From assembly GCA_018262855.1 (NCBI GenBank), contig JADFDO010000002.1:62001-126000 (forward strand): 64,000 nt of DNA. The letters are read 5' to 3'. Shown here in pieces: positions 1 to 64,000 of the stretch; the stretch's first letter is position 1, and the number at the start of each line of letters is the position of its first letter. The notes under the pieces are model-generated. The model was not told the DNA's origin. It did not search any database and was given only the letters and a program-made list of their open reading frames with translations. The position numbers and the translations under genes were made by a program. The stretch comes from Methanolinea sp. GTDB lineage: Archaea; Halobacteriota; Methanomicrobia; Methanomicrobiales; Methanospirillaceae.

Positions 1-192
1 TCTCACCCGCTTAAAAATTAAAATAGCCATAAATATTCCTTAAAATTAAAATCTATGGTTTTTTAACAAAAATTGGAAACCAGCCCATCAACGGATTTTA
101 CGACGGGTTCTACTGAAACCCTCAAAATTTTACCGCATAAAGTGACCAAAAGGACCCCTGGATCCCCAGTTTTGAGGGAAAGGAGCCGAAAT

Positions 193-201
193 AAATATAA
201 A
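193..201 (+). promoter_or_regulatory. TATA box of the two-repeat small protein gene
   Basis: AAATATAAA lies about 25 bases upstream of the ATG at 225, which is the normal archaeal distance to the transcription start. No ribosome binding site is visible, so the message is probably leaderless or nearly so. The rest of 1-192 is AT-rich and shows no gene; the window edge may cut a neighbour's 3' region. Confidence 0.5.
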
Positions 202-224
202 CCCCAACAATTCAACGTAAAATT

Positions 225-440
225 ATGGGAGTAAAAATTGGTAAAGAAAAGATCAAGCGTGAACCCGGATACCTTTACTACTTAGGGAAGGACGGGTACG
301 TTTGGGCTGCACCGATGAAGAGCAACAAAACCGGCAAGAAGCGGAAAGTTGGAACGGAGAAGATCCCAAAGGAGAAGGGATATTTCTACTATCTTGGCAA
401 GGACGGCTTCGTCGGAAAAGCCAAGATGAAAAACGCGTAA
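225..440 (+). CDS. Small basic two-repeat protein of unknown function
   Basis: This 71-residue, strongly basic protein consists of two imperfect copies of a module of about 26 residues. Each copy has the pattern (K/T)EKI..(E/K)(P/K)GY(L/F)YYLGKDG(Y/F)V followed by a basic stretch, at roughly residues 7-33 and 44-69. The internal duplication and codon pattern support a real gene. The GY-YYLGKDG core resembles a short beta-hairpin repeat rather than any enzyme I recognise. The high Lys content and lack of a signal peptide suggest a cytoplasmic, possibly nucleic-acid or ribosome associated protein, but that is inference. Expression appears to be driven by the TATA box at 193. Confidence 0.7.
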   Translation: MGVKIGKEKIKREPGYLYYLGKDGYVWAAPMKSNKTGKKRKVGTEKIPKEKGYFYYLGKDGFVGKAKMKNA

Positions 441-464
441 ATCCCATTTCATTTTTTCTTTACA

Positions 465-486
465 GACTGTGCATGCATGCACAGTC
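465..486. repeat. Perfect 22-bp palindrome downstream of the two-repeat protein gene
   Basis: A perfect inverted repeat without a spacer begins GACTGTGCATG and is followed directly by its reverse complement, 25 bases after the stop at 440. It has no T-tract after it, so it is not a typical terminator. It could be a dimeric operator or a cruciform-forming extragenic palindrome. The rest of the 327-base gap 441-767 holds no gene, only the promoter region at 681-757. Confidence 0.6.
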
Positions 487-680
487 CGTATAATCCTGAT
501 ACTATTGAGTAAGTTCAGGATCTTCATTGAATTCACCATGGCATTTTCGTGCTATTCCCCCACCCTCAAAAGCGACTCCGATGGACTATTGAGGAGGGGG
601 ACCAAGTGCCATGCATTCATGTGATCAGGTATTGCTGCACACGTGCTATGCACTGCATGCCTGCAGAGTTGATCGGCAAA

Positions 681-757
681 TTTATATTTAAACCGGAATT
701 CCAGGTGCTTCTGTCAAGGGAGTTCTTAAAGAACATCCCATGACCTGATCGAAAGGG
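681..757 (+). promoter_or_regulatory. Promoter and ribosome binding site of the TPR gene
   Basis: TTTATATTTA at 681-690 is a good TATA box. The predicted start of transcription near 715 sits just before a short inverted repeat (GTTCTTAAAGAAC, 722-734) that could be an operator. GAAAGGGGGT at 751-760 is the ribosome binding site for the ATG at 768. Confidence 0.5.
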
Positions 758-767
758 GGTAACACAG

Positions 768-1109
768 ATGAACCGGACAATTCTGCACATCACAGAAAAA
801 GCTGAATATTTCAGCAGGATAGGAATGGAATCAGCGGGAAGCGGCAATTTCACAGGAGCACTTGCATCCTTTGACCAGGCATTGAAGGAGATGCCCGAGT
901 ATGCCGCCGCCTGGAAAGAGAAAGCAAACTGCCTCGATGCAATGGGCAGGTGCGAGGATGCGATACGGTGTTATGACCGTGCAATACAGCTGGACCCGGG
1001 TGACGCCGAAGCATGGTTTGACAAGGGACTTTCTATGAAGAAACTTGGGAACGATGAAGAAGCCTTCAGATGCATGAGCAGGGGAGTGGATCTCGAACTT
1101 GGGGTATGA
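768..1109 (+). CDS. Tetratricopeptide repeat protein
   Basis: The protein has 113 residues. After a leader of about 20 residues it holds TPR units near residues 19-52 (GMESAGSGNFTGALASFDQA) and 53-86 (AWKEKANCLDAMGRCEDAIR), plus a partial third unit with EAWFDKGLSMKKLGN. The TPR signature residues (W/L/G/Y-A-F-A-P) are in register. No signal peptide or membrane segment is visible, so it is a soluble scaffold, probably for protein-protein contacts. It stands alone, with its own TATA box and a strong ribosome binding site. The partner is unknown. Confidence 0.85.
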   Translation: MNRTILHITEKAEYFSRIGMESAGSGNFTGALASFDQALKEMPEYAAAWKEKANCLDAMGRCEDAIRCYDRAIQLDPGDAEAWFDKGLSMKKLGNDEEAFRCMSRGVDLELGV

Positions 1110-1208
1110 AAGCCATCAGAGCCCGGGAAGGGAGACTGCTTCGGCATTTGTCTTCCAGGCTCACCATATCCTTCACGTTCACTCCTGAATTCTTCTTATT
1201 CAGGATCT

Positions 1209-1280
1209 TCTTTTTACTCTGAAAATCGCATCCGCGATTTTCATTTTGCATGCATATATCTCGAAGTGAATCATGTGGTT
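1209..1280. repeat. Dispersed palindrome-containing repeat, copy 1
   Basis: A perfect hairpin, GAAAATCGC-ATCC-GCGATTTTC (1221-1242), is followed by a TATA-like AT-rich stretch and ATCATG. About 70 bases align well with 4490-4563. It lies in the 417-base gap 1110-1526, which otherwise contains no gene I can support. Confidence 0.55.
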
Positions 1281-1526
1281 TTTTCACTCAAAAAAAGGCT
1301 CCGCCATGCTTATCTTCGACCCAAGGGTCTCTAACCTGTCCTCGTGACTTTAAAGTGTTTTGGAGAATAAACTGGGAGTCCCACGATCGACATTGCCTGG
1401 GAGGGGAATTCAACCTGAATCATATTACTCTGCCGGGGGCTCTGTAAGGGGAATCATTCCTGCCGTGAGTACAAAGATGGGAAGTACCTTTTTATTGTCT
1501 CCCGGGGCAACCACAGTATACCCGAT

Positions 1527-2333
1527 ATGCAGGAGAATATCAAGACAGGACTTCTTGAATGGTGCAGGATGAAGAATATCCCGCTGGTGGGTGTTGCGGC
1601 TGCGTCACGCTGGGAGGATCCACCTTTCACACCATGGATGCCCGAATCATTCTATCCCCGTTCGATATACCCTGACACCAGGTCGGTGATCGTCATCGGT
1701 CTTCCGGTTCACCTTCCTGTCATTGAAACCACCCCCTCGATTTACTACCACGAGCTCTATCAGACTCTCAACAGGCTCCTTGATGAGTATACCTACAAGA
1801 TTGCGGAATGGCTGAACGGGATGGATCATCCTTCAATTTTTATACCAAGGGATGGCTACGGAAGCATTGATGTCCTCCTGAAAAAGCCTGTGGCGTTCTT
1901 TTCCCACAGGCATGCCGCATACCTGGCGGGCCTCGGATCATTCGGTATGAACAACATGATCCTTACACCTGAATACGGCCCAAGGGTAAGATTTGGATCA
2001 GTTTTCACAGAGGCGGAGCTGACACCGGATCCCGTTATTAGTGACGATCTCTGCATCAGGTGCATGAGATGCGTGGACCTGTGCCCGTCAAATGCCCTAC
2101 AAGGAGAAATGTATCCCGAAGGAATCACGGATAAACATGCATGTGCAACCTATAGTGCGGGATTATTCCGGAGATCAATCTCTCCCTGTGGGGTGTGCAT
2201 CAAGGTCTGTCCGGTCGGAAAAGACCGGGGACTTTTCCATCGCGAGAATCCCGATCTCTATAGTTCACCTGAAAAATACCCTGAGATCACCCGTGGGTGG
2301 GATCACGTGAGATTGTACGGGGGAAAGGACTAG
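1527..2333 (+). CDS. QueG-like 4Fe-4S protein (epoxyqueuosine reductase family)
   Basis: The protein has 268 residues. The N-terminal part resembles the cofactor-binding domain of the QueG/reductive dehalogenase-like family (RSVIVIGLPV, AAYLAGLGSFGMNN). The C-terminal part has two [4Fe-4S] motifs, CIRCMRCVDLCP near residues 174-185 and CGVCIKVCP near 220-228. Bacterial QueG reduces epoxyqueuosine in tRNA with a cobalamin and two Fe-S clusters. Archaea make archaeosine rather than queuosine, so the substrate here is open and I give no gene symbol. The protein is shorter than QueG (about 350-380), lacking the C-terminal HEAT repeats. No operon partner is evident. Confidence 0.75.
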   Translation: MQENIKTGLLEWCRMKNIPLVGVAAASRWEDPPFTPWMPESFYPRSIYPDTRSVIVIGLPVHLPVIETTPSIYYHELYQTLNRLLDEYTYKIAEWLNGMDHPSIFIPRDGYGSIDVLLKKPVAFFSHRHAAYLAGLGSFGMNNMILTPEYGPRVRFGSVFTEAELTPDPVISDDLCIRCMRCVDLCPSNALQGEMYPEGITDKHACATYSAGLFRRSISPCGVCIKVCPVGKDRGLFHRENPDLYSSPEKYPEITRGWDHVRLYGGKD

Positions 2334-2429
2334 AGCCCCGGCATCCTGCTTTCTGGCAGTCGCAGATTCCCTTGTGGAATACGAGGAGATCAGGGCGCCG
2401 TGAGTGCGTGGGGTGTGTTCAAAGATACC

Positions 2430-2474
2430 ATTTATACTTCCATGCGATCATACATACAACCAGCAAATGGGTGA
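2430..2474 (+). promoter_or_regulatory. Promoter and ribosome binding site of hypC
   Basis: TTTATACTT at about 2430-2438 is a TATA box about 25 bases before the predicted transcription start, and GGTGA at 2470-2474 precedes the ATG at 2480. They define the start used for hypC. Confidence 0.45.
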
Positions 2475-2479
2475 AGATC

Positions 2480-2710
2480 ATGTGCATTGCTGTTCCTGCT
2501 GAAGTGGTGGAGATAAAGGATGGGAATATTGGCGTTGTGGATTATGGGGATCTCAGGCAGGAAGTGAGGCTCGATCTCGTTGATGTGAATGTCGGGGAGT
2601 TTGTGCTGGTCCATGTGGGGTTTGCAATCCAGAAGCTCTCGCGGGAAGAGGGCCTTGAGACGAGGGAGATTTTCAGGCAGGTTTATGCAGCAATGGAAGA
2701 TGCAAAGTAG
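2480..2710 (+). CDS. hypC: Hydrogenase maturation chaperone HypC
   Basis: The 76-residue protein starts with the family hallmark MCIAVPAEVVEI, in which Cys2 is essential. HypC/HybG proteins carry Fe(CO)(CN)2 with HypD and deliver it to the apo large subunit of [NiFe] hydrogenases. The rest (VDYGDLRQEVRLDLVD, FVLVHVGFAIQKLS) matches the small OB-like fold, and the length is typical (about 75-95). I chose the internal ATG at 2480 because Cys2 must follow the initiator; the longer open frame from 2297 has no family similarity. A likely client in this window is the Ech large subunit at 30024-31103. Confidence 0.93.
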   Translation: MCIAVPAEVVEIKDGNIGVVDYGDLRQEVRLDLVDVNVGEFVLVHVGFAIQKLSREEGLETREIFRQVYAAMEDAK

Positions 2711-3002
2711 TCTCCCGGAAGGGTGTGTTCACGAACTATCCCACGGCGCTTTTTGCATTGACTTCTCATTATTGTCTCTTTTTTACGCTGTCCTCTTTTC
2801 CTGCCTGTGAAAACTCTTACACCACTATTGGGATATTACCAGTCTGCATTGAAGATCGATGCTCCGGGTTCATTGAAGGCAGCTGGTATTTCGCATATAC
2901 ATGCCTGTATCATGAAGAGGCGCGTGAAATTCTCCTGGAATCAATACGCTTATCTTCTATGAACTCAAAAATTGATTCAATCGCAGAAAGGATGTTGTAA
3001 GA

Positions 3003-3182
3003 ATGGATAAAACAGGTGTAGCAAGTCTGATTGCAGGGATCGTTCTCCTTATCCTGGGAGCGTATGGCGTCTGGATCTTCCTTCCCGATGTGATCACATT
3101 CCTCAAAGGAGTTATTGGAATCCTTGGAATCCTCATAGGTATCTTCCTGCTCATATTCGGGGCAATCCTTGTGAAGGATTAA
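3003..3182 (+). CDS. Small two-helix membrane protein
   Basis: This 59-residue protein has two predicted membrane helices, about residues 6-28 (ASLIAGIVLLILGAYGVWIF) and 36-56 (GVIGILGILIGIFLLIFGAI), joined by a short FLPDVITFLK loop. It ends with the charged tail LVKD. GAAAGGATG just upstream is a plausible ribosome binding site. The gene is too short for many gene finders, but the hydrophobic pattern and Gly spacing are characteristic of real small membrane proteins. The 292 bases before it (2711-3002) contain no gene I believe. Function is unknown. Confidence 0.65.
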   Translation: MDKTGVASLIAGIVLLILGAYGVWIFLPDVITFLKGVIGILGILIGIFLLIFGAILVKD

Positions 3183-3351
3183 AGGGCCAACCCTTTTACC
3201 CCTTTATTTCAAAGTGTCTGCTTTTGGAGGTGCTATCCCTCCAAGAAGGGTCCCTTTCTGCCGCAATGAAAAAATAATAATGGAAAGCCTGCTGTAACCT
3301 ACACACGCACTCAATCAGACGAAATTCCTTGCATATTAATAAGGTGCGAAA

Positions 3352-4278
3352 ATGGAGAAGATGAAAACACTCGTGGTTCTCTTGGCGGTGACCCTGGCTG
3401 CGTCTCTGGCAGGGAATCTTTTTTTTATACTGAATCCCGCGGGCAGCCCTGTCACAAATCAGGTAAGAGATTACCTTTTGTATCCCTATCCCCAGGTAGA
3501 ATTCCCTGGAAACAATACTACTCTCAATAGTTCAGCCAGTCACCTTGCAGTCAACCGGAACAGCTCCCCTGAGATGAATATCTCCACCGCCGAGGTTGTA
3601 TCAGATAACCCGAATTCTACAATCATTGAGATGCTGCAGATGCTGGAAGAGGAGGGGGCGTTAAACGAATCCATCCTGATGATGATCCTCGGGATAGACG
3701 AGGAAGGTGCAGGGTACGTTGAGGTAACTCCTACTGTAGAACCCGGACCAACGCCAGATCCCTATGCCTGGAAAAACTATTCTTCAACGAAATGGCATTT
3801 CACCATGCCTTACCCTCCTTCCTGGGAGATCAAGGAAGGATCCTCATCGAATCCTGCTTTGACGATTACTGCACCTGTTGAGACCGAGTGCAGTACGGTA
3901 ACATCTGAGTGCTACCAGTATGTCGCATCAGTAGTCGTATCAATCGATCAGAATCCCGGTACCACCGTTCTTGAAGATTATTTTAACAGGAAGGTCTCGT
4001 CGCTCCAGAAGAGTCTTGGCATCACGGCAACGAGTAAAAGTGCACTTACCACAATATCCGGGAATAATGCTTACTGGATTGAATACTATACCCGGGATGC
4101 AAGGGGCAATCCCTTGAAATGGTATATGCAGTACTACTCCCTGATTGACAAGAAGGTGTTCATCCTCACGTACAGTGGCCCCTACTCCACGGGTGATAAT
4201 ATATACAGTGCCAACAAACCGGATGCGCAGAAGATGATTGACAGCTTCACGGTAGAGAGGCAGTATAAGGTGGTGTGA
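3352..4278 (+). CDS. Membrane-anchored extracellular protein with PsbP-like domain
   Basis: The protein has 308 residues. Residues 1-30 form an uncleaved or cleavable signal (MKTLVVLLAVTLAASLAG). A low-complexity Asn/Ser/Thr-rich linker with several N-glycosylation sequons (NNTT, NSS, NRNSS) follows to about residue 130. From about 140 to 300 there is a globular domain beginning WKNYSSTKWHFTMPYPPSW, the pattern of archaeal PsbP-like or DUF4367-like extracellular domains. It contains one Cys pair (ECSTVTSEC). It is probably displayed on the cell surface. AAGGTG precedes the ATG at 3352; ATG 3361 is an alternative. The role is unknown. Confidence 0.75.
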   Translation: MEKMKTLVVLLAVTLAASLAGNLFFILNPAGSPVTNQVRDYLLYPYPQVEFPGNNTTLNSSASHLAVNRNSSPEMNISTAEVVSDNPNSTIIEMLQMLEEEGALNESILMMILGIDEEGAGYVEVTPTVEPGPTPDPYAWKNYSSTKWHFTMPYPPSWEIKEGSSSNPALTITAPVETECSTVTSECYQYVASVVVSIDQNPGTTVLEDYFNRKVSSLQKSLGITATSKSALTTISGNNAYWIEYYTRDARGNPLKWYMQYYSLIDKKVFILTYSGPYSTGDNIYSANKPDAQKMIDSFTVERQYKVV

Positions 4279-4489
4279 GGGAATGGACATGCCTGGCACC
4301 TCTAAAGCTAAAGCATACCTCGTGGATAGAAGATCATGGTAATAATCCTGCTATTTTAGTGATCCTTTTCCCCATCCTGTGCGTAGCGTAAATCCAGGTT
4401 ACTGATCAATATCCTGGTTACACCTTGGGAATAATACAGAAAGAGTTGACCTTGAACCAGGTCAGGATATCTCCCTGAACCCGCTCAAC

Positions 4490-4563
4490 CTTTTTTTTGT
4501 GAAATTCGCATCCGCGATTTTCATTTTCTATGTATATGTCTCTATTGGAATCATGAGATTTTA
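4490..4563. repeat. Dispersed palindrome-containing repeat, copy 2
   Basis: This copy matches 1209-1280. Its hairpin, GAAATTCGC-ATCC-GCGATTTTC (4501-4522), has one mismatch. It lies in the 312-base gap 4279-4590, between the convergent PsbP-like and histone genes, where I see no other feature except a short GACCT/AGGTC stem-loop near 4448-4463. Confidence 0.55.
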
Positions 4564-4590
4564 TAATATCCGATAAAAAAAGAGGAGGCT

Positions 4591-4845
4591 TCAATACTTC
4601 TGTATATCTTCAGCCCTGATGGTCTTCCTGCCTTCCGATGCAGCTGCGTCGGCAGCTCCACGTGCAACAGAGGCGATATACATCTCTGTTCTTGCTACAA
4701 TTGCTTTTGTCCCATCCATGCTGATGCGTTCAGCCCCGCTGTTCTTTGCAATCCGCATAACCGGTGCAATCGGGAGATCAAACGGACTGGATCGTGAGGA
4801 CTTGGTGCGCTTTTTTGCAGGTGATGGTGTCCCTTTCTTTTTCAT
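4591..4845 (-). CDS. Archaeal histone with basic N-terminal tail
   Basis: The protein has 84 residues. Residues 25-84 are the histone fold: LPIAPVMRIAKNSGAERIS matches the alpha1-L1-alpha2 start of HMf-type histones, and GRKTIRAEDIQKY is the L2-alpha3 signature. It differs from HMf (about 67-70 residues) in two ways. It has an extra N-terminal tail of about 24 residues rich in Lys/Arg/Ser/Pro (MKKKGTPSPAKKRTKSSRSS), and it ends right after EDIQKY, shortening alpha3. It should dimerise and wrap DNA. A TATA box at 4881-4890 and GAGGT at 4853-4857 fix the start. Confidence 0.92.
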   Translation of the reverse strand: MKKKGTPSPAKKRTKSSRSSPFDLPIAPVMRIAKNSGAERISMDGTKAIVARTEMYIASVARGAADAAASEGRKTIRAEDIQKY

Positions 4846-4852
4846 GGACTTT

Positions 4853-4890
4853 ACCTCGAAAAGGGGAAATGTCTGTAGAGTATTTAAATA
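4853..4890 (-). promoter_or_regulatory. Histone gene promoter and ribosome binding site
   Basis: On the minus strand TATTTAAATA (4890-4881) is a strong TATA box 36 bases before the ATG at 4845. GAGGT at 4857-4853 is the ribosome binding site with a 7-base spacer. Confidence 0.6.
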
Positions 4891-5023
4891 TTAAAGATAC
4901 CTCCGGTTCAAAAACCCCATTGCTTCATCCCTGAGTCAACCGGACAGCTCTGGTTCGTTTTTCCGACATTTGACGGAAGAGTGAGATGCTTAACACCGGG
5001 TTGGACACGACGGGCAGAGGAAT

Positions 5024-5674
5024 TCAGCTCAGCCCGACCACTGCATGATGGAGAATATCAACGGTCATCCTGAGTGCTCTGCCTGCATCCCTCAAATGGT
5101 GATAGATCTCTCTCTTACGCAGCGCTTCCATGGCATCATCCTGGTGAAAGAGATCTGCCATGCAGTGGATATAGAGGTCATCGATCATTCGCATGGACTT
5201 TCTGGCAGCCCTGATCAATCCTTCCACACGTTTTTTATCCTTACTCATCGCCTCGACCCCCTGAACAGCACACCTGGTTCCTTTGAGAAGTGCATCTGCC
5301 ATTGAGCGGATGGCATCATCCGGCTGGACACCGAATGCATACATCTCTCTTGCAACCTCGTAGGAATAATTCACGATATAGTCCATCTGGCGCGAGAGGC
5401 TGTAGATATCCTGGCGATCGAAAGGAGTAGAGAATGAATCAAGGAGTTTTTCCTCCATATCATACCGCATCGCATCAACGTTCTCCTCCTGTTCCTTGAG
5501 GAGGTTCGGTTCACTGAGTGGGATTTTCTGGAGCCATAGTACAAGGGTATCCACGCACTCCAGCGTCTTTCGTGCCTGTTCAGCGAGCATGTATTCAAAA
5601 TCGTATTCAACAGGAAAAATTGAATCAAAGATCCCTTTTTTCAGTTTGAGTTGATGGTGTGAATCTTCGGTCAT
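5024..5674 (-). CDS. DUF47 (PhoU-like) accessory protein of the phosphate transporter
   Basis: This 216-residue all-helical protein begins MTEDSHHQLKLKKGIFDSIFP, with the long amphipathic helices typical of the DUF47/PhoU-related family. DUF47 proteins are usually encoded next to PiT transporters and are thought to control them. Here the ATG overlaps the PiT stop as ATGA (5671-5674), which fixes the start and shows translational coupling. Acidic and His residues (MRYDMEEKLLD, IHCMADLFHQDD) may bind metal, as in PhoU. It is cytoplasmic. Confidence 0.85.
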   Translation of the reverse strand: MTEDSHHQLKLKKGIFDSIFPVEYDFEYMLAEQARKTLECVDTLVLWLQKIPLSEPNLLKEQEENVDAMRYDMEEKLLDSFSTPFDRQDIYSLSRQMDYIVNYSYEVAREMYAFGVQPDDAIRSMADALLKGTRCAVQGVEAMSKDKKRVEGLIRAARKSMRMIDDLYIHCMADLFHQDDAMEALRKREIYHHLRDAGRALRMTVDILHHAVVGLS

Positions 5675-6708
5675 GGTGGTCCACCTGCACATGTGAGGAT
5701 ACAGGATGAAAGGATGAATGAGAGGACCATTGTTGCAGGTATTGTCAGCACCATGGCTATAAGGATCTCTTTTCCCACCGACCATTGTATCTTTCGGGGA
5801 TTATCAGCAGCCCCTACCCCAATCACCGACATCGAGATGACATGACTCGATGAGACCGGTGCCCCGGCAAGTGTTGACGTTGCAATAATGGCACCAGATG
5901 AGACCTGGGAATCGAATGAATGAACAGGTTCTATCCTGAAGATCCTGCGGCCGAGTGTGGCCATGATCCGCCATCCTCCGCTGAGCGTCCCTGCGAACAG
6001 CAGGAGTGCACATGCCGCACGGGTCCAGAGGGGCACTTCCGTGGATGCAGTGAGTCCGGCCGAGAGGAGGACAAGCGCGATGATCCCCATCTGTTTCTGT
6101 GAATCATTTGCCCCGTTACTGAATGCCATCGCTCCCGCAGCGATCCAGTTGAATCGTGAGATGGTCCGGTTCGCACTTCTCTTTGCATTTCTGAGAACGA
6201 GGCGTGTGATAGTGCGCATCCCATAACCCCCGATAAATCCCAGGATGACTGATATCACAAGGTAGACAAGAACCTTGAAAAATCCTGTCAGCTCATGGGG
6301 CGGGAAAAGCAGGCTTTCTATTCCCCAGGAGATGCACCCTGCACCGCCTGATGCGATACCTGCGCCTATCAATCCGCCAAGAAGGCTGTGGGTGGATGAT
6401 GAAGGAAGCCCGAATTTCCAGGTGACCAGGTTCCAGATCGTTGCAGTGGTGACTGCAGACAGGAGAACGAATACCAACTGTGTATCAGGTTCGATGGAAA
6501 GGAGTCCCGAGATCGTAAATGCAACTGCACTCCCTCCAAGGAGAGCTCCCAGGAGACCCATGGCAGCCACAAGGATTATTCCCTGTCGTGGGGTCGCAGA
6601 GCGGGATGCGATGAATGTCGCCGCTATTGCGCTTGCATCCTGAAATCCATTGGTGAACATGAACGCAAGCGCAAGAAGCACGGTGATCCAGGCAATGACG
6701 AATATCAT
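5671..6708 (-). CDS. PiT-family inorganic phosphate transporter
   Basis: This integral membrane protein of about 345 residues has ten or so hydrophobic segments. It carries the duplicated PiT signature, FTNGFQDASAIAATFIASR near the N-terminus and FSNGANDSQKQMGIIAL in the second half. PiT carriers move phosphate with H+ or Na+. I prefer the ATG at 6708 because GGAGATGCG directly precedes it and the protein then starts in the first helix (MIFVIAWITVLLALAF). ATG 6735 would add MNLQEIGDA. It forms an operon with the DUF47 gene. Confidence 0.9.
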   Translation of the reverse strand: MIFVIAWITVLLALAFMFTNGFQDASAIAATFIASRSATPRQGIILVAAMGLLGALLGGSAVAFTISGLLSIEPDTQLVFVLLSAVTTATIWNLVTWKFGLPSSSTHSLLGGLIGAGIASGGAGCISWGIESLLFPPHELTGFFKVLVYLVISVILGFIGGYGMRTITRLVLRNAKRSANRTISRFNWIAAGAMAFSNGANDSQKQMGIIALVLLSAGLTASTEVPLWTRAACALLLFAGTLSGGWRIMATLGRRIFRIEPVHSFDSQVSSGAIIATSTLAGAPVSSSHVISMSVIGVGAADNPRKIQWSVGKEILIAMVLTIPATMVLSFILSSCILTCAGGPP

Positions 6709-7038
6709 CGCATCTCCTATCTCCTGCAGATTCATCCCGATGGTATAACAGAGTTACCATTCCATGTTCGCGAATGGTATGAGAAACATGATGCGATGGG
6801 TCCCAGGGATCTTTTTGACAGGGTGAACGATGAAATGATCTCCCCTGCAGATCTCTCGCGATTCCATCAGGCATCAATGGGAATCATAGGTGGGGGATGC
6901 GCGGTGCATGCATCGGATCCTTCCAGGATTTTCAAATACTGCCATAGTGGTGTAGAACGGATATGTATATTTCATCATATTTATAAGAGAATAAAAATGA
7001 CGCATACTTACAAGAGAATACCTCTGTCTGGTGGAGTA

Positions 7039-7287
7039 ATGCGACCGACGCTTAAGGATGAACTCGAATACGCGATCTGGAAGATCACAGGCCTCTCTAT
7101 CCCCTTTAACGAACATGTAATCCCCCATCTCTCCAAGGAAATTGCGAAGAAGACCGGCGAGGATCCCGGGGAGGTCAGCATGAGACTGGCTGCACAGATA
7201 AAGGAGATTATATGGGAGGATATCCAGTCACAATACCGGAACAGGGCGCCCTGCCAGAAAGCAGTCAAGAGCCCTGTTGAGAATTAA
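7039..7287 (+). CDS. Small conserved-looking helical protein, unknown
   Basis: From the ATG at 7039 the protein has 82 residues, with charged helical segments (TLKDELEYAIWKITG, HVIPHLSKEIAKKTG, EVSMRLAAQIKEIIWEDIQS). I do not recognise a family. A TATA box (TTTATAAG, 6980-6987) predicts transcription from about 7010, and GGTGGAG lies immediately upstream of 7039. An upstream in-frame ATG at 6997 would require a start before the predicted transcript. It is likely a soluble helical-bundle protein. The gene is isolated, with no operon partner. Confidence 0.6.
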   Translation: MRPTLKDELEYAIWKITGLSIPFNEHVIPHLSKEIAKKTGEDPGEVSMRLAAQIKEIIWEDIQSQYRNRAPCQKAVKSPVEN

Positions 7288-7545
7288 TATTTCTCTCTTT
7301 TCATGCAAGTGGATATCTCCTGATCTCTTTTCCCGCACAATCCGGCGCTTGCTTCAATCGCGGGTTGAGTCACAAGTCCTTTATCTTCCCGTATCCTCAA
7401 CTAAAGGAATGAACGGAGTATTTTCCCGGGAATTGTACCGGTGCCGCCATGCTGCTCCTGGTGTGAGTATTCCAGCAAATGGCGTCCACCAAGGTATGAG
7501 GAATTTCCGGTACAAAAAATACTGGACGAATGAGGGTGATATTCA

Positions 7546-7992
7546 ATGATAAAAAAATTCATGCAGTATGTCGGACTTCTCCTGTTTATTCTGGCAGGAA
7601 CAGGTGGCGCAGCCCTGTCCGCGGGTTGTATCCAGCAGCCAGGTCCAACTCCACAAGATCCTTTCCCGGGAACATGGCAGTACTGGGGGCAAATTGGTGA
7701 GTATAACGCCACGATCGTATTCACGTTCCTCGAGAACAGGACAGGCCGTTATGATCTGGCGGTCATGGAGAGTGAACCCCCCTCCCTTCAATCGATGGGT
7801 TTTTCATGGGAATCGGAGGGTGATCGATTGTTCCTTGGCACCAGCAGTGAACAACAGCACCTGGTCATCCGTTATCATCCTGGCACTGATTCCGTGGTGG
7901 TCGATGCGGATTCTGAATCAGGCATCTTCGTGAACGGCGATTTTGTGCCCGGGCCATTTACCTGGGAATTTTCAAGGGTTGTAAGGGAGTAG
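7546..7992 (+). CDS. Lipoprotein with beta-sandwich-like domain
   Basis: The protein has 148 residues. A signal segment ends in the lipobox-like LSAGC near residue 28, so it should be lipid-anchored on the outer face. The mature part starts with a Pro-rich linker (QQPGPTPQDPFPG) and then GTWQYWGQIGEY, a pattern found in small lipocalin/META-like beta-barrel domains (weak similarity). It lies 2 bases before a second lipoprotein with the same GTW....G.Y..TF.ENG/R layout, so the two look like a tandem duplication and an operon. Confidence 0.7.
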   Translation: MIKKFMQYVGLLLFILAGTGGAALSAGCIQQPGPTPQDPFPGTWQYWGQIGEYNATIVFTFLENRTGRYDLAVMESEPPSLQSMGFSWESEGDRLFLGTSSEQQHLVIRYHPGTDSVVVDADSESGIFVNGDFVPGPFTWEFSRVVRE

Positions 7993-7994
7993 CC

Positions 7995-8357
7995 ATGAAG
8001 GATGGAAAGAAAAAGAAGGAATTCTTGGGAATATCTGCCCTTGTTTTTGCAGTGTTCATCGGGATTCTTGTGATATCCGGGTGCCTCGGGGAGGGGAGAG
8101 AGCCGGTTCTGGGCACATGGGAGTGGTCTGACGGAAAGGGGTATGTCGAACGGTATACTTTCCACGAAAATGGATCTTTCCAGGCACAAGCCCTTGGTGC
8201 CGCTTTTTCCGGGACATGGAAGGAGGTCTCCCCGGACCACTACCAGGTATCCTACACGGACAGCTCGTTTACGGGAAACGGGGAGACATTCACCGATATT
8301 ATGCTCTTCGACCATGAGACCGGCAGTCTCTTTTTCCCGGGCCATGTGAAGGTATGA
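7995..8357 (+). CDS. Second small lipoprotein, paralogue of the preceding gene
   Basis: The protein has 120 residues: a basic start (MKDGKKKKEF), a hydrophobic segment, and a lipobox VISGC near residue 30. The exported domain GTWEWSDGKGYVERYTFHENGSF...GTW resembles the upstream lipoprotein in length, spacing and the repeated GTW motifs. It starts 2 bases after the upstream stop, so the two are translated from one message. Function is unknown; a surface ligand-binding role is inference. Confidence 0.7.
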   Translation: MKDGKKKKEFLGISALVFAVFIGILVISGCLGEGREPVLGTWEWSDGKGYVERYTFHENGSFQAQALGAAFSGTWKEVSPDHYQVSYTDSSFTGNGETFTDIMLFDHETGSLFFPGHVKV

Positions 8358-8488
8358 TAATTGTATAGTATGGTTTCCTGGTTCAGTACTGAAAAAGCCT
8401 GGCCTGTTCGTGAAGAAAATGAAAACAGATCGAAAAGCACAGACAGAGCAGGGTTCTTTGAGTTCTGAAAGAAGGAAAAGTAAGGATT

Positions 8489-8674
8489 TTATTCCTTTAC
8501 TTCCTCGATTACAGCAGTCGCTGCATTCTTTTTTACACTCTCGATTCCATTCATGCAGGCGGACTTTGAGCTGTAAGACTCACCAACAGCAATGATCTCG
8601 CCGTTTGATGCTTTCAGTCTGAACCGGTACTTGCCTGCTTTGTCAACGTAGACTTCAAATTTTCCAGTTGCCAT
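8489..8674 (-). CDS. YegP/DUF1508 family small protein
   Basis: The 61-residue protein matches a single DUF1508 unit: GKFEVYVDKAGKYRFRLKASNGEIIAVGESYSSK, with later CMNGIESVKKNA. Bacterial YegP has two such units; single-unit versions are common in archaea. The fold is a small alpha-beta domain of unclear function, often linked to stress or antitoxin-like roles without firm proof. It is transcribed alone, with AT-rich upstream sequence. Confidence 0.88.
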   Translation of the reverse strand: MATGKFEVYVDKAGKYRFRLKASNGEIIAVGESYSSKSACMNGIESVKKNAATAVIEEVKE

Positions 8675-8783
8675 TATTGATCAAATTTTTAAAAAGGTCT
8701 TCATCACTTTTAATACTATAGATATCGGTAAAAAATTCAATTCAAAGGTGTTTTTAAAAATTGTGCTGAAAATAACAGAAAAG

Positions 8784-8858
8784 TGCTGCTATGGGGATTC
8801 GAACCCCAGTCGCGGGCGTGAGAGGCCCGCATGATTGGCCGGACTACACTATAGCAGC
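8784..8858 (-). tRNA. tRNA-Glu (CUC)
   Basis: The gene has a 7-bp acceptor stem GCTGCTA/TAGCAGC, a D-arm with the TAGTGTAGTCCGG pattern typical of tRNA-Glu, anticodon stem CGGGC/GCCCG with loop CTCTCAC (anticodon CTC), and T-arm GGGGTTCGAATCCCC. The discriminator is A. The CCA end is not encoded. The gene is 75 nt with no intron visible. Confidence 0.95.
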
Positions 8859-9049
8859 AAGTTGCCAGATGAAATGGAACCTCCCGGCACTTATAATTGT
8901 TGATGTCCTTTCTCTGGTGGGGGTGAATGGGCGGTTTTTTTCAATTCAGTCCACATGAGCCTGCGTTGTTTTCACTCAATGTTTGCATCGTTTTCTGACG
9001 TTACCCACAACTATATGTTGAAAATCCGGCCATTGATATAAGAAAGCGA

Positions 9050-10162
9050 ATGGCAGGCCTGGAAGAGCAGATCAAGGAGCTCGAGGACGAGCTTCAGAAG
9101 ACGTCCTATAATAAGGCGACTGCCAAGCATATCGGCCGGGTCAAGGCAAAGATTGCAAAGCTCAAAGACGAAGCTGTCACCCGTGCCATGCGTGCAGGAG
9201 GCGGAGGCGAAGGCTACTCCGTCAAGAAGTCAGGGGATGCCACTGTCGTCCTCGTGGGCTTCCCATCTACAGGTAAGAGCACACTGTTGAACACTCTCAC
9301 CGGCACAAAGAGTGAGGTTGCTGCCTATGCATTCACTACCCTGACCGTGGTCCCCGGAGCACTCGAGCACAAAGGGGCGAAGATCCAGATCCTGGATATC
9401 CCGGGGCTCATTGCGGGTGCTGCAATGGGAAAAGGTCGGGGCAAGGAGGTGATCGGAGTCGTCAGGGGTGCAGATTTGATCGTGATCCTGGTTGATGTCT
9501 ATAACGCAAACCACGTGGGAGTCCTGATGAAGGAGCTGTACGATGCCGGGATCCGCATCAACCAGGCCCGGCCTGACATCACCATCAAGAAGACAGCGTA
9601 CGGGGGTGTGAGGATGAACCATGTAGGAATCCTCGACCTCGACCTTGAGGAGATCCGCTCAATCCTCGCGGAAAATAAGTTGATGAATGCCGATGTGCTC
9701 ATCAGGGGAAATGCAACGCAGGAGGATGTCATTGATGCCATGCTGGGAAGCCGCATGTACATCCCGGCGTTCGTGGCAGTGAACAAGATCGATCTTATTG
9801 ATGTATCTGCGAGAAAAGCAATCGAAAAGGAGATACTTTCAGAGTTCGGGAACAGGCCGCTCCTTATATCCGCCCATACCGGGTATCACATGGAGGAGAT
9901 GAAGGATGAGATCTACGAACGCCTTGGTTTCATGCGGGTCTATCTGAAACCTCAGGCTGGTGCTGCAGATCTCGAGGAACCGCTCATCATCCGGTCAGGC
10001 AGCAGTGTGGAGGATGTCTGCCGGAAACTCCATCGCGATTTTGTCGATCGCTTCCGGTATGCCAGGGTGTGGGGCCACTCTGTCAAGCACCCCGGGCAGA
10101 GAGTGGGTCTCCCGCATAAGTTGAAAGAAGGGGATCTCCTCACGATCATCATAGAGCACTGA
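9050..10162 (+). CDS. DRG-family GTP-binding protein
   Basis: The protein has 370 residues. A helical N-terminal hairpin (EEQIKELEDELQKT) precedes an Obg/DRG-type G domain: G1 GFPSTGKST, G3 DIPGLI followed by the glycine-rich GAAMGKGRGKE, and G4 NKID. The C-terminal TGS domain (residues about 290-370) ends in the typical GHSVKHPGQRVGLPHKLKEGD. Archaeal DRG proteins associate with ribosomes and translation, as their eukaryotic homologues do. Length and domain order are standard. It stands alone between the tRNA-Glu gene and a structured gap. Confidence 0.95.
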   Translation: MAGLEEQIKELEDELQKTSYNKATAKHIGRVKAKIAKLKDEAVTRAMRAGGGGEGYSVKKSGDATVVLVGFPSTGKSTLLNTLTGTKSEVAAYAFTTLTVVPGALEHKGAKIQILDIPGLIAGAAMGKGRGKEVIGVVRGADLIVILVDVYNANHVGVLMKELYDAGIRINQARPDITIKKTAYGGVRMNHVGILDLDLEEIRSILAENKLMNADVLIRGNATQEDVIDAMLGSRMYIPAFVAVNKIDLIDVSARKAIEKEILSEFGNRPLLISAHTGYHMEEMKDEIYERLGFMRVYLKPQAGAADLEEPLIIRSGSSVEDVCRKLHRDFVDRFRYARVWGHSVKHPGQRVGLPHKLKEGDLLTIIIEH

Positions 10163-10310
10163 CCGGGGCGGTAATGCTCTCTTCTCTTCCTGCATTCTCA
10201 TTTTATGAGAAATTAAATAGGGTTTCTTGTCATTGTTACTACCGATCTCGCTCATAAATCCCGAAAGGAATTAAGGAAAATTCATTCGCAAAAATCAGGG
10301 GGAAAGAAGT

Positions 10311-10426
10311 GCGGGTTGTCGGCCTCGTATCGCATATGCGATTGACCTCGCCGCCCCCGAAATTACCGCGGGGCTACCGCCCTCGACCCGGGGCGACCTG
10401 CGGTTACCTTCATATCTTCGGTAATT
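10311..10426. other. GC-rich, foldable intergenic island (possible ncRNA)
   Basis: In the 508-base gap 10163-10670, about 100 bases are near 68% GC between AT-rich flanks. The island holds a 14-bp palindrome (ATCGCATATGCGAT, 10329-10342), an 8-bp helix AATTACCG/CGGTAATT (10361-10368 with 10419-10426), and CGCCC/GGGCG inside it. No open frame fits. A short TCTCAT/ATGAGA hairpin at 10196-10210 lies downstream of the DRG gene. The strand is undecided. Confidence 0.3.
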
Positions 10427-10670
10427 GCTGAATAATCCTGGAAGGACTGATGAGACGGAATGCGGCGGCGATTCAAAAACTATTCACATTGATCGTGAAA
10501 TCGAAATTACCATCTGATATTCACAAAACAACATGGAAATCCGCCTCAAAATAGCGCGAATATATTCACCGTTTGACAAAATGTTCAGTGGTTAGATTAT
10601 CATTATACCCTAGAGTAACTGGATAAGATGAATAGCGGGTGACCCGCATCTGCCCTCAAGGACGAATGTT

Positions 10671-11186
10671 TCACCCCTTCAATTGTTTGATGATTGCTCC
10701 TGCAAACTCCTTTGCCGCCACGGGGCCGTTTGCGGTGATGATCGAGCCGTCCACGACCACGGGCTTCTCTGATATGTATGCTCCTTCCCTGAGTATCTCT
10801 CTCTTGGAGGCCGGGTTCATGAAACATGCCGCAGTCCTTCCTTTGAGGATTCCTGCTCGGGCCAGAACAACCGGGGAGAGGCAGATGGCAGCGACCAGTT
10901 TCCCGTTCTTGTGAAAGTACTTCACCAGCTTGATCAGCATCTCGTTGTCCCAGAGGTGGACAGGTGAGCCGGATCCCCCCACAATCATGATTCCTTCATA
11001 CTCTCCAGGCTCAACATCTTCAAGAACGCGGGTTGCCATGACCCTGGCACCCAGCATCCCTTTGCACATCCCCTGGCGTGTCGATACGATGTCAAACGCG
11101 ATGCCTGCAGCCTGGAATGCAGATACCGGATCAGCCAGTTCTTCATCCCTGAAATTTTCAGGAGGTACTACTATGAGAATTTTCAT
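10671..11186 (-). CDS. DJ-1/PfpI family protein
   Basis: The 171-residue Rossmann-like protein starts MKILIVVPPENFRDEELADP, where the Glu of NFRDEEL corresponds to the conserved acidic residue of the family. The nucleophile elbow is AAICLSPVVLARAG, with Cys near residue 102. PfpI/DJ-1 proteins act as peptidases, deglycases, chaperones or glyoxalases, and sequence alone does not decide which. Length is normal for a single domain. It is cytoplasmic and monocistronic. Confidence 0.88.
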   Translation of the reverse strand: MKILIVVPPENFRDEELADPVSAFQAAGIAFDIVSTRQGMCKGMLGARVMATRVLEDVEPGEYEGIMIVGGSGSPVHLWDNEMLIKLVKYFHKNGKLVAAICLSPVVLARAGILKGRTAACFMNPASKREILREGAYISEKPVVVDGSIITANGPVAAKEFAGAIIKQLKG

Positions 11187-11326
11187 AAAAATTAGAGGGG
11201 TATTCTCCTGAAATAAGAATATCCATCAGGGCAAATAAAGATCCAGCCGAAGGTCCAAGATGCGAATAAATGAGGATAGATTCGCTGATCCATGTTCATT
11301 TCTCATCCATTGTTCTCGTTTTATGA

Positions 11327-12445
11327 TCATTCCCTGGTAGTGAGAGCCTCTAAAAGTACTTCAAGCGGCGCATCAGTCTTGAGCGCCGTCCCACTGTAAT
11401 GGACCCTGGTGGCTGAATAACCATCTCCGACCAATGCCTTTATCACCGCTCTTATGGGTGGAGGAGAGACGCGGAGATGGCGTGCCAGGACATGGTAATC
11501 ATAGTGGTAAGAGAAGGGTAGTTCCTGCCTGCAGGTAGTGATGAGCTGCTGCAGTTGTGATGAACATCCAAGGGAAAATGCCGGAAGTGTCGATTCCATC
11601 TGCATGAGAAGCTCATTCTCCTGAATGGATCCGGTCCAGAGAGGTCCGATGGGTCTGAGAGCGGCACCACAGAGGGGGCAGGATCCGGGTTCTGGCAGGA
11701 TTCCCTGCTGCTCTTCCCTGTAAGGGCAGGAGGGGCATTGCATCACATACCCCATGCGGGCGATGGACCTGTCTGCAGCCAGGGCGCCCTTCTGGAGTCG
11801 TGCGTGAACCCTGACAAAGTGCTCCCGTGAAAAACAGAAAAGCGGCTCGACACCCCTGTCATATTTCACCGCCTCACGGACAAGAAATCCCAGGAGGATA
11901 CGGAGCGCAGTTTCAGCATGGTATTCATTGTTCATCGCAGCCGCAAAATAGCGGCGGATCCCTGCATTCCTGTGAGCTCCGCACAGGGGGGCAGTATCAG
12001 TCGCGGTGACAAAAAGATACCTGCCGCTTCCCCTGATACCCGAATCAATGAAAGGAGCGGGGGAACCGAACGGGTCGAGGTCAACCGCCTCGTAAGCTTT
12101 TCCGGAGAGGAGTACATTGGTATCTGAATGCAGTACCTCGACAGGTATTCCGAGCATCTCTGCATTGCGTTCGATCAATGCAACAGCCCTCCTGTCGCGG
12201 TCATTGATGCTCACCGGGATTCCACATTCCGATGCAATGCGGAGACCCCGGATACCGGATGCACCCATTGCATCAAGGTACTGCGAGGGTTTGAGAATCG
12301 AGACGAGAAGGACAGTTGCGTCGCGTGAGATCTCCATTCTGGGATTGTAAAAGACAGGCGAGGTTTTCGGGGGGAACGAATGAGAGGTATCCTGTACCGG
12401 GATGAAAAACCGGGTATTTCCTTCTTTCGCCTCTGTTAATTCCAT
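11327..12445 (-). CDS. trm1: tRNA (guanine26-N2)-dimethyltransferase Trm1
   Basis: The protein has 372 residues. It carries the Trm1 layout: FYNPRMEISRDATVLL near the start, the SAM-binding DAMGASGIRGLR, the catalytic VDLDPFGSPAPFIDSG, and ATDTAPLCGAH. A zinc-ribbon region, CPSCPY....CPLCGA, lies near residues 240-265. The enzyme makes m2,2G at position 26 of tRNAs using S-adenosylmethionine. Size agrees with archaeal Trm1 (about 370-390). It ends 60 bases from a tRNA-Arg gene on the opposite strand, which may be coincidence. Confidence 0.95.
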   Translation of the reverse strand: MELTEAKEGNTRFFIPVQDTSHSFPPKTSPVFYNPRMEISRDATVLLVSILKPSQYLDAMGASGIRGLRIASECGIPVSINDRDRRAVALIERNAEMLGIPVEVLHSDTNVLLSGKAYEAVDLDPFGSPAPFIDSGIRGSGRYLFVTATDTAPLCGAHRNAGIRRYFAAAMNNEYHAETALRILLGFLVREAVKYDRGVEPLFCFSREHFVRVHARLQKGALAADRSIARMGYVMQCPSCPYREEQQGILPEPGSCPLCGAALRPIGPLWTGSIQENELLMQMESTLPAFSLGCSSQLQQLITTCRQELPFSYHYDYHVLARHLRVSPPPIRAVIKALVGDGYSATRVHYSGTALKTDAPLEVLLEALTTRE

Positions 12446-12504
12446 TGCTGGAATTGTGGCGGTTCGACAGCCTTATACCTTCTCTTCGATAATGAGTATA
12501 GGCA

Positions 12505-12579
12505 GGGCGTGTGGCCTAGTCAGGACAGGGCGGCAGCCTCCTAAGCTGTAGGTCGGGGGTTCAAATCCCCCCACGCCCG
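12505..12579 (+). tRNA. tRNA-Arg (CCU)
   Basis: The acceptor stem is GGGCGTG/CACGCCC, the D-arm is GGCCTAGTCAGGACAGGGC, and the anticodon loop is CTCCTAA giving anticodon CCT. The T-arm is GGGGGTTCAAATCCCCC, with discriminator G and no encoded CCA. The gene is 75 nt and intronless. Confidence 0.95.
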
Positions 12580-12609
12580 CTTGTTTTGTTTTTCCAAAAA
12601 TCCTACGGT

Positions 12610-13512
12610 ATGGATATATATTTTCTCCCGCAGTTGTACATATTCAGGAATTTCCAGGAGGAACGAGGGATTTTTTCACTTGACCCATATATTCGCATCA
12701 TACGTCCCGTCAACGCTTTCGTCGCAGGATGTGCCGGGATTATCGGGTACCTGATGGCAACAGGCATCCCGGTCCCCGGTCTTGCAATCCTCTTTCTCGT
12801 CGTCTTTCTGGTCACCGGTGCGGGAAATGCTATCAATGATTATTTTGACGTTGAGATCGATCGCATCAACCGGCCCGAACGTCCGATTCCATCGGGTACG
12901 ATCAGCGAGAGGGAGGTTCTTTATTATGCATCGCTCCTTTTCCTGGCGGGAATATTCCTCTCTTTCTTCACCAATATCATGTGTACCGTGATCGCAGTGG
13001 TAAACTCGCTCCTCCTTGTCTGGTACGCGGCTGCTCTCAAGAGAACGCCGGGATGGGGAAATGTGGTCATCTCGTACCTGGCCTCCTCGATATTTCTGTT
13101 CGGCGGAGCATATGCAGGCATACAGGGGCTTGTCCTGGTAGCCCCCGTCGCCCTGATCACCTTTTTCGCCATGTTCAGCCGGGAGATCTGGAAGGATGCC
13201 GAGGATGTTGAAGGGGACGTTGCCCATGGAGCCAGTACCCTTCCAATCCGCCTTGGGATTTACCCTGCCATATGCCTTGGGTTTGCGTCTCTTCTCTGTG
13301 CGGTCGTGGCGAGCCTTGTACCGTTTCTCTGGTGGGGAATGTATTACCTCGCGGGAATTGCATGTGTCGACCTGCTCATCGTCTGGGTGGGGAAAAAAGC
13401 ACTTGCGTGCAGAACCGCGGAGTGCCTGAAGTCTTCCAGGGTGACCACTCACCTGAAATACGCCATGTTTGCATCCCTGTGTGTGTTTTTTATTGCAGGC
13501 TTCCTGTTGTAA
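12610..13512 (+). CDS. UbiA-family prenyltransferase, probable digeranylgeranylglyceryl phosphate synthase
   Basis: This membrane protein of about 300 residues has 7-9 helices. Motif 1, NAINDYFDVEIDRINRP, contains the NDxxDxxxD metal-diphosphate site, and the second Asp-rich motif is DAEDVEGD. The PERPIPSG and YIRIIRPVNAFVAG elements match archaeal DGGGP synthases, which add the second geranylgeranyl chain to make archaeal ether lipids. Other UbiA enzymes remain possible. ATG 12610 is the only clean ATG. The family usually starts near DPYIRIIRP, and GGAGG at about 12658 hints at an internal non-ATG start near 12674. Confidence 0.85.
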   Translation: MDIYFLPQLYIFRNFQEERGIFSLDPYIRIIRPVNAFVAGCAGIIGYLMATGIPVPGLAILFLVVFLVTGAGNAINDYFDVEIDRINRPERPIPSGTISEREVLYYASLLFLAGIFLSFFTNIMCTVIAVVNSLLLVWYAAALKRTPGWGNVVISYLASSIFLFGGAYAGIQGLVLVAPVALITFFAMFSREIWKDAEDVEGDVAHGASTLPIRLGIYPAICLGFASLLCAVVASLVPFLWWGMYYLAGIACVDLLIVWVGKKALACRTAECLKSSRVTTHLKYAMFASLCVFFIAGFLL

Positions 13513-13536
13513 AATGTGAATACCGTTTTTTCCAGG

Positions 13537-14238
13537 TCAGGAGGAGATCTCTTTTATTTCAGGGGGGATATCCTCCGGCGAGAGCCCGAGCGACGCAACC
13601 TCCATCACCAGGTCCCAGGCGACGAGGGTCTCCACGCATCCGTCCTTGAGGGTCACTACCCCCATCGCCACGAGCCCGATTTTATCTGCCATCTCAAGCC
13701 CCTCCTTCACTTCGGAAAGGCAGCCGATGCCAAGGATTGCCCGCGGATGATACTTCTTCACCATACGCTTGATGAACGAGGAACCGGGGACGATAAACAC
13801 CCTGTACCCCATCTTCTCAAGCACTTTTCCCCAGAATCCAATCGGGCAGGCACCGCAGCTCTTGCATTTGAGTCCCTCGGGTGAGAGGTGCGCCGGGCAG
13901 CTGGATGACCTGAGACACTGTGGGAAGAAAACAGCCCTTTCGGTGACAGGTACCTCGGAGAAGCTCTTCTTGTTCATCGTATTCTGCAGGTTGATGAAGA
14001 ACGTCTGGACTTCGCAGTCTTCAAGACCGAAGAACCTGAAGAGTGACTTTGCAAGTCCTTCAACAAGCATCATTCCTGCTTTGAGGAAACGGGGGAAGTA
14101 CACCCTCCCGGTGCTTATCGAGTAGATCGAGAGGCCGACAAGGAAGAGCGCAAAAAAGAAGATACCGAAGATGACGACGAGGGTGATCTCGCCGATAAGG
14201 AAGATGGCGTGTGACCATATGGAGAGATCAAGCTGCAT
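13537..14238 (-). CDS. DUF116 domain membrane protein
   Basis: The protein has 233 residues. Two N-terminal membrane helices (about residues 8-35) precede a cytoplasmic DUF116 domain with a Cys-rich core: PQCLRSSSCPAHLS, then KCKSCGACPIGFW. That spacing suggests a metal or Fe-S site. DUF116 proteins are common in methanogens and syntrophs near lipoate- or Fe-S-related genes, but no activity is established. It is the last gene of a four-gene operon, starting 13 bases after mtnA. Confidence 0.85.
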   Translation of the reverse strand: MQLDLSIWSHAIFLIGEITLVVIFGIFFFALFLVGLSIYSISTGRVYFPRFLKAGMMLVEGLAKSLFRFFGLEDCEVQTFFINLQNTMNKKSFSEVPVTERAVFFPQCLRSSSCPAHLSPEGLKCKSCGACPIGFWGKVLEKMGYRVFIVPGSSFIKRMVKKYHPRAILGIGCLSEVKEGLEMADKIGLVAMGVVTLKDGCVETLVAWDLVMEVASLGLSPEDIPPEIKEISS

Positions 14239-14251
14239 GGATCTCCCCCCT

Positions 14252-15301
14252 TCAGCGACCCTGCAGCGTACGCATATTCTCTATCTCGTTCCAATCAACC
14301 GGTGGCTGAATGACACCTGTTTCAGTGATAAATGCAGTCACGAGTTCATGAGGGGTGCGGTCAAATGCATAGTTCCTCACACCTACGCCCTCCGGGACCA
14401 TGGCCGTTTTCCCGCATGACGCGACCTCCTGCCTGCCACGTTCTTCAATGACAACCATATCAGCTGCATTACCGGGATCGAATGTTGAGAGTGGTGCAGC
14501 GACGTAGAATGGGATATTGTGGTGACGTGCACAGACCGCATGCATGTAAGTACCTATCTTGTTGAACACCGCATCACGGGTCACCCGATCAGCACCTACA
14601 ATGACCAAGTCGACTTCTCCCCGTTGCATCAGGAATGCCGCTGCAGAGTCCGGTATGACAGTGACAGGAATACCGTCCCTCTGGAGTTCCCAGGCTGTCA
14701 GCCGGGCACCCTGGAGGAGCGGCCGGGTTTCACACGCGAACACAGAAATTTCCTTCCCGGATTCCACCGCAGATCGGACAATCCCGAGGGCAGTGCCCCA
14801 TTCACTGCAGGCAAGTGCCCCCGCATTGCAGTGGGTCAGAACGGTTCCCCCGTCCCTGAGGAGCGCAGCGCCAAATCTTCCAAGGTCGTGACACGCCCTC
14901 GCATCCGCCTCAGCGATCATACAGGCAGATGTTCGTGCTTTACTCCTGGCTTCGGTGATGGAATGCGCATCTTCCACAGCCCGCATCACCATCTCCACAC
15001 CCCATGAAAGGTTGATCGCGGTAGGTCTTGCGGTCTTGATCCTTGCTGCTTCTTCGCGGAGTACCCGCATGAACCTTGCATGCTCCTTCTCACGTATCTT
15101 CGTACTTGCGAGCAGTACTCCGAATGCCCCCGCGACACCAAGCGCCGGAGCACCCCTCACCTCGAGGCGCCGGATTGCGGTAATAAGGCGATCAACGCTG
15201 CGACAGCGGACAAGGCGATACTGTGTGGGGAGCCCGGTCTGGTCAATGAATGTGATGGCTTTCTCATCATCAACCCAGGCTATGGTTTCCAGCACTCTCA
15301 T
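14252..15301 (-). CDS. mtnA: S-methyl-5-thioribose-1-phosphate isomerase (MtnA)
   Basis: The protein has 349 residues, the usual length. It carries RGAPALGVAGAFG, the catalytic Cys region LTHCNAGALA, ETRPLLQGARLTAWEL, and the catalytic Asp in IVGADRVTRDAVFNKIGTY. MtnA converts methylthioribose-1-phosphate to the ribulose form in methionine salvage. The related ribose-1,5-bisphosphate isomerases share the fold, but these motifs fit MtnA best. The ATG overlaps the stop of the HdrA-like gene as ATGA, so the two are coupled. Confidence 0.93.
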   Translation of the reverse strand: MRVLETIAWVDDEKAITFIDQTGLPTQYRLVRCRSVDRLITAIRRLEVRGAPALGVAGAFGVLLASTKIREKEHARFMRVLREEAARIKTARPTAINLSWGVEMVMRAVEDAHSITEARSKARTSACMIAEADARACHDLGRFGAALLRDGGTVLTHCNAGALACSEWGTALGIVRSAVESGKEISVFACETRPLLQGARLTAWELQRDGIPVTVIPDSAAAFLMQRGEVDLVIVGADRVTRDAVFNKIGTYMHAVCARHHNIPFYVAAPLSTFDPGNAADMVVIEERGRQEVASCGKTAMVPEGVGVRNYAFDRTPHELVTAFITETGVIQPPVDWNEIENMRTLQGR

Positions 15302-16581
15302 TCGGCCGATCCTTCCCTAGTGACATCGATAAACGCCCGCATAGCCGCCGCCCCTGCGTGGGCGACACAGTCAGGGATGTCCCGGGGCTGGGTTGCAGTC
15401 CCGGCAAGGTAGATCCCGGGCCTCTCTGTTGCGACAGTCTCGATCTTGTCGTCGAACGGTTTCAGAAAGCCGGTTGAGTCCCGGGTGAGTTCGAAGAGCT
15501 TTGCAAGCTCTTCCGTATCTCCGGAGGGCACGATCCCGACAGAGAGGATTACGAGGTCAGGGCGGAGATCCAGGATCTCGTCGTTTTCAGTATCTTCAAC
15601 ACGAATGGAAAGGGTGTCTCCGCATTCGAGTATCTCTCCAGGCATCCCTCTGATGAACCTGATCCCGGCATCAATTGCCCGCTGGTAATATTCCTCGTAG
15701 CCCTTTCCGTACGCCCTGATATCCATGTAGAGGATGGTCACCTCGGTATCCGGATACTTCTCACGGAGGAGTATGGCATTCTTGATCGCATACATGCAGC
15801 ATACTCCTGAGCAGTAGGGATTTCCTCCCTGCATGTCCCTCGACCCGACACACTGTATGAACACAATCGACCGGGGAGTATTCCTGTTTGAAAGTCTCTG
15901 TATCTTGCCGCCCGTGGGCCCGCTGGCATTCATCATCCTCTCGAACTCGAGGCTTGTGATCACATCGGGTATTTTGAGGTACTGGAATTGCTCCTTGCTC
16001 CGGGGATCGAATAATTCGTATCCTGACGCAATGATCACACTGACAGCATCAACAATCAGTTCGCTCCCGTGATCCTCTTTACGTATGGCTTCGAGGCCGC
16101 ATACGTCATAACACAGGCCGCACTCGATACAGTGGTCCTTGTCCTTGACGACGATGTCAGGGACAGCCTGCTGGTGGGGCTTGTAGATGGCTTTCCGCAC
16201 ACCGATGCCTGCATCAAAGCGGTTGTAGACCTCCACGGGGCAGATCTCGATACAGTCACCGCATCCGTTACATCGCTCTTCATCGATATATCGTGGGAGT
16301 CGTTCAATGGTGACCCGGAAATGGCCCGGTGTTCCGGAGACTGCCTTTACCCGCGAACATGTATACAGGTGGATGAGGGGGTGGCGCTCAATATCCATCA
16401 TTTTGGGCGAGAGGATGCACATCGAGCAGTCGTTTGTCGGGAAGGTCTTGTCAAGCATTGCCATGTGACCGCCAATCGAGGGTTCCTTCTCCACGAGATG
16501 GACGTTCACACCATGATTGGCAAGATCAAGCGCTGCCTGGATACCGGTTACACCTGCGCCAACGATCACCACATCAGGCAT
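15298..16581 (-). CDS. HdrA-like FAD/iron-sulfur protein
   Basis: This protein of about 427 residues starts MPDVVIVGAGVTGIQAALDL, an FAD-binding dinucleotide fold. TNDCSMCILSPKMMDIERH is the HdrA motif. Two ferredoxin motifs follow, CNGCGDCIEICP and CIECGLCYDVCG, then VGSRD....YCSGVCCMYAIKNA and GTATQPRDIPD. True HdrA is about 650 residues and bifurcates electrons with HdrBC. This version is shorter and has no HdrB/C nearby, so it probably passes electrons to another partner. The start (16581) overlaps the carbonic anhydrase end by 8 bases. Confidence 0.9.
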   Translation of the reverse strand: MPDVVIVGAGVTGIQAALDLANHGVNVHLVEKEPSIGGHMAMLDKTFPTNDCSMCILSPKMMDIERHPLIHLYTCSRVKAVSGTPGHFRVTIERLPRYIDEERCNGCGDCIEICPVEVYNRFDAGIGVRKAIYKPHQQAVPDIVVKDKDHCIECGLCYDVCGLEAIRKEDHGSELIVDAVSVIIASGYELFDPRSKEQFQYLKIPDVITSLEFERMMNASGPTGGKIQRLSNRNTPRSIVFIQCVGSRDMQGGNPYCSGVCCMYAIKNAILLREKYPDTEVTILYMDIRAYGKGYEEYYQRAIDAGIRFIRGMPGEILECGDTLSIRVEDTENDEILDLRPDLVILSVGIVPSGDTEELAKLFELTRDSTGFLKPFDDKIETVATERPGIYLAGTATQPRDIPDCVAHAGAAAMRAFIDVTREGSAE

Positions 16582-17065
16582 GCATATAGCTCCCGGCAAG
16601 GTTCCAGTAGTTCCTCGCATTCTGCACAATGTGCTCCCGCTGGGCATCTGTGACCTGCTTGATGACCTTTCCGGGGACCCCCACCACTACTGATCCGGGA
16701 GGAATCACCGTCCCCTCCGTGATCACAGATCCAGCCCCGAGAAGGGTATCCTGTCCTACGACAGCGCCGTTCAGCACGATGGCACCCATCCCTACGAGAA
16801 CGCGATCAGAGATGGTGCATCCATGGAGGATGGCCCCGTGGCCGATTGAGACCTCACTCCCGATAAGCGCGGGGAATCCCTTGCTTGTATGGATCACCGC
16901 ATTATCCTGCACATTCGAGAGATCCCCGATGACAATACGATCCCGGTCTCCACGGACCACTGCCCCAAACCATATACTCACTTCGGATCCCATCTCCACA
17001 TCGCCGAGTATCGTCGCATTCTCGGCAACAAAGGTCTCTGCCCTGCGCGTGCTACCAACAGCCAT
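16574..17065 (-). CDS. Gamma-class carbonic anhydrase family protein
   Basis: The 163-residue left-handed beta-helix protein shows hexapeptide repeats (ATILGDVEMGSEVSIWFG). Zinc ligands are visible as H59 (NAVIH), H76 and H81 (IGHGAILHG), with R38 and D40 in VVRGDRD. Gamma carbonic anhydrases interconvert CO2 and bicarbonate; the short Cam-like/YrdA type seen here lacks the acidic loop of Methanosarcina Cam, so activity is uncertain. It is first in the operon with HdrA-like, MtnA and DUF116, and divergent from coaD with only 30 bases between, implying short or absent leaders. Confidence 0.9.
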   Translation of the reverse strand: MAVGSTRRAETFVAENATILGDVEMGSEVSIWFGAVVRGDRDRIVIGDLSNVQDNAVIHTSKGFPALIGSEVSIGHGAILHGCTISDRVLVGMGAIVLNGAVVGQDTLLGAGSVITEGTVIPPGSVVVGVPGKVIKQVTDAQREHIVQNARNYWNLAGSYMHA

Positions 17066-17095
17066 AATAGCATTAAAAAATCAATATCAGGCACG

Positions 17096-17554
17096 ATGAA
17101 GGTTATGGTCGGGGGCACTTTCGATCCCCTCCACGACGGTCATAAAAGGCTGATTACCCGCTCTTTCGAACTGGCGGGAGGCAAGGGCACGGTCACAATA
17201 GGCCTGACCACAGATCTGTTTGCAGCACGGAAGAGCCATCCTGTCCGGCCGTTTCACGAAAGGAGAGCATCACTCGAGCAGTTCATTAGGGACTGCCGGT
17301 TCCTGGCATCCTGGTCCATCGAACCGCTGAATGATCGTTTTGGCTCTGCGATCGAGACTGAATTTGATGCTCTGGTTGTCAGCGAGGAGACCCTTCCCAT
17401 CGCCGGGGAGATCAATCGAATCAGGCGTGAGAAAGGGAGGCCGAAGGTTGATATCCACCAGATAACCTGTGTCCTTGCAGATGATGGACACTGGATCTCC
17501 AGCACCAGGATCTATCGTGGCGAGATAGATGTCCATGGCCGGCTTATCGGATAA
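17096..17554 (+). CDS. coaD: Archaeal phosphopantetheine adenylyltransferase
   Basis: The 152-residue nucleotidyltransferase starts MKVMVGGTFDPLHDGHKRLI, with the HxGH-type site as HDGH, and ends with the ISSTRIYRGEID motif that binds ATP. It moves AMP from ATP to 4'-phosphopantetheine in CoA synthesis. The archaeal family (COG1019) has this length. ATG 17096 is chosen because the family starts right at the first beta strand; the longer frame from 16889 is antisense to the carbonic anhydrase gene. There is no obvious ribosome binding site, so it is likely leaderless. Confidence 0.93.
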   Translation: MKVMVGGTFDPLHDGHKRLITRSFELAGGKGTVTIGLTTDLFAARKSHPVRPFHERRASLEQFIRDCRFLASWSIEPLNDRFGSAIETEFDALVVSEETLPIAGEINRIRREKGRPKVDIHQITCVLADDGHWISSTRIYRGEIDVHGRLIG

Positions 17555-17864
17555 TCAGATGGGATCCGAAGGCATTCTGTTCATTGAACCTGGAGCATCA
17601 GCCAAATTTATATCGTGATTGAAAAAAGGAGTAGATTGATACTCACAGCATCTTTTTTCCAATCCTTCTCGCAGCATACATCGGGTACGGAATCAGCATT
17701 CTTTCACAACTCATGGGACATTTTCAACACTTATATCCCCCGGGAAGCGGTTGAACGGGAAACTGGGTCGTTATTAATCTCTCTTTGCATTCCAGGATGT
17801 GATTACCTATCCAGAAAAGGATCGAATCCTGAATGATGTGTGTTCAGCGGGTGAAAAATGAGCG
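17555..17864. other. Intergenic gap with TATA-like sites, no gene seen
   Basis: These 310 bases lie between convergent coaD and a TPR gene. A TATA-like AATTTATATC (about 17602-17611) and ACTTATATC (about 17727) occur, but the only open frame (17615-17836, 73 codons) has no family signal, no ribosome binding site and unusual composition. I support no gene here. Confidence 0.4.
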
Positions 17865-18476
17865 TTAGAGTGTTCTCTTTCTCGTGAGCATCAGATATCC
17901 GAGCACTGATCCGAGCGAAAGGGGAACAAGGAACCAGGATATCGATGATTTCACGGTCGGGGTTGGCGGGATGGCTGTTGCCCCAGGTTCTTCGATAAGG
18001 AACATGGCCATCTGCATTGCTTCCTCTGCCTCCTGGGTCCGTCCAAGATTGGAGAGGGCAGTTGCCCTGTCCATCCAGGCCTCTGAGAGCCTTGGATCAA
18101 GTTCGATAGCCCTGTCTGCCGCCTCGAGGGCATCTTCATCCTGTCCAAGCGAGATAAGGGCACTTGCCCGGTTTGTCCATGCTTCTGCCTGCCCTTCATC
18201 AAGAGCGAGTGCCCTGTCGGATGCCTCCAGCGACTGATTGAATTCACCCATCACATTCAGGATACCCGCTTTGGTGATCCATGCAAGCGTGAAGTTCTGG
18301 TCAAGGGAGAGCGACTGGTCGATTGAATAAAGGGCTTCTGAAAAATTTCCCCCGATGGCCAGGTCAACCGCATGGTTATATGCCTCTATTGCCTGCTGGG
18401 TGGGGGCTGCGGAACAGGATGAAACACCCATCGTTATCATGCAGAATGTAAAGAGAAGAAGAACGCCTCGTTTCAT
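17865..18476 (-). CDS. Exported, membrane-anchored TPR protein
   Basis: The protein has 203 residues. A signal peptide (residues 1-24, with a possible lipobox VSSC) leads into three to four TPR units between about 26 and 160 (AYNHAVDLAIGGNFSEALYSIDQ, AWITKAGILNVMGEFNQSLEA, AWTNRASALISLGQ, AWMDRATALSNLG). A Pro/Thr linker and a C-terminal helix (WFLVPLSLGSVLGYLML) with a TRKRTL tail follow. The repeats therefore sit outside, tethered to the membrane. The TATA box is GGTATAAAAAAG near 18502-18513, with GAAGGGG before the ATG. Confidence 0.85.
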   Translation of the reverse strand: MKRGVLLLFTFCMITMGVSSCSAAPTQQAIEAYNHAVDLAIGGNFSEALYSIDQSLSLDQNFTLAWITKAGILNVMGEFNQSLEASDRALALDEGQAEAWTNRASALISLGQDEDALEAADRAIELDPRLSEAWMDRATALSNLGRTQEAEEAMQMAMFLIEEPGATAIPPTPTVKSSISWFLVPLSLGSVLGYLMLTRKRTL

Positions 18477-18513
18477 GAAATAACCCCTTCGTCTTTATTC
18501 TTTTTTATACCTT

Positions 18514-18794
18514 GGAGAGAAATACTTTCGGTTTTTTTACCCCAAGTCTCTCCAGTCCGTTCCAAGGTGCTTTCCCAAGAGTCAGTCATTGAACAATGAG
18601 AGCCAGGAGGGATGAACCGATCCTCTGTCCCGCTTTTTATACGATGCTCTTTCGGAACTGTCACACGCTGACAGATACGATAGCCGTGGCGAGAGTGATC
18701 AGCAGGGCGCTCCTCCCGAAAGCCAGAACACCTGCCTGGAGGGCCCTTATTGCATCGATCGCGTAGCTTGCCAGGGAGAGGATCCGTTCCCAAT
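18514..18794. other. Intergenic gap between the TPR promoter and pyrI, no gene seen
   Basis: Between the TPR gene promoter (about 18502-18513) and the end of pyrI I see no supported gene. A minus-strand frame running from inside pyrI to 18661 ends in a hydrophobic stretch but lacks a credible start. Confidence 0.35.
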
Positions 18795-19289
18795 TCAGAT
18801 GATGTTGTTCGTGATATCCTTCGAGATGAGCCAGTCGCAGTAGACACACCTCATCCCCTTTGCCTGCACGAGAAAACACGACTGGATCGGCTCATTGGTG
18901 TTGGAGATGCACCCGGGATTCGGGCAGCGGACGATACCTAATACCTCGGACGGTATCTCAACCCCTTTCTTCTCCCATACCTTGTAGTCCCGTATGATAT
19001 TGATGGATGCCTTCGGGGCGATGAGCGCAATTTTATCGACTTCATCCTTCCGGAGTTCCCGGTTCTTTATTTTCACGATATCCTTGTATCCTATCTTTCC
19101 GCTCTCCACGTTGGTCGCAACCGAGATGGACTCCTGGGTTGTGCCGGTGATCCCGATAATGCGAAGCACGTTCAATGCTTCCCCTGCAGTAATGTGATCG
19201 ATCACGGTACCGTTCTCGATCGGGCTGATGAGAAGGCCCTGCCGGGCATCCTTCTCCCTTTTCCGGTCTTCCCGGGCAGTTCCCTTCAT
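18795..19289 (-). CDS. pyrI: Aspartate carbamoyltransferase regulatory subunit
   Basis: The protein has 164 residues. The N-terminal allosteric domain has LLISPIENGTVIDHITAGEALNVL. The C-terminal zinc domain has CPNPGC....CF......CVYC, the four Cys ligands. PyrI binds nucleotides (ATP/CTP) and assembles with PyrB for allosteric control of the first committed step of pyrimidine synthesis. The ATG overlaps the pyrB stop as ATGA. Length is slightly above E. coli PyrI (153) because of a charged N-terminal extension (MKGTAREDRKREKDARQG). Confidence 0.95.
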   Translation of the reverse strand: MKGTAREDRKREKDARQGLLISPIENGTVIDHITAGEALNVLRIIGITGTTQESISVATNVESGKIGYKDIVKIKNRELRKDEVDKIALIAPKASINIIRDYKVWEKKGVEIPSEVLGIVRCPNPGCISNTNEPIQSCFLVQAKGMRCVYCDWLISKDITNNII

Positions 19290-20182
19290 CCCATCACCCG
19301 GAGAAGCATCGCCATCCTGACCGGGATGCCGTATGCCGACTGCTCGAAATACCGTGCATAGGGAAGTCGATCCACCCTTGGATCGATCTCGTCAACCCGT
19401 GGGAGCGGGTGCAGGACTACCAGGTGATCGCGAACCCCGGTGAGAAGTTCCGGGGTGACCTTGTAACTTGAGGCGACCTTGAAGTATGAGGCCGAATCGG
19501 GAAATCGCTCCCTCTGGATCCTGGTCACATACAGGACATCCAGGTCCTTTACGACTTCCTGGATATCATCGTGCTCGATCACCTCTGTTCCCCCGTCCCG
19601 CAATTCGCTTGCGAGTCCGGACGGGAGCTCGAGGCCTTTCGGGGATATTGTATGCAGGGTAGCCTGGTACAGTGAAAGGGCATGGGCGAGGGAGTGAGCG
19701 GTCCTCCCGTACCGCAGGTCGCCAAGGAGACCCACATGAATGCCCCGGAGCTGCATCGACTGGCGGATGGTGAAGAGGTCGAGGAGGGTCTGCGAGGGAT
19801 GCTGGCCGGCACCATCACCCGCATTGATGACAGGCACCTGTGCGAATTCGCTCGCCAGCCGGGCTGCCCCCTCCTTGGGGTGGCGGAGGACGATGGTATC
19901 AACGTACCCACTCACTACCCTGATTGTATCAGCAAGAGTCTCGCCCTTGACCATGGAACTCGCCTCGACGCTGTCCATCGAGATCGACTGCCCGCCAAGG
20001 CGTGCCATTGCGGACGCGAATGACATTCTTGTCCGGGTGCTGGGTTCGAAAAAGAGGAGGCCGAGTAATTTTCCTTTCAGGGCGTTGGGATCATGGTGGT
20101 GTGCCTGAAGGTTCTGGGCCTGGTCGAGTATCTCGTCTATCTCATGCCTGTTCAGATCACGGATGGATATTATGTGCCGCAT
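19286..20182 (-). CDS. pyrB: Aspartate carbamoyltransferase catalytic subunit
   Basis: This protein of about 298 residues contains the carbamoyl-phosphate loop PSTRTRMSF, GDGAGQHPSQTLLD, GDLRYGRTAHS and the C-terminal HPLPRVDEI. It forms N-carbamoyl-aspartate from carbamoyl phosphate and aspartate. ATG 20182 (MRHIISIRDLNRHEI) fits the family start; ATG 20191 would add MGT. It is first in the pyrBI operon, with pyrI overlapping its stop. Confidence 0.96.
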   Translation of the reverse strand: MRHIISIRDLNRHEIDEILDQAQNLQAHHHDPNALKGKLLGLLFFEPSTRTRMSFASAMARLGGQSISMDSVEASSMVKGETLADTIRVVSGYVDTIVLRHPKEGAARLASEFAQVPVINAGDGAGQHPSQTLLDLFTIRQSMQLRGIHVGLLGDLRYGRTAHSLAHALSLYQATLHTISPKGLELPSGLASELRDGGTEVIEHDDIQEVVKDLDVLYVTRIQRERFPDSASYFKVASSYKVTPELLTGVRDHLVVLHPLPRVDEIDPRVDRLPYARYFEQSAYGIPVRMAMLLRVMG

Positions 20183-20300
20183 AGTTCCCACACCCTCACC
20201 CTCTCGTCTTCGTTACCCGGTGTGCGTGTCATCCATTCCCTGTTCCTGATCATTTCTGGTTGGGCGGGCCACTTCATAAAGGCATATCCAACCCCTGCCT

Positions 20301-21872
20301 TCAACGTTTTTTTCCCCGTGGATTTTTCCTGCGTGTATGCATCCCAGAGTATTTTACGGCGAGCGGAGCAACCCTGCTCTCCCTGCTGACGAGGAGGTTG
20401 TAGGCATCATATTTTGGATTGAACCTTGCAAGAACCGACGTGAACAGGACGCTGGTCCCGTAAGGAATCGAAAGAAGCGCCTCGTTCCATGGAGAGATGT
20501 GGTAAGAGGGAAGAATTGCGTACACCGGTCTTCTGGTAGTACCGTCGCATATCTTGAAGACATAGGTATTCCGGTCTCCAATATTCCCTGACATCAGGAC
20601 CGCCCCGACATTGATCCTCCTGTTGATATGACGCTGAAGTGTTGATAACCGCGCATATTCCCGGGGAGAGAGCGGGGTTCCGGGTTCCCAGGAAGGCCTT
20701 GTCTTTCTTAAAAGGGCATAAGAATACTTGATATCTGTATTGCGGAACTTGTATCCATCATTCCCTGTGCTCAGCGCCTCCATCAGATCAGTGGTTCTGA
20801 CAGGATCCTTTTCAACGAAACTCCAGCACCTTTCAGGCTGGCAGGGTGTTCCCCAGAGAAACCGGCAGGGGGCATGGAGATAGAGTTCCCGTGACGTTGC
20901 CTGGTGCGCTATGGTTCGGAGGTCCATCGAGTTGGCCATGTCGGCCGGTTCAACGAGCAGTATGGTTCCTTCAGGGGAGAGAGCCCGGGCATGCTCCCGG
21001 ATCATGGTCCCTTTTTCACCGGCAGTGGTGACTGTCATCTCGTTCAGGACATTCTGATAGACAATCAGGTCCAGGGAAGGGGGAAGACAATGACGCGGGA
21101 TCCCTGTCAGGTCGGACTCGATCGGTGGATGGATGGTGACCGGGATTTCGGGAGGGATGCAGGTCTTGGTCAGGTGCCGGAATGCTTCAATAAATTCACC
21201 TGACTGTTCAATGGAATAGACCTCGGCAGAACAACCGCCCAGCCTGCCCAGGAAATCCGCAACCGCGAGCGGGACCACTCCTGGTCCGGTGCCGCAGTCA
21301 AGGATTCTCATCGAGGTCTTCAAAAGCCCCCTGAGTGCGAGATCGTACAGGAGGTGCTCTGCCTGGATGAGGTAGACCGGGGCCTGGTACGCAAGATACC
21401 CAAGGACGCTGTAGCCTTTCCCGTAGGATATGCGCTTTTCCTGACCTTCTTTCCAGTATTGCTCTTTCTGGGAGAGTATTGCCCTTCTTATCTTCTGGAG
21501 GACCACCGGATCGTCCCAGGATTTCCCGGTCTTTTTCTCGATATAACCATGGATGCACCCGGAAATCCATGGTGACAGGGAGGGATCCCCAAAAAACGCC
21601 TCCATCTTCTTCGCTTCAGCCGGAGTAAGAACCCTGGTGCCCGAAGGGGGTTTCTTCGACAGGTGCAGATCTCCTTCCACCCATTCAGTGACAAGATCAA
21701 GCGTCGTGAAAAGTGGCCAGAGTGTATCGGCCGTACGGACAATATCCCCTTTTCCACCGGCCTTTCTGATGATCTCAGACAGGAAGAAAGAATCCACTTT
21801 CCCCGCATACTCGGTGAGCAGGTCAGACAGTCCCGGATCGGGCATTAATGAAGGGTGGATCTGCATCGGCAT
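20301..21872 (-). CDS. Rsm22/METTL17-like methyltransferase-fold protein
   Basis: The protein has 523 residues. A helical N-terminal region of about 170 residues precedes a Rossmann methyltransferase domain (RILDCGTGPGVVPLAV near 190). Next comes a cysteine cluster, APCRFLWGTPCQPERCW (CX7CX4C, around residue 330), with another Cys in FKICDG. The C-terminus has an OB-like segment and a Lys/Arg tail. This is the Rsm22 family; mitochondrial members assist small-ribosomal-subunit assembly and bind an Fe-S cluster through similarly placed Cys. It probably acts on the ribosome. It is divergent from the acyl-CoA synthetase gene. Confidence 0.85.
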   Translation of the reverse strand: MPMQIHPSLMPDPGLSDLLTEYAGKVDSFFLSEIIRKAGGKGDIVRTADTLWPLFTTLDLVTEWVEGDLHLSKKPPSGTRVLTPAEAKKMEAFFGDPSLSPWISGCIHGYIEKKTGKSWDDPVVLQKIRRAILSQKEQYWKEGQEKRISYGKGYSVLGYLAYQAPVYLIQAEHLLYDLALRGLLKTSMRILDCGTGPGVVPLAVADFLGRLGGCSAEVYSIEQSGEFIEAFRHLTKTCIPPEIPVTIHPPIESDLTGIPRHCLPPSLDLIVYQNVLNEMTVTTAGEKGTMIREHARALSPEGTILLVEPADMANSMDLRTIAHQATSRELYLHAPCRFLWGTPCQPERCWSFVEKDPVRTTDLMEALSTGNDGYKFRNTDIKYSYALLRKTRPSWEPGTPLSPREYARLSTLQRHINRRINVGAVLMSGNIGDRNTYVFKICDGTTRRPVYAILPSYHISPWNEALLSIPYGTSVLFTSVLARFNPKYDAYNLLVSRESRVAPLAVKYSGMHTRRKNPRGKKR

Positions 21873-21942
21873 AATTCCTTTGCGGGAGAGGGATCTTTAA
21901 AGTCATGGGAAAAGGCGATATGGTAATAATTAAAGGAGGCTA

Positions 21943-24069
21943 ATGACAGGAGAGGAGAAAAAGCGTGGAGACATCGGGAGAAACAGCGTGAGCGCAGAAA
22001 ATCCGGACCCCGGTAACCCTGTCCTTCTCACTGAAGAGGAGGGAATGGAACTTCTTGAGAATGCAGGGATACCTGTTCCGGGACATGGTGTGGCGCATTC
22101 TGCTGAAGAGGCAGGAGCACTCGCGTCCTCGCTTGGATTTCCGGTGGTGATGAAGGTGATCTCCCCCCAGGTGATCCATAAAAGCGACGTAGGGGGTGTT
22201 ATCACCGGGATAAAGACGCTCTCACAGGCACATGACGCGTTCCTGCAGATCTCCCGATCTCTCGGCGAAAAGGTCCCCGGGGCGGTTCTCACCGGTGTCA
22301 TGGTCGAGGAGGAATGCCCGCCCGGCCTCGAGATCCTGGTGGGAGGCAGGATCGATCCGTCATTCGGGAAGGTCATAACCTTCGGAATGGGTGGGACGAT
22401 GGTCGAGCTTCTCAAGGACGTCTCCATAAGAGTGCTTCCTGTCGAGAGGACGACTGTCACGCAGATGATCCGCGAGATTCGCGGGTATCACCTGATTCGG
22501 GGTTACCGCAACTCTCCCCCACGTGATGAAGAGCGACTTACAGACGTCGTATATACCCTCGCACGTCTCTTTGAGTCAGATCCCGAATGGCACGAATTCG
22601 ACATCAATCCCCTTATAATCTACCCGGATGGCTGTGTCGCAGTGGATGCACGGATTTACTTGACGCGGGGAAGGAAAGAGAGTGCTGCCCCTCAACGTAC
22701 GCTTCCTGACCCCACGATATTCTACCCGGGATCAATCGCAGTCATAGGCGCATCCACCGACCCGCAGAAGATAGGATATGTCCTGCTCAGGAACCTGATC
22801 AGGTTTCCAGGACAGGTATATCCTGTCAATCCCCGGGCTTCAGAGATCCTCGGGAAGAAGGCGTACCCCACGATAGGGGAGATACCCGGAAATGTTGATG
22901 CAGCCGTAATTGCGGTCCCCGCACAGGCAGTCGCAGACGTTCTCCGCCAGTGTGAAACGAAGGGTGTGAAACTTGCGATCATCGTCTCCTCGGGATTTCG
23001 AGAGAGCAGCGAGGAAGGCAGAAGGCGGGAAGCGGAACTCATGGAGATCGCAAGAGAGGGAGGGATCCGTGTTGTGGGCCCCAACTGCCTCGGGATCATC
23101 TCGCCTCATACGAACCTGAACGCGACCTTCGATCCCATCTCACCAAAGGAAGGGCCCATAGGATTCATCTCGCAGAGCGGCGCCGTGATCACCACGATTG
23201 TAGACTGGAGCATCGCTGAAGAGATCGGATTCTCCCTGATCATCAGCGTTGGAAACCAGATGGATCTGGGTTTTGTTGATTTTTTGGGGATTGTTGCTAC
23301 TGATCCACACACCCGCGCGATCATCCTCTACGTGGAGGAGATTCGCGATGGCCGGGAGTTCATGTCGGCAGTCAGGCAGATCACGGAGAAAAAACCAGTC
23401 ATAGCTCTGAAATCGGGCTCATCTGCGAAGGGGCAGAAGGCTGCGGCATCCCACACCGGGTCTCTTGCGGGAAATTACGAGGTATACGAGGCCGCGTTTC
23501 GCCAGGCCGGTATCATCCCGGTCTATTCCATCCAGGAGGCTTTTGATGTTGCCGAGCTCCTTGCCTCTGAAGGATATCCGAAGGGGAACCGGGCGCTTGT
23601 GATCACCACTGCCGGAGGATTTGCGGTCATGGCCTCCGATTACGCTGAATGGTACGGAATTACCCTCTGCCCCCTCCCGGAAAAGATGACAGCCGAACTA
23701 GATGCAATCCTCCCTCCCATGTGGAGCAGGGAAAATCCCCTTGATATCATAGGAGACGGCGGTGCAGAACGATATGCCAGGGTCTTTGACGTGATGATCC
23801 GGTTCCAGGATGAATGGGATATCGCCGTCGTGATCGCGGTCCCATCTGCGATTCTGGATCCCATCCACCTTGCCCAGGAGATTGTGCGGTTCTCACAGCA
23901 CACTCACAAGATGGTGATCGGATGCCTCCTCGGAGGCGATGGCATGAGGGCCGGGGAGCGGGTTTTGCAGAAGGCCCACATCCCTAATTATCACGAGATT
24001 GAAGGAGCCTTCAGGGCGGTCGCACGGGCACTCTCGAATCAGAGGAGTCTCGATAAGAGGAGCAGGTAA
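21943..24069 (+). CDS. ADP-forming acetate/acyl-CoA ligase, fused beta-alpha order
   Basis: The protein has 708 residues. Residues about 20-235 are the ATP-grasp beta part (FPVVMKVISPQVIHKSDVGG, with the His in VIHKS; GMGGTMVELLKD). Residues about 260-355 are the CoA-binding domain (IAVIGASTDPQKIGYVLL), and 390-700 the succinyl-CoA synthetase-like domain with ISQSGA and the phospho-His motif ASHTGSLAG. The enzyme makes ATP from ADP and phosphate using acyl-CoA, or the reverse. Single-chain archaeal forms usually have CoA-binding first and ATP-grasp last; here the order is reversed. AAAGGAGG precedes the ATG. Confidence 0.92.
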   Translation: MTGEEKKRGDIGRNSVSAENPDPGNPVLLTEEEGMELLENAGIPVPGHGVAHSAEEAGALASSLGFPVVMKVISPQVIHKSDVGGVITGIKTLSQAHDAFLQISRSLGEKVPGAVLTGVMVEEECPPGLEILVGGRIDPSFGKVITFGMGGTMVELLKDVSIRVLPVERTTVTQMIREIRGYHLIRGYRNSPPRDEERLTDVVYTLARLFESDPEWHEFDINPLIIYPDGCVAVDARIYLTRGRKESAAPQRTLPDPTIFYPGSIAVIGASTDPQKIGYVLLRNLIRFPGQVYPVNPRASEILGKKAYPTIGEIPGNVDAAVIAVPAQAVADVLRQCETKGVKLAIIVSSGFRESSEEGRRREAELMEIAREGGIRVVGPNCLGIISPHTNLNATFDPISPKEGPIGFISQSGAVITTIVDWSIAEEIGFSLIISVGNQMDLGFVDFLGIVATDPHTRAIILYVEEIRDGREFMSAVRQITEKKPVIALKSGSSAKGQKAAASHTGSLAGNYEVYEAAFRQAGIIPVYSIQEAFDVAELLASEGYPKGNRALVITTAGGFAVMASDYAEWYGITLCPLPEKMTAELDAILPPMWSRENPLDIIGDGGAERYARVFDVMIRFQDEWDIAVVIAVPSAILDPIHLAQEIVRFSQHTHKMVIGCLLGGDGMRAGERVLQKAHIPNYHEIEGAFRAVARALSNQRSLDKRSR

Positions 24070-24135
24070 CATAAACCTGGTGTGTGGAACAGTACAAACA
24101 CAAACCCTGTCCGGGGAATGTTCTCTCTAGGATGT

Positions 24136-24155
24136 GTAGAACCTCCCGGTTCTAC
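24136..24155. other. 8-bp stem-loop after the acyl-CoA ligase gene
   Basis: GTAGAACC-TCCC-GGTTCTAC is a perfect 8-bp hairpin 67 bases after the stop at 24069. No T-tract follows it, so it may stabilise or mark the 3' end of the message rather than terminate it. Confidence 0.45.
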
Positions 24156-24204
24156 AATTGTACTGTGCACTTCAATGATTATACCCCGATGATGTGCCAA
24201 TTTT

Positions 24205-24601
24205 ATGTGAGAGCCCATGTGAAGTAGGTGTGGTGAGGCATCGAAATGAGGCCGGAGGACAGCCACCCAGAAGCAGCGGCGACCGGTAAAGGGATCGAAA
24301 GTGGCGGTGAAAGGAATCATGTTCATCCTCTTTACCGGCAAGGCACCATGCCCGTCCCGAAAGTGCCGAAAGGTTCCCCTGGCCCGGCTGTCCCTGTCAG
24401 AAGACCAGGGGCAGTATGCAACACCACCCCGAATCATCCACCAAACCGTCAGAGAGCACCAACACTCTTCAAGCATCACTCCATTTCGGCAATTGGACAC
24501 TTGTAGCGCATGCCAGATCCTGAAAAAGCACACACTCACAATCGATGCAAGGGCTCTCCCTGGAGGAGAACGAAAATAGGGGGAGAGCCCCTCCGTTTTT
24601 C
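24205..24601 (+). ncRNA. Candidate structured RNA with possible pseudoknot
   Basis: The 663-base gap 24070-24732 has no credible gene but a dense set of helices: GGACAGCC 24257-24264 with GGCTGTCC 24386-24393; CCGGTAAAGGGAT 24283-24295 with 24325-24338 (one bulge); GGCAC/GTGCC 24342-24346 with 24363-24367; CCCCTGG 24376-24382 with CCAGGGG 24405-24411. The first and last interlock as a pseudoknot. A 10-bp hairpin GGGCTCTCCC/GGGAGAGCCC (24551-24590) and T-tract (24596-24601) could end it. TATA-like sites at 24178 and 24201 could start it. I found no SRP, RNase P or known riboswitch motif. Confidence 0.45.
24551..24601 (+). terminator. Strong hairpin with T-tract
   Basis: GGGCTCTCCC (24551-24560) pairs fully with GGGAGAGCCC (24581-24590), with a 20-base loop, and CTCCGTTTTTC follows. 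It would end transcription of the candidate RNA on the plus strand. Confidence 0.5.
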
Positions 24602-24732
24602 TTCATCCTATCAGACAGCAGTGGTATGCCGATGAGAAAAAGATCGTTATTCCCCAACTCCTGAAATGAGTATAATAGAAGAGACGGAAAGGTATCCATG
24701 CTTTTAGTTCCGATACCTGAGAGATCTTTATC

Positions 24733-27201
24733 CTAATCTTCGAAAATGTTGTATCGGTCGCTACTCTCTCTCGAGGAGAGGTACTCTTCAAGGTCGTGAA
24801 TCAATTCCCGCACATTCTGGTATCTGTCAACAGGTCTCTTCTCGAGGCACCGCATGATGATGGCGTCAAGGGGCTGGAGGCTCGGGTTTCTGCTTGAGGG
24901 GAGATCGGGCTTCTGGGAGATGATGAGCGCACTCACGTGTGCCATGTCGTTGCCGGGGAAGGGCACAACTCCAGTGACAAGTTCATAGAGCACGCATCCC
25001 AGCTGGTAGATGTCGGTGCGCTGGTCGGTCTCACCAAACGTCTGTGGTGCCAACTGCTCAGGAGCTGCATACGCTAGCGAGAATCCTGTGATGGTGGGCA
25101 TCCCGGAAAGACCAATTACCTTGCTCATACCCCAGTCGGTGATCTTGGGTACGCCTTCTGTGGTTACCAGTATATTCTGTGGCTTGATATCCCTGTGAAT
25201 GATCCCCCTGTCATGCGCGAACTGGAGGCCGAGAGCCACGTCGCGGCATATCCGGGCAGATCTCCCCATGGGGAGGGGTTTTCCCATGTCCGCAAGGGTT
25301 TGCCCGATGAATTCCATCTCGACGTATGGGACCGGGAGTATGTTCACCGCTGAGACTTTCACGATATTTTCGTGCAACAGGCCTTCCCATCCCATGATCT
25401 CCTTTAAGAATGCTTTTCCGGTATTCTCATCGTGCTGGAGCGGGATCTTCAACGCCACTGTCTGACCGGTCTGGAGATTCTTTGCCCTGAAGACCCTTGC
25501 CAGGCCCCCAGAACCCACAAACTCAGCGCCCGCATATTTATCCGCAAGTTCCTGGGGGAAAAGTCCGGACCCGATGGAAGTACTGACACTTGTCTCATCC
25601 GGGCCGGGCCGGGATATGCTTGCAGGAGCCGAGATGTCCCCGGCGGAGGGCTTATCCTGAGGATACGATCCATCCTGCCATCGGGCTGCGAGGGTTGAGA
25701 GGATTCCCGAGAGGAGCATCATTCCTGCCATGAACCGCATCGATGGATCCCCTCCTATCAGTGCAAGGAGTGCAAGGAAGATCACAAGAACTCCTGCAAC
25801 AGTATGGGCTTTGAGCATCCCGCGGAAAGGCCAGGAGATGAGAGCTCCCATCATCAGGGCAATCGAAGACAGCACCAGGTACAGCATCAGGGGGACGACC
25901 GCCGTGACAAGTTCGGGAAGGATACCCCAGGTCCTTTCAGCGGGAGAAGCAAGGTACCAGTCCAGCACTATCATCATCGCAATGACGGGTATGGCAAAGA
26001 GTGCGAATTCCAGCAACTTCCTGCGAACCGACACATTCCTGACCCGCTCTGAAGAGAGGACGTCACGGGAGAGTATGATGGTGGCAAGGCCTCCGATTGC
26101 AAGAATAAAAAATATTCCGGGGATGGCTGGAAGACCAAGGGGCTGACCTGGAATTTCCTGGACCGGGAGAGATGTCGGGGGAGGACTTGTAACTGTGGTG
26201 AGAGGCACTGTGGTTGCAGGAGAAGTGGTTGAGACAGCAGTGGGAGGAGTCGTGAAAGTGGTGGTGGGAACGGTGGTAGTGGGAGGAGTCGTGAAAGTGG
26301 TGGTAGGGACGGTAGTGGTGGGAGAAGTCGTAGGAGTGGTAGTGGGAACGGTGGTGGTCTGAGTTGTTGTGGGAGTGGTGGTAGGGATGGTGGTGGTCTG
26401 AGTTGTTGTGGGAGTGGTGGTAGGGACGGTAGTGGTGGGAGAAGTCGTGGGAGTGGTGGTAGGGACGGTAGTGGTGGGAGAAGTCGTGGGAGTGGTGGTA
26501 GGGACGGTAGTGGTGGGAGAAGTCGTGGGAGTGGTGGTAGGGACGGTAGTGGTGGGAGAAGTCGTGGGAGTGGTGGTAGGGACGGTAGTGGTGGGAGAAG
26601 TCGTGGGAGTGGTGGTAGGGACGGTAGTGGTGGGAGAAGTCGTGGGAGTGGTGGTTGGGGCAGTTGTAGCAATGGGAACGAGTTCCACCTTGGGCAGGAC
26701 CGCCGTCTCTCCTGCCGGAATCTGGACATCAACTCGGTATTCCTGATATCCCTGCAGAACAAACCTGACCGAATGGATTCCGGGGATTATCCCGGAAAAG
26801 GTGACCGGTCCGTCAGGGCTCGTGGTTCCATAATAGGTATTATCGATATAAACGATTGCACCGGAAGGATCTGACGAAACCTTCAGTGATCCATAAATAG
26901 GTTCGAAAATGGCAGTAATTTCGTGGTTATGGTTCACATCGGTAAAGGTATACATCGGAATCGAGCCCAGTGATTTCTGATCAACTCGCACATTCTGGAT
27001 TCGGAATCCGTAAAACGCCTCGATGATGAAAGCCTGGGAACTTCCCTTCTCAACGCTGACCGCTCCTGAAGGGTATATCGAACCTCCATCTCCTGCGCCT
27101 GCAGTGATTGTATACGTATCCGCGGCCTGGACTGCAGGGGCCACCATGAGGAGGGTAAGAACCAGCAAAATGATGGATGATGATGAAGAATACCGGGGCA
27201 T
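24733..27201 (-). CDS. Membrane Ser/Thr protein kinase with exported PEGA domain and Thr/Pro repeat stalk
   Basis: The protein has 822 residues. A signal peptide (1-26) is followed by a repeat-like beta domain (27-105), a PEGA domain (about 106-175, GSLKVSSDPSGAIVYIDNTYYG), a Thr/Pro stalk of 13-residue repeats (about 180-345) and several membrane helices (about 350-500). The C-terminal kinase (about 550-800) has GSGGLARVF, the VALKI Lys, HRDIKPQN, DWG in place of DFG, and APE. The sensor part should face outside and the kinase inside. It lies 30 bases downstream of an FHA-winged-helix gene, its probable phospho-dependent partner. Confidence 0.93.
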   Translation of the reverse strand: MPRYSSSSSIILLVLTLLMVAPAVQAADTYTITAGAGDGGSIYPSGAVSVEKGSSQAFIIEAFYGFRIQNVRVDQKSLGSIPMYTFTDVNHNHEITAIFEPIYGSLKVSSDPSGAIVYIDNTYYGTTSPDGPVTFSGIIPGIHSVRFVLQGYQEYRVDVQIPAGETAVLPKVELVPIATTAPTTTPTTSPTTTVPTTTPTTSPTTTVPTTTPTTSPTTTVPTTTPTTSPTTTVPTTTPTTSPTTTVPTTTPTTSPTTTVPTTTPTTTQTTTIPTTTPTTTQTTTVPTTTPTTSPTTTVPTTTFTTPPTTTVPTTTFTTPPTAVSTTSPATTVPLTTVTSPPPTSLPVQEIPGQPLGLPAIPGIFFILAIGGLATIILSRDVLSSERVRNVSVRRKLLEFALFAIPVIAMMIVLDWYLASPAERTWGILPELVTAVVPLMLYLVLSSIALMMGALISWPFRGMLKAHTVAGVLVIFLALLALIGGDPSMRFMAGMMLLSGILSTLAARWQDGSYPQDKPSAGDISAPASISRPGPDETSVSTSIGSGLFPQELADKYAGAEFVGSGGLARVFRAKNLQTGQTVALKIPLQHDENTGKAFLKEIMGWEGLLHENIVKVSAVNILPVPYVEMEFIGQTLADMGKPLPMGRSARICRDVALGLQFAHDRGIIHRDIKPQNILVTTEGVPKITDWGMSKVIGLSGMPTITGFSLAYAAPEQLAPQTFGETDQRTDIYQLGCVLYELVTGVVPFPGNDMAHVSALIISQKPDLPSSRNPSLQPLDAIIMRCLEKRPVDRYQNVRELIHDLEEYLSSRESSDRYNIFED
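26245..26665. repeat. 39-bp tandem repeats in the kinase stalk
   Basis: Within the kinase gene, 39-bp units encode TTTVPTTTPTTSP on the minus strand. About six copies from 26411 to 26645 are nearly identical in DNA; copies from 26245 to 26410 are diverged. Such near-identity suggests recent slippage and variable stalk length between strains. Confidence 0.85.
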
Positions 27202-27231
27202 GGAAGGGGGGATGAATGTATACAGGTACGG

Positions 27232-28023
27232 TTACTCCTTGCCCGGGATGATAATCAGCAGGCGTGCTGCCGCAGTTCCCTTGGCAAGCTCGATAAGGTC
27301 TCCATCCGACACTTCCACGGGAACTCTCTTTTGGATCGGTGTACTGTTCAGGAACGTCCCCCCGGTGCTTCCCCTGTCTTCGAGAAGCCACTTTTTACCC
27401 TCCCGCCGTAACGACGCATGAGGGCGGCTGATCCTGCTTACCGAGGAGTACTCCTTTGACAGTATCACGTCACCCGCCATTCCTGGAGATGCCGCGTGTC
27501 CTGAATCGACCCTTCCTATCCTTATTCCCTCCTCGCTGACATAGTAGCATTTGCCGTCATCTGGACCACCAAGGAGGATCAGCATCGGGTTGTTTCCTGT
27601 AACATCTTCCTGTATCGCATCGCGGACCTCCTCCAGGCGCTGTTTCATATCGCTGTCGGCCATCTGGATGCGCATGTTGGAGAAGATCCCGAGGTTTCGC
27701 ACCACCGCCTCCATAGCACCGGGCACGAGCGAGTACTTCCATACCGGGTGCACACCTTTTGAGGTCTGCTGTCCAAGCCCCACTTCCTTCCGGATGAGGC
27801 CCATCCCCATCAGCTTATCGAGGTGCTTTTTTGTATTCTCGTAGCTGGTCTCGATCTCCGATGCAATCATCCTGACATCACGTGGTTTCTTCTCAAGAAG
27901 CTTGAGAATCTTAAGGCGCTGGCTGTTGGAGAGGACTTCCAGGTACTCGGACAGCTCGTTATAATAGTCAGGAATTTCGTCAAGCACGATAGTCCGGGCC
28001 GAATCCTGTGGTTCCCTGGTCAT
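27232..28023 (-). CDS. Winged-helix regulator with C-terminal FHA domain
   Basis: The protein has 263 residues. The N-terminal ArsR-like winged helix is at about 25-100 (LSNSQRLKILKLLEKKPRDVRMIASEI...TKKHLDKLMGMGLI). A helical linker leads to an FHA domain (about 165-260) with GIRIGR, SRPHASLRR and DRGSTGGTFLNS, the residues that contact phosphothreonine. ATG 28023 follows AAGGTGG and a TATATAC element; a longer frame exists upstream but lacks signals. With the downstream kinase it forms a likely phospho-Thr signalling operon that ends in transcription control. Confidence 0.9.
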   Translation of the reverse strand: MTREPQDSARTIVLDEIPDYYNELSEYLEVLSNSQRLKILKLLEKKPRDVRMIASEIETSYENTKKHLDKLMGMGLIRKEVGLGQQTSKGVHPVWKYSLVPGAMEAVVRNLGIFSNMRIQMADSDMKQRLEEVRDAIQEDVTGNNPMLILLGGPDDGKCYYVSEEGIRIGRVDSGHAASPGMAGDVILSKEYSSVSRISRPHASLRREGKKWLLEDRGSTGGTFLNSTPIQKRVPVEVSDGDLIELAKGTAAARLLIIIPGKE

Positions 28024-28271
28024 CCGTGTTCCACCTTGTATATAGAATGCACAGCATGAGACAAAAATATTCTCCGGTCCGCCGCGAGGTTTGTCAGGGA
28101 GAGGATCATACGGGATCACTGCTCTTCCACTCGCAAGAGGGAGTCCCATATAATCAGCACTTGAGTATTCGATGATACCGGCATCGCTGGATTTTATGTG
28201 GGATGGGGATTCCCCGGATGCCTGGTCGATAAGTGTATTAACAGGGCAGATGCGAATATCTCGTTTCAGGA

Positions 28272-28970
28272 ATGAAGACTTTTCCCTTACCCCATACCCT
28301 CGAGGAAGCCATGGCGGTTCAGGTGGAGCTCGCGGGGACACTCAAAACCGGCCGGGAGGAAATTTCGGAAGACCCTGTTCTTGTTGCTGGAATGGATGCC
28401 AGCTACGGGCATTCATCTGCGTATGCAGCGATCGTGATAATGGGTTACCCGGATCTCACATTCCAGTCACGGGTGGAGGCGCGATCACCCACTCGCTTTC
28501 CCTATGTACCGGGCTTTTTTGCGTTCAGGGAGATTCCGGCCCTTCTCGAGGCATACAATCTCGTGGGGAATCCTCCCGGTGTGCTGCTTGTCCATGGTCA
28601 TGGTTACTCCCACCCGAGAAGGGCAGGTATTGCGATCCATCTCGGGGCGTTTCTCGGGATACCAAGTATCGGGGTGGCCGGACGTCCTCTCCCCGGAATG
28701 GAGGTATCGGAACCCGGCGAATCCCGGGGGGCCTGTTCTGAGATCATTATGGAGGAGGAGGTTACAGGGGTGTTCCTCCGCACACAGGAAGATACCCGTC
28801 CGGTCTATATCTCGGCAGGGTACCGGACCACCCTCACGCAGGCTATCAGGATTGCACTCTCCTGCTGCCGGCATTCACGGTTCCCTGAGCCTATTCGTCT
28901 TGCGGACCGTGCCGCAGGAAGGATGCGGCGGAGACACGAGAGGAATATATTGCAGGGGGACCAAGTCTGA
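28272..28970 (+). CDS. Endonuclease V-like protein with altered active site
   Basis: The 232-residue protein aligns with Nfi along its length: VAGMDAS (Asp42), YVPGFFAFRE (Glu87), SHPRRAGIAIHLG, IPSIGVA and a late Asp in RLADRAAG. Endonuclease V cuts near deoxyinosine in DNA, or inosine in RNA. However, the catalytic VDGHG is VHGHG here (His108 for Asp), and the IGVAKK lysine is Gly137. It may have weak, altered or no nuclease activity. It is divergent from the regulator and lies 6 bases before an HD-domain gene, probably co-transcribed. Confidence 0.88.
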   Translation: MKTFPLPHTLEEAMAVQVELAGTLKTGREEISEDPVLVAGMDASYGHSSAYAAIVIMGYPDLTFQSRVEARSPTRFPYVPGFFAFREIPALLEAYNLVGNPPGVLLVHGHGYSHPRRAGIAIHLGAFLGIPSIGVAGRPLPGMEVSEPGESRGACSEIIMEEEVTGVFLRTQEDTRPVYISAGYRTTLTQAIRIALSCCRHSRFPEPIRLADRAAGRMRRRHERNILQGDQV

Positions 28971-28976
28971 TCCGGT

Positions 28977-29525
28977 ATGAACAGGGAAGATGCACTGGGC
29001 ATCATGACCTCCTTCCTAGAAAAGGAGAGTCTCAGGAATCATTGTCTGGCCACCGCGGCGATCATGAAAGCGCTTGCCCTCCGCATTGGCGGCGATCCGG
29101 ATCAGTGGGAGACGATCGGACTCCTCCATGATATCGATTATGAAGTCGTGGGAGGGGATATGCAGAGGCACGGAAACGAGGGATATCAAATGCTTCTCGA
29201 GAGAGGGCTCGGTGAGGAGATCGCCGGGGCTGTCCGGAGGCATAACGATATCCTGCACGGAAAATCGGAAAAACTGGTTGATGTCGCTCTCCAGTCTGCC
29301 GATAATATATCAGGTCTTATCATCGCGTGTGCGGCGGTCAAAGGCGGCAGAATCACTGAAGTGACCGAAAAGACGATCAGGAAGAAGTTCAAGGAGAGAT
29401 CATTTGCGGCTGGATGCAGGAGGGAGAACGTGGAGGATATCACCCGGTTCATGGAGCTCTCCGAGTTCTTTTCGCTTTCCCTGACTGCGCTGCAGGGGAT
29501 CCGATCCGAACTGGGTCTCTCTTAA
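28977..29525 (+). CDS. HD-domain phosphohydrolase-like protein
   Basis: This 182-residue helical protein has the H...HD...H/D metal pattern: NHCLATAAIMKALA, GLLHDIDYE, RHGNEGYQMLLE, RHND and a late Asp in QSADNISG. HD proteins of this size hydrolyse nucleotides or phosphomonoesters; the substrate is not evident. The start lies 6 bases after the endonuclease V-like gene, suggesting one message. It is cytoplasmic. Confidence 0.85.
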   Translation: MNREDALGIMTSFLEKESLRNHCLATAAIMKALALRIGGDPDQWETIGLLHDIDYEVVGGDMQRHGNEGYQMLLERGLGEEIAGAVRRHNDILHGKSEKLVDVALQSADNISGLIIACAAVKGGRITEVTEKTIRKKFKERSFAAGCRRENVEDITRFMELSEFFSLSLTALQGIRSELGLS

Positions 29526-29607
29526 AGTACTGGATAAAACGGGATCAGGCCACTGACAACTTTCATGTGAAAATGGTCCTGACCTTTTTTTTAGAAAAAA
29601 TATTGCA

Positions 29608-30018
29608 TTATTCAGGCTGTGTGCCTGAATCTGCCTTACTGTCCGGTTCTTTCCGGGGAGGTCTCTCGGGTTTCACATAGGTGATCTGAATCACTTCGAC
29701 ACCTTCATGCACCGTCATGCTGGGAGTGTACCCTGTCTCCATCGTCAGGCAGTGGACCGGGCACTGCTCCACGCAGCAGTTGCAGACGACGCACTTCAGG
29801 CGGTCGATGCTCCAGGTCTTCTCATCCTTTACGACACAGATCGCATCAGTTGGGCATTTCTTCATGCACATCCCACAGGAGATGCAACGTGCAGGATCGA
29901 TAGTGACCCGCCCACGGGAGATGGGAGTGCACTTCGCAGCGGCTGCCGGGTATCTCCTTGTGGCAGGGCTTCTGAGTGTGGTCAGGATCGCAATTTTTAC
30001 CATTTCAAAATATCCCAT
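29608..30018 (-). CDS. echF: Ech hydrogenase subunit F, polyferredoxin-type
   Basis: The protein has 136 residues from ATG 30018, which follows GAGGTGA. Two [4Fe-4S] motifs, CISCGMCMKKCP and CVVCNCCVEQCP, match the NuoI-like subunit that passes electrons from ferredoxin to the small subunit. The C-terminal tail is charged and variable (RPPRKEPDSKADSG). It is the last gene of the ech operon, starting just after the echE stop. Confidence 0.93.
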   Translation of the reverse strand: MGYFEMVKIAILTTLRSPATRRYPAAAAKCTPISRGRVTIDPARCISCGMCMKKCPTDAICVVKDEKTWSIDRLKCVVCNCCVEQCPVHCLTMETGYTPSMTVHEGVEVIQITYVKPERPPRKEPDSKADSGTQPE

Positions 30019-30023
30019 GTCAC

Positions 30024-31103
30024 TCACCTCTCCATACACCCGATGCAGGGGTCGATACTCAATACAATCACCGGTACATCAGCAAGTTCGCACCCGGCAA
30101 GCATCTTCACGAGCGGGGGAAGGTTCGTCAGCGTCGGGGTCCTGATGCGGGAACGGACCAGGTGTTTTGATCCATCTCCCTTCACATAGTGGACCAGTTC
30201 ACCTCTTGGCTGCTCCGCACGGGAGAAGTATTCACCATCCGGGTTCCCCTTGGGTTTCACCTCAATCTCGCCTTCCGGTATCTTTGCCGCCGCCTGCCGT
30301 ATCAGGTCAATCGATGTGAAGAGCTCCTTCACCCTGACTGCACAGCGGGAATAGCAGTCACCTCCTGTCTCTACCACAGGCTTGAACTGGAGCTTCCCAT
30401 ACGCTGCATACCCTGTCTTTCGCAGATCGATGCCAACTCCGCTGCCTCGTGCAGTGGGCCCCATCGCTCCAAGATAGTATGCATCATCCCGGGAGAGAAC
30501 ACCCACGCCCCGGGTGCGGCCGATGATGGATTCGTCGTTGAGGAACACGCCTGCAATATCCTTCAGTTCCCGCTCGAACACGTCAAGATCTCTCGCCATG
30601 CGTTCAAGTGTTTTACCCGGGATATCTCTCCTGACACCCCCAACCTTGCAGCTGCCCTGGATGACCCGTCCACCGGTGGTCTCTTCGAGTACGTCGAGCA
30701 CGAACTCGCGGGCTTTCCAGGAAGCCATGAAGAGATTCTCGAACCCTACCGCATCGGCAAAAAGGCCGAGCCAGAGAAGGTGCGAGTGGAGCCTTGAGTA
30801 CTCGGACCAGATCGTGCGGAGATACAGGGCGCGTTCGGGGACCTCAATGTCCATGACCTGTTCGACCGCCTGGCAGTATGTCATCCCGTGGATGAAACTG
30901 CAGATCCCGCATGTCCGTTCTGCAATGTAGACGTATTCAGGGTATTCTCTTTTGGCTACCAGCGTCTCGAGGCCCCTGTGAATGTATCCTATTGAGGGAA
31001 TGGCTTCCACGACCCGCTCGTCCTCGAGGACAAGGTCAACATGAATGGGTTCGGGCAGCACAGGGTGCTGGGGGCCGAAGGGGACGATTATCTTTTTGGA
31101 CAT
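30024..31103 (-). CDS. echE: Ech hydrogenase large subunit (NiFe centre)
   Basis: The protein has 359 residues. The NiFe site is complete: RTCGIC (Cys65, Cys68) near the N-terminus and DPCIGC (Cys353, Cys356) ending in MER. This separates it from the Ni-free NuoD/FpoD proteins. The size fits Ech-type enzymes. It reduces protons or oxidises H2, linked to ion movement through EchA/B. There is no cleavable C-terminal extension after the last Cys beyond three residues, as in other Ech enzymes. HypC (2480-2710) may serve its maturation. Confidence 0.95.
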   Translation of the reverse strand: MSKKIIVPFGPQHPVLPEPIHVDLVLEDERVVEAIPSIGYIHRGLETLVAKREYPEYVYIAERTCGICSFIHGMTYCQAVEQVMDIEVPERALYLRTIWSEYSRLHSHLLWLGLFADAVGFENLFMASWKAREFVLDVLEETTGGRVIQGSCKVGGVRRDIPGKTLERMARDLDVFERELKDIAGVFLNDESIIGRTRGVGVLSRDDAYYLGAMGPTARGSGVGIDLRKTGYAAYGKLQFKPVVETGGDCYSRCAVRVKELFTSIDLIRQAAAKIPEGEIEVKPKGNPDGEYFSRAEQPRGELVHYVKGDGSKHLVRSRIRTPTLTNLPPLVKMLAGCELADVPVIVLSIDPCIGCMER

Positions 31104-31468
31104 GTCTCCTCCCCCCGGAATGTCGGGTTTGCAAAGGGATTCTTCTTCGCGGTCCTGAAAAGATTCCCGCCAAAGTCGATGTTCATTCCCACCACGCGGA
31201 TACCGAACAGGTCATACATCTCGTTCTCATACACGAACGCTCCCCAGTAAATACCCGAGATACTGGGAATCTCAGAGAGTCCGTCAATTACGATCCGAAT
31301 GTTCCTGAACTGGTAATCCAGGTCAAAGGAATAGTTGATCTCATAGAGTTCACCCGCCTTTGTGCAGCTCATCTGGACAAGCCGGTAGCCCTTTTTCCTG
31401 AACTCTTCGACAATCCCGATCAGGTGATCCCGCTCCACCAAGGTCGTCTCCTGGGCATCTCTTGTCAT
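31088..31468 (-). CDS. echD: Ech hydrogenase subunit D (NuoC-like)
   Basis: The 126-residue protein belongs to the NuoC/EchD 30-kDa family. It has YRLVQMSCTKAGELYEINYSF and the conserved SGIYWGAFVYENEMYDLFGI, followed by a short tail. It bridges the large and small subunits. It overlaps echC by 4 bases (31465-31468) and echE by 16 bases. Confidence 0.9.
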   Translation of the reverse strand: MTRDAQETTLVERDHLIGIVEEFRKKGYRLVQMSCTKAGELYEINYSFDLDYQFRNIRIVIDGLSEIPSISGIYWGAFVYENEMYDLFGIRVVGMNIDFGGNLFRTAKKNPFANPTFRGEETCPKR

Positions 31469-31932
31469 TGTGCACCTCCGGCACCACTGCCTGGTGCTGG
31501 CGACGATTGTGTTCCGTTCTTCTTCTTCTCTTCAAGGATCGACAGAGCCTTCACAATGCCATCGATGATCGACTCGGGCCTGGCCGCGCATCCCGGAACG
31601 TACACATCGACCGGGATGACGCAGTCGATACCCCCGACCACGTTATAACACTCCCTGAATACACCGCCTGAACTTGCGCATATCCCCACCGCAACGACCA
31701 CCTTCGGGTCGGGCATCTGCGCGTACAGGTTCCTGACCACTTCCCTGTTCTGTTCGTTGATTCCTCCAGTGATGACCAGGACATCGGCATGCTTGGGATT
31801 GCCGGTGTTGATGATCCCGAACCTTTCCACGTCGTAGAGCGGTGAGAGGCACGCGAGCACCTCGATATCGCACCCGTTGCAGCTGGACGCATCGTAGTGC
31901 AGGATCCAGGGTGACTTGGAGAGCCAGGTCAT
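31465..31932 (-). CDS. echC: Ech hydrogenase small subunit (NuoB-like)
   Basis: The protein has 155 residues and starts MTWLSKSPWILHYDASSCNGCDIE. Cys18 and Cys21, with later Cys in CASSGG and VPGCAARPE, bind the proximal [4Fe-4S] cluster next to the NiFe site. The ATG overlaps the echB stop as ATGA. Length is typical for EchC (about 150). Confidence 0.94.
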   Translation of the reverse strand: MTWLSKSPWILHYDASSCNGCDIEVLACLSPLYDVERFGIINTGNPKHADVLVITGGINEQNREVVRNLYAQMPDPKVVVAVGICASSGGVFRECYNVVGGIDCVIPVDVYVPGCAARPESIIDGIVKALSILEEKKKNGTQSSPAPGSGAGGAQ

Positions 31933-32795
31933 GCCGGTACCACCGCCGAGAGGTAATAAAGCACTCCGAGATTCACAAGCCCCATCATACCTGCAATGAT
32001 CCAGGAACTCTTGAGCGTGAATTTCCAGGTTCCCCTTGAGAACGTATTGTCGATCAGGATCTCCAGGAGATACGCTACGATGATTGCAACGATTGCGATC
32101 AGCGGGTTCCATGCAAAGAAGAGGTAGATGAACCCGAGGAGGAAGACATTCTCATACCAGTGGGCAATCTCGACCCTCCCGAGCATGGGACCGGAAAAAT
32201 CGGTTGTGACTCCTTTCACGATCTCCTGGTGGGCATGGTGAGAAGTGGAGAGATCGAACGGTGATTTCCTGAGCTTGATCGTCAGCACCATCAGGAAACC
32301 CAGGAAGACGCCAGGGAGATACAGGATGATGGGGAGCCCGCTTCCCATGATCTCCCACACGAAAAAGCTCTTCGTGACCATGTACATCCCGACCGCAGCG
32401 AGGATGATCATGGGTTCATAAGCGATGATCTGGATGAGTTCTCTCTCCGCTCCGATGAAGCTGTACGGAGAGTACGAGGAATAGGCACCGAGAACCAGGA
32501 AGAGGTGCGCCAGCGTGAATGCGAAGATCACCAGGAGCAGGTCACCTCCTGCAAAGAAGAGCGCGCCGCTCGCCACAATGAAGACAAGATACGAGAGTGT
32601 GTAGACGTGCTGGGAAGGAGTCACCACGATCTGCTTCTTCTCGAAGAGTTTCCCCACGTCAGCGAAGGGCTGGAGGAGTGGTGGCCCGACCCTCCCCTGC
32701 ATCCTTGCAGTAATTTTCCTGTCGATCCCTGCTACCAGACCCCCGATGAAGGGCGCGGCTACGATAAAGAGCAGCGCATTCGTGATCGATATCAT
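31929..32795 (-). CDS. echB: Ech hydrogenase membrane subunit B (NuoH-like)
   Basis: This 288-residue membrane protein of about 8 helices carries the NuoH signature GIDRKITARMQGRVGPPLLQPFAD and GAERELIQIIAYEP, together with KLRKSPFDLSTSHHAHQE, the loop at the junction with the soluble arm. It couples electron transfer to ion movement. It overlaps echA by 4 bases. Confidence 0.94.
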   Translation of the reverse strand: MISITNALLFIVAAPFIGGLVAGIDRKITARMQGRVGPPLLQPFADVGKLFEKKQIVVTPSQHVYTLSYLVFIVASGALFFAGGDLLLVIFAFTLAHLFLVLGAYSSYSPYSFIGAERELIQIIAYEPMIILAAVGMYMVTKSFFVWEIMGSGLPIILYLPGVFLGFLMVLTIKLRKSPFDLSTSHHAHQEIVKGVTTDFSGPMLGRVEIAHWYENVFLLGFIYLFFAWNPLIAIVAIIVAYLLEILIDNTFSRGTWKFTLKSSWIIAGMMGLVNLGVLYYLSAVVPA

Positions 32796-34693
32796 AACGC
32801 TACCCCCGCGGTCAGCGTCCCCATAAGGAGGATCAGGCCGAAGCAGAGCGCGGTCCCTGCCATGAACAGTCTCCGCTCACCAAAGACATCCTCAAGGTAG
32901 TAGTTCGCAAGGCCGACCTGACGCTGGACTCCCATGGAGCCGAGGAAGTGAAGATCGGGCGTGGCAGGTCTCCCCGCCATATAGGGAGGAACGATATTCT
33001 TCTCCTTCCTGAACCAGAGCAGGGAGAAGGGCATGATCATCAGGAGGAAGAGCATCATGGCCATGATGATGATGTTATCCTGGGAGAGCCTCGCTGTCTG
33101 GCCGTAGACTGAGAGGACAAAGGGCTCTACGAGGTGGGACGAGATAACCGGGAACGCAAGGCACACGAATACGGTCATGGCAGTGAGGAGTGAGAGCACG
33201 ATCCATTTCTCCCGGGATATCCGGTTCTCGACCAGTTCAGCGACCGGGCAGACCGAGATGATCTTCCCCATCCATTTCGACCAGAAGAAGACCGTGATCG
33301 AACCACCGAAGGCCAGGATGGCCACGAACAGGAGGCCGAACGGGGCGTCGATGAACGCCTCGATGGCGGCCCACTTGGAGATCAGCATCCCGAAGGGTGC
33401 GAGAAACATCCCTGCAATCCCGACGAGCATCATCACTCCAATCCTTGGCATCCTGACGATCAGACCGGTCATATCCTCGATATCCCTGCTCCCGATGCGG
33501 TGCTCGACGGTTCCCACGCAGAGGAAGAGGAGTGATTTCGCGATTGCGTGGAATATGATCAGCATGATCGCCGCCCATACCAGTTTATACGTCCCCACTC
33601 CGGCGCAGGCAACGATCAGGCCGAGGTTCGCGATGGTGGAATACGCAAGGACTTTCTTTGCGTTGCTCTGGGATATTGCGATCGCGGACGCGAGCAGGAA
33701 GGTGAATCCTCCTACGAGGGCAATGATGAGGCCCTCCATGGTTCCCGTCATCACAGGGGAGAGACGGACGATAATATAGACACCTGCTTTCACCATGGTG
33801 CTCGAATGGAGCAGCGCCGAGACCGGAGTTGGTGCAACCATTGCACCCACGAGCCACGCAGAGAAAGGCATGAGCGCCGATTTTGTGATGCCGGCAAAGG
33901 CGATCAGGACCGCTGGGACAAGGGCGACTGCATGGCCTGACTGGATGAGGGTGCTGATGGCAAGGAGGTTGCCCCCGGGGCTGATGATGGCAAGATAGAT
34001 GAGTGCCCCGGCAAAGGCAATACCACCCAGGAGGTTCATGTTCAGCGCCAGGAACGAGTTGTTGATTGCTTCCCCGGTTCCCGAGTAGCCGATAAGAAGG
34101 AACGAACAGAGGGTGGTGAGCTCCCAGAAGAAGAACACCCAGGGGAGGTAGTTGGAGAATACAAGCCCGAACATGGAGGAGAGGAATATGAAGACAAGGA
34201 AGAAAAAGGTCCTGCGCCGGTCCTTCACATCCGGGTGCTGCTGGTGGAAGGTGGCCATGTATCCCAGGGCGTAGACGCAGATGAGGCTTCCGATTATTCC
34301 TATGATGAGAGCCATGATCAGGGATAACTGGTCTATGAAGAGATCGGGAACATGGGCCCCGTGCGAACCGGTGCTCTCAAAGAACAGGAGCAATGCAGCC
34401 TGGGCTACCACGAGAAATATCGCAAGATACTTCCTGTGCTTGATCCCGAGGTAAATCAAAAAGACGGCGATGATCATCTCGGCGATGAACATCAGAGTCG
34501 TCACCCACTCAACAGTAACCGGGAAGAATTCCTGCCCCGCCCCGGGAGTGATAAAGAGGAGATAGAACGAGGCAATCCCGATGATGAGTGCACCTGCCTG
34601 TACAACAAGTCGCCGCCAGGAATCTCCCGGCACCAGCAGGAGTATGAGAGCGATTGCGGCAGGGAAGAGTATAAGGAATGGAAGTGTGATCAA
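32792..34693 (-). CDS. echA: Ech hydrogenase membrane subunit A (NuoL-like)
   Basis: This antiporter-like subunit of about 633 residues has 14 or more helices, including FFFWELTTLCSFLLIGYSG, GITKSALMPFSAWLVGAM and ALLHSSTMVKAGVYI, the conserved proton-channel helices. I place the start at TTG 34693 because GAGGGTGAG lies 3 bases before it and translation then begins at the first helix (LITLPFLILFPAAIA). ATG 34744 or TTG 34777 would add a polar leader of 17-28 residues without a ribosome binding site. It is first in the ech operon. Confidence 0.9.
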   Translation of the reverse strand: MITLPFLILFPAAIALILLLVPGDSWRRLVVQAGALIIGIASFYLLFITPGAGQEFFPVTVEWVTTLMFIAEMIIAVFLIYLGIKHRKYLAIFLVVAQAALLLFFESTGSHGAHVPDLFIDQLSLIMALIIGIIGSLICVYALGYMATFHQQHPDVKDRRRTFFFLVFIFLSSMFGLVFSNYLPWVFFFWELTTLCSFLLIGYSGTGEAINNSFLALNMNLLGGIAFAGALIYLAIISPGGNLLAISTLIQSGHAVALVPAVLIAFAGITKSALMPFSAWLVGAMVAPTPVSALLHSSTMVKAGVYIIVRLSPVMTGTMEGLIIALVGGFTFLLASAIAISQSNAKKVLAYSTIANLGLIVACAGVGTYKLVWAAIMLIIFHAIAKSLLFLCVGTVEHRIGSRDIEDMTGLIVRMPRIGVMMLVGIAGMFLAPFGMLISKWAAIEAFIDAPFGLLFVAILAFGGSITVFFWSKWMGKIISVCPVAELVENRISREKWIVLSLLTAMTVFVCLAFPVISSHLVEPFVLSVYGQTARLSQDNIIIMAMMLFLLMIMPFSLLWFRKEKNIVPPYMAGRPATPDLHFLGSMGVQRQVGLANYYLEDVFGERRLFMAGTALCFGLILLMGTLTAGVAL

Positions 34694-34901
34694 AGACTCA
34701 CCCTCGAATGGGTGAAAGTCTGGTTTTTTGTCATTATTAATCATTCTAATTTGGCCTGAAAACGGGGAATACCTCAAATAATGGGGATTTTACTCTGAAA
34801 TAGTTGTGAATTTAAGAGCAAAGGCTGAATTCTCAACCCATGGCAAACTATTATCCGTCTGTGAGTATATGAGCGCATACCTATTGATGGGTGGATGGGT
34901 T

Positions 34902-35231
34902 ATGCCGGATGTGTCCAGGACCGAGATCGGGAGGAGGATCTTTTCCCTGCAGAAGGAAAAGAACGTTGAGCAGGTAATCGAGAAGATTCGGAGGAACCTC
35001 GGTGACGAGTGGAAGGTTTTTTCCCAGACAGACATCGAACTTCTGAAGAATATCCTCGGGGATGCATGGGTTTTTGTCGAACGCGATGTCTGGGAGAAAA
35101 TAACGTTCTCCAGGCTTTCTCGCATGGATCTCTTTGACCTCATCGTGATTGGAAGGGAATCCAAAGAAAAGGAGATCGACGAGAGGACCGCGGTGGAGAA
35201 GGCCTTGAAAATACTCATGACCACCATGTGA
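34902..35231 (+). CDS. 109-residue protein, paralogue A of a local pair
   Basis: The start at ATG 34902 (MPDVSRTEIGRRIFSLQKEK) is set by its paralogue at 35752-36081, which has the same length and aligned start. Shared elements are GRR(I/V)F, E(Q/R)(V/A)IEKIR.N(L/I)G..WK, D(I/L).LLK.ILG(D/E)(A/S)W, and TFSRLSR/AFTRLSR. GGTGGATGG precedes the ATG. It is probably helical and cytoplasmic. The pair lies between the ech operon and the ATP synthase operon, divergent from ech. I recognise no family and give no function. Confidence 0.8.
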   Translation: MPDVSRTEIGRRIFSLQKEKNVEQVIEKIRRNLGDEWKVFSQTDIELLKNILGDAWVFVERDVWEKITFSRLSRMDLFDLIVIGRESKEKEIDERTAVEKALKILMTTM

Positions 35232-35751
35232 CGGGAGGAACTCACCCCCTCACCACATTTGCATAGCATGTCCGCATTGCATTCTTTTATTTTACTGAGA
35301 ATGACATTTGTTTTTGCTGATTCCCTGCGGAGAGGAATGACGCATACCCTTCTGCCGGGGAGGTTGTTTCAATGAGATCCTATCGACACCTACGACACAT
35401 ACTGGCAACATCACGGGCCGGCCACGGATTCTGCAAGGAGACTGATCATCAAGGCCTTATCGCTATCTACGAGAGGATAGAGAGAAAAGGGGAGAGAAAG
35501 GATTAATATTCTTCTTCAAAGGCAGACAATATTTCCGTGCAGGTCCACACTGTTTTCTCCATTACCTCCAATTTGCGTGGATCTCGTCATTGTGATCCAT
35601 TCCTGAATGATCTCTCTCAATTATGGAGTATTTTCCATTTCTCTCATCCATACGATCCCCCTTGTAGAACGGTGGCAAGAGATGTGTATCGTCAGGGAGT
35701 GGCCAAAATACATATATATCCTTCAGGGAAGTGTAGACTGAGCTGGTGGGT
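35232..35751. other. Gap between the two paralogues, no gene seen
   Basis: These 520 bases contain no convincing gene. Just before the second paralogue, ACATATATATC (about 35710-35720) is a TATA box and CTGGTGGG the ribosome binding site for ATG 35752. Confidence 0.45.
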
Positions 35752-36081
35752 ATGCCTGAAGTGACTGATGACGAGAGAGGCCGGAGAGTATTCCAGATCC
35801 ACAGAGATATGGCGGTCGAAAGGGCGATCGAAAAAATAAGGGAGAATATCGGACAGGACTGGAAGATTTACTCCACAAGGGACATCGATCTCCTCAAGTA
35901 TATCCTCGGGGAGAGCTGGATCTCACTGAATCGTCGCACATGGGAGAGTTTTGCGTTCACACGACTCTCCAGGGAAAACATCGATGAGATCATCAGGATC
36001 GGAAAGGAGGTCAAAGGGAAGAAACTTCTGGAGAGTGATGCAGTCACAGATGTAGTGAATATTTTGAAGAGAGTCTCATAA
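35752..36081 (+). CDS. 109-residue protein, paralogue B of a local pair
   Basis: It starts MPEVTDDERGRRVFQIHRDM and parallels paralogue A through the whole length, with blocks AIEKIRENIGQDWKIYSTRD, LLKYILGESW and FTRLSRENIDEIIRIGKEVKGK. The C-terminal VVNILKRVS matches A's ALKILMTTM. The conserved Trp residues and LLK.ILG core mark a small globular domain. It has its own TATA box, so the copies can be expressed separately. It converges with the ATP synthase operon. Function is unknown. Confidence 0.8.
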   Translation: MPEVTDDERGRRVFQIHRDMAVERAIEKIRENIGQDWKIYSTRDIDLLKYILGESWISLNRRTWESFAFTRLSRENIDEIIRIGKEVKGKKLLESDAVTDVVNILKRVS

Positions 36082-36135
36082 GACGCTGGATCCTGTCAGG
36101 GATTGGATTGAAATGCAGAGTGAGTTACATTCCCC

Positions 36136-36783
36136 TCAGGATGCCAAAGTCTCTTTCTTCTTCCTTTCAATGATCTTTTTTACTTTTTTCAAACGGTAGA
36201 GGTCTTCGCGATCCCTCTCGTCAATGGTGATCTCAATATATTTTGCCTGCCTCTTCAGTTCAGGGATGAGAACCTGTTCCAGGGCATTCACCCTTCTCCG
36301 GGTCATCTGGATCTCGGAACCAAGTCTCCTCAAGGACGTTTCAGTCTCCGCAAGGGATATGATGAGATCCAGTTCTGCTTCATATTTCTCTGCGGCTTCA
36401 TCGATCCTTCCGCTCACCCCAAGGATACTATACCCCCGATCAAGGAGACTCTTCACAAAACGCTTCTTTTCGATCACAGGGACGGGAACACCCATGACAT
36501 TCTTCCCCTTGATATCGAGGGTCACACCCCGTCTGGTCGCGAATGATGCAGATTTTAATGTCACTGGATCATCGATCGCCTGAGCAATGAGAAGCGCGTG
36601 CTGGGCGACATCAGAGAGCTTTTCCAGTTCGGTTCGTGACTCCGACACCGACTCCATAACATTAAAAAATTCCTGGATGAGGGCGTCCATCTTCTCCCTG
36701 AGGAGATCCCGGCCCTGTTCAGCGAGCTTGATCTGTGCATTCTTCTTTATGAGCTCCATCCGGGTGGGATTTATCTGCTCCAT
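36136..36783 (-). CDS. atpD: A-type ATP synthase subunit D
   Basis: The 215-residue coiled-coil central-shaft subunit has NPTRMELIKKNAQIKLAEQGRDLLREKMDAL at the start and EIQMTRRRVNALEQVLIPELKRQAKYIE near residue 155, both hallmark D-subunit segments. It transmits rotation between the A3B3 head and the membrane ring. It is last in the operon; its ATG shares its first base with the atpB stop. Confidence 0.95.
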   Translation of the reverse strand: MEQINPTRMELIKKNAQIKLAEQGRDLLREKMDALIQEFFNVMESVSESRTELEKLSDVAQHALLIAQAIDDPVTLKSASFATRRGVTLDIKGKNVMGVPVPVIEKKRFVKSLLDRGYSILGVSGRIDEAAEKYEAELDLIISLAETETSLRRLGSEIQMTRRRVNALEQVLIPELKRQAKYIEITIDERDREDLYRLKKVKKIIERKKKETLAS

Positions 36784-38183
36784 TATGATCCCTTTTGAAT
36801 GGCTGGATGATATTTCTGGATGTATTCACGTTTAATTCGTTTCAATTCCTCAACAGGGAGGAGTGTAAATAACTCCCACCCGATCTCGAGCGTTCTCTCA
36901 ATGCCCCGGTTCTCGTCCCCCTGGGTGATGAACCGCCGTTCGAATTCGTCTGCGAATTTAAGGTATTTCTTGTCAAGGTCAGTAAGCGCTTCTTCACCAA
37001 CGATCGCGACGAGCCTCCTTAAGTCTCTCCCATAGGCGTATGAAGCATACAGCTGGTCGGCGACGTTCCGGTGGTCTTCCCTGGTTTTTCCGGGCCCGAT
37101 CCCCAGGTTCATTAGCCGTGAAAGGCAGGGAAGGGTATCGACCGGGGGATCGGCACCACGACGGAACAGGTCGCGGGAGAGCACGATCTGCCCTTCCGTG
37201 ATATAGCCGGTCAAATCAGGAACGGGATGCGTGATATCGTCATCCGGCATGGTGAGGATCGGGATCTGGGTGATCGATCCTTTCTTCCCCTTGACCCTGC
37301 CTGCACGCTCGTAGATCGAGGCAAGGTCGGTATACATGTAGCCGGGATACCCTCTCCGGCCGGGAACTTCCTCACGTGCCGTGGAGATCTCCCGCAACGC
37401 CTCGCAGTAATTGATCATGTCGGTTAGGATCACGAGAACGTGCAGGTCATGCTCGAAGGCAAGGAATTCGGCGGCTGTGAGAGCACACCTGGGAGTTGCA
37501 ATCCTCTCGATCGTGGGATCGTCCGCGAGGTTCATAAAAAAGACGACCCTCTCGAGGGCCCCGGTCTTCTCGAAGTCCCTCATGAAGAAGGAGGCTTCCT
37601 TGTAGGTGATCCCCATTGCGACAAAAATCACCGCAAATTTCTCTTCTTCGCCAAGGACCCTTGCCTGTCGTGCAATCTGCGCTGCGAGTTTGTTTGCAGG
37701 AAGGCCCGCACCGGAGAAGATAGGGAGTTTCTGCCCCCGGACGAGCGTGTTCAGGCCATCGATCGTGGACATCCCTGTCTGGATGAAATCTGCGGGTTTG
37801 TCACGGGCTGAAGGGTTGATAGGCATACCGTTGATATCAAGGTTCGCTTCTTCGATGATGTCGGGACCCCCGTCACGGGGTTTTCCAACGCCGTTGAAGA
37901 TGCGCCCCAGCATCTCGATCGAGACTTTTACTTTCGGGGGTTCTCCTGTGAACCGGACCCGTGTGTCCTTGTTGTCGATACCGCTCGTCCCTTCATACAC
38001 CTGGGTGACTGCGATGTCTTTCGAGATATCAAGCACCTGGCCGGTCCGTTCCTCTCCAGTCGGAAGAATGATGCGGACAATTTCACCATATGAGACGCCT
38101 TTCACGTTCTGGATGAATATCAGGGGGCCTGATACATAGCTAATCGCCCTTGCTTCTCTGGTGAAGAGTGGTGTTCTGTTCAT
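36783..38183 (-). CDS. atpB: A-type ATP synthase subunit B
   Basis: The 466-residue non-catalytic head subunit contains [51 protein letters not shown] in place of a full Walker A, and [17 protein letters not shown]. It alternates with subunit A in the head and binds regulatory nucleotide. The ATG overlaps the atpA stop by 4 bases. The length is standard. Confidence 0.96.
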
Positions 38184-39919
38184 CGCTCTGCCTCCAGTGC
38201 GCCAAGGGTTCCATCGATCTGGGTGATCAGGTCTTTTATCTTTTCAACATCAGTGAGTTCTTTCATGCGCCCGATCTCAGTTTTCACAGGAGATTTCAGG
38301 ATTTTCACGAGAGAGACCCCCTTCCCCATCGCCTGGTTCACCCGGTCATAGAATGCAAGGATCACCTTGAGCATCCAGTACTGCTTTTCAAGTGAGCAGA
38401 AGGAATCAATATCATGATATGCACTTTGCTGGAGGAAATCCTCCCGGATCATCCGTGTGATCTCAAGGATAGCTTTCTCGCTCTCGGGTAATGCATCGGG
38501 ACCGACCAGCTGCACGATCTCCTGGAGCTCGACTTCTTTCTGGAGGAGATACATTGCACGTGCCCGGAGATCTTTCCAGTCAGAAAAGCCACTCGTAGCA
38601 AACCAGTCTTTGATCTGGTCAAGGTAGAGTGAGTAACTCTTGATCCAGTTCACTGAAGGAAAATGCCTGCGGTATGCGAGACTCGTGTCGAGAGCCCAGA
38701 AGGTACCAGCGATACGAAGTGTATTCTGTGTGATGGGTTCGGAGAAATCGCCGCCCGGGGGTGATACAGCCCCGACCACCGTCACCGATCCTTTCCGGTC
38801 ATCGGAACCAAGGCATACCACCCGACCCGCCCGTTCGTAGAATGCGGCGAGCCTGGTTGCAAGGTAGGCAGGGTAGCCTTCTTCACCTGGCATCTCTTCA
38901 AGCCTGCCCGAGACCTCGCGCAATGCCTCGCCCCACCGCGAGGTGGAGTCAGCCATGAGCGCGACGTCATACCCCATGTCGCGGTAATATTCCGCGAGCG
39001 TAATCCCAGTATAGATGGATGCCTCCCTCGCGGCGACGGGCATATTGGAGGTGTTCGCGATGAGGATGGTCCGCTGGATAAGGGGTCGCTTTGTCCTCGG
39101 ATCGAGCAGTTCCGGGAATTCGGTGAGTACATCGGTCATCTCGTTTCCCCTCTCCCCACACCCTATGTAGACCACGATCTGGGTGTCAGACCATTTGGCA
39201 AGGGTCTGCTCTGCAACGGTTTTTCCAGTTCCGAATCCACCGGGAATCATCGCGGTTCCCCCTTTCGACACGGGGAAGAGTGTGTCAAAGACGCGCTGAC
39301 CGGTCACCAGCAGGGTATCAGGATCCATTTTGCGCTGATAGGGTCTCCCTTTCCTGACCGGCCACGTCTGCATCATCGTGATCTCAGTTCCATCTTCCAG
39401 GACACAGACAGGGTCGTCGACTGTAAATTCACCGGCCCGGATGTCCTTGACCGTACCTGATACGAATGGAGGTATCATGACCCGGTGTTCCAAATGATAC
39501 TCGGTGACAGTTCCTATCACGTCACCTCCGGTTACACGGTCTCCCTTCTTCACTCGTGGAGAAAACTCCCACTTTTTCTCATGCGAGAGCCCGGGCACCG
39601 TCATTCCCCTCGAGATAAAACTCCCGCTCTTTTCTGCAAGGAGGGGGAGCGGTCGTTGAATACCGTCATAGATGGAAGAAAGCAGACCCGGTCCAAGCTC
39701 GACTGAGAGCGGCAGTCCTGTATTTGATACTTTTTCGCCGACCTTCAGGCCAGTGGTGTCCTCATAGACCTGGATGACGGCCTGATTTCCATCAAGCCGT
39801 ATGATCTCTCCGTTCAGTTTCTGCTCGCCGACCTTCACCACATCATACATCCGGGACCCCCTCATACCTTCTGACAGGACCACAGGGCCCGAAATTCTTG
39901 AAATAGCACCGACAATCAT
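38180..39919 (-). CDS. atpA: A-type ATP synthase catalytic subunit A
   Basis: The 579-residue catalytic subunit has a Walker A written GGFGTGKT near residue 227, then [15 protein letters not shown] and [21 protein letters not shown]. It includes the extra non-homologous region typical of A/V-type A subunits (about residues 110-185). It synthesises or hydrolyses ATP at the A/B interface. The common form of the P-loop is GPFGSGKT, so GGFGT is a mild variation. Confidence 0.96.
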
Positions 39920-39923
39920 ACAG

Positions 39924-40244
39924 TTACTTCCTCAGCACGATGTTGTACCCGATTGCTCTCCTCAGCAGCCCTTCGATGTAGCTCGTCCGATCCAGTTTCT
40001 TTGAATGGGAAGGAATAGGGATGATGATCGGCCGGTAGGATCTCTCAATTTTTTCCATCATCTTCTCGTCAAGTGACATCATGAAATCCTCATTGATCGC
40101 GATAATGCCGGTATCGTCTTTCAGGAGCAGGGACGGAAGCATGGCACGGACCTCTTCGGAGTTCTGGATCTCCATGACATCGACACCAGCCAGCCGGAAT
40201 CCGGGTGCGGATTCGGGATCCGTGACGACGATGAACTTATACAC
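39924..40244 (-). CDS. atpF: A-type ATP synthase subunit F
   Basis: The 106-residue Rossmann-like central-stalk protein starts [23 protein letters not shown] and has [18 protein letters not shown] and RPIIIPIPS, the normal F-subunit pattern. It binds subunit D and influences activity. It overlaps atpC by 8 bases and lies 4 bases before atpA. Confidence 0.93.
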
Positions 40245-41298
40245 TGATGAGCGCCTCCCTGAGTTCTTTTTCCGGGACCTCGGTGAGCTTGCACCGGGCT
40301 ATAACCCGGATATTTGTCACCTCTGTGTATTTTGCCCATATGTAGGCGATTGGTATGGCGATCGACAGAGGATCTCCGAGGAACAGGGCAACCGATTTTT
40401 TGACGAGGTACCGTTCGAGCTCCTTTTCGAATGCTGAAATTTTTTCGGCAGCGATGTATTCGGGAGGAATCTTTGAGATGAACTGGTAAGGGGTACGCTC
40501 GAGCAGTTTTAATGCTCCCTCGATGGTTCCGGATTTCATGATGGAGAGGAGTTTCGCGGCATCAAAGTCAGGGCTTCCCTGAACGAAGTAGCGTTTTGCC
40601 TCTTCAGTATCAATCCGGTCCCGGATTGCCCGTAGCACTGTCTTGATGTTGTTGATGTCGATTTCAGTGACAAGGATACTCTTGAGAATCCGGGCATCAT
40701 CAGATTCCCCGCCCTTTAACTTTGACATGGCATCCTGGTAGTAGAATGTGTCAAGGGCGTATTCGAGGACCAGCATGTCGCCCGAATCGGCGAATTCCTT
40801 GAAATTGGCAGTGAGGGGGCGTGCATATACCACGCCCCATGTGGCGAGGAGGTCGATCACTGCCTTGACATCGGGCTGTTTTACCAGTTCGGTGAGTGCT
40901 GCCTCGTCAAGTTCACCGGCTGGGATCAGGCATTCGAGGATTTCTGAGGGATTTTCCTGGATCTTCTTGCCCCTCAGAATGGTCTTGATATTCTGGACAT
41001 CCCAGCGGTTGAGAATAATCGTTACATATCTCTCACTATCCCCACCCCGGATGAGATTCAGGATCGTCCTGAAAGTTTTCACGAGATCTTTTCGTATCGC
41101 GACTTCAATGCGGTTGATACCCGAATAAAGCACCCCTGCTTTTTCCAGTTCCTCCCTGTACGTTGTCTTTTCCAGTTCCGTGATGAGGGTGTCAATGTCA
41201 GGCTTGTTGATAAGTTGTTCAAGGAGAGACCGATCAAGCAGGCGGCTTTTCATGGCTTTTATCCGTGCATTGACGTACGCATACTCCATGTCACTCAC
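40237..41298 (-). CDS. atpC: A-type ATP synthase subunit C
   Basis: The 353-residue all-helical subunit is built of three similar bundles; it starts YAYVNARIKAMKSRLLDRSLLEQLI and ends with IAYIWAKYTEVTNIRVIARCKL. It sits as a cap connecting the central shaft to the membrane ring. It overlaps atpE by 8 bases. The length fits archaeal C subunits (about 350). Confidence 0.94.
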   Translation of the reverse strand: MSDMEYAYVNARIKAMKSRLLDRSLLEQLINKPDIDTLITELEKTTYREELEKAGVLYSGINRIEVAIRKDLVKTFRTILNLIRGGDSERYVTIILNRWDVQNIKTILRGKKIQENPSEILECLIPAGELDEAALTELVKQPDVKAVIDLLATWGVVYARPLTANFKEFADSGDMLVLEYALDTFYYQDAMSKLKGGESDDARILKSILVTEIDINNIKTVLRAIRDRIDTEEAKRYFVQGSPDFDAAKLLSIMKSGTIEGALKLLERTPYQFISKIPPEYIAAEKISAFEKELERYLVKKSVALFLGDPLSIAIPIAYIWAKYTEVTNIRVIARCKLTEVPEKELREALISV

Positions 41299-41875
41299 CG
41301 AAAAGGACCGAAAAAATTTCGGGTCTGTAGATCTCCTTTGCTTTTTTCAGACGGGATTCGAGCGTGTTGAAGACAACAAACCGTTCATCACGACTGTATG
41401 CATTCAGGCCACCGCTACAGGTAAGGTCGGGGATTATCTCGGACGAGATGTTCATTTCTTTGAGGATATCCCTGGTGAGAGCCTCATCCCTCTTATCAAT
41501 ATGAAGTCTCACACCGTCACTGCCAAGGTCGCTGAGCGCTTCAGTCACGAGTCCTTTCTGGATCTTCCTGTATTCCGGATTATCGCGTGCGGATGACAGG
41601 TTCCGGGACGCTTCCTCGAATACTCTCTCAAAAACCAGGTTTTTTGATTTGATAATCTCCATGCGGCTTTTTTCCCTTACCTCGGACAGGATCTTGTTCC
41701 GCCGGATTGCTACCGATTCTGTTGCTTCTTCCATGAGTTGTTTTTTAATCGGCAGGTCTCTCGCCTGTGCCTCCCTGATTATTTCATCTGCCTCGGCTTT
41801 TGAACGTTCCTTGATCTCGGAGATCCGCTCCTCCCCACTCAATTCAACAGCCTTGATCAGATCATCAATTGCCAT
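41291..41875 (-). CDS. atpE: A-type ATP synthase subunit E
   Basis: The 194-residue peripheral-stalk protein has a long N-terminal coiled coil (about 1-90, rich in Glu/Arg/Lys/Ala) and a globular C-terminal end with SSARDNPEYRKIQKGLVTEAL. With subunit H it forms the stator. It follows atpK after a 68-base gap and overlaps atpC. Confidence 0.92.
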   Translation of the reverse strand: MAIDDLIKAVELSGEERISEIKERSKAEADEIIREAQARDLPIKKQLMEEATESVAIRRNKILSEVREKSRMEIIKSKNLVFERVFEEASRNLSSARDNPEYRKIQKGLVTEALSDLGSDGVRLHIDKRDEALTRDILKEMNISSEIIPDLTCSGGLNAYSRDERFVVFNTLESRLKKAKEIYRPEIFSVLFGE

Positions 41876-41943
41876 GGTTCACCTGCACTTTCAGACGTTT
41901 CAGTGTGATCTTTTTCGTATGAGTATTCCTGGATCTTCCAGGC

Positions 41944-42162
41944 TCACACCAGCATGATCATGATCATGGATGCAACCACGAAACCAAGAATCACGAGAGT
42001 CTCGGGAATAGCCACCAGGATGATCATCAGACCAAACATTTCCGGTTTTTCTGCAATCGTTCCCGCTCCCGCTGCGCCAATTCTCGACTGTGCAATACCG
42101 GTACCGAGCGCTCCAAGCCCGAATGCGATGCCTGCCCCAATGGGGATTCCGAAATCAACCAT
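41944..42162 (-). CDS. atpK: A-type ATP synthase proteolipid subunit K (8 kDa)
   Basis: The 72-residue protein has two helices: GAGIAFGLGALGTGIAQSRIG with Gln25, and a second with the ion-binding PETLVILGF (Glu54, Thr55). The Gln plus Glu-Thr pattern is compatible with sodium binding in c-type rings, though the coupling ion is not decided by sequence. GGAGG lies 8-9 bases before the ATG. It is the only gene in the operon flanked by substantial gaps. Confidence 0.94.
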   Translation of the reverse strand: MVDFGIPIGAGIAFGLGALGTGIAQSRIGAAGAGTIAEKPEMFGLMIILVAIPETLVILGFVVASMIMIMLV

Positions 42163-42185
42163 TCACATCAGCCTCCTTCCAAAGC

Positions 42186-42206
42186 GCCGCCCTTTGCACA
42201 GGCGGC
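42186..42206 (-). promoter_or_regulatory. Stem-loop upstream of atpK
   Basis: GCCGCC/GGCGGC (42186-42191 with 42201-42206) forms a hairpin in the 205-base gap between atpI and atpK, just before the atpK ribosome binding site. It could protect or mark a processed atpK transcript, which is needed in excess. Confidence 0.4.
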
Positions 42207-42367
42207 ACATCGATTTCATTCATGATTTAATATTGATCTTGTTCTTTCTCTTCGCATCACGGTAGTGTGATGAAATACATGCCATTTTTTATGTTTCAGT
42301 TACATGGACAACTCCTCTCGTGCGGGTATTCTGGCCGATCTGACTCCAATATGGCGTCCTTTCCGGT

Positions 42368-44320
42368 TCAAATCGACTTGCCTCCGTTCTCCTTTTTGAA
42401 AGGTTTGTACATCTTTCCGCCGCCTTCGTAAAATTTTGAGTCAAACTCAACCAGGTGCAGACGGAGGGAATGCAGGAAAGGACTGAACATGGCAAGGATG
42501 AGGTTGAGCGTGTGAAGAAGGACCGCAATAATTATTCCCACCAGGGCCACCTCCATCATCCCACCCAGTTTATTCGCAACCACTGCGAGGATGACGGATG
42601 CCATGCCGATTGCCATGATACGGGAATAGGAGAGAATGTTCGTGACCGTGCTCATGATCTCGAACGTGCCGAAGGCCCCTCCACCATAAAGAATGAGCGG
42701 AAGAGCGATGATTATCAACACTGCCCCGATCGATATGATCAGCGTGGGAAGTGCCATCATCACTCCTCCGAGCACTATCAGCAGACCGGTAATGACAATC
42801 ATCATGCCCGATTTTTCACAGATATGCTTCTTGGCCTTGTCGACGTGTCGCTTGCAGCTCATCTCGGTCCAGGCATTCACGATCCCGATGATGAGACCAA
42901 GAAACACATGGAACACCCCGATCGCAATCGACAGGATCAGGAATGGAACGATCGCCTCCATCCGGTTCCAGGTGATACCCAGGAATGTCTTTGGTTCGAT
43001 CCACCCCATATGTTCGCCCAGATCTCCCAGGAATTCGCCGTACAGCCATCCAAAGATGACCGACCATATTGCTCCCATGATAAGGACATTCATCAGGTGC
43101 TGGAGCCAGTCACGGTCGGAAAACTTCCACTTCATGATGAGGGCAAATGCGATAATAATCAGCCCGTACCCGATGTCTCCCACCATGATCCCGAAGAACA
43201 ACGGAAGAAAAATTGCCATGACCGGGCTTGGATCGAACTCGGTGGATTTTGCCGGGCTGACGACCCGCATGAGAAACTCGAATGGTTTGACAAAACGCGG
43301 GTTATCATAAAATGTCGGTGCCTCGGCCATTTCTTCCGGCGTGAGGATCAGTTCATTGACAATGACCCTCCCACCGAACGTATCCTTGAGTGCATCCCTG
43401 GTTTCATTCAGTGATTTTTTCGGTATCCAGCCTGCCAGTACAAATGTGTATTCCGTCTGGCCTATTTTCGAGAAAATACCCAATTCTTCCGTTCTTTCTC
43501 CAAGAATCCGGTGCAATGCGCTCAGTTCAGTATACCAGCTGGAAGAGATCTTCTCCAGTTCGGCATTCAGGCGGGAGATCTCACGGGTTGAAGCGGCTTT
43601 TTTCTCCTCGATAAGGGTGAAGATCTCGTTGAAAGGTTTTCCCAGGTACTCGGGAGGTAACCGGACCTCGTTCACATTCTGGTCGAAAAAATACGAATGA
43701 ACCTGTTCGGAGTATCTCTTGTTGAAAATTGTGACTGCTGCGATGGTGGCTTCATCAAGGTCGGCTGAAAGCAGTTCAAACTGGCGCTTCGTGATCTCTG
43801 CAAGGGTGTTTCGGATAATATCGATAACATCCTTGAACTCTTTCTGGATCAGGAGCACGGTGACCTCGAACCCTTCCAGTTTCGGCATACTGGTCTCGAG
43901 AGGACGGATCTTTTCGATGATCTTTTCATACCGTCCCAGGTTGATCAGGGCAAGTTCAAGGTCACTCTTCTCTTTTGCGTAGGTCTTCGTGGCCACCTCC
44001 AGTTCGCTGATAACCGTATTTGCACGTGTGAGAAGGCTGTCATGGCCCATTGACTTGAGCGAAGTATAGAAATTCACGATCGCTTTCTCGTCGGTTTTTA
44101 TCTTTGGAAGCGTGAGAAGAATGCCCCCGATTTTTGAATGTGCAACGGTGATATCGCCGACCTGTTCAGCGGTCATTCTCTTGAGCGAAATTTCACCAGG
44201 TGCCATAGGTACAGATGCATCTTCGATATGCACAGTTCCCTTGGCGTACAGGACATCCAGCACGTTGGGCAGATCTTTTTTTGGCCCCAGGACCTGTATT
44301 TTTACCATTTTCTGGAGCAT
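42368..44320 (-). CDS. atpI: A-type ATP synthase subunit I (membrane a-subunit)
   Basis: This is a 650-residue protein. The cytoplasmic N-terminal half (about 1-345) has coiled coils and alternates with alpha/beta lobes. The membrane half has about 7-8 helices with FFGIMVGDIGYGL near 375 and the channel helix SYSRIMAIGMASVILA, with the key Arg in SYSR. It ends LHSLRLHLVEFDSKFYEGGGKMYKPF. It forms the ion half-channels and anchors the stator. It lies 6 bases after atpH. Confidence 0.95.
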   Translation of the reverse strand: MLQKMVKIQVLGPKKDLPNVLDVLYAKGTVHIEDASVPMAPGEISLKRMTAEQVGDITVAHSKIGGILLTLPKIKTDEKAIVNFYTSLKSMGHDSLLTRANTVISELEVATKTYAKEKSDLELALINLGRYEKIIEKIRPLETSMPKLEGFEVTVLLIQKEFKDVIDIIRNTLAEITKRQFELLSADLDEATIAAVTIFNKRYSEQVHSYFFDQNVNEVRLPPEYLGKPFNEIFTLIEEKKAASTREISRLNAELEKISSSWYTELSALHRILGERTEELGIFSKIGQTEYTFVLAGWIPKKSLNETRDALKDTFGGRVIVNELILTPEEMAEAPTFYDNPRFVKPFEFLMRVVSPAKSTEFDPSPVMAIFLPLFFGIMVGDIGYGLIIIAFALIMKWKFSDRDWLQHLMNVLIMGAIWSVIFGWLYGEFLGDLGEHMGWIEPKTFLGITWNRMEAIVPFLILSIAIGVFHVFLGLIIGIVNAWTEMSCKRHVDKAKKHICEKSGMMIVITGLLIVLGGVMMALPTLIISIGAVLIIIALPLILYGGGAFGTFEIMSTVTNILSYSRIMAIGMASVILAVVANKLGGMMEVALVGIIIAVLLHTLNLILAMFSPFLHSLRLHLVEFDSKFYEGGGKMYKPFKKENGGKSI

Positions 44321-44326
44321 GGTTCT

Positions 44327-44647
44327 CTATCCTGTAAGGACAATGCCGACAATTTTTTCAACAGCAGCCGATATGTTCTTCTCCCCCTTTTTCCGGAGTG
44401 AATCGACTTCTTTCTCGGCTTGAGCATTGATCTGTTCCGCTTCAGCCTGGATCTGCTTCATCTCTGTCTTGAGAAAGTCATCTGCAGCCTTCCTGCCCTC
44501 CGCTTCTGAGGAGGTGGTGATCGTCTGGGCTTCTTTCCTAGCCTGATCGATCATCCGATCAGCTTCAACCCTGATGTCGTCGATCCTGACGCCAACCTCA
44601 AGTTCCTTTTCCCGGATTCTCGTTAATAATGACTTTTCAATAGCCAT
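44327..44647 (-). CDS. atpH: A-type ATP synthase stator subunit H
   Basis: The 106-residue, highly charged, fully helical protein starts MAIEKSLLTRIREKELEVGVRID; heptad-like spacing runs to about residue 90. It pairs with E to form the peripheral stalk. ATG 44647 follows GAGGGATAC; a longer frame to 44731 has no such signal. It is first in the operon H-I-K-E-C-F-A-B-D; the promoter lies in 44648-44907, where I see no other gene. Confidence 0.9.
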   Translation of the reverse strand: MAIEKSLLTRIREKELEVGVRIDDIRVEADRMIDQARKEAQTITTSSEAEGRKAADDFLKTEMKQIQAEAEQINAQAEKEVDSLRKKGEKNISAAVEKIVGIVLTG

Positions 44648-44907
44648 GTCGTATCCCTCTCCACACACGAAGGTTTTCCCGGTGCTTTCTGATTCCGGGA
44701 TATGTTCTTTTCTCCTGCAGTGCTCCCTCATTGAGGGATTTCAGGAGCACCACTGCCAGGTGATTATGATTATTCTCCCCCGCAATCCGTACCGGGTTAC
44801 ATATCAGTCTGGGTTGATCCACGCGTTTCATTCAATGTCAAGGCCTCCCATGTCAACCCATATGGCGGCGGTATATGGGTTTGTTCTTCGATGAATTCCT
44901 TTACCCT

Positions 44908-45084
44908 TTAAATTCCATGGCGATTGCGAAGCATGGCGGTGACGCCGTGGCACTGTGTGTAGGTGGATCGCTCGGGGAGTGTTGAGTGCGAACTCCCTGA
45001 AGCGTTCTGAATCCGCTCTTCGCATCGCTTCAGGGCGAGAAGTTTTAACTTCCCGATCATTTCCATCGTCTGTTCGCTGACCAT
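44908..45084 (-). pseudogene. Possible IstB-like transposition ATPase fragment
   Basis: A 58-codon frame starts MVSEQTMEMIGKLKLLALKRCEERIQ, which resembles the N-terminus of IS21-type IstB proteins (about 250 residues), then runs into unrelated sequence and stops. GAGGGAG lies upstream. If real it is a remnant of an insertion sequence between the two ATPase operons. The match is by eye and weak. Confidence 0.25.
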
Positions 45085-45705
45085 TTCGCATCATCTCCCT
45101 CTGATGAAGGGCTAATAGAGTATCTGTTCTGGGTAATATAATTTACTATAGTGTCAATCCGATAGCCAGAAATTTTTTTATAATTTTATTTTTTTTCCCG
45201 TTTCATTGAGAAATGCGCGCATGGGTAGTGAATAATGGCACGTAGTAAATAAAAATGGATGAACATTCTGATTGATTTTTCCGCATATAATCTCCGGTAT
45301 TTTTCTGATCGCTCTTGAAAAAGGAGACATTTATGAGAGTGAATCTGCTCGCGCCGGGTATTCCATTCAGAATGGTTCTGTGCGTTGTGTAGTGAGGAAT
45401 ATAATTACACACTTATTTCGTGATGCACAAGGAATCCTCATGAAGAGGCCACCGGGCTTCTCTATTCCTTCAATGCCGGGTCAGTGAGGGAGGAGCAGGA
45501 ATCATCACCGAAATACGAAGTCTTTTTCATTTCAAATTGAGATGATCCCCCTCAGGAAAAGCACATGGAGAAGAGAGATGCCTGAACTGGATTGGACGGG
45601 AACCAAAGGGGATCGCGGTTATTGTGAGTCATTCATACTCCATGAGTATCGTGGATGTGCTTCAGAAGATGAGCAAAACATCATAGAGTGAGGAGACGGG
45701 ACGAT
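45085..45705. other. AT-rich gap between ATPase operons, no firm gene
   Basis: These roughly 620 bases are AT-rich, especially 45130-45300. A 37-codon frame at 45578-45691 (MPELDWTGTKGDRGYC...) ends just before the UspA ribosome binding site; it is unsupported by any family. Confidence 0.4.
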
Positions 45706-46617
45706 ATGTTTTCCAGGATCCTTTTTCCCACTGATTTCTCTGAATACGCGAAGAGAATCCTCGATTGTATCACAGGATTTCCAGGAGTGAAAGAGGTGCT
45801 CCTGCTCCATGTGATCGAAGAGACGAGATCTCCATGGGGGGGAGGGGAGATAGGAATCGCACTCTCCCATAATGAAAAAATCACTCTTCGTGAAGAGAAG
45901 CGCTATTTAGAGTCACTCGGGAGCCACATCCGGGTCACTTCGATGGTGAAAATATCGTCCGATACCGCGGAAGCCATCATCGAGTATGCGGAAGAGAAGG
46001 ATGTATCCCTCATCGTAATCGGGGCTCGTGGGAAAAGCCTGATAGAGGGAATCCTCCTCGGCAGTGTTTCGATGGCAGTCCTCCGCAGGAGCAGGACAAG
46101 TGTCCTCATCATGCGACATCGGGTTGTCGAGGAGATCGATGGGAAAAAGAGATACCAGCAATACTGTCCGATGCTCCTCTCCCGAGTCCTTTGCCCTGTG
46201 GATTTCTCTCCTTACTCGGAGCATGCGATATCCCGTCTCCTTGCAACAGAGGGCGTAGGCGAAGTCATACTCGTATATGTGGTATCACGAGGTGAGAGCA
46301 GTGAGGAGATTGCCCGTTGCCAGAAGCGGGCAAGGGAACTGGGTCTGGATCTCCGGAGTAGATTTACTTCGCAGCGCATCCCGGCCCGTGTGATTGTGAG
46401 AACAGGTAATCCCGCATCGGAGATCATCCGGGTCGCCGAAGAAGAGGATGTCTCGCTCATCTGGATGAGCTATAGCGGGAGGGGCTGGTTCCGGGAACTC
46501 CTGATTGGAAGTACGGCGGATCATGTTGCAGTGAATTCAACGTGTCCCGTCATGATCATCCGCTCGAAATCTCCGGAGGACGTCTCCACTAATACGCCAA
46601 GGGTAGATGCATCGTGA
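45706..46617 (+). CDS. Tandem universal stress protein (two UspA domains)
   Basis: The 303-residue protein has two UspA folds: residues 1-140 (FSRILFPTDFSEYAKRIL, ending IGARGKSLIEGILLGSVS) and 155-290 (LSRVLCPVDFSPYSEHAI, ending SGRGWFRELLIGSTADHVAV). The GxxG-X9-G(S/T) nucleotide loop is intact in the first domain (GARGKSLIEGILLGS). In the second it is altered to SYSGRG, so only one ATP site may work. ATG 45706 follows GAGGAGACGG. It stands alone between the two ATPase operons. Confidence 0.92.
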   Translation: MFSRILFPTDFSEYAKRILDCITGFPGVKEVLLLHVIEETRSPWGGGEIGIALSHNEKITLREEKRYLESLGSHIRVTSMVKISSDTAEAIIEYAEEKDVSLIVIGARGKSLIEGILLGSVSMAVLRRSRTSVLIMRHRVVEEIDGKKRYQQYCPMLLSRVLCPVDFSPYSEHAISRLLATEGVGEVILVYVVSRGESSEEIARCQKRARELGLDLRSRFTSQRIPARVIVRTGNPASEIIRVAEEEDVSLIWMSYSGRGWFRELLIGSTADHVAVNSTCPVMIIRSKSPEDVSTNTPRVDAS

Positions 46618-46758
46618 TATACCTTCACCAGTGGTAGTGGGGATTGAGCATCTACCCTTGTGGTATTTTTGCTCTTTGAAATTTGGGTGAGGGAGATTTC
46701 TTGAAAAAATTGGAATACCTGGAATTTTTTATCGGTGTTACCCGGACTCCCTGGAATA

Positions 46759-47214
46759 TCAGGTACCAAACCTTCCCAGGATACCGAGCGTGAATGCCAT
46801 CACCAGCAACGCCACGGTCTCGGTCATCCCAAGCACAATCATGTAATTCCCGAATCCCTTTCCTGTCTCCCCCATCGCATCGCATGCGCATGCGGCACAT
46901 TTTCCCTGAAAGAAGGCCGAGAGACCGATGGCGGCCCCGCAGAACGCTCCAATACCCCAGAGGTAAATGCCCTGCGCGGCAATTTCGTACATCCGGTTCA
47001 TGACGATCATACCATAAATCGTCTGGGTCAGCGGCGCACCGACAAATGCAACGAGCATGAACGCTGCCGGTTTATTCTGGCTGTAGTTCTTCTTCCAGGC
47101 TCCTATTGCAGCCATACCGGCTGTTCCTGCTCCAGCTGCGGACCCGCAGGCAGCAAGGGCGAGCACAAGGCTCAGTCCCAGGTCCTGAAATTGCGTCAGT
47201 AAATTTGCCTCCAT
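46759..47214 (-). CDS. Second ATPase: 16-kDa proteolipid subunit K
   Basis: The 151-residue protein has four helices formed by two fused hairpins. Ion-site residues by comparison with Enterococcus hirae NtpK are Thr63-Gln64 (PLTQTIYG), Gln103 (AFFQGKC) and Glu132 (MTETVALL), a sodium-type site with a single acidic residue per four helices. The first hairpin lacks its own acidic residue. Cys92, 106, 109 and 111 cluster near the second loop. It is the last gene of the second operon and quite unlike the 72-residue K at 41944. Confidence 0.92.
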   Translation of the reverse strand: MEANLLTQFQDLGLSLVLALAACGSAAGAGTAGMAAIGAWKKNYSQNKPAAFMLVAFVGAPLTQTIYGMIVMNRMYEIAAQGIYLWGIGAFCGAAIGLSAFFQGKCAACACDAMGETGKGFGNYMIVLGMTETVALLVMAFTLGILGRFGT

Positions 47215-47229
47215 GATACCCTCCAGATT

Positions 47230-49017
47230 TTATTCCTCCCTGAGTGGTTCGTATGCCGTTCCGCTCCATATCACATTTGCATGCCCTGAAAACTCAAGCA
47301 CGTTCAACCTGACACCGTGCACCAGGACAGACATCGGTCCCAGAAGGATGTTTAAGCCATGGCCGGTGATAAGAATTACGACTCCTGCTACCAGGGCCAC
47401 GATCCCATCCCCAAACTCGAATGCCAGGGTGTTGGTAGTCTCAGAGATCGCGAGGGTCGCCAGCCCGACCGCGAAGAGACGGATGTACGAGACCACATCA
47501 GTAAAGTTATTCACAATGCTCAACGCTACCGCCCCGAGCCCGGTTCCTATGCCCTTGAAGATATTCCGCTGGGGATGAGTGAAGAGGACAACGAGGAGAA
47601 TTCCTGCCAGGATGAGCCATATCCCGAATGAGGGAAATCCCACGCCGAGTATCAGTGTCCTGGCGAGGAAAAAGGCAGTCCAGAGTACACAGATCCAGCC
47701 GATATCTGCAAAGAGGGCGAGCGAGGGGTATTTCAGGGAGGCATTCCATGCATGGGCGATAGAGAGGTGAAGCGCTCCCAGGAAGAAGCAGAACGACTGC
47801 ATGAAGCCGGTGTCATTGAGCTGGGGAACAGGGGGCTGGTATCCGGCTGCCAGGAACCAGGTCTGGCCAAAGAAGGTGCCGGTTAAGAGACCCCATACCA
47901 ACGCACAGCCACCCAGGAGATAAAAGAGTGTGATGGTGGTCTTCATCTCCGGATTCTCCATGATCATCTTCCGGAGCACGAATTTCTGCAATAGGAGAGT
48001 AATGATGAGGTAGGCGAGTCCGTACCCCGCATCGCCGATCAGGATACCGAAGAAAATACTGAAGAATACAAGAAAGATGGCGCTTGTGTCAAGCTCCCGG
48101 TATCCCGGGGTGAGACCGAGGAGACCGAGCACGGGCTTTATCAGGCTGATCCACCTGGGATTCCTTATAAGGGTCGGAACCTCGTCGACATCCGAAGGAT
48201 CGGTGACCAGTACGCCCCATTTCCTCCGTTTTGCCTCAGAAAGAAGCGGCGCTTCCATGTCATACGGGATGTAGCCGGTGACGTAACAGATTGATCCTTC
48301 CCTGCCCATGCCATGCACAACCTCCCGGAATTCTATCTCTTTCTCGATTTTTTTCTGTGTCGCGATGAAATCTTCACGAAAGCGGGAGTCGTCGCAGATT
48401 TCCTGCTGTATCTTCTCTATGGAAGTGAGAATCTCCGTGTGTTCCGTTTTCAAGGCCGTGACGCCCTTCTTGGGCGGCGGCACTTCGAGGAACGGGCAGT
48501 CAAACGCCCTGCGTGATATCGTCACGCAATGGGCAATGTCCCCTGTGGTGAAGATGGTCTTCACGATCACGTCGGCGGGAAAGTTCACCTTCTCTTTTAA
48601 CGGGACCTGGTACAGGGTAAGGTAAATTTCGTGTCTCTTCAGGTTCTCTACCTGTTCCTGGTCAATATCTCCCCAGGACTCCCATTCACGAACCTGCCCG
48701 AGGATGTTCCTTGACTGGGATTCCAGCTGATCCCTGCGCTTTGCACGCTCGATAAGCCTGCCGGAGATCTCTCTCCAATCCCCGTCAATTGGCTCCTGGG
48801 GCGGATTCCTGACCCCTGACAGGGTTGCGGAGTCCAGGATATCGATTGAGGATCTGATGAAGGAAACCTGTTCTTTCAGACCGGTTATATCGCTCCCTGA
48901 TGGTACATTCTGGTGCTCGACGTGAAGGAGACCGAGGCTTCGCACGTACTTCACCGTGGATTCAGCGTCCCCGGTTTCACAGAGGATCGCGGCCTTCTTC
49001 ATCGGGACGATCATCAT
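47230..49017 (-). CDS. Second ATPase: membrane subunit I
   Basis: This 595-residue protein has a cytoplasmic N-terminal half starting MKKAAILCETGDAESTVKYVRSLGLLHVEH and a membrane half with FFGILIGDAGYGLAY and the channel helix SYIRLFAVGLATLAIS, including the Arg of SYIR. It ends LVHGVRLNVLEFSGHANV, the form found in bacterial V-type enzymes. It is shorter than AtpI at 42368. It overlaps subunit D by 4 bases (ATGA). Confidence 0.93.
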   Translation of the reverse strand: MMIVPMKKAAILCETGDAESTVKYVRSLGLLHVEHQNVPSGSDITGLKEQVSFIRSSIDILDSATLSGVRNPPQEPIDGDWREISGRLIERAKRRDQLESQSRNILGQVREWESWGDIDQEQVENLKRHEIYLTLYQVPLKEKVNFPADVIVKTIFTTGDIAHCVTISRRAFDCPFLEVPPPKKGVTALKTEHTEILTSIEKIQQEICDDSRFREDFIATQKKIEKEIEFREVVHGMGREGSICYVTGYIPYDMEAPLLSEAKRRKWGVLVTDPSDVDEVPTLIRNPRWISLIKPVLGLLGLTPGYRELDTSAIFLVFFSIFFGILIGDAGYGLAYLIITLLLQKFVLRKMIMENPEMKTTITLFYLLGGCALVWGLLTGTFFGQTWFLAAGYQPPVPQLNDTGFMQSFCFFLGALHLSIAHAWNASLKYPSLALFADIGWICVLWTAFFLARTLILGVGFPSFGIWLILAGILLVVLFTHPQRNIFKGIGTGLGAVALSIVNNFTDVVSYIRLFAVGLATLAISETTNTLAFEFGDGIVALVAGVVILITGHGLNILLGPMSVLVHGVRLNVLEFSGHANVIWSGTAYEPLREE

Positions 49018-49622
49018 GCCACCCCGCTCGCATTCGATTCTTCTATCTTCTTCTTGGCGATCTTGCTCCTGCCCACCGCGTTTGTCATCTGGTCGCCAAG
49101 ATGGATCTTGATGAGGCGAATCGCCTCTTTCGCCTCGGGGATCTTCACTTTCTCGAACAGGTTGACCCGCTGCGTGGTGATGCGGAGTTCCTGGCTGAGG
49201 ATCGCGATCCCGTTCCTGATGACATCTGCCTCTTCACGGAGAGAAACGATCTCCCTGAGTGCAATGAGGCCCCCGTCGAGCCAGGGAGGTGAAAGGAAAA
49301 GGTCGTAGTCTGCCTTCCCAAATTCCACACACTCGTATAACGGAATATCAACCCCTGCAATATTTTTCCCTGATATGACAACCTGAACCGGCGTGAGCCA
49401 CCCCGCGATTCCCGGCATCTCTCCCAGGAGCCCGGCCCAATCCCTTGCAGTCTCCTCCTTCTGAGCAAGGGCACGGGAGACCTCGCTTAGAGCAGTCTGA
49501 AGGTGCACAATCTCCAGCTGCAGCTGCTGCTTCTTCAGCTGCAGGGTGGGCAGGTACCTTTCGTACTGCCGCAGGGCATCCCTCATTCGCTTGAGTTCAC
49601 CCTGTGATAGTTTCACTTTCAT
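49014..49622 (-). CDS. Second ATPase: subunit D
   Basis: The 202-residue coiled-coil shaft subunit has [30 protein letters not shown] at the start and [33 protein letters not shown] near the end, the D-type closing helix. It is only distantly similar to the D subunit at 36136, as expected for a separate lineage. It overlaps the B gene by 26 bases. Confidence 0.92.
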
Positions 49623-50916
49623 GGGTCTTCGGCCAGTATGCGTCGATCATCGATCTCTTGATCCCGGTCTCCTCCGGGGAGAAGCACTCACCCAAAATCT
49701 CCCAGCCAAGGTCAAGCGCTCCTTCGAGGGGAATATTGACGCCAAGAGACATCATCTTCTCCTCGAAGAGCTTTCCGTATTTGAGGAGCTTCTGGTCCCA
49801 TGCACTCATCTGGAACCCCATGGCCTGCTTCTCCAGGGTCTCACGGTATTCGGCAAAGAGCTGGATCATGGTGTCCATGATCGTCCTGTGGTCATCCCGG
49901 GTCTTCCCGTTCACCTGCTGCTTCAGCCGGCTCAGGGATCCAAACGGCTCGATCACGCTGTTTTTCAGGTAAAACTGTCCCTCCGTGATGTAACCCGTGT
50001 TGTCCGGGATGGGGTGCGTCACGTCATCGCCGGGCATCGTGGTCGCGGCAAGAATCGTGATCGAGCCGGCAGTGTCAAAGTCGACGGCTTTCTCATACCT
50101 CGCTGCCAGCTGGCTGTAAAGATCTCCGGGGTAACCCCGGTTGGAAGGGATCTGTTCCATGGTGATCGAGATAACCTTCAATGCATCGCAGAAATTGCTC
50201 ATGTCCGTCAGCAGCACGAGTACCCGTTTTCCCGCGAGGGCAAAATGTTCCGCGACTGCCAGGCTGATATCTGGAACAAGGAGGCATTCCACAATCGGAT
50301 CCGCTGCAGTGTGCATGAACACGATCGAACGGGAGAGCGCTCCATGCTCCTCAAGGGTGTCCCTGAAAAAGAGAAAATCGTCGTACTTCAATCCCATGCC
50401 ACCGAGAATGATGATGTCGACTTCCGCCTGGATCGCGATCCTCGCGAGGAGCTCGTTATAAGGCTCTCCGGCTATTGAAAAAATGGGAAGTTTCTGGGAT
50501 TCAACGAGGGAATTGAAGACATCGATCATCGGGATGCCAGTCCGGATCATCTTGTTGGGGACGATCCTCTTCACGGGATTGACCGGCGGTCCGCCGATAT
50601 CAACAAGATCATCGGAGAGTTCGGGCCCCCTGTCGAGCGGCATCCCGCTCCCGTTGAAGATCCGGCCCAGGAGTGCATCGCCGGTGGAGACTCGCATAGG
50701 GTGCCCGAGGAACCTGACCCTGTCACCCGTCGAGATACCGCGGCTCCCGGCAAAGACCTGGAGGAATACCTTCCTCCCGTCGAGCCGGATCACCTGTGCG
50801 AGTGAAGACCCGCGCCCGGTCATCACCTGGGCAAGCTCCATATTCCCCACATCATCGGCCTCAACGGTGATGACATCGCCTGCAATCTGGGTGATTCTCG
50901 AGTAGAACTTATGCAT
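49597..50916 (-). CDS. Second ATPase: subunit B
   Basis: The 439-residue non-catalytic head subunit starts [21 protein letters not shown] and has [49 protein letters not shown] and [19 protein letters not shown] 50916 is preferred over GTG 50925; it overlaps the A stop and has GGTGAG upstream. Compared with AtpB at 36783 it is 27 residues shorter and more like spirochaete/chlamydial versions in my reading. Confidence 0.92.
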
Positions 50917-52654
50917 GGGACGCACTCACCGCCCTTTCATGCAGGAGTCCGCGGATCTCCTCCTCGGTATTCCTGAATTCCTCGCTCTTCCATTGCGCGG
51001 AATTCCATCCCCTGAATACCTGCCGGAGCTGCTGGAAGAAATGCAGCGCTTCGTCCTTGTTTTTGAATGTGAAATTTGAATCCAGGATATGGTAGATGAA
51101 TTCGAACACGTATATCTGCCGGTCTTCCGGAGTAGCCTCATCCACCGGGTCAAACGCATTCTGCTGGAGATAGACGAAATCAAAGAACTCGGCTTTGAGA
51201 TATTCTATGTAATCGGGGAGGGAGGTCCCCTCTTCACCGACAACCTTCATCATCTGCGCAACGTCGTTGCCCTTGCGGAGGATCTCCTGCCCCCGCATTC
51301 TCTGGATCTCATCGATGATGCTCCTGTACTTGCTCCAGCTGATCAGCGGATCGATCGCAGGATACCTCCGGGCATCGGAACGACTCCGGGACAGGCCGTG
51401 GAATGCACCGACCACTTTCAGCGTTGCCTGGGTAACGGGCTCTTCAAAGTTGCCACCTGCGGGACTGACTGCTCCGCCTATGGTGACAGAGCCGGTGGCA
51501 CCGTTGTGGAGCCGGACAAGACCTGCCCGCTCGTAGAATGATGCGATATGTGATTCGAGGTATGCGGGAAATGCCTCCTCCCCGGGGATCTCCTCAAGCC
51601 TTCCCGACATCTCCCGCATTGCCTGTGCCCACCGGGACGTTGAATCGGCGAGGAGCAGCACGTGGAGACCCATCTGTCGGTAATACTCGGCAATCGTGAC
51701 CGCGGTGTAGACACTTGATTCCCTTGCAGCGACGGGCATGGAGCTCGTGTTGCAGATAATGACCGTACGGTCGCTGAGTGGACGGTGAGTCCGGGGATCG
51801 ATCAGCGTCGGGAATGTCTTGATCGTCTCCACCACCTCTCCAGCACGTTCACCGCAGGCCGCGATCACGACCACATCGGCATCGGCATGCCGGCTGATCA
51901 GCTGCTGCAACACGGTTTTTCCAGCCCCGAAGGGACCCGGGATACAGTATGTCCCGCCCCGGGCGACCGGAAAGAGGGAGTCGATCAGCCTCATCTTGGT
52001 GACAAGTGGTTCGGTGGGCTTGAGCTTCTCTGCATATGCCCTGATCGGGATCTTTACAGGCCATGTCTGGCTGAGAAAAACCGGGTGGATAGACCCCTTT
52101 TCATCCATGAGATGGGCAACCGGCTGGCGCTTCGTGTAGACCCCTGGATTTGCCACCGAATCGACCTTGAATACCCCCTCCCAGGAGAAAGGGACCATGC
52201 ATGAATGCCGGAAGAGTTTCTCCTCCACAAAGCCGACTGCGTCTCCGGCACGGACTGTATCTCCCGGTTGCACGAGTGGGGAGAACTGCCATTCCCTGGA
52301 CTCAGGCAGTGGATCGATATAGATACCGCGTTTAAGGAAAAATCCGCATTGTTCTGCAAGTTCTGGCAGTGGGTTCTGGAGACCGTCGAATATCTGGCCG
52401 AGCATCCCCGGGCCGAGTTCGACCGAGAGGAGTTCACCGGTGAACTCGACGTGTTCCCCGACTCTCAGCCTCCCGGTATCTTCGTAAACCTGCATCTCGG
52501 CAAGGTTCCCACGGACCCTGATAATCTCAGATTTGAGACGTTCTTCTCCGTGCAGGATGAAGGCAACCTCGTTCTGCATGACAGGCGAATCAAATGCTGC
52601 AGTCACCATGTTCCCGCTTATCTTTGTGATCCGGCCTATCCGTTTCGCGGTCAT
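50909..52654 (-). CDS. Second ATPase: catalytic subunit A
   Basis: The 581-residue protein has Walker [13 protein letters not shown], then [14 protein letters not shown] and [26 protein letters not shown], all intact, so it should be an active ATPase. The N-terminal part has the A-type non-homologous insert. Its P-loop (GPFGAGKT) differs from the GGFGTGKT of the neighbouring operon. It starts immediately after the stop of the DUF2764 gene. Confidence 0.95.
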
Positions 52655-53194
52655 TTATCCCCTTGGCAGAGTGAGGACGTGTTCAAGCATGCGGCCCGCA
52701 TCAGCCTTCCCGACATTCTCCCATCGGATGAGAATCAGCAACTTGTATGCATAGGTTATCAGCAGGTCAACATCAAAATGATGCCCGGTCGCGATATGAT
52801 CGAGGGCTTTCCAGCGCTCCTCGTCGATGGCACGCTCGGCCTCAAGGAGTAACGGATTGCCCATCGCCGCGACTGCAGAGGCTGCGAGGGAAGAATCCGC
52901 GATGATTCCCCCCCGCAGGTGAGCGGCAGGGTCGGCATGAATCCTCTGTGCCCGAATCTTGACGAGCTCGTTTCTCAATGCAGTATCAAAATCCATCCAT
53001 TTTTGAAGGGTTCTCTGTCCTTTTCTGTATTCCGAATACTGCCCGGGTTCTGGCAGCGAAGAGAGGATGTAATAGTCGTTGTCCGGTATACGATGGTGAC
53101 ATATTTCGATGAACTGTTCGTACGAAAACGGCGGTTTCATCCCAAAATGGAGCATCGGGAGGCTTGATACGAGGAAGGGATAAAAATCGGCCAT
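52655..53194 (-). CDS. Second ATPase: DUF2764 subunit
   Basis: The 179-residue helical protein starts MADFYPFLVSSLPMLHFG, the DUF2764 pattern, and ends with HVLTLPRG. In bacterial V-type operons this gene takes the place of subunit C, and it is thought to be part of the complex. ATG 53194 fits the family; GTG 53203, overlapping the E stop, is an alternative. Its presence here is strong evidence that this operon is of the bacterial type. Confidence 0.88.
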   Translation of the reverse strand: MADFYPFLVSSLPMLHFGMKPPFSYEQFIEICHHRIPDNDYYILSSLPEPGQYSEYRKGQRTLQKWMDFDTALRNELVKIRAQRIHADPAAHLRGGIIADSSLAASAVAAMGNPLLLEAERAIDEERWKALDHIATGHHFDVDLLITYAYKLLILIRWENVGKADAGRMLEHVLTLPRG

Positions 53195-53199
53195 CGTTG

Positions 53200-53811
53200 T
53201 CACTTCTTGAGCGAGTCGTCGAGGATAGCCTTCACCCTGGGCTTGAGATGCTCGCCTATGAAGTCGGCAAGGCTTTTATCCGAGAAATCATACCATGACT
53301 TCCCGCTGTCATAACTGATGATGAAACCTCCCGAGATCTCTTCGGAAGGTGTAAGGACAATCCCCTTCTTGACCGCATCCGAGAGCTTGTGAAGATAATG
53401 GCTCTCAAAGAGTTCAAGATCCTCCTTTCTTCCCAATATTTCGATCTTTCCAGCCTCGCCCTTCTCTGAACGAAGTATCATCTCAGACAGGAGCCGGGAT
53501 ATCACTTCGGGAGTGAGGGCTTTTTGGGTATCTGACATGATAATTCCCCGGAGCATGGTGTTCACTTCGTTTCTGAGCAGGAGGAGCAGATCCCTGCCAG
53601 CCTGGGTAAGCAACGCCCTCTGGCTCTCTTCCTCGCGGCGGATCCTCTCCTGGGCCGCAGCAAGAATCCTGTCTGCTTCACGTTGTGCAGTCGAGACGAT
53701 CTCTTCAGCTCTCCGGTGTGCAGCAGTCTCAATCTGACCGGCTTTCTCCTCTGCAGCCTGTATCCCCTCCTGGTTGATCTTGTCAATCAGATCCCTGATC
53801 TCTTCCGCCAA
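53200..53811 (-). CDS. Second ATPase: stator subunit E
   Basis: The 203-residue protein has an Ala/Glu-rich N-terminal coiled coil (about 1-90: EEKAGQIETAAHRRAEEIVSTAQ) and a globular C-terminal end with EISGGFIISYDSGKSWYDFSDKSL. That C-terminal motif is typical of E subunits in bacterial-type V-ATPases. It is first in the operon E-DUF2764-A-B-D-I-K; the operon has no F, H/G or classical C gene. The promoter should lie in 53812-53950. Confidence 0.88.
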   Translation of the reverse strand: MAEEIRDLIDKINQEGIQAAEEKAGQIETAAHRRAEEIVSTAQREADRILAAAQERIRREEESQRALLTQAGRDLLLLLRNEVNTMLRGIIMSDTQKALTPEVISRLLSEMILRSEKGEAGKIEILGRKEDLELFESHYLHKLSDAVKKGIVLTPSEEISGGFIISYDSGKSWYDFSDKSLADFIGEHLKPRVKAILDDSLKK

Positions 53812-54041
53812 TGCGAGCCCTCCTCACCTCTCCCTGCTCATAGCATAAGGTGCTCTATTCTTATCAACCCGCACTCTTGCACTCGGCAAAGCCGGGTATT
53901 TGACGTGGTGATAAGGATTCAGGGAAAGGTGATATTAACCTTTGTGAAAAGCCCCAAACTCCCGCATTGGTGTTCTGCTACGATGCGCGACGACAGGGTA
54001 ATAGTGGGTCATATAACTGGGAGCCTTTGTGGAAATGGAAA

Positions 54042-54067
54042 TTTATTTATAGTTCTGAAGCTATAAG
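54042..54067 (+). promoter_or_regulatory. TATA elements before the three-unit RNA
   Basis: TTTATTTATAG (54042-54052) and CTATAAGG (54061-54068) are both good TATA boxes; they predict plus-strand transcription from about 54076 or 54090, just before the repeated RNA units and with no protein gene downstream. Confidence 0.55.
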
Positions 54068-54102
54068 GGGTATGCCTCAGTGAGGAACCGACTGGGGATA
54101 CG

Positions 54103-54201
54103 TGCCAGGGTGACATGAATCCCTGTATCCAAACGGCTCAACGATACAGGGATGATCGAGACATCTCACCATGGGGCCGAACAAATGTTCAGGAAACATC
54201 C
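54103..54201 (+). repeat. Structured RNA unit 1
   Basis: Starts TGCCAGGGTGACA, has a 9-bp main stem with a 13-base loop containing AAACGGCTCAA, then ATGATCGAGACATC, ATGGGGCCG, and ATGTTCAGGAAACAT (54185-54199). Confidence 0.6.
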
Positions 54202-54303
54202 TGCCACGATGGCATGAATCCATGGCCCAGAACGGCGAAAAAGGCCATGGGTGATCGAGACATCCCATCGATGGGGCCGGTGAGGTATGTTCAAGGAACA
54301 TGA
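54202..54303 (+). repeat. Structured RNA unit 2
   Basis: Starts with the hairpin TGCCA-CGA-TGGCA, has an 8-bp main stem with loop AGAACGGCGAAAAA, then GTGATCGAGACATC, CCCATCGATGGGG and a perfect ATGTTC-AAG-GAACAT hairpin (54287-54301). It is the most regular of the three. Confidence 0.6.
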
Positions 54304-54402
54304 TGCCGGGATACCAGCAACATGCATCTCAAAACGGCGAAAGAGATGCAGGTAACAAAGACGTGCTATCCTGGGGCCGAGCATGTGTGTCCGTCATGAT
54401 CC
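54304..54402 (+). repeat. Structured RNA unit 3
   Basis: Starts TGCCGGGATACCAGCA, has an 8-bp main stem with loop AAAACGGCGAAA, then GGTAACAAAGACGTGC and CTGGGGCCG. It is the most diverged unit and its last hairpin is weak (CATG/CATG). Confidence 0.5.
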
Positions 54403-54434
54403 TCACGGGGCACATTGTGAGAAAGCCTTTTTTT
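54402..54434 (+). terminator. Hairpin and T-tract after the three-unit RNA
   Basis: CTCAC (54402-54406) pairs with GTGAG (54417-54421), followed by AAAGCC and seven T (54428-54434). It closes the candidate RNA transcription unit. Confidence 0.5.
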
Positions 54435-54550
54435 CTCCCGCATATTTTCCCCAATTCACGGACACCATCCGGATTACTATATACAGCTGCTCCACTGCTG
54501 GAAATGGATTTTATAAAAGAGTGATACGTGGCATCAACAGGAGGCTTCAA

Positions 54551-54570
54551 CCCTGCCCAGCAGGGCAGGG
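54551..54570. other. Strong 8-bp hairpin downstream of a TATA box
   Basis: CCCTGCCC-AGCA-GGGCAGGG is a perfect stem. TTTTATAAAAG at about 54511-54521 lies about 25-35 bases upstream, so a short transcript may begin here. The rest of 54435-54936 shows no credible gene; the 81-codon frame at 54661 lacks family similarity. Confidence 0.35.
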
Positions 54571-54936
54571 TATCCACCATGGATTGGAACGTTCAGTCGG
54601 TGATTTAGTTGGACACTAATACACCTGCAATATCATTAAAAGCAATCATAATTAAATCTTTTGGAATCATCAGAGCCTTTGCAACTGCCTTTTTATGAAA
54701 AAAAGGCCGCAATATGCATGGGTAAGCAGTTGGGGACATGGTATGCCGAACCTGCGGCCGCGATGATCAGTGCACCTGGAGAGGAGCATGGAACTAAGAG
54801 AGCGGGGGGGAGCTATCAGGGAGCACCCATTGCTCATTCAGCGTCTCATTCAATCCCGGAAACCCTCTTTCCAGTACCTGATTGCAGCATTTTCGTCAGT
54901 TTATGAAGAATCCCCCGGCAAAACATAACCGGTTCA

Positions 54937-55566
54937 TCAGGGTCTTTTCAGTGAACGAAGTCCATCCCTGAATTCATCCATGTACTCCTGCATGGAGAGG
55001 GATCCTTCGGGGAAAGGGCAATCGGGATCCCTCATGCGGTCGATGGTGGGTTTTGTGGGAAGCAGAAGATCCAGTGAGATCCCGCTCCTCGAACATGCAC
55101 GGATCATCGCCTCCCTGAAGATTCCGATACAGTATGCGGTTCTCTTCCTGTACAGATTTTTCGTTTTTTTAAGGTATCCCTCAAGGCGATACGTCTCAAT
55201 CTCAAGAAAATCTTCGAGAACCACCGGATCGGTGCATTTCCCTATCATGTAGTGATAGTGAGCGTAGGGGTACATCAGTTCAAGCTCTGCAGGGACTGTG
55301 CCGCACGTCCCAAAGACGACAAGGTGATATTCCGTCTCTGTGAATACCTCGCCAATCATCCTCCGGAAGAGCCGGTGGCTCGGGCTGCTGCTGTAGGGTT
55401 TTCTGAGCGCACACGGGATGAAGATAGCCAGTTCCCGGGAAGGTATGGTGTACGAGTCAAGAATGAAACGGTATGCCTCCTCGAACACGGGATTGTAGAA
55501 GGGCGGATCAGAGTGTATGACTGCGGGATCCATCTCCCGTCTGCGTGATCCTGCAACGCGTGTCAT
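54937..55566 (-). CDS. DUF5591 protein related to archaeosine synthase
   Basis: The 209-residue protein contains IFIPCALRKPYSSSPSHRLFRRMI near residue 50, similar to the PC..KPYS.S.SH motif of the ArcS core (DUF5591), and VVFGTCGTVPAELELMYPYAHYHYMIG. ArcS converts preQ0 in tRNA towards archaeosine with lysine. This protein is far shorter than full ArcS (over 500 residues) and lacks the TGT-like and PUA parts, so it may be a split form or a relative with another role. ATG 55566 is used; ATG 55533 (MDPAVIHSDPPFY) is possible. Confidence 0.65.
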   Translation of the reverse strand: MTRVAGSRRREMDPAVIHSDPPFYNPVFEEAYRFILDSYTIPSRELAIFIPCALRKPYSSSPSHRLFRRMIGEVFTETEYHLVVFGTCGTVPAELELMYPYAHYHYMIGKCTDPVVLEDFLEIETYRLEGYLKKTKNLYRKRTAYCIGIFREAMIRACSRSGISLDLLLPTKPTIDRMRDPDCPFPEGSLSMQEYMDEFRDGLRSLKRP

Positions 55567-55670
55567 GATATTGTGGATTGAAATGAATCAGGCTGTGTCC
55601 CATGGGGTGAAGAGCAGGGGGACGGAAGTCTTATTCTTGCGACTGCGACTCACTCCACAGCCGATCCCTG

Positions 55671-56039
55671 CTACTGGTTTTTGATAAATCCTTTCTGGAT
55701 GAGATCGGACAGCCAGTTGTCCAGGAAGCTGGAGAGCTCGTTTTTGGCTTTCAGATCGACTTTTCCGGGTGCAGGATACACCACTCGCCGCTCTTCAAGG
55801 ACCTGGAATGTAAGGGGTTCTGCGGTCTTATTCTGGTGATCGACCCGGATCTCCATGTCCGGATCAGCATACATCACCCCATCTTCCATGGGATTCTGGG
55901 ACAGTGCAAAGATATCATCCGAGAGCCGGTCGATACAGAGCGGAACATGGGGTGGTTTCTCGATCACCACGTACTGGCGGACCTCAAACACGCCTATTTT
56001 TGCCATTTTCTCGTATATTGAATGGTATACATCCTGCAT
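55671..56039 (-). CDS. Conserved-looking hypothetical protein
   Basis: This 122-residue soluble protein starts MQDVYHSIYEKMAKIGVFEVRQYVVIEKPP; central beta-rich stretches (MYADPDMEIRVDHQNKTAEPLTFQVLEERRVVYPAPG) precede a helical end (LSSFLDNWLSDLIQKGF). I do not recognise the family. Composition and codon pattern are normal for the window. It stands alone on the minus strand, divergent from nothing nearby. Confidence 0.75.
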   Translation of the reverse strand: MQDVYHSIYEKMAKIGVFEVRQYVVIEKPPHVPLCIDRLSDDIFALSQNPMEDGVMYADPDMEIRVDHQNKTAEPLTFQVLEERRVVYPAPGKVDLKAKNELSSFLDNWLSDLIQKGFIKNQ

Positions 56040-56188
56040 GGTCTACCTATCCTCTCATCCAGTAATTGAGAGAAGTGGCTTGATAAAGATTGTCCAGTAT
56101 GTGATTCTCACACCGGGGTGATTGTATCCAAAATTGTTCAGGTTTATCCGCCAGGGTTGCCACAATCGGAGAGTCCCGGAATGCATCA

Positions 56189-56752
56189 TCAGAGCAGGGC
56201 CATGTGCTCAAGGAGGATCTTCAACCCGATACCGATGAGGATTGCTCCCCCCAGTATCTCGAAATTCTTGCCAAACCGCTCGCTCATAAAACCGCCAAGC
56301 ATGGCCCCGGAACATGCAAACAGGAAGGAGATGACTCCTGCCACGAGCGCGACCAGAAGGATATTGCCTGCGAGCAACCCCAGCGATAATCCCACCCCGA
56401 GTGAATCGATACTCGTCGCTGTGGCAAGGATCAGGATGCTGGAGAGTGAAAAGTAATCCCGTTTTTCGCGGTCAGGATCCGCCCGTATACCCTCGTAGAT
56501 CATCTTCGCACCGATAAGGGCAAGAATAATAAACGCGATCCAGTGGTCTATACCTGAAATCGCCCCGATGAGGGTTGATCCAGCCCCCCACCCGAGAAGC
56601 ATCATTCCTGCCTGGAAAACTCCAAAGGAGATGCCAAGAATCACGGCAAGGCGAATCTTTTGTGAGGGATTTGAGGTAGCCGCCGCCAGTGACACGGCGA
56701 GGCAGTCCATGGCAAGTGAAATGCCTATAAGGATGATGAGAAGAAGATCCAT
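56189..56752 (-). CDS. mntP: MntP-family manganese efflux pump
   Basis: The 187-residue protein has six helices in two homologous halves. The conserved Asp residues lie in GISLAMDCLAVSLAAA and ATATSIDSLGVGLSLG, the metal-path motifs of MntP. It exports Mn2+ in bacteria; archaeal members are assumed to do likewise. Length matches (about 185-190). The symbol is by family only. No Mn riboswitch is seen in the short upstream region. Confidence 0.85.
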   Translation of the reverse strand: MDLLLIILIGISLAMDCLAVSLAAATSNPSQKIRLAVILGISFGVFQAGMMLLGWGAGSTLIGAISGIDHWIAFIILALIGAKMIYEGIRADPDREKRDYFSLSSILILATATSIDSLGVGLSLGLLAGNILLVALVAGVISFLFACSGAMLGGFMSERFGKNFEILGGAILIGIGLKILLEHMALL

Positions 56753-56984
56753 TCGTCATTCATTATGGAGAGTGCACGCTATAAAAAAGGAGATGGCAAT
56801 GCCGGTATCCGCCATGAGGATTGTTCTGCACCATACGATACCCTGCTGGTGAAGGGATTGGGAGATACACAAATGCCCTTGCATTTTTTTCGAGATCCGT
56901 GCTTCATTCTCCGACATCGCAGGTTATTCAGGAGAACCAGTTGGATATATACCCATTATAAGCACAGCTTGGGCAATCCTGATC

Positions 56985-57215
56985 ATGAAAATGAGGGCAT
57001 TCTGCATATTCGCAGTACTGCTGGCACTTGTATTGATTATCAGCCCGGCGGTTGCTGCACCTGATAGTACCCAACTCCAGGGAATCAAGTCTCCCAGAAT
57101 GAAAATTTTTACCCCGCACGCGGATGAAAAAACACCCAACACCGCACTTCTCACTGCAGTGGTGGCCAGGGCCTATGGATCTCACTACAATGGGTACATC
57201 CGGTGCTTCCTCTGA
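56985..57215 (+). CDS. Small exported protein, unknown
   Basis: The 76-residue protein has a clear signal peptide (MRAFCIFAVLLALVLIISPAVAA, cut near residue 25) and a short mature part of about 51 residues (TPHADEKTPNTALLTAVVARAYGSHYNGYIRCFL). GGATATATACCC and CATTATAAGC just upstream are TATA-like. ATG 56985 or 56991 may start it. There is no family I know; the signal peptide is the main evidence for a real gene. Confidence 0.55.
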   Translation: MKMRAFCIFAVLLALVLIISPAVAAPDSTQLQGIKSPRMKIFTPHADEKTPNTALLTAVVARAYGSHYNGYIRCFL

Positions 57216-57412
57216 AGAATACCTGATATTATTTTTCAATCTGGTGAGCTGTAATTCCCGGAATCACACCCGGGCAAGACCGTAGATACTCTGAGTTCGC
57301 GTGGGATTCGTGGTCGCGGTCAGCATGGTATACCAATGCTTCCCCGAACTGATTTTTTAGGTTCAAAAGACGGTTGTTTCGGGCTTCTTTTTCCTCTCGC
57401 ACCATTGCACAA

Positions 57413-57444
57413 CTGTTATAGCATGGGATAACTCCATGTTACAG
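57413..57444. promoter_or_regulatory. Imperfect inverted repeat before the acyl-CoA ligase gene
   Basis: CTGTTATAGCATGG and CCATGTTACAG form an interrupted inverted repeat around a TATA-like TGTTATAG, 20 bases before the start at 57464. It could be an operator. The region 57216-57412 has no gene. Confidence 0.3.
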
Positions 57445-57463
57445 AGTAGCATGGTACGGAGGG

Positions 57464-59380
57464 GTGGGCATTCAGCATACCGGGTATGATGAGGTGTATA
57501 TCCGGTCGCTCCGGGAACCGGAGATCTTTTGGGGAGACGCGGCAGCACTTGTTTCATGGATACGGCGGTATGATCGGGTCCTCGATACCTCCCGCTTGCC
57601 CTTCACCCGGTGGTTCCCCGGGGGGATACTCAACACCTGTTACAACGCTCTTGACAGGCATGTTGAGCAGGGGAACGGGGACCGCGTTGCCCTGATTTAT
57701 GACAGCCCTGTGACTGAAACGATCAGGAAATATCGCTACTCAGAGCTCCTTCACCTTGTTGCCAGGTGTGCCGGGGGGTTGCAGAGACTCGGGGTAGAGA
57801 AAGGAGACAGGGTTGTCATCTATATGCCCATGATCCCGGAGGCGGTCATCTCCATGCTCGCCTGTGCAAGGATCGGGGCTGTCCATTCTGTGGTGTTCGG
57901 TGGCTTTGCACCCAGGGAGCTCGCTTCACGGATTCGGGACGCCAGGCCAAAAGCCGTGCTCATCGCATCGTGCGGGATAGAAGTGAACCGTGTCATCCCG
58001 TACAAGCCGCTCATCGATGAGGCGATCTCGATTGCCGGGATCCAGGTTGACCACTGCGTGATCGTCCAGCGACCCCAGCACCGGGCAGAACTTACAAAGA
58101 AGAGGGACAGGGAGTGGGGGGGTTTCATGGATACCGCACCGGCTGCGGAATGTGTCCCGCTGCAGGCAACGGATCCCCTGTATATTCTCTATACCTCGGG
58201 GACTACCGGGATCCCGAAAGGGGTTGTGCGGGATTGCGGGGGGCACCTGGTCGCACTTCTCTGGAGCATGAAGAATATCTATGGCATGACACCCGGTGAG
58301 ACCTTCTGGGCGGCATCTGATGTCGGGTGGGTTGTCGGGCACTCCTACATCACCTATGCTCCCCTCGCGTTCGGATGCACGAGTATCCTCTATGAGGGAA
58401 AGTCTGTCGGGACCCCCGATCCCGGGGCGTTCTGGAGGGTCGCTTCGGAGCACCGTGTGAATGTGCTCTTCTGTGCACCCACGGCATTGAGGGCAATAAA
58501 ACGGGAGGATCCGGGCGGGACCTTCATGAAGAAGTATGACCTCTCCATGCTCCGGACCCTCTTCCTGGCCGGAGAACGGTGCGATCCCGATACCCTTGAT
58601 TGGGCAAAGTCGCGGCTCTCGATCCCGGTTATCGATCACTGGTGGCAGACAGAGACCGGATGGGCGATCGGTGCCAACCCGGTGGGGATCTCCATGTTCC
58701 CTGTCAAACCGGGTTCATGCACGAGAGCCATGCCCGGCTACGATATTCACGTGCTGGACGACAAAGGTGCGGAGGTCCCGCCGGGCGTAACAGGGAATAT
58801 CGTGATCCGCCTTCCGCTCCCTCCCGGATGTTTCACGACACTCTGGCAGAAGGACGAAGAGTGTGTCAGGACCTACTACTCTGCATATCCCGGGTACTAC
58901 ATCACCGGGGACGCCGGATATATCGACCGTGATCACTACCTCTGGATCATGGGGAGGACCGATGACATCATCAATACCGCAGGCCACCGGCTCTCCACGG
59001 GAGCCATGGAGGAGGTGCTGGCGTCCCACCCCGACGTAGCGGAGTGTGCGGTCACCGGAGTGGCCGACGAAGTGAAGGGAGAGATCCCGATAGGGTTCGT
59101 GGTCCTGAAGGCAGGCGTGCAGCGGGAGAACGGAGATCTCGTCCGTGAGCTCGTTCAGCTGGTGAGGGAACGGATCGGGCCTATCGCATCGTTCAAGGTG
59201 GTGGTGGTGGTGAGCCGGCTCCCCAAGACACGGTCCGGGAAGATCCTGCGGGGAGTGATGAAGAAGATCGCGGATGGTGATCGGTATTCAGTTCCTCCGA
59301 CGATCGAGGATCCCGCGGTGCTCACTGAAGTTGCAGAGAGCCTCCGGGGGATAGGGTATCCTAAGGCAGTAAACCATTGA
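57464..59380 (+). CDS. Acyl-CoA synthetase, PrpE/Acs type (AMP-forming)
   Basis: The 638-residue adenylating enzyme has the P-loop-like YTSGTTGIPKGV, DVGWVVGHSYITYAPL, WWQTETGW, TGDAGYIDRDHYLWIMGRTDDIINTAGHRLSTG and the catalytic Lys in RSGKILRG. The VVGHSYI..APL segment is closer to propionyl-CoA synthetase PrpE than to Acs. It activates a short fatty acid with ATP and CoA. The start GTG 57464 is close to GGAGG; it is followed after 123 bases by the hydantoinase-like gene. Confidence 0.9.
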   Translation: MGIQHTGYDEVYIRSLREPEIFWGDAAALVSWIRRYDRVLDTSRLPFTRWFPGGILNTCYNALDRHVEQGNGDRVALIYDSPVTETIRKYRYSELLHLVARCAGGLQRLGVEKGDRVVIYMPMIPEAVISMLACARIGAVHSVVFGGFAPRELASRIRDARPKAVLIASCGIEVNRVIPYKPLIDEAISIAGIQVDHCVIVQRPQHRAELTKKRDREWGGFMDTAPAAECVPLQATDPLYILYTSGTTGIPKGVVRDCGGHLVALLWSMKNIYGMTPGETFWAASDVGWVVGHSYITYAPLAFGCTSILYEGKSVGTPDPGAFWRVASEHRVNVLFCAPTALRAIKREDPGGTFMKKYDLSMLRTLFLAGERCDPDTLDWAKSRLSIPVIDHWWQTETGWAIGANPVGISMFPVKPGSCTRAMPGYDIHVLDDKGAEVPPGVTGNIVIRLPLPPGCFTTLWQKDEECVRTYYSAYPGYYITGDAGYIDRDHYLWIMGRTDDIINTAGHRLSTGAMEEVLASHPDVAECAVTGVADEVKGEIPIGFVVLKAGVQRENGDLVRELVQLVRERIGPIASFKVVVVVSRLPKTRSGKILRGVMKKIADGDRYSVPPTIEDPAVLTEVAESLRGIGYPKAVNH

Positions 59381-59503
59381 GTATAATCCCGGGGAAGTGA
59401 TATCTGCGAGTGTTGCCTGGCTGGGATACCACAGTGCCACGATGCTACCGGAGGATTTTTTTCATACCCTGACGGAACACCTGTTCACGGGGGCTACGCG
59501 GGA

Positions 59504-60949
59504 ATGCTCATAGGAATGGATGTAGGCGGCACGAATACCGACATTGCGATGGTGGGGGAGGAGGTCGCCTCTGAGAAGATCTCCAATGCCAGGGGAATGC
59601 GGGAAGCACTTCGCACGATCCGGGCTCCCGGGAGGCTTGCTGTCAGTACCTCGACACCCCTCAACAGGGTGCTCGCCGGGCAACCCGTTGCAGTCCAGAC
59701 CATCCTTGTACCCGGGCCGGGCCTGTTCTGGCCGGGTGGAGTGAAGGGGGCTGTCAATCACTGCGGGGATCTCGTGGAGTGTATCGATCCAGGCGAGATT
59801 GCCGGGATATTATCCCGGGAGCACGGCGATGCGCTTGCAATCGCAGGCAAATTCTCTGTCCGGAACCCTGCACTTGAGAAGGAGGTTGCAGCCCTCGCAC
59901 TGGAGTATTATGCAGAGGACAGGATCGCACAGAGCTACCACCTTGCTGAACTCGGCTACCCGGGAAGGATCGCCACAACCCGGCTCAATGCCTCGATGAA
60001 AGAGACCGTCACTCATCTTGCAGGTGAGATCGCCGCAGGGCGGGGTGATTTTCTCTTCTTCAAGGGGGATGGTGGCCTGATCCCACCGGATTATGCAGTC
60101 AACAACCCCTCGGTCCTTGCCCATTCCAGTGCAGCTGCGGTTGCGCTCGGGGCATATTATCTCACGGGTATTACAGACTGCACAGTGGTTGATATCGGTG
60201 GAACCACGACTGACCTCGTCCCGCTCGAGAGAGGGATTCCCATGATGGATTTCCTCACCTTCCACGGGGAGAGGACCGTGACCCGGGCGGTCGTTGCGGA
60301 GTCACTCCCCTTTGGGGGAGATTCCCTTGTCGAAGAGGGCCTTATCCCGCGAAGGCTCGGGGACGCCCTCGCATTCGGAGGAAGCCACCCGACACTCACG
60401 GATGCCCTGAACGTGGCCGGGGAAGAGATAGGGGATGCAGACGCTTCAAGGAGGCTTTCCAGGGAGGATGCAGTCCGTGCCGTTGCGGACTATCTCGATC
60501 GGGTATCCAGCGCCGTTTCATCGCTGAATGCCCGGCACCTTGTGGGTGCAGGGTACCTCGCACCATTCCTGGTCCCAGAGATCGCCAGGCGTTCCGGGGC
60601 CCGGTATACGATACCCCCACACTGGGACTGCGCAAATGCCGTGGGGGTTGCAGTCTCGAGGGTGAGTCTCACCCTGCATGCCAGGTTTGATTCTGGCCGT
60701 GGATGGGTTGACTTGAATGGCGAGCACCGGCCACTCCATACAATGGGGGATGATGACGCGATCCTGGAGATGTGCAGGGAAGAAGTGAGGAGAAGGGCGA
60801 TTGCAGCAGGTGCCCATCCAGGTGATGTGAAAGATGTCGAAGTCCTCCATTTCAATTCCTTTGACGTCGTCCGCAGTGCATACAGGAGCGCCCGTATCGC
60901 GGACGTGGTGGTCCAGGTCGCACCCGGGATCAGCGTGGAGGCACGATGA
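59504..60949 (+). CDS. Hydantoinase/oxoprolinase family protein (HyuA-like)
   Basis: This 481-residue sugar-kinase-fold protein has MLIGMDVGGTNTDIAMV (phosphate loop 1), STSTPLNRVLAG, NNPSVLAHSSAAAVALGA and DIGGTTTDLVPLERG (second nucleotide loop). Family members cleave amide rings in hydantoins or 5-oxoproline with ATP. It is shorter than HyuA (about 650-700). The stop overlaps the next gene by 4 bases, so it works with the deacetylase-like protein. The substrate is unknown. Confidence 0.85.
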   Translation: MLIGMDVGGTNTDIAMVGEEVASEKISNARGMREALRTIRAPGRLAVSTSTPLNRVLAGQPVAVQTILVPGPGLFWPGGVKGAVNHCGDLVECIDPGEIAGILSREHGDALAIAGKFSVRNPALEKEVAALALEYYAEDRIAQSYHLAELGYPGRIATTRLNASMKETVTHLAGEIAAGRGDFLFFKGDGGLIPPDYAVNNPSVLAHSSAAAVALGAYYLTGITDCTVVDIGGTTTDLVPLERGIPMMDFLTFHGERTVTRAVVAESLPFGGDSLVEEGLIPRRLGDALAFGGSHPTLTDALNVAGEEIGDADASRRLSREDAVRAVADYLDRVSSAVSSLNARHLVGAGYLAPFLVPEIARRSGARYTIPPHWDCANAVGVAVSRVSLTLHARFDSGRGWVDLNGEHRPLHTMGDDDAILEMCREEVRRRAIAAGAHPGDVKDVEVLHFNSFDVVRSAYRSARIADVVVQVAPGISVEAR

Positions 60950-62025
60950 CCACCGCGCTCATCTTCCATCCCGGGTATCTCCTTCACGAGCAGTCCCGCG
61001 ACCACCCCGAGCGAAAGGAACGGCTCTCCTATACCATGGACCAGATCAGGGAGGAGGGCTTGATGCAGCACCCGGCGGTGAAGGTGATTGCCCCGAAGGA
61101 GGCGACGATTGAGGAAGTATCCCGGGTCCACATTCCCGAATACCTGGCATTCCTCGAGCATTCAAGCAAAAAGGGAGGCTTCATTGATTTCGATACGAAT
61201 GTCCCCGTCGGTCTCTTCCCGCATGCGCTGCTTGCAGCGGGAGGGGCGATCAGGGCTGCTGATGCCGTTCTTGACGGCGAGGTGGAGAACGCATTTGCCC
61301 TCATCCGCCCCCCGGGACATCATGCCCGCCAAGGGACCGGTGCTGGATTCTGCTACCTGAACAACATGGCGATCATGGTGAGGCATGTCCAGGGGAGAGG
61401 TATCAGGAGGGTGATGATCCTCGACTGGGATGCCCACCACGGCGATGGGACCCAGATGATCTTTTACGAGGACCCTTCAGTCCTGTTCACGTCAATCCAC
61501 CAGATGCCGTTTTACCCCGGTTCTGGCAGCGTCGATGAGACAGGGTCCGGAAGAGGAGCAGGGTTTACTGCGAACATGCCAGTCCCGGCGGGAACCGGTG
61601 ACGAGAGTTACCGGTATCTCTTCGAGACGGTCATTGAACCTCTCGCCCGCGAGTTCTCTCCGGAATTGATTGCAGTATCGGCGGGACAGGATAACCACTA
61701 CACCGATCCTCTGACAGGGCTTGCGCTCACCGCAAGGGGGTATGCAGGACTGATGAAACACGCAGTAGCGCTGGCGCGGGAACTCTGTGGAGGCCGGCTG
61801 GTCGCAATCCTCGAAGGCGGATATAGCGTGGAAGGGGGGCTTCCCTATACCAACCTCGGTATCATTGCCGCCATGGCGGACCTTGATCTCCAGTCCATCA
61901 GGGAACCAGCAATTTACGGGGAATGGCTGGCAAGGGCTGCCGATCCTTCGGCTCACGCAAGGGTGATAGAGAACGCGGCCTCGCTCCGGACGCATCTTGC
62001 ACCGTTCTGGGCCTGTTTCCGTTGA
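60946..62025 (+). CDS. Histone deacetylase/acetylpolyamine amidohydrolase family protein
   Basis: The 359-residue protein carries PPGHHARQGTGAGFCYLNN, LDWDAHHGDGTQ (Zn-binding Asp/His), SIHQMPFYPGSG, SAGQDNHYTDPL and EGGYS, the arginase-like deacetylase active site. Targets in this family include acetylated polyamines and lysines. The downstream gene makes putrescine, which favours a polyamine substrate; a histone is present in this genome too, so a protein substrate cannot be excluded. The start at 60946 overlaps the hydantoinase gene as ATGA. Confidence 0.92.
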   Translation: MTTALIFHPGYLLHEQSRDHPERKERLSYTMDQIREEGLMQHPAVKVIAPKEATIEEVSRVHIPEYLAFLEHSSKKGGFIDFDTNVPVGLFPHALLAAGGAIRAADAVLDGEVENAFALIRPPGHHARQGTGAGFCYLNNMAIMVRHVQGRGIRRVMILDWDAHHGDGTQMIFYEDPSVLFTSIHQMPFYPGSGSVDETGSGRGAGFTANMPVPAGTGDESYRYLFETVIEPLAREFSPELIAVSAGQDNHYTDPLTGLALTARGYAGLMKHAVALARELCGGRLVAILEGGYSVEGGLPYTNLGIIAAMADLDLQSIREPAIYGEWLARAADPSAHARVIENAASLRTHLAPFWACFR

Positions 62026-62092
62026 ATAACAGGGTCCGAATTTCCCGGACCCGTGTCTCACGGAGAATAAATAATGTAGGAGGAGGGTTTAC

Positions 62093-63997
62093 ATGACTGC
62101 GAACATGGCATCGGAAAAGATCCGTATCGGGCTTATCCAGGCACCCTCAGGAGAGAATATCGGGGAGAATCTCGACCTCGCACTCAGGATGGTAGCGGAT
62201 GCCCTCTCCCGGGGTGCAAAGATAGTGTGCCTCCAGGAACTTTTTTATGCACCTTACTTCCCCATATCCAGGGGAGCCGATGCCGCCCGGTATGCGGAGA
62301 CTATCCCGGGGGAAACGACGAGGGCTCTTTCGGATCTCGCCCGTGAACACCATGCAGTGATCATCGTTCCAGTCTTCGAAAAGGGGGCCGATGGCAGGTA
62401 TTACAACGCTGCAGTGATCATAAGGCCCGATGGGACACACGGGAGGGTTTACAGGAAGGTGCACATCCCGGAGGATCCCCACTTTTACGAGAAGGAGTAT
62501 TTCTCGGAAGGGTCAGGATACGTGGTTGAGGACACCCCGTATGGAAGGATTGCGGTGCTCATCTGCTACGACCAGTGGTTCCCTGAAGCGGCGAGAGTTG
62601 TCACCCTTATGGGTGCCGGGATCATCTTCTACCCTACTGCGATTGGATACATCCGGGATATCGATGATCCATGCGAAGGTGACTGGAAGGAGGCCTGGCA
62701 GACGGTCCAGAGAGGCCATGCCATTGCAAACGGTATTCACATTGCCGCGGTCAACAGGGTCGGAGTTGAAGGGGATCTCCGGTTCTTCGGGGGATCGTTC
62801 CTCTGCGACGCCTTCGGGAACATCCTTGCCCAGGGAGGCGACGGCGCCGAGGTCGTGATCGGGGAGGTCGATCTCTCGATGAACGACCTTGTCAGGGAAG
62901 GATGGGGATTCCTGCGGAACCGCCGCCCTGAGACCTACCTGCCGATTGTCAAGGTTCCGGATTCTCTCTCCCGTTCTCCCCCAAAGGCTGCCGGCTACCG
63001 GATGCCGGCTGAGTGGGAACCTCACCAGGGGATCTGGCTCTCGTGGCCGCATGACAACGGGACCTTCTTCGATCTCCCCGGGGTTGAAGAGACATACGCG
63101 GAGATGATCCGGGCCCTCCAGGGAAGAGAACGGGTTTTTTTACTCGTGCGCGATCAGGAGATGCATGCCAGGGTCCGGGAAATGCTTGGCAGGTGCGGGA
63201 TCGATCCCCGGCAGGTTCGGTTCCTTCTCCATGAGTACGCTGATGTCTGGTTCAGGGATTATGGCCCCACGTTCCTCGTCCACGAGAGAGATCCTGCACT
63301 CGCCATGGTCGACTGGAAATTCAATGCATGGGGAGGAAAGTATCCCGAGCTCGAGGCTGACGATGCGATCCCGACAATGCTCGGCAGTGTCCTGAACTGC
63401 ACGCCCTATACACCGGGGATGGTGCTGGAAGGGGGCGCGATCGATGTCGACGGGTGCGGGAGCCTGCTCACAACGGAGCAGTGCCTTCTCCACCCCAACA
63501 GGAACCCGGCAATGGGAACGCAGGATATCGAGAGGACGCTCTGCGATTTCCTGGGGGTCTCGCGCTGTATCTGGCTGAAGGGGGGGATTGCGGGTGATGA
63601 TACTGACGGTCATATCGATGATGTTGCGAGGTTTGTCAATCCCCGGACTGTCGTGTGCGCCCTTGAAGAGGATCGTGGGGTTGAACATTATGAGATCCTC
63701 CGGGAGAATTTCAGGATCCTGCAGGCAACACCCTCGTATGACGGTTCACCCCTCAATATTGTCCCCCTCCCGCTGCCTGCAGCGAGGGATGAACCGGTTC
63801 CTGCAAGTTATACCAACTTCTACATAGGGAACGGGCTGGTCCTGGTCCCCACCTTCAATGATCCCGCAGACAGGAAAGCGCTCCGGATCCTGCAGACACT
63901 CTTTGCCGAACGCAGCGTGATCGGGATCGACTGCTGCGAGATGATCAGGGGAATGGGGGCTCTCCATTGCGTGAGCCAGCAGTATCCATCACCGTGA
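62093..63997 (+). CDS. Fused N-carbamoylputrescine amidase and agmatine deiminase
   Basis: The protein has 634 residues. Residues 1-290 are a nitrilase-fold amidase with the triad Glu49 (LQELFY), Lys122 (YRKVHIP) and Cys158 (LICYDQW). Residues about 300-634 are an agmatine deiminase with ADVWFRDYGP, VLEGGAIDVDG, GDDTDGHIDDVARF and the nucleophile Cys626 (GMGALHC). Both sets of key residues are intact. Together they take agmatine to N-carbamoylputrescine and on to putrescine, releasing NH3 and CO2. AguA and AguB are usually separate genes. GGAGGAGG lies before the ATG. Confidence 0.95.
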   Translation: MTANMASEKIRIGLIQAPSGENIGENLDLALRMVADALSRGAKIVCLQELFYAPYFPISRGADAARYAETIPGETTRALSDLAREHHAVIIVPVFEKGADGRYYNAAVIIRPDGTHGRVYRKVHIPEDPHFYEKEYFSEGSGYVVEDTPYGRIAVLICYDQWFPEAARVVTLMGAGIIFYPTAIGYIRDIDDPCEGDWKEAWQTVQRGHAIANGIHIAAVNRVGVEGDLRFFGGSFLCDAFGNILAQGGDGAEVVIGEVDLSMNDLVREGWGFLRNRRPETYLPIVKVPDSLSRSPPKAAGYRMPAEWEPHQGIWLSWPHDNGTFFDLPGVEETYAEMIRALQGRERVFLLVRDQEMHARVREMLGRCGIDPRQVRFLLHEYADVWFRDYGPTFLVHERDPALAMVDWKFNAWGGKYPELEADDAIPTMLGSVLNCTPYTPGMVLEGGAIDVDGCGSLLTTEQCLLHPNRNPAMGTQDIERTLCDFLGVSRCIWLKGGIAGDDTDGHIDDVARFVNPRTVVCALEEDRGVEHYEILRENFRILQATPSYDGSPLNIVPLPLPAARDEPVPASYTNFYIGNGLVLVPTFNDPADRKALRILQTLFAERSVIGIDCCEMIRGMGALHCVSQQYPSP

Positions 63998-64000
63998 GAA

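Follow-up and report, generated by a model that had tools for sequence, protein, structure and literature searches.

A predicted free-standing RNA gene of Methanomicrobiales with one or three pseudoknotted modules and a possible multivalent binding role

The window analysed, a 64,000-nucleotide stretch of Methanolinea sp. DNA, almost certainly harbours a new conserved structured RNA gene, as judged from sequence comparisons in which the RNA recurred with paired ends, and with lengths of 330-341 nt, at 28 homologous loci. A scan of the window region with Rfam 15 (4227 models) gave no match at gathering or relaxed thresholds, even at E <= 10, and none was obtained when the RNA was scanned at six homologous loci drawn from five families, in keeping with the original prediction that it resembles no named family. 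Neither an earlier description of the RNA nor any described free-standing structured RNA of the hydrogenotrophic methanogens of this order was found in a literature search that covered mostly papers available without subscription. The fuller statement, namely that the RNA represents a free-standing, probably trans-acting new RNA class of Methanomicrobiales with a trivalent scaffold or titrating role, is an evenly balanced proposition; the newness claimed is that of an RNA class without known homologues, the function of which may still be of a known kind.

The component parts of the locus are listed in Table 1. An A-rich BRE/TATA element, represented in the window by AAATTTATTTATAG at about 54042-54055 in the promoter region, was located at -33 to -22 relative to UGCC and in the same register in 64 loci, which bears out the TATA box originally reported before the array. 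This fixed register predicts a transcription start at or just before the end helix P0, and on these grounds the RNA is taken to possess its own promoter. A run of at least four T residues was present 3' of the RNA in 49 of the 64 loci. A local hairpin had been proposed to precede the seven-T run of the window; the homologues give better support to pairing of 54073-54086 with 54400-54412. The locus has no conserved coding frame: no reading frame was open in all of the homologues, the lengths of which occupied all three classes modulo 3. When the unit model was applied to the window's genome, no copy beyond modules 1-3 was detected. RNase P RNA (RF00373) was considered as a candidate identity and rejected, the genome's copy being located elsewhere (contig C22, 31502-31847).

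Table 1. Features of the RNA locus in window coordinates; modules 1-3 all belong to the training set of the covariance model that gave their bit scores.
Feature	Position	Strand	Description	Basis
BRE/TATA region, A-rich	54040-54051	+		fixed register in 64 homologous loci
Whole RNA	54073-54412	+	about 340 nt, first to last base of end helix; predicted ends	28 homologues
End helix P0, 5' strand	54073-54086	+	UGCCUC, UGAGGA	compensatory changes in one-module relatives
Helix P0b, 5' strand	54096-54101	+	GGAUAC, partner 54387-54392	
Module 1	54103-54182	+	pseudoknot CGGC 54134-54137 x GCCG 54176-54179	covariance model 81.8 bits (training set)
Spacer 1	54185-54199	+	strands pairing with spacer 2, enclosing module 2	
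Module 2	54202-54282	+	pseudoknot CGGC 54233-54236 x GCCG 54276-54279	covariance model 69.4 bits (training set)
Spacer 2	54287-54301	+	partner strands of helices around module 2	
Module 3	54304-54382	+	pseudoknot CGGC 54335-54338 x GCCG 54376-54379	covariance model 72.6 bits (training set)
Helix P0b, 3' strand	54387-54392	+	GUGUCC	
End helix P0, 3' strand	54400-54412	+	UCCUCA, GGGGCA	
Seven-T run, likely terminator	54427-54433	+		sequence

The consensus of the ~80-nt module, drawn from 47 units, began with a 12-bp helix P1, followed by an internal loop in which one near-invariant A lies opposite GAnnAAGA, an 11-bp helix P2, a loop with AAACGGC, the returning strand P1' and finally GGGCCG. The three units with a shared AACGGC loop that were recognised from the window alone are indeed present, as are the GATCGAGACAT block and TGGGGCCG; the block, initially described as single-stranded, is in fact the 3' strand of the conserved asymmetric internal loop. 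Similarly, the stems do differ in sequence between units and yet pair, but they are longer than the 8-9 bp first assigned to them. In alignment A2 of these 47 units, prepared with plain MAFFT and without fitting to structure, standard pairs (pseudoknot included) accounted for 88.0% of cells compared with 65.9% in shuffles, double-change cells numbered 322 compared with 110, and changes on both sides were recorded in 23 of the 28 pairs; as a control, shifting one strand by 1-3 columns lowered pairing to 34-40%. The corresponding values for 101 units from several families, in an alignment which unlike A2 was fitted to structure, were 88.0 versus 59.1% paired cells and 744 versus 230 double-change cells. 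The covariation of the module is thus overwhelming, and the pattern initially claimed within one molecule was repeated in the 28 homologous family loci. RNAalifold recovered 18 nested pairs of the module unaided, and folding of the whole RNA as a single sequence gave z = -4.5; the minimum-energy fold of that single sequence mixes the units, and the alignment was trusted instead. While the sequence of the module stems varies freely, the conserved nucleotides belong to the two loops (internal and hairpin) and to the pseudoknot, and are common both to the modules of one molecule and to the different families.

The pseudoknot results from pairing of the loop CGGC with a GCCG located just 3' of P1. 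Of the 101 units, 81 had CGGC in the loop and GCCG in the 3' strand. The combination was CAGC/GCUG in three units (L022, L027, L078) belonging to two genera, and CGGU/ACCG in family f2 and many f4 RNAs; overall, 98.4% of the pseudoknot pairs were retained, with double changes in two of the four. In four f4 paralogues (L072-L074) three of the four pairs were kept (CGGU/UCCG). In L022, L027 and L078 both CAGC and GCUG are confined to module 3, so that the pairing occurs within a module and not between modules. The loop tops an 11-bp helix, and the geometry suggests that, for it to reach the foot of the 12-bp one, the module would bend sharply at the asymmetric internal loop.

With 28 full sequences, RNAalifold placed the three arms and the end helices. 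In P0, UGCCUC pairs with GGGGCA and then UGAGGA with UCCUCA, and in P0b GGAUAC pairs with GUGUCC. Swapping the partners of the end helix between trimers could not discriminate, because the trimer sequence is too conserved in this region. P0 was settled by the one-module relatives, in which the helix consists of 10 bp that were 99.5% paired in the 21 of 27 loci parsed and in which positions 6, 7 and 9 had changed in a compensatory manner. The spacers pair in the window as AUGUUC 54185-54190 with GAACAU 54296-54301 and as AACAU 54195-54199 with AUGUU 54287-54291. The AUGUUC/GAACAU helix was paired in all 28 loci and included two double changes (L012, L023); the second spacer helix varied in sequence, each spacer giving a mean of -8.8 kcal/mol with its own partner versus -6.0 with those of others, and none of 2000 reshuffles was as good in a test that is inflated by related sequences. 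An AUGUUC..GAACAU hairpin local to each spacer was also considered, but the cross-genus alignment favoured pairing of spacer 1 with spacer 2, which put an end to the idea that a unit and its spacer hairpin recur together exactly three times. Taken together, the end and spacer pairings predict a junction of four helices, namely P0b, module 1, the spacer helix bearing module 2, and module 3. The layout put forward from the window alone, free-standing with three structured units, is supported, but it missed the pseudoknots, the end helix, the spacer helices and the one-module form.

BLASTN searches of 108 genomes of the family located the RNA in each of the 12 remaining congeneric genomes and in four additional genera, giving the 28 loci, and the unit model extended the matches to five families of the order. 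A covariance-model search, suggested as a check in the original prediction, was conducted with an improved model (R2) and returned homologues in 71 of the 232 genomes of the order Methanomicrobiales, distributed over 14 of its 40 genera; the class of the window's organism comprises the same 232 genomes. Across a 393-genome sample of the phylum, all matches fell inside the order and none beyond it. About two thirds of the order's genomes gave no match to the RNA. Some of these possibly hold copies below the filters, since those used with many genomes lose weak matches, and absence from the remaining genera does not establish loss. Two of the three outcomes originally named as telling against the array were thereby examined, and neither a lack of homologues and covariation nor a match to an Rfam family was found. 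A viral origin was rejected, the conserved spacer pattern being absent from viral contigs. In a separate observation, contigs C159 and C267 of genome G105 gave five unit matches, attributable to a further copy of the RNA or, alternatively, to a mixed assembly (listed contamination, 4%).

Three modules were present in families f1 (the Methanolinea relatives), f5 and f6, the middle module being diverged in f5 and enlarged in f6. On closer description, the middle units of f5 and f6 (L062-L068) were much diverged, the enlargement being seen in L067 and L068 of f6, and in f5 the pseudoknot persists with five base pairs, loop and base being CCGGC/GCCGG. By way of comparison, the RNAs of f2 and f4 contain a single module inside the same kind of end helices (UGCCUGAGAG ... 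CUCUCGGGCA; GGUGCAU ... AUGCACC in f4), an arrangement which indicates that the module is an independent part. Methanoculleus-type genomes hold such one-module RNAs, closed by the same end helix and in some cases present as 2-3 copies, and two or three one-module genes were found in some f4 genomes (G153, G188, G189); most one-module genomes show one copy only. Copies within one genome were recorded in L072 (1860-1937, 2271-2348) and L073 (2129-2206, 2609-2685), with further examples in L074 (2071-2148) and L071 (2253-2329, 6087-6163). Some copies of one genome lay 400-500 nt apart, and the two modules of L071 were identical in sequence with different flanks.

The RNA is intergenic, with minus-strand A-type ATP synthase genes, so named from their sequence, to its left (the nearest left gene, 53200-53811, is without a Pfam match) and a minus-strand DUF5591 gene to its right. 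In most Methanolinea genomes the upstream neighbour is a same-strand sodium:solute symporter gene, and a symporter gene is also found upstream in several g17 genomes; a ferredoxin gene is the neighbour in several f4 genomes and a prismane-family CO dehydrogenase gene in f5. The symporter and ferredoxin genes might be thought to favour a role in cis for an adjacent gene (as riboswitch, leader or 3' untranslated region), but that explanation is improbable given that the neighbours differ between families, that a promoter in fixed register is predicted for the RNA itself, and that no same-strand gene occurs within 3 kb downstream in the window; nor, as would be expected of a riboswitch, was a same-strand gene consistently found downstream. 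As its neighbours differ between families, the RNA is not tied to one gene and most likely acts in trans.

Other features of this neighbourhood were also recorded. At 54937-59380 a conserved minus-strand pair of DUF5591 and DUF6908 genes is followed by an acetyl-CoA synthetase gene, a set that lies near the RNA in several genomes, with the symporter on the RNA's other side in many relatives. A second near-invariant element of about 130-150 nt, probably on the minus strand, was noted at 54530-54680, with the layout GGTGGCATCA..AGGAGG .. hairpin .. CGGTGACTTAGTTGGACACTAATACACCTG .. TTAAAYCTTTTGGA and a TATA-like TTTAATAAT upstream on the minus strand. It gave one match per genome in 13 of 13 genomes of the Methanolinea genus, was found near the RNA in four other genera, had no Rfam match, and looks like another undescribed small RNA.

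Archaeal H/ACA RNAs may contain several tandem units of stem, internal loop and stem, and the likeness of the present RNA to that arrangement raises the question of a three-unit guide RNA of this type. Guide pockets must vary, whereas the internal loop A / GAnnAAGA is conserved between modules and between species; the sequence following GCCG is variable (AAC, GGT, GAA, GGA, ACC) and shows no consistent ANA box, the hairpin loop is engaged in the pseudoknot, and no Rfam match was obtained. An H/ACA-type guide RNA is accordingly very improbable, the least credible of the explanations considered. A further comparison is with sponge RNAs of the CsrB/RsmY type, which present simple-loop hairpins with GGA for CsrA. 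The hairpins repeated in one RNA could, as here, bind several copies of one protein, but the AACGGC loop of the present RNA takes part in a pseudoknot, and its three loops do not share a GGA: in the window the loop of module 1 is AACGGCTCAA and that of module 2 AACGGCGAAA.

The nearest described architecture is the STAXI motif, which consists of tandem pseudoknots, usually three, near genes for DNA-binding proteins (PMC2864571, Weinberg et al. 2010). The likeness, three covarying pseudoknotted modules, is one of layout only: here each module has two stems, the RNA is closed by an end helix and has its own predicted promoter, no DNA-binding-protein gene context accompanies it, and STAXI, the model of which is taken to be included, gave no match in the Rfam scans. 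OLE, ROOL, GOLLD and raiA (PMC12286853) are likewise free-standing, intricate and conserved RNAs of mostly unknown function, but they are bacterial or phage RNAs whereas the present one is archaeal and modular, with no homology in the Rfam scans. A ribozyme or an RNA-only assembly, as proposed for OLE, ROOL and GOLLD, would suit an ornate, free-standing and conserved fold and has a precedent in the homo-oligomeric RNA complexes of bacteria (PMC12286853); given that the RNA is small (165-340 nt) and modular, and that there is no evidence of cleavage or multimer contacts, it is considered improbable, much as is a cis-acting element.

Because the conserved bases are located in the loops and pseudoknot and are common to the modules while the stems vary, recognition of a folded surface is favoured; antisense pairing is disfavoured because the same bases are mostly paired or buried. 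It is proposed that bending back at the internal loop would bring the CGGC of the hairpin loop to the GCCG at the module base, and that conserved nucleotides (GAnnAAGA, AAACGGC, GGGCCG) would form a compact surface on the bent module, with the variable helices serving only to hold that surface in place. Each surface could then accommodate a single copy of a common partner, for which a protein is most likely, and the three-module RNA would constitute a trivalent scaffold or titrating RNA. The repeated conserved modules are compatible with, rather than proof of, protein binding by the loops, and a multivalent-binding role is put forward tentatively, at slightly less than an even chance. All modules need not perform the same job, the middle one being enlarged or diverged in two families, and with a single copy in most one-module genomes valency is not obviously needed.

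Two other explanations are each regarded as unlikely. A base-pairing regulatory RNA would pair with mRNAs through unpaired conserved stretches (e.g. GAACAAA in spacer 1), with the modules providing only stability. Such RNAs exist in methanogens, sRNA162 of Methanosarcina mazei targeting both cis- and trans-encoded mRNAs (PMC3510493), and GAACAAATGTT of spacer 1 was near-invariant in the 28 loci; most of that stretch nevertheless pairs with spacer 2, it is not kept in other families or in one-module forms, and the bases common to all modules sit in the pseudoknot and internal loop. While sRNA162 and other methanogen sRNAs (PMC3510493) are likewise small RNA genes of methanogenic archaea, homologues of the present module were, in the 393-genome sample, confined to its own order. 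An aptamer array, considered equally unlikely, would have each module bind a small molecule, which the RNA would signal or buffer with no control over a gene next to it. The compact pseudoknotted fold and conserved asymmetric loop share a general layout with known aptamers, and tandem aptamers are established for glnA motif RNAs (PMC2864571), but there is neither an expression platform nor a consistent same-strand gene downstream.

Beyond guide RNAs, RNase P and SRP, few free-standing structured RNAs are known from archaea. The RNA might be a new RNP or regulatory platform, in which a pseudoknotted module binds a protein or metabolite and exists in both one-module and fused trivalent forms, valency having been changed by multiplication of modules inside one closing helix; we put the probability of this at somewhat short of even. 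Since the RNA has a pseudoknotted structure well supported by covariation, occurs naturally with either one or three modules and is carried by Methanoculleus-type genomes, its function is directly approachable, and the natural variants permit the role of valency to be tested.
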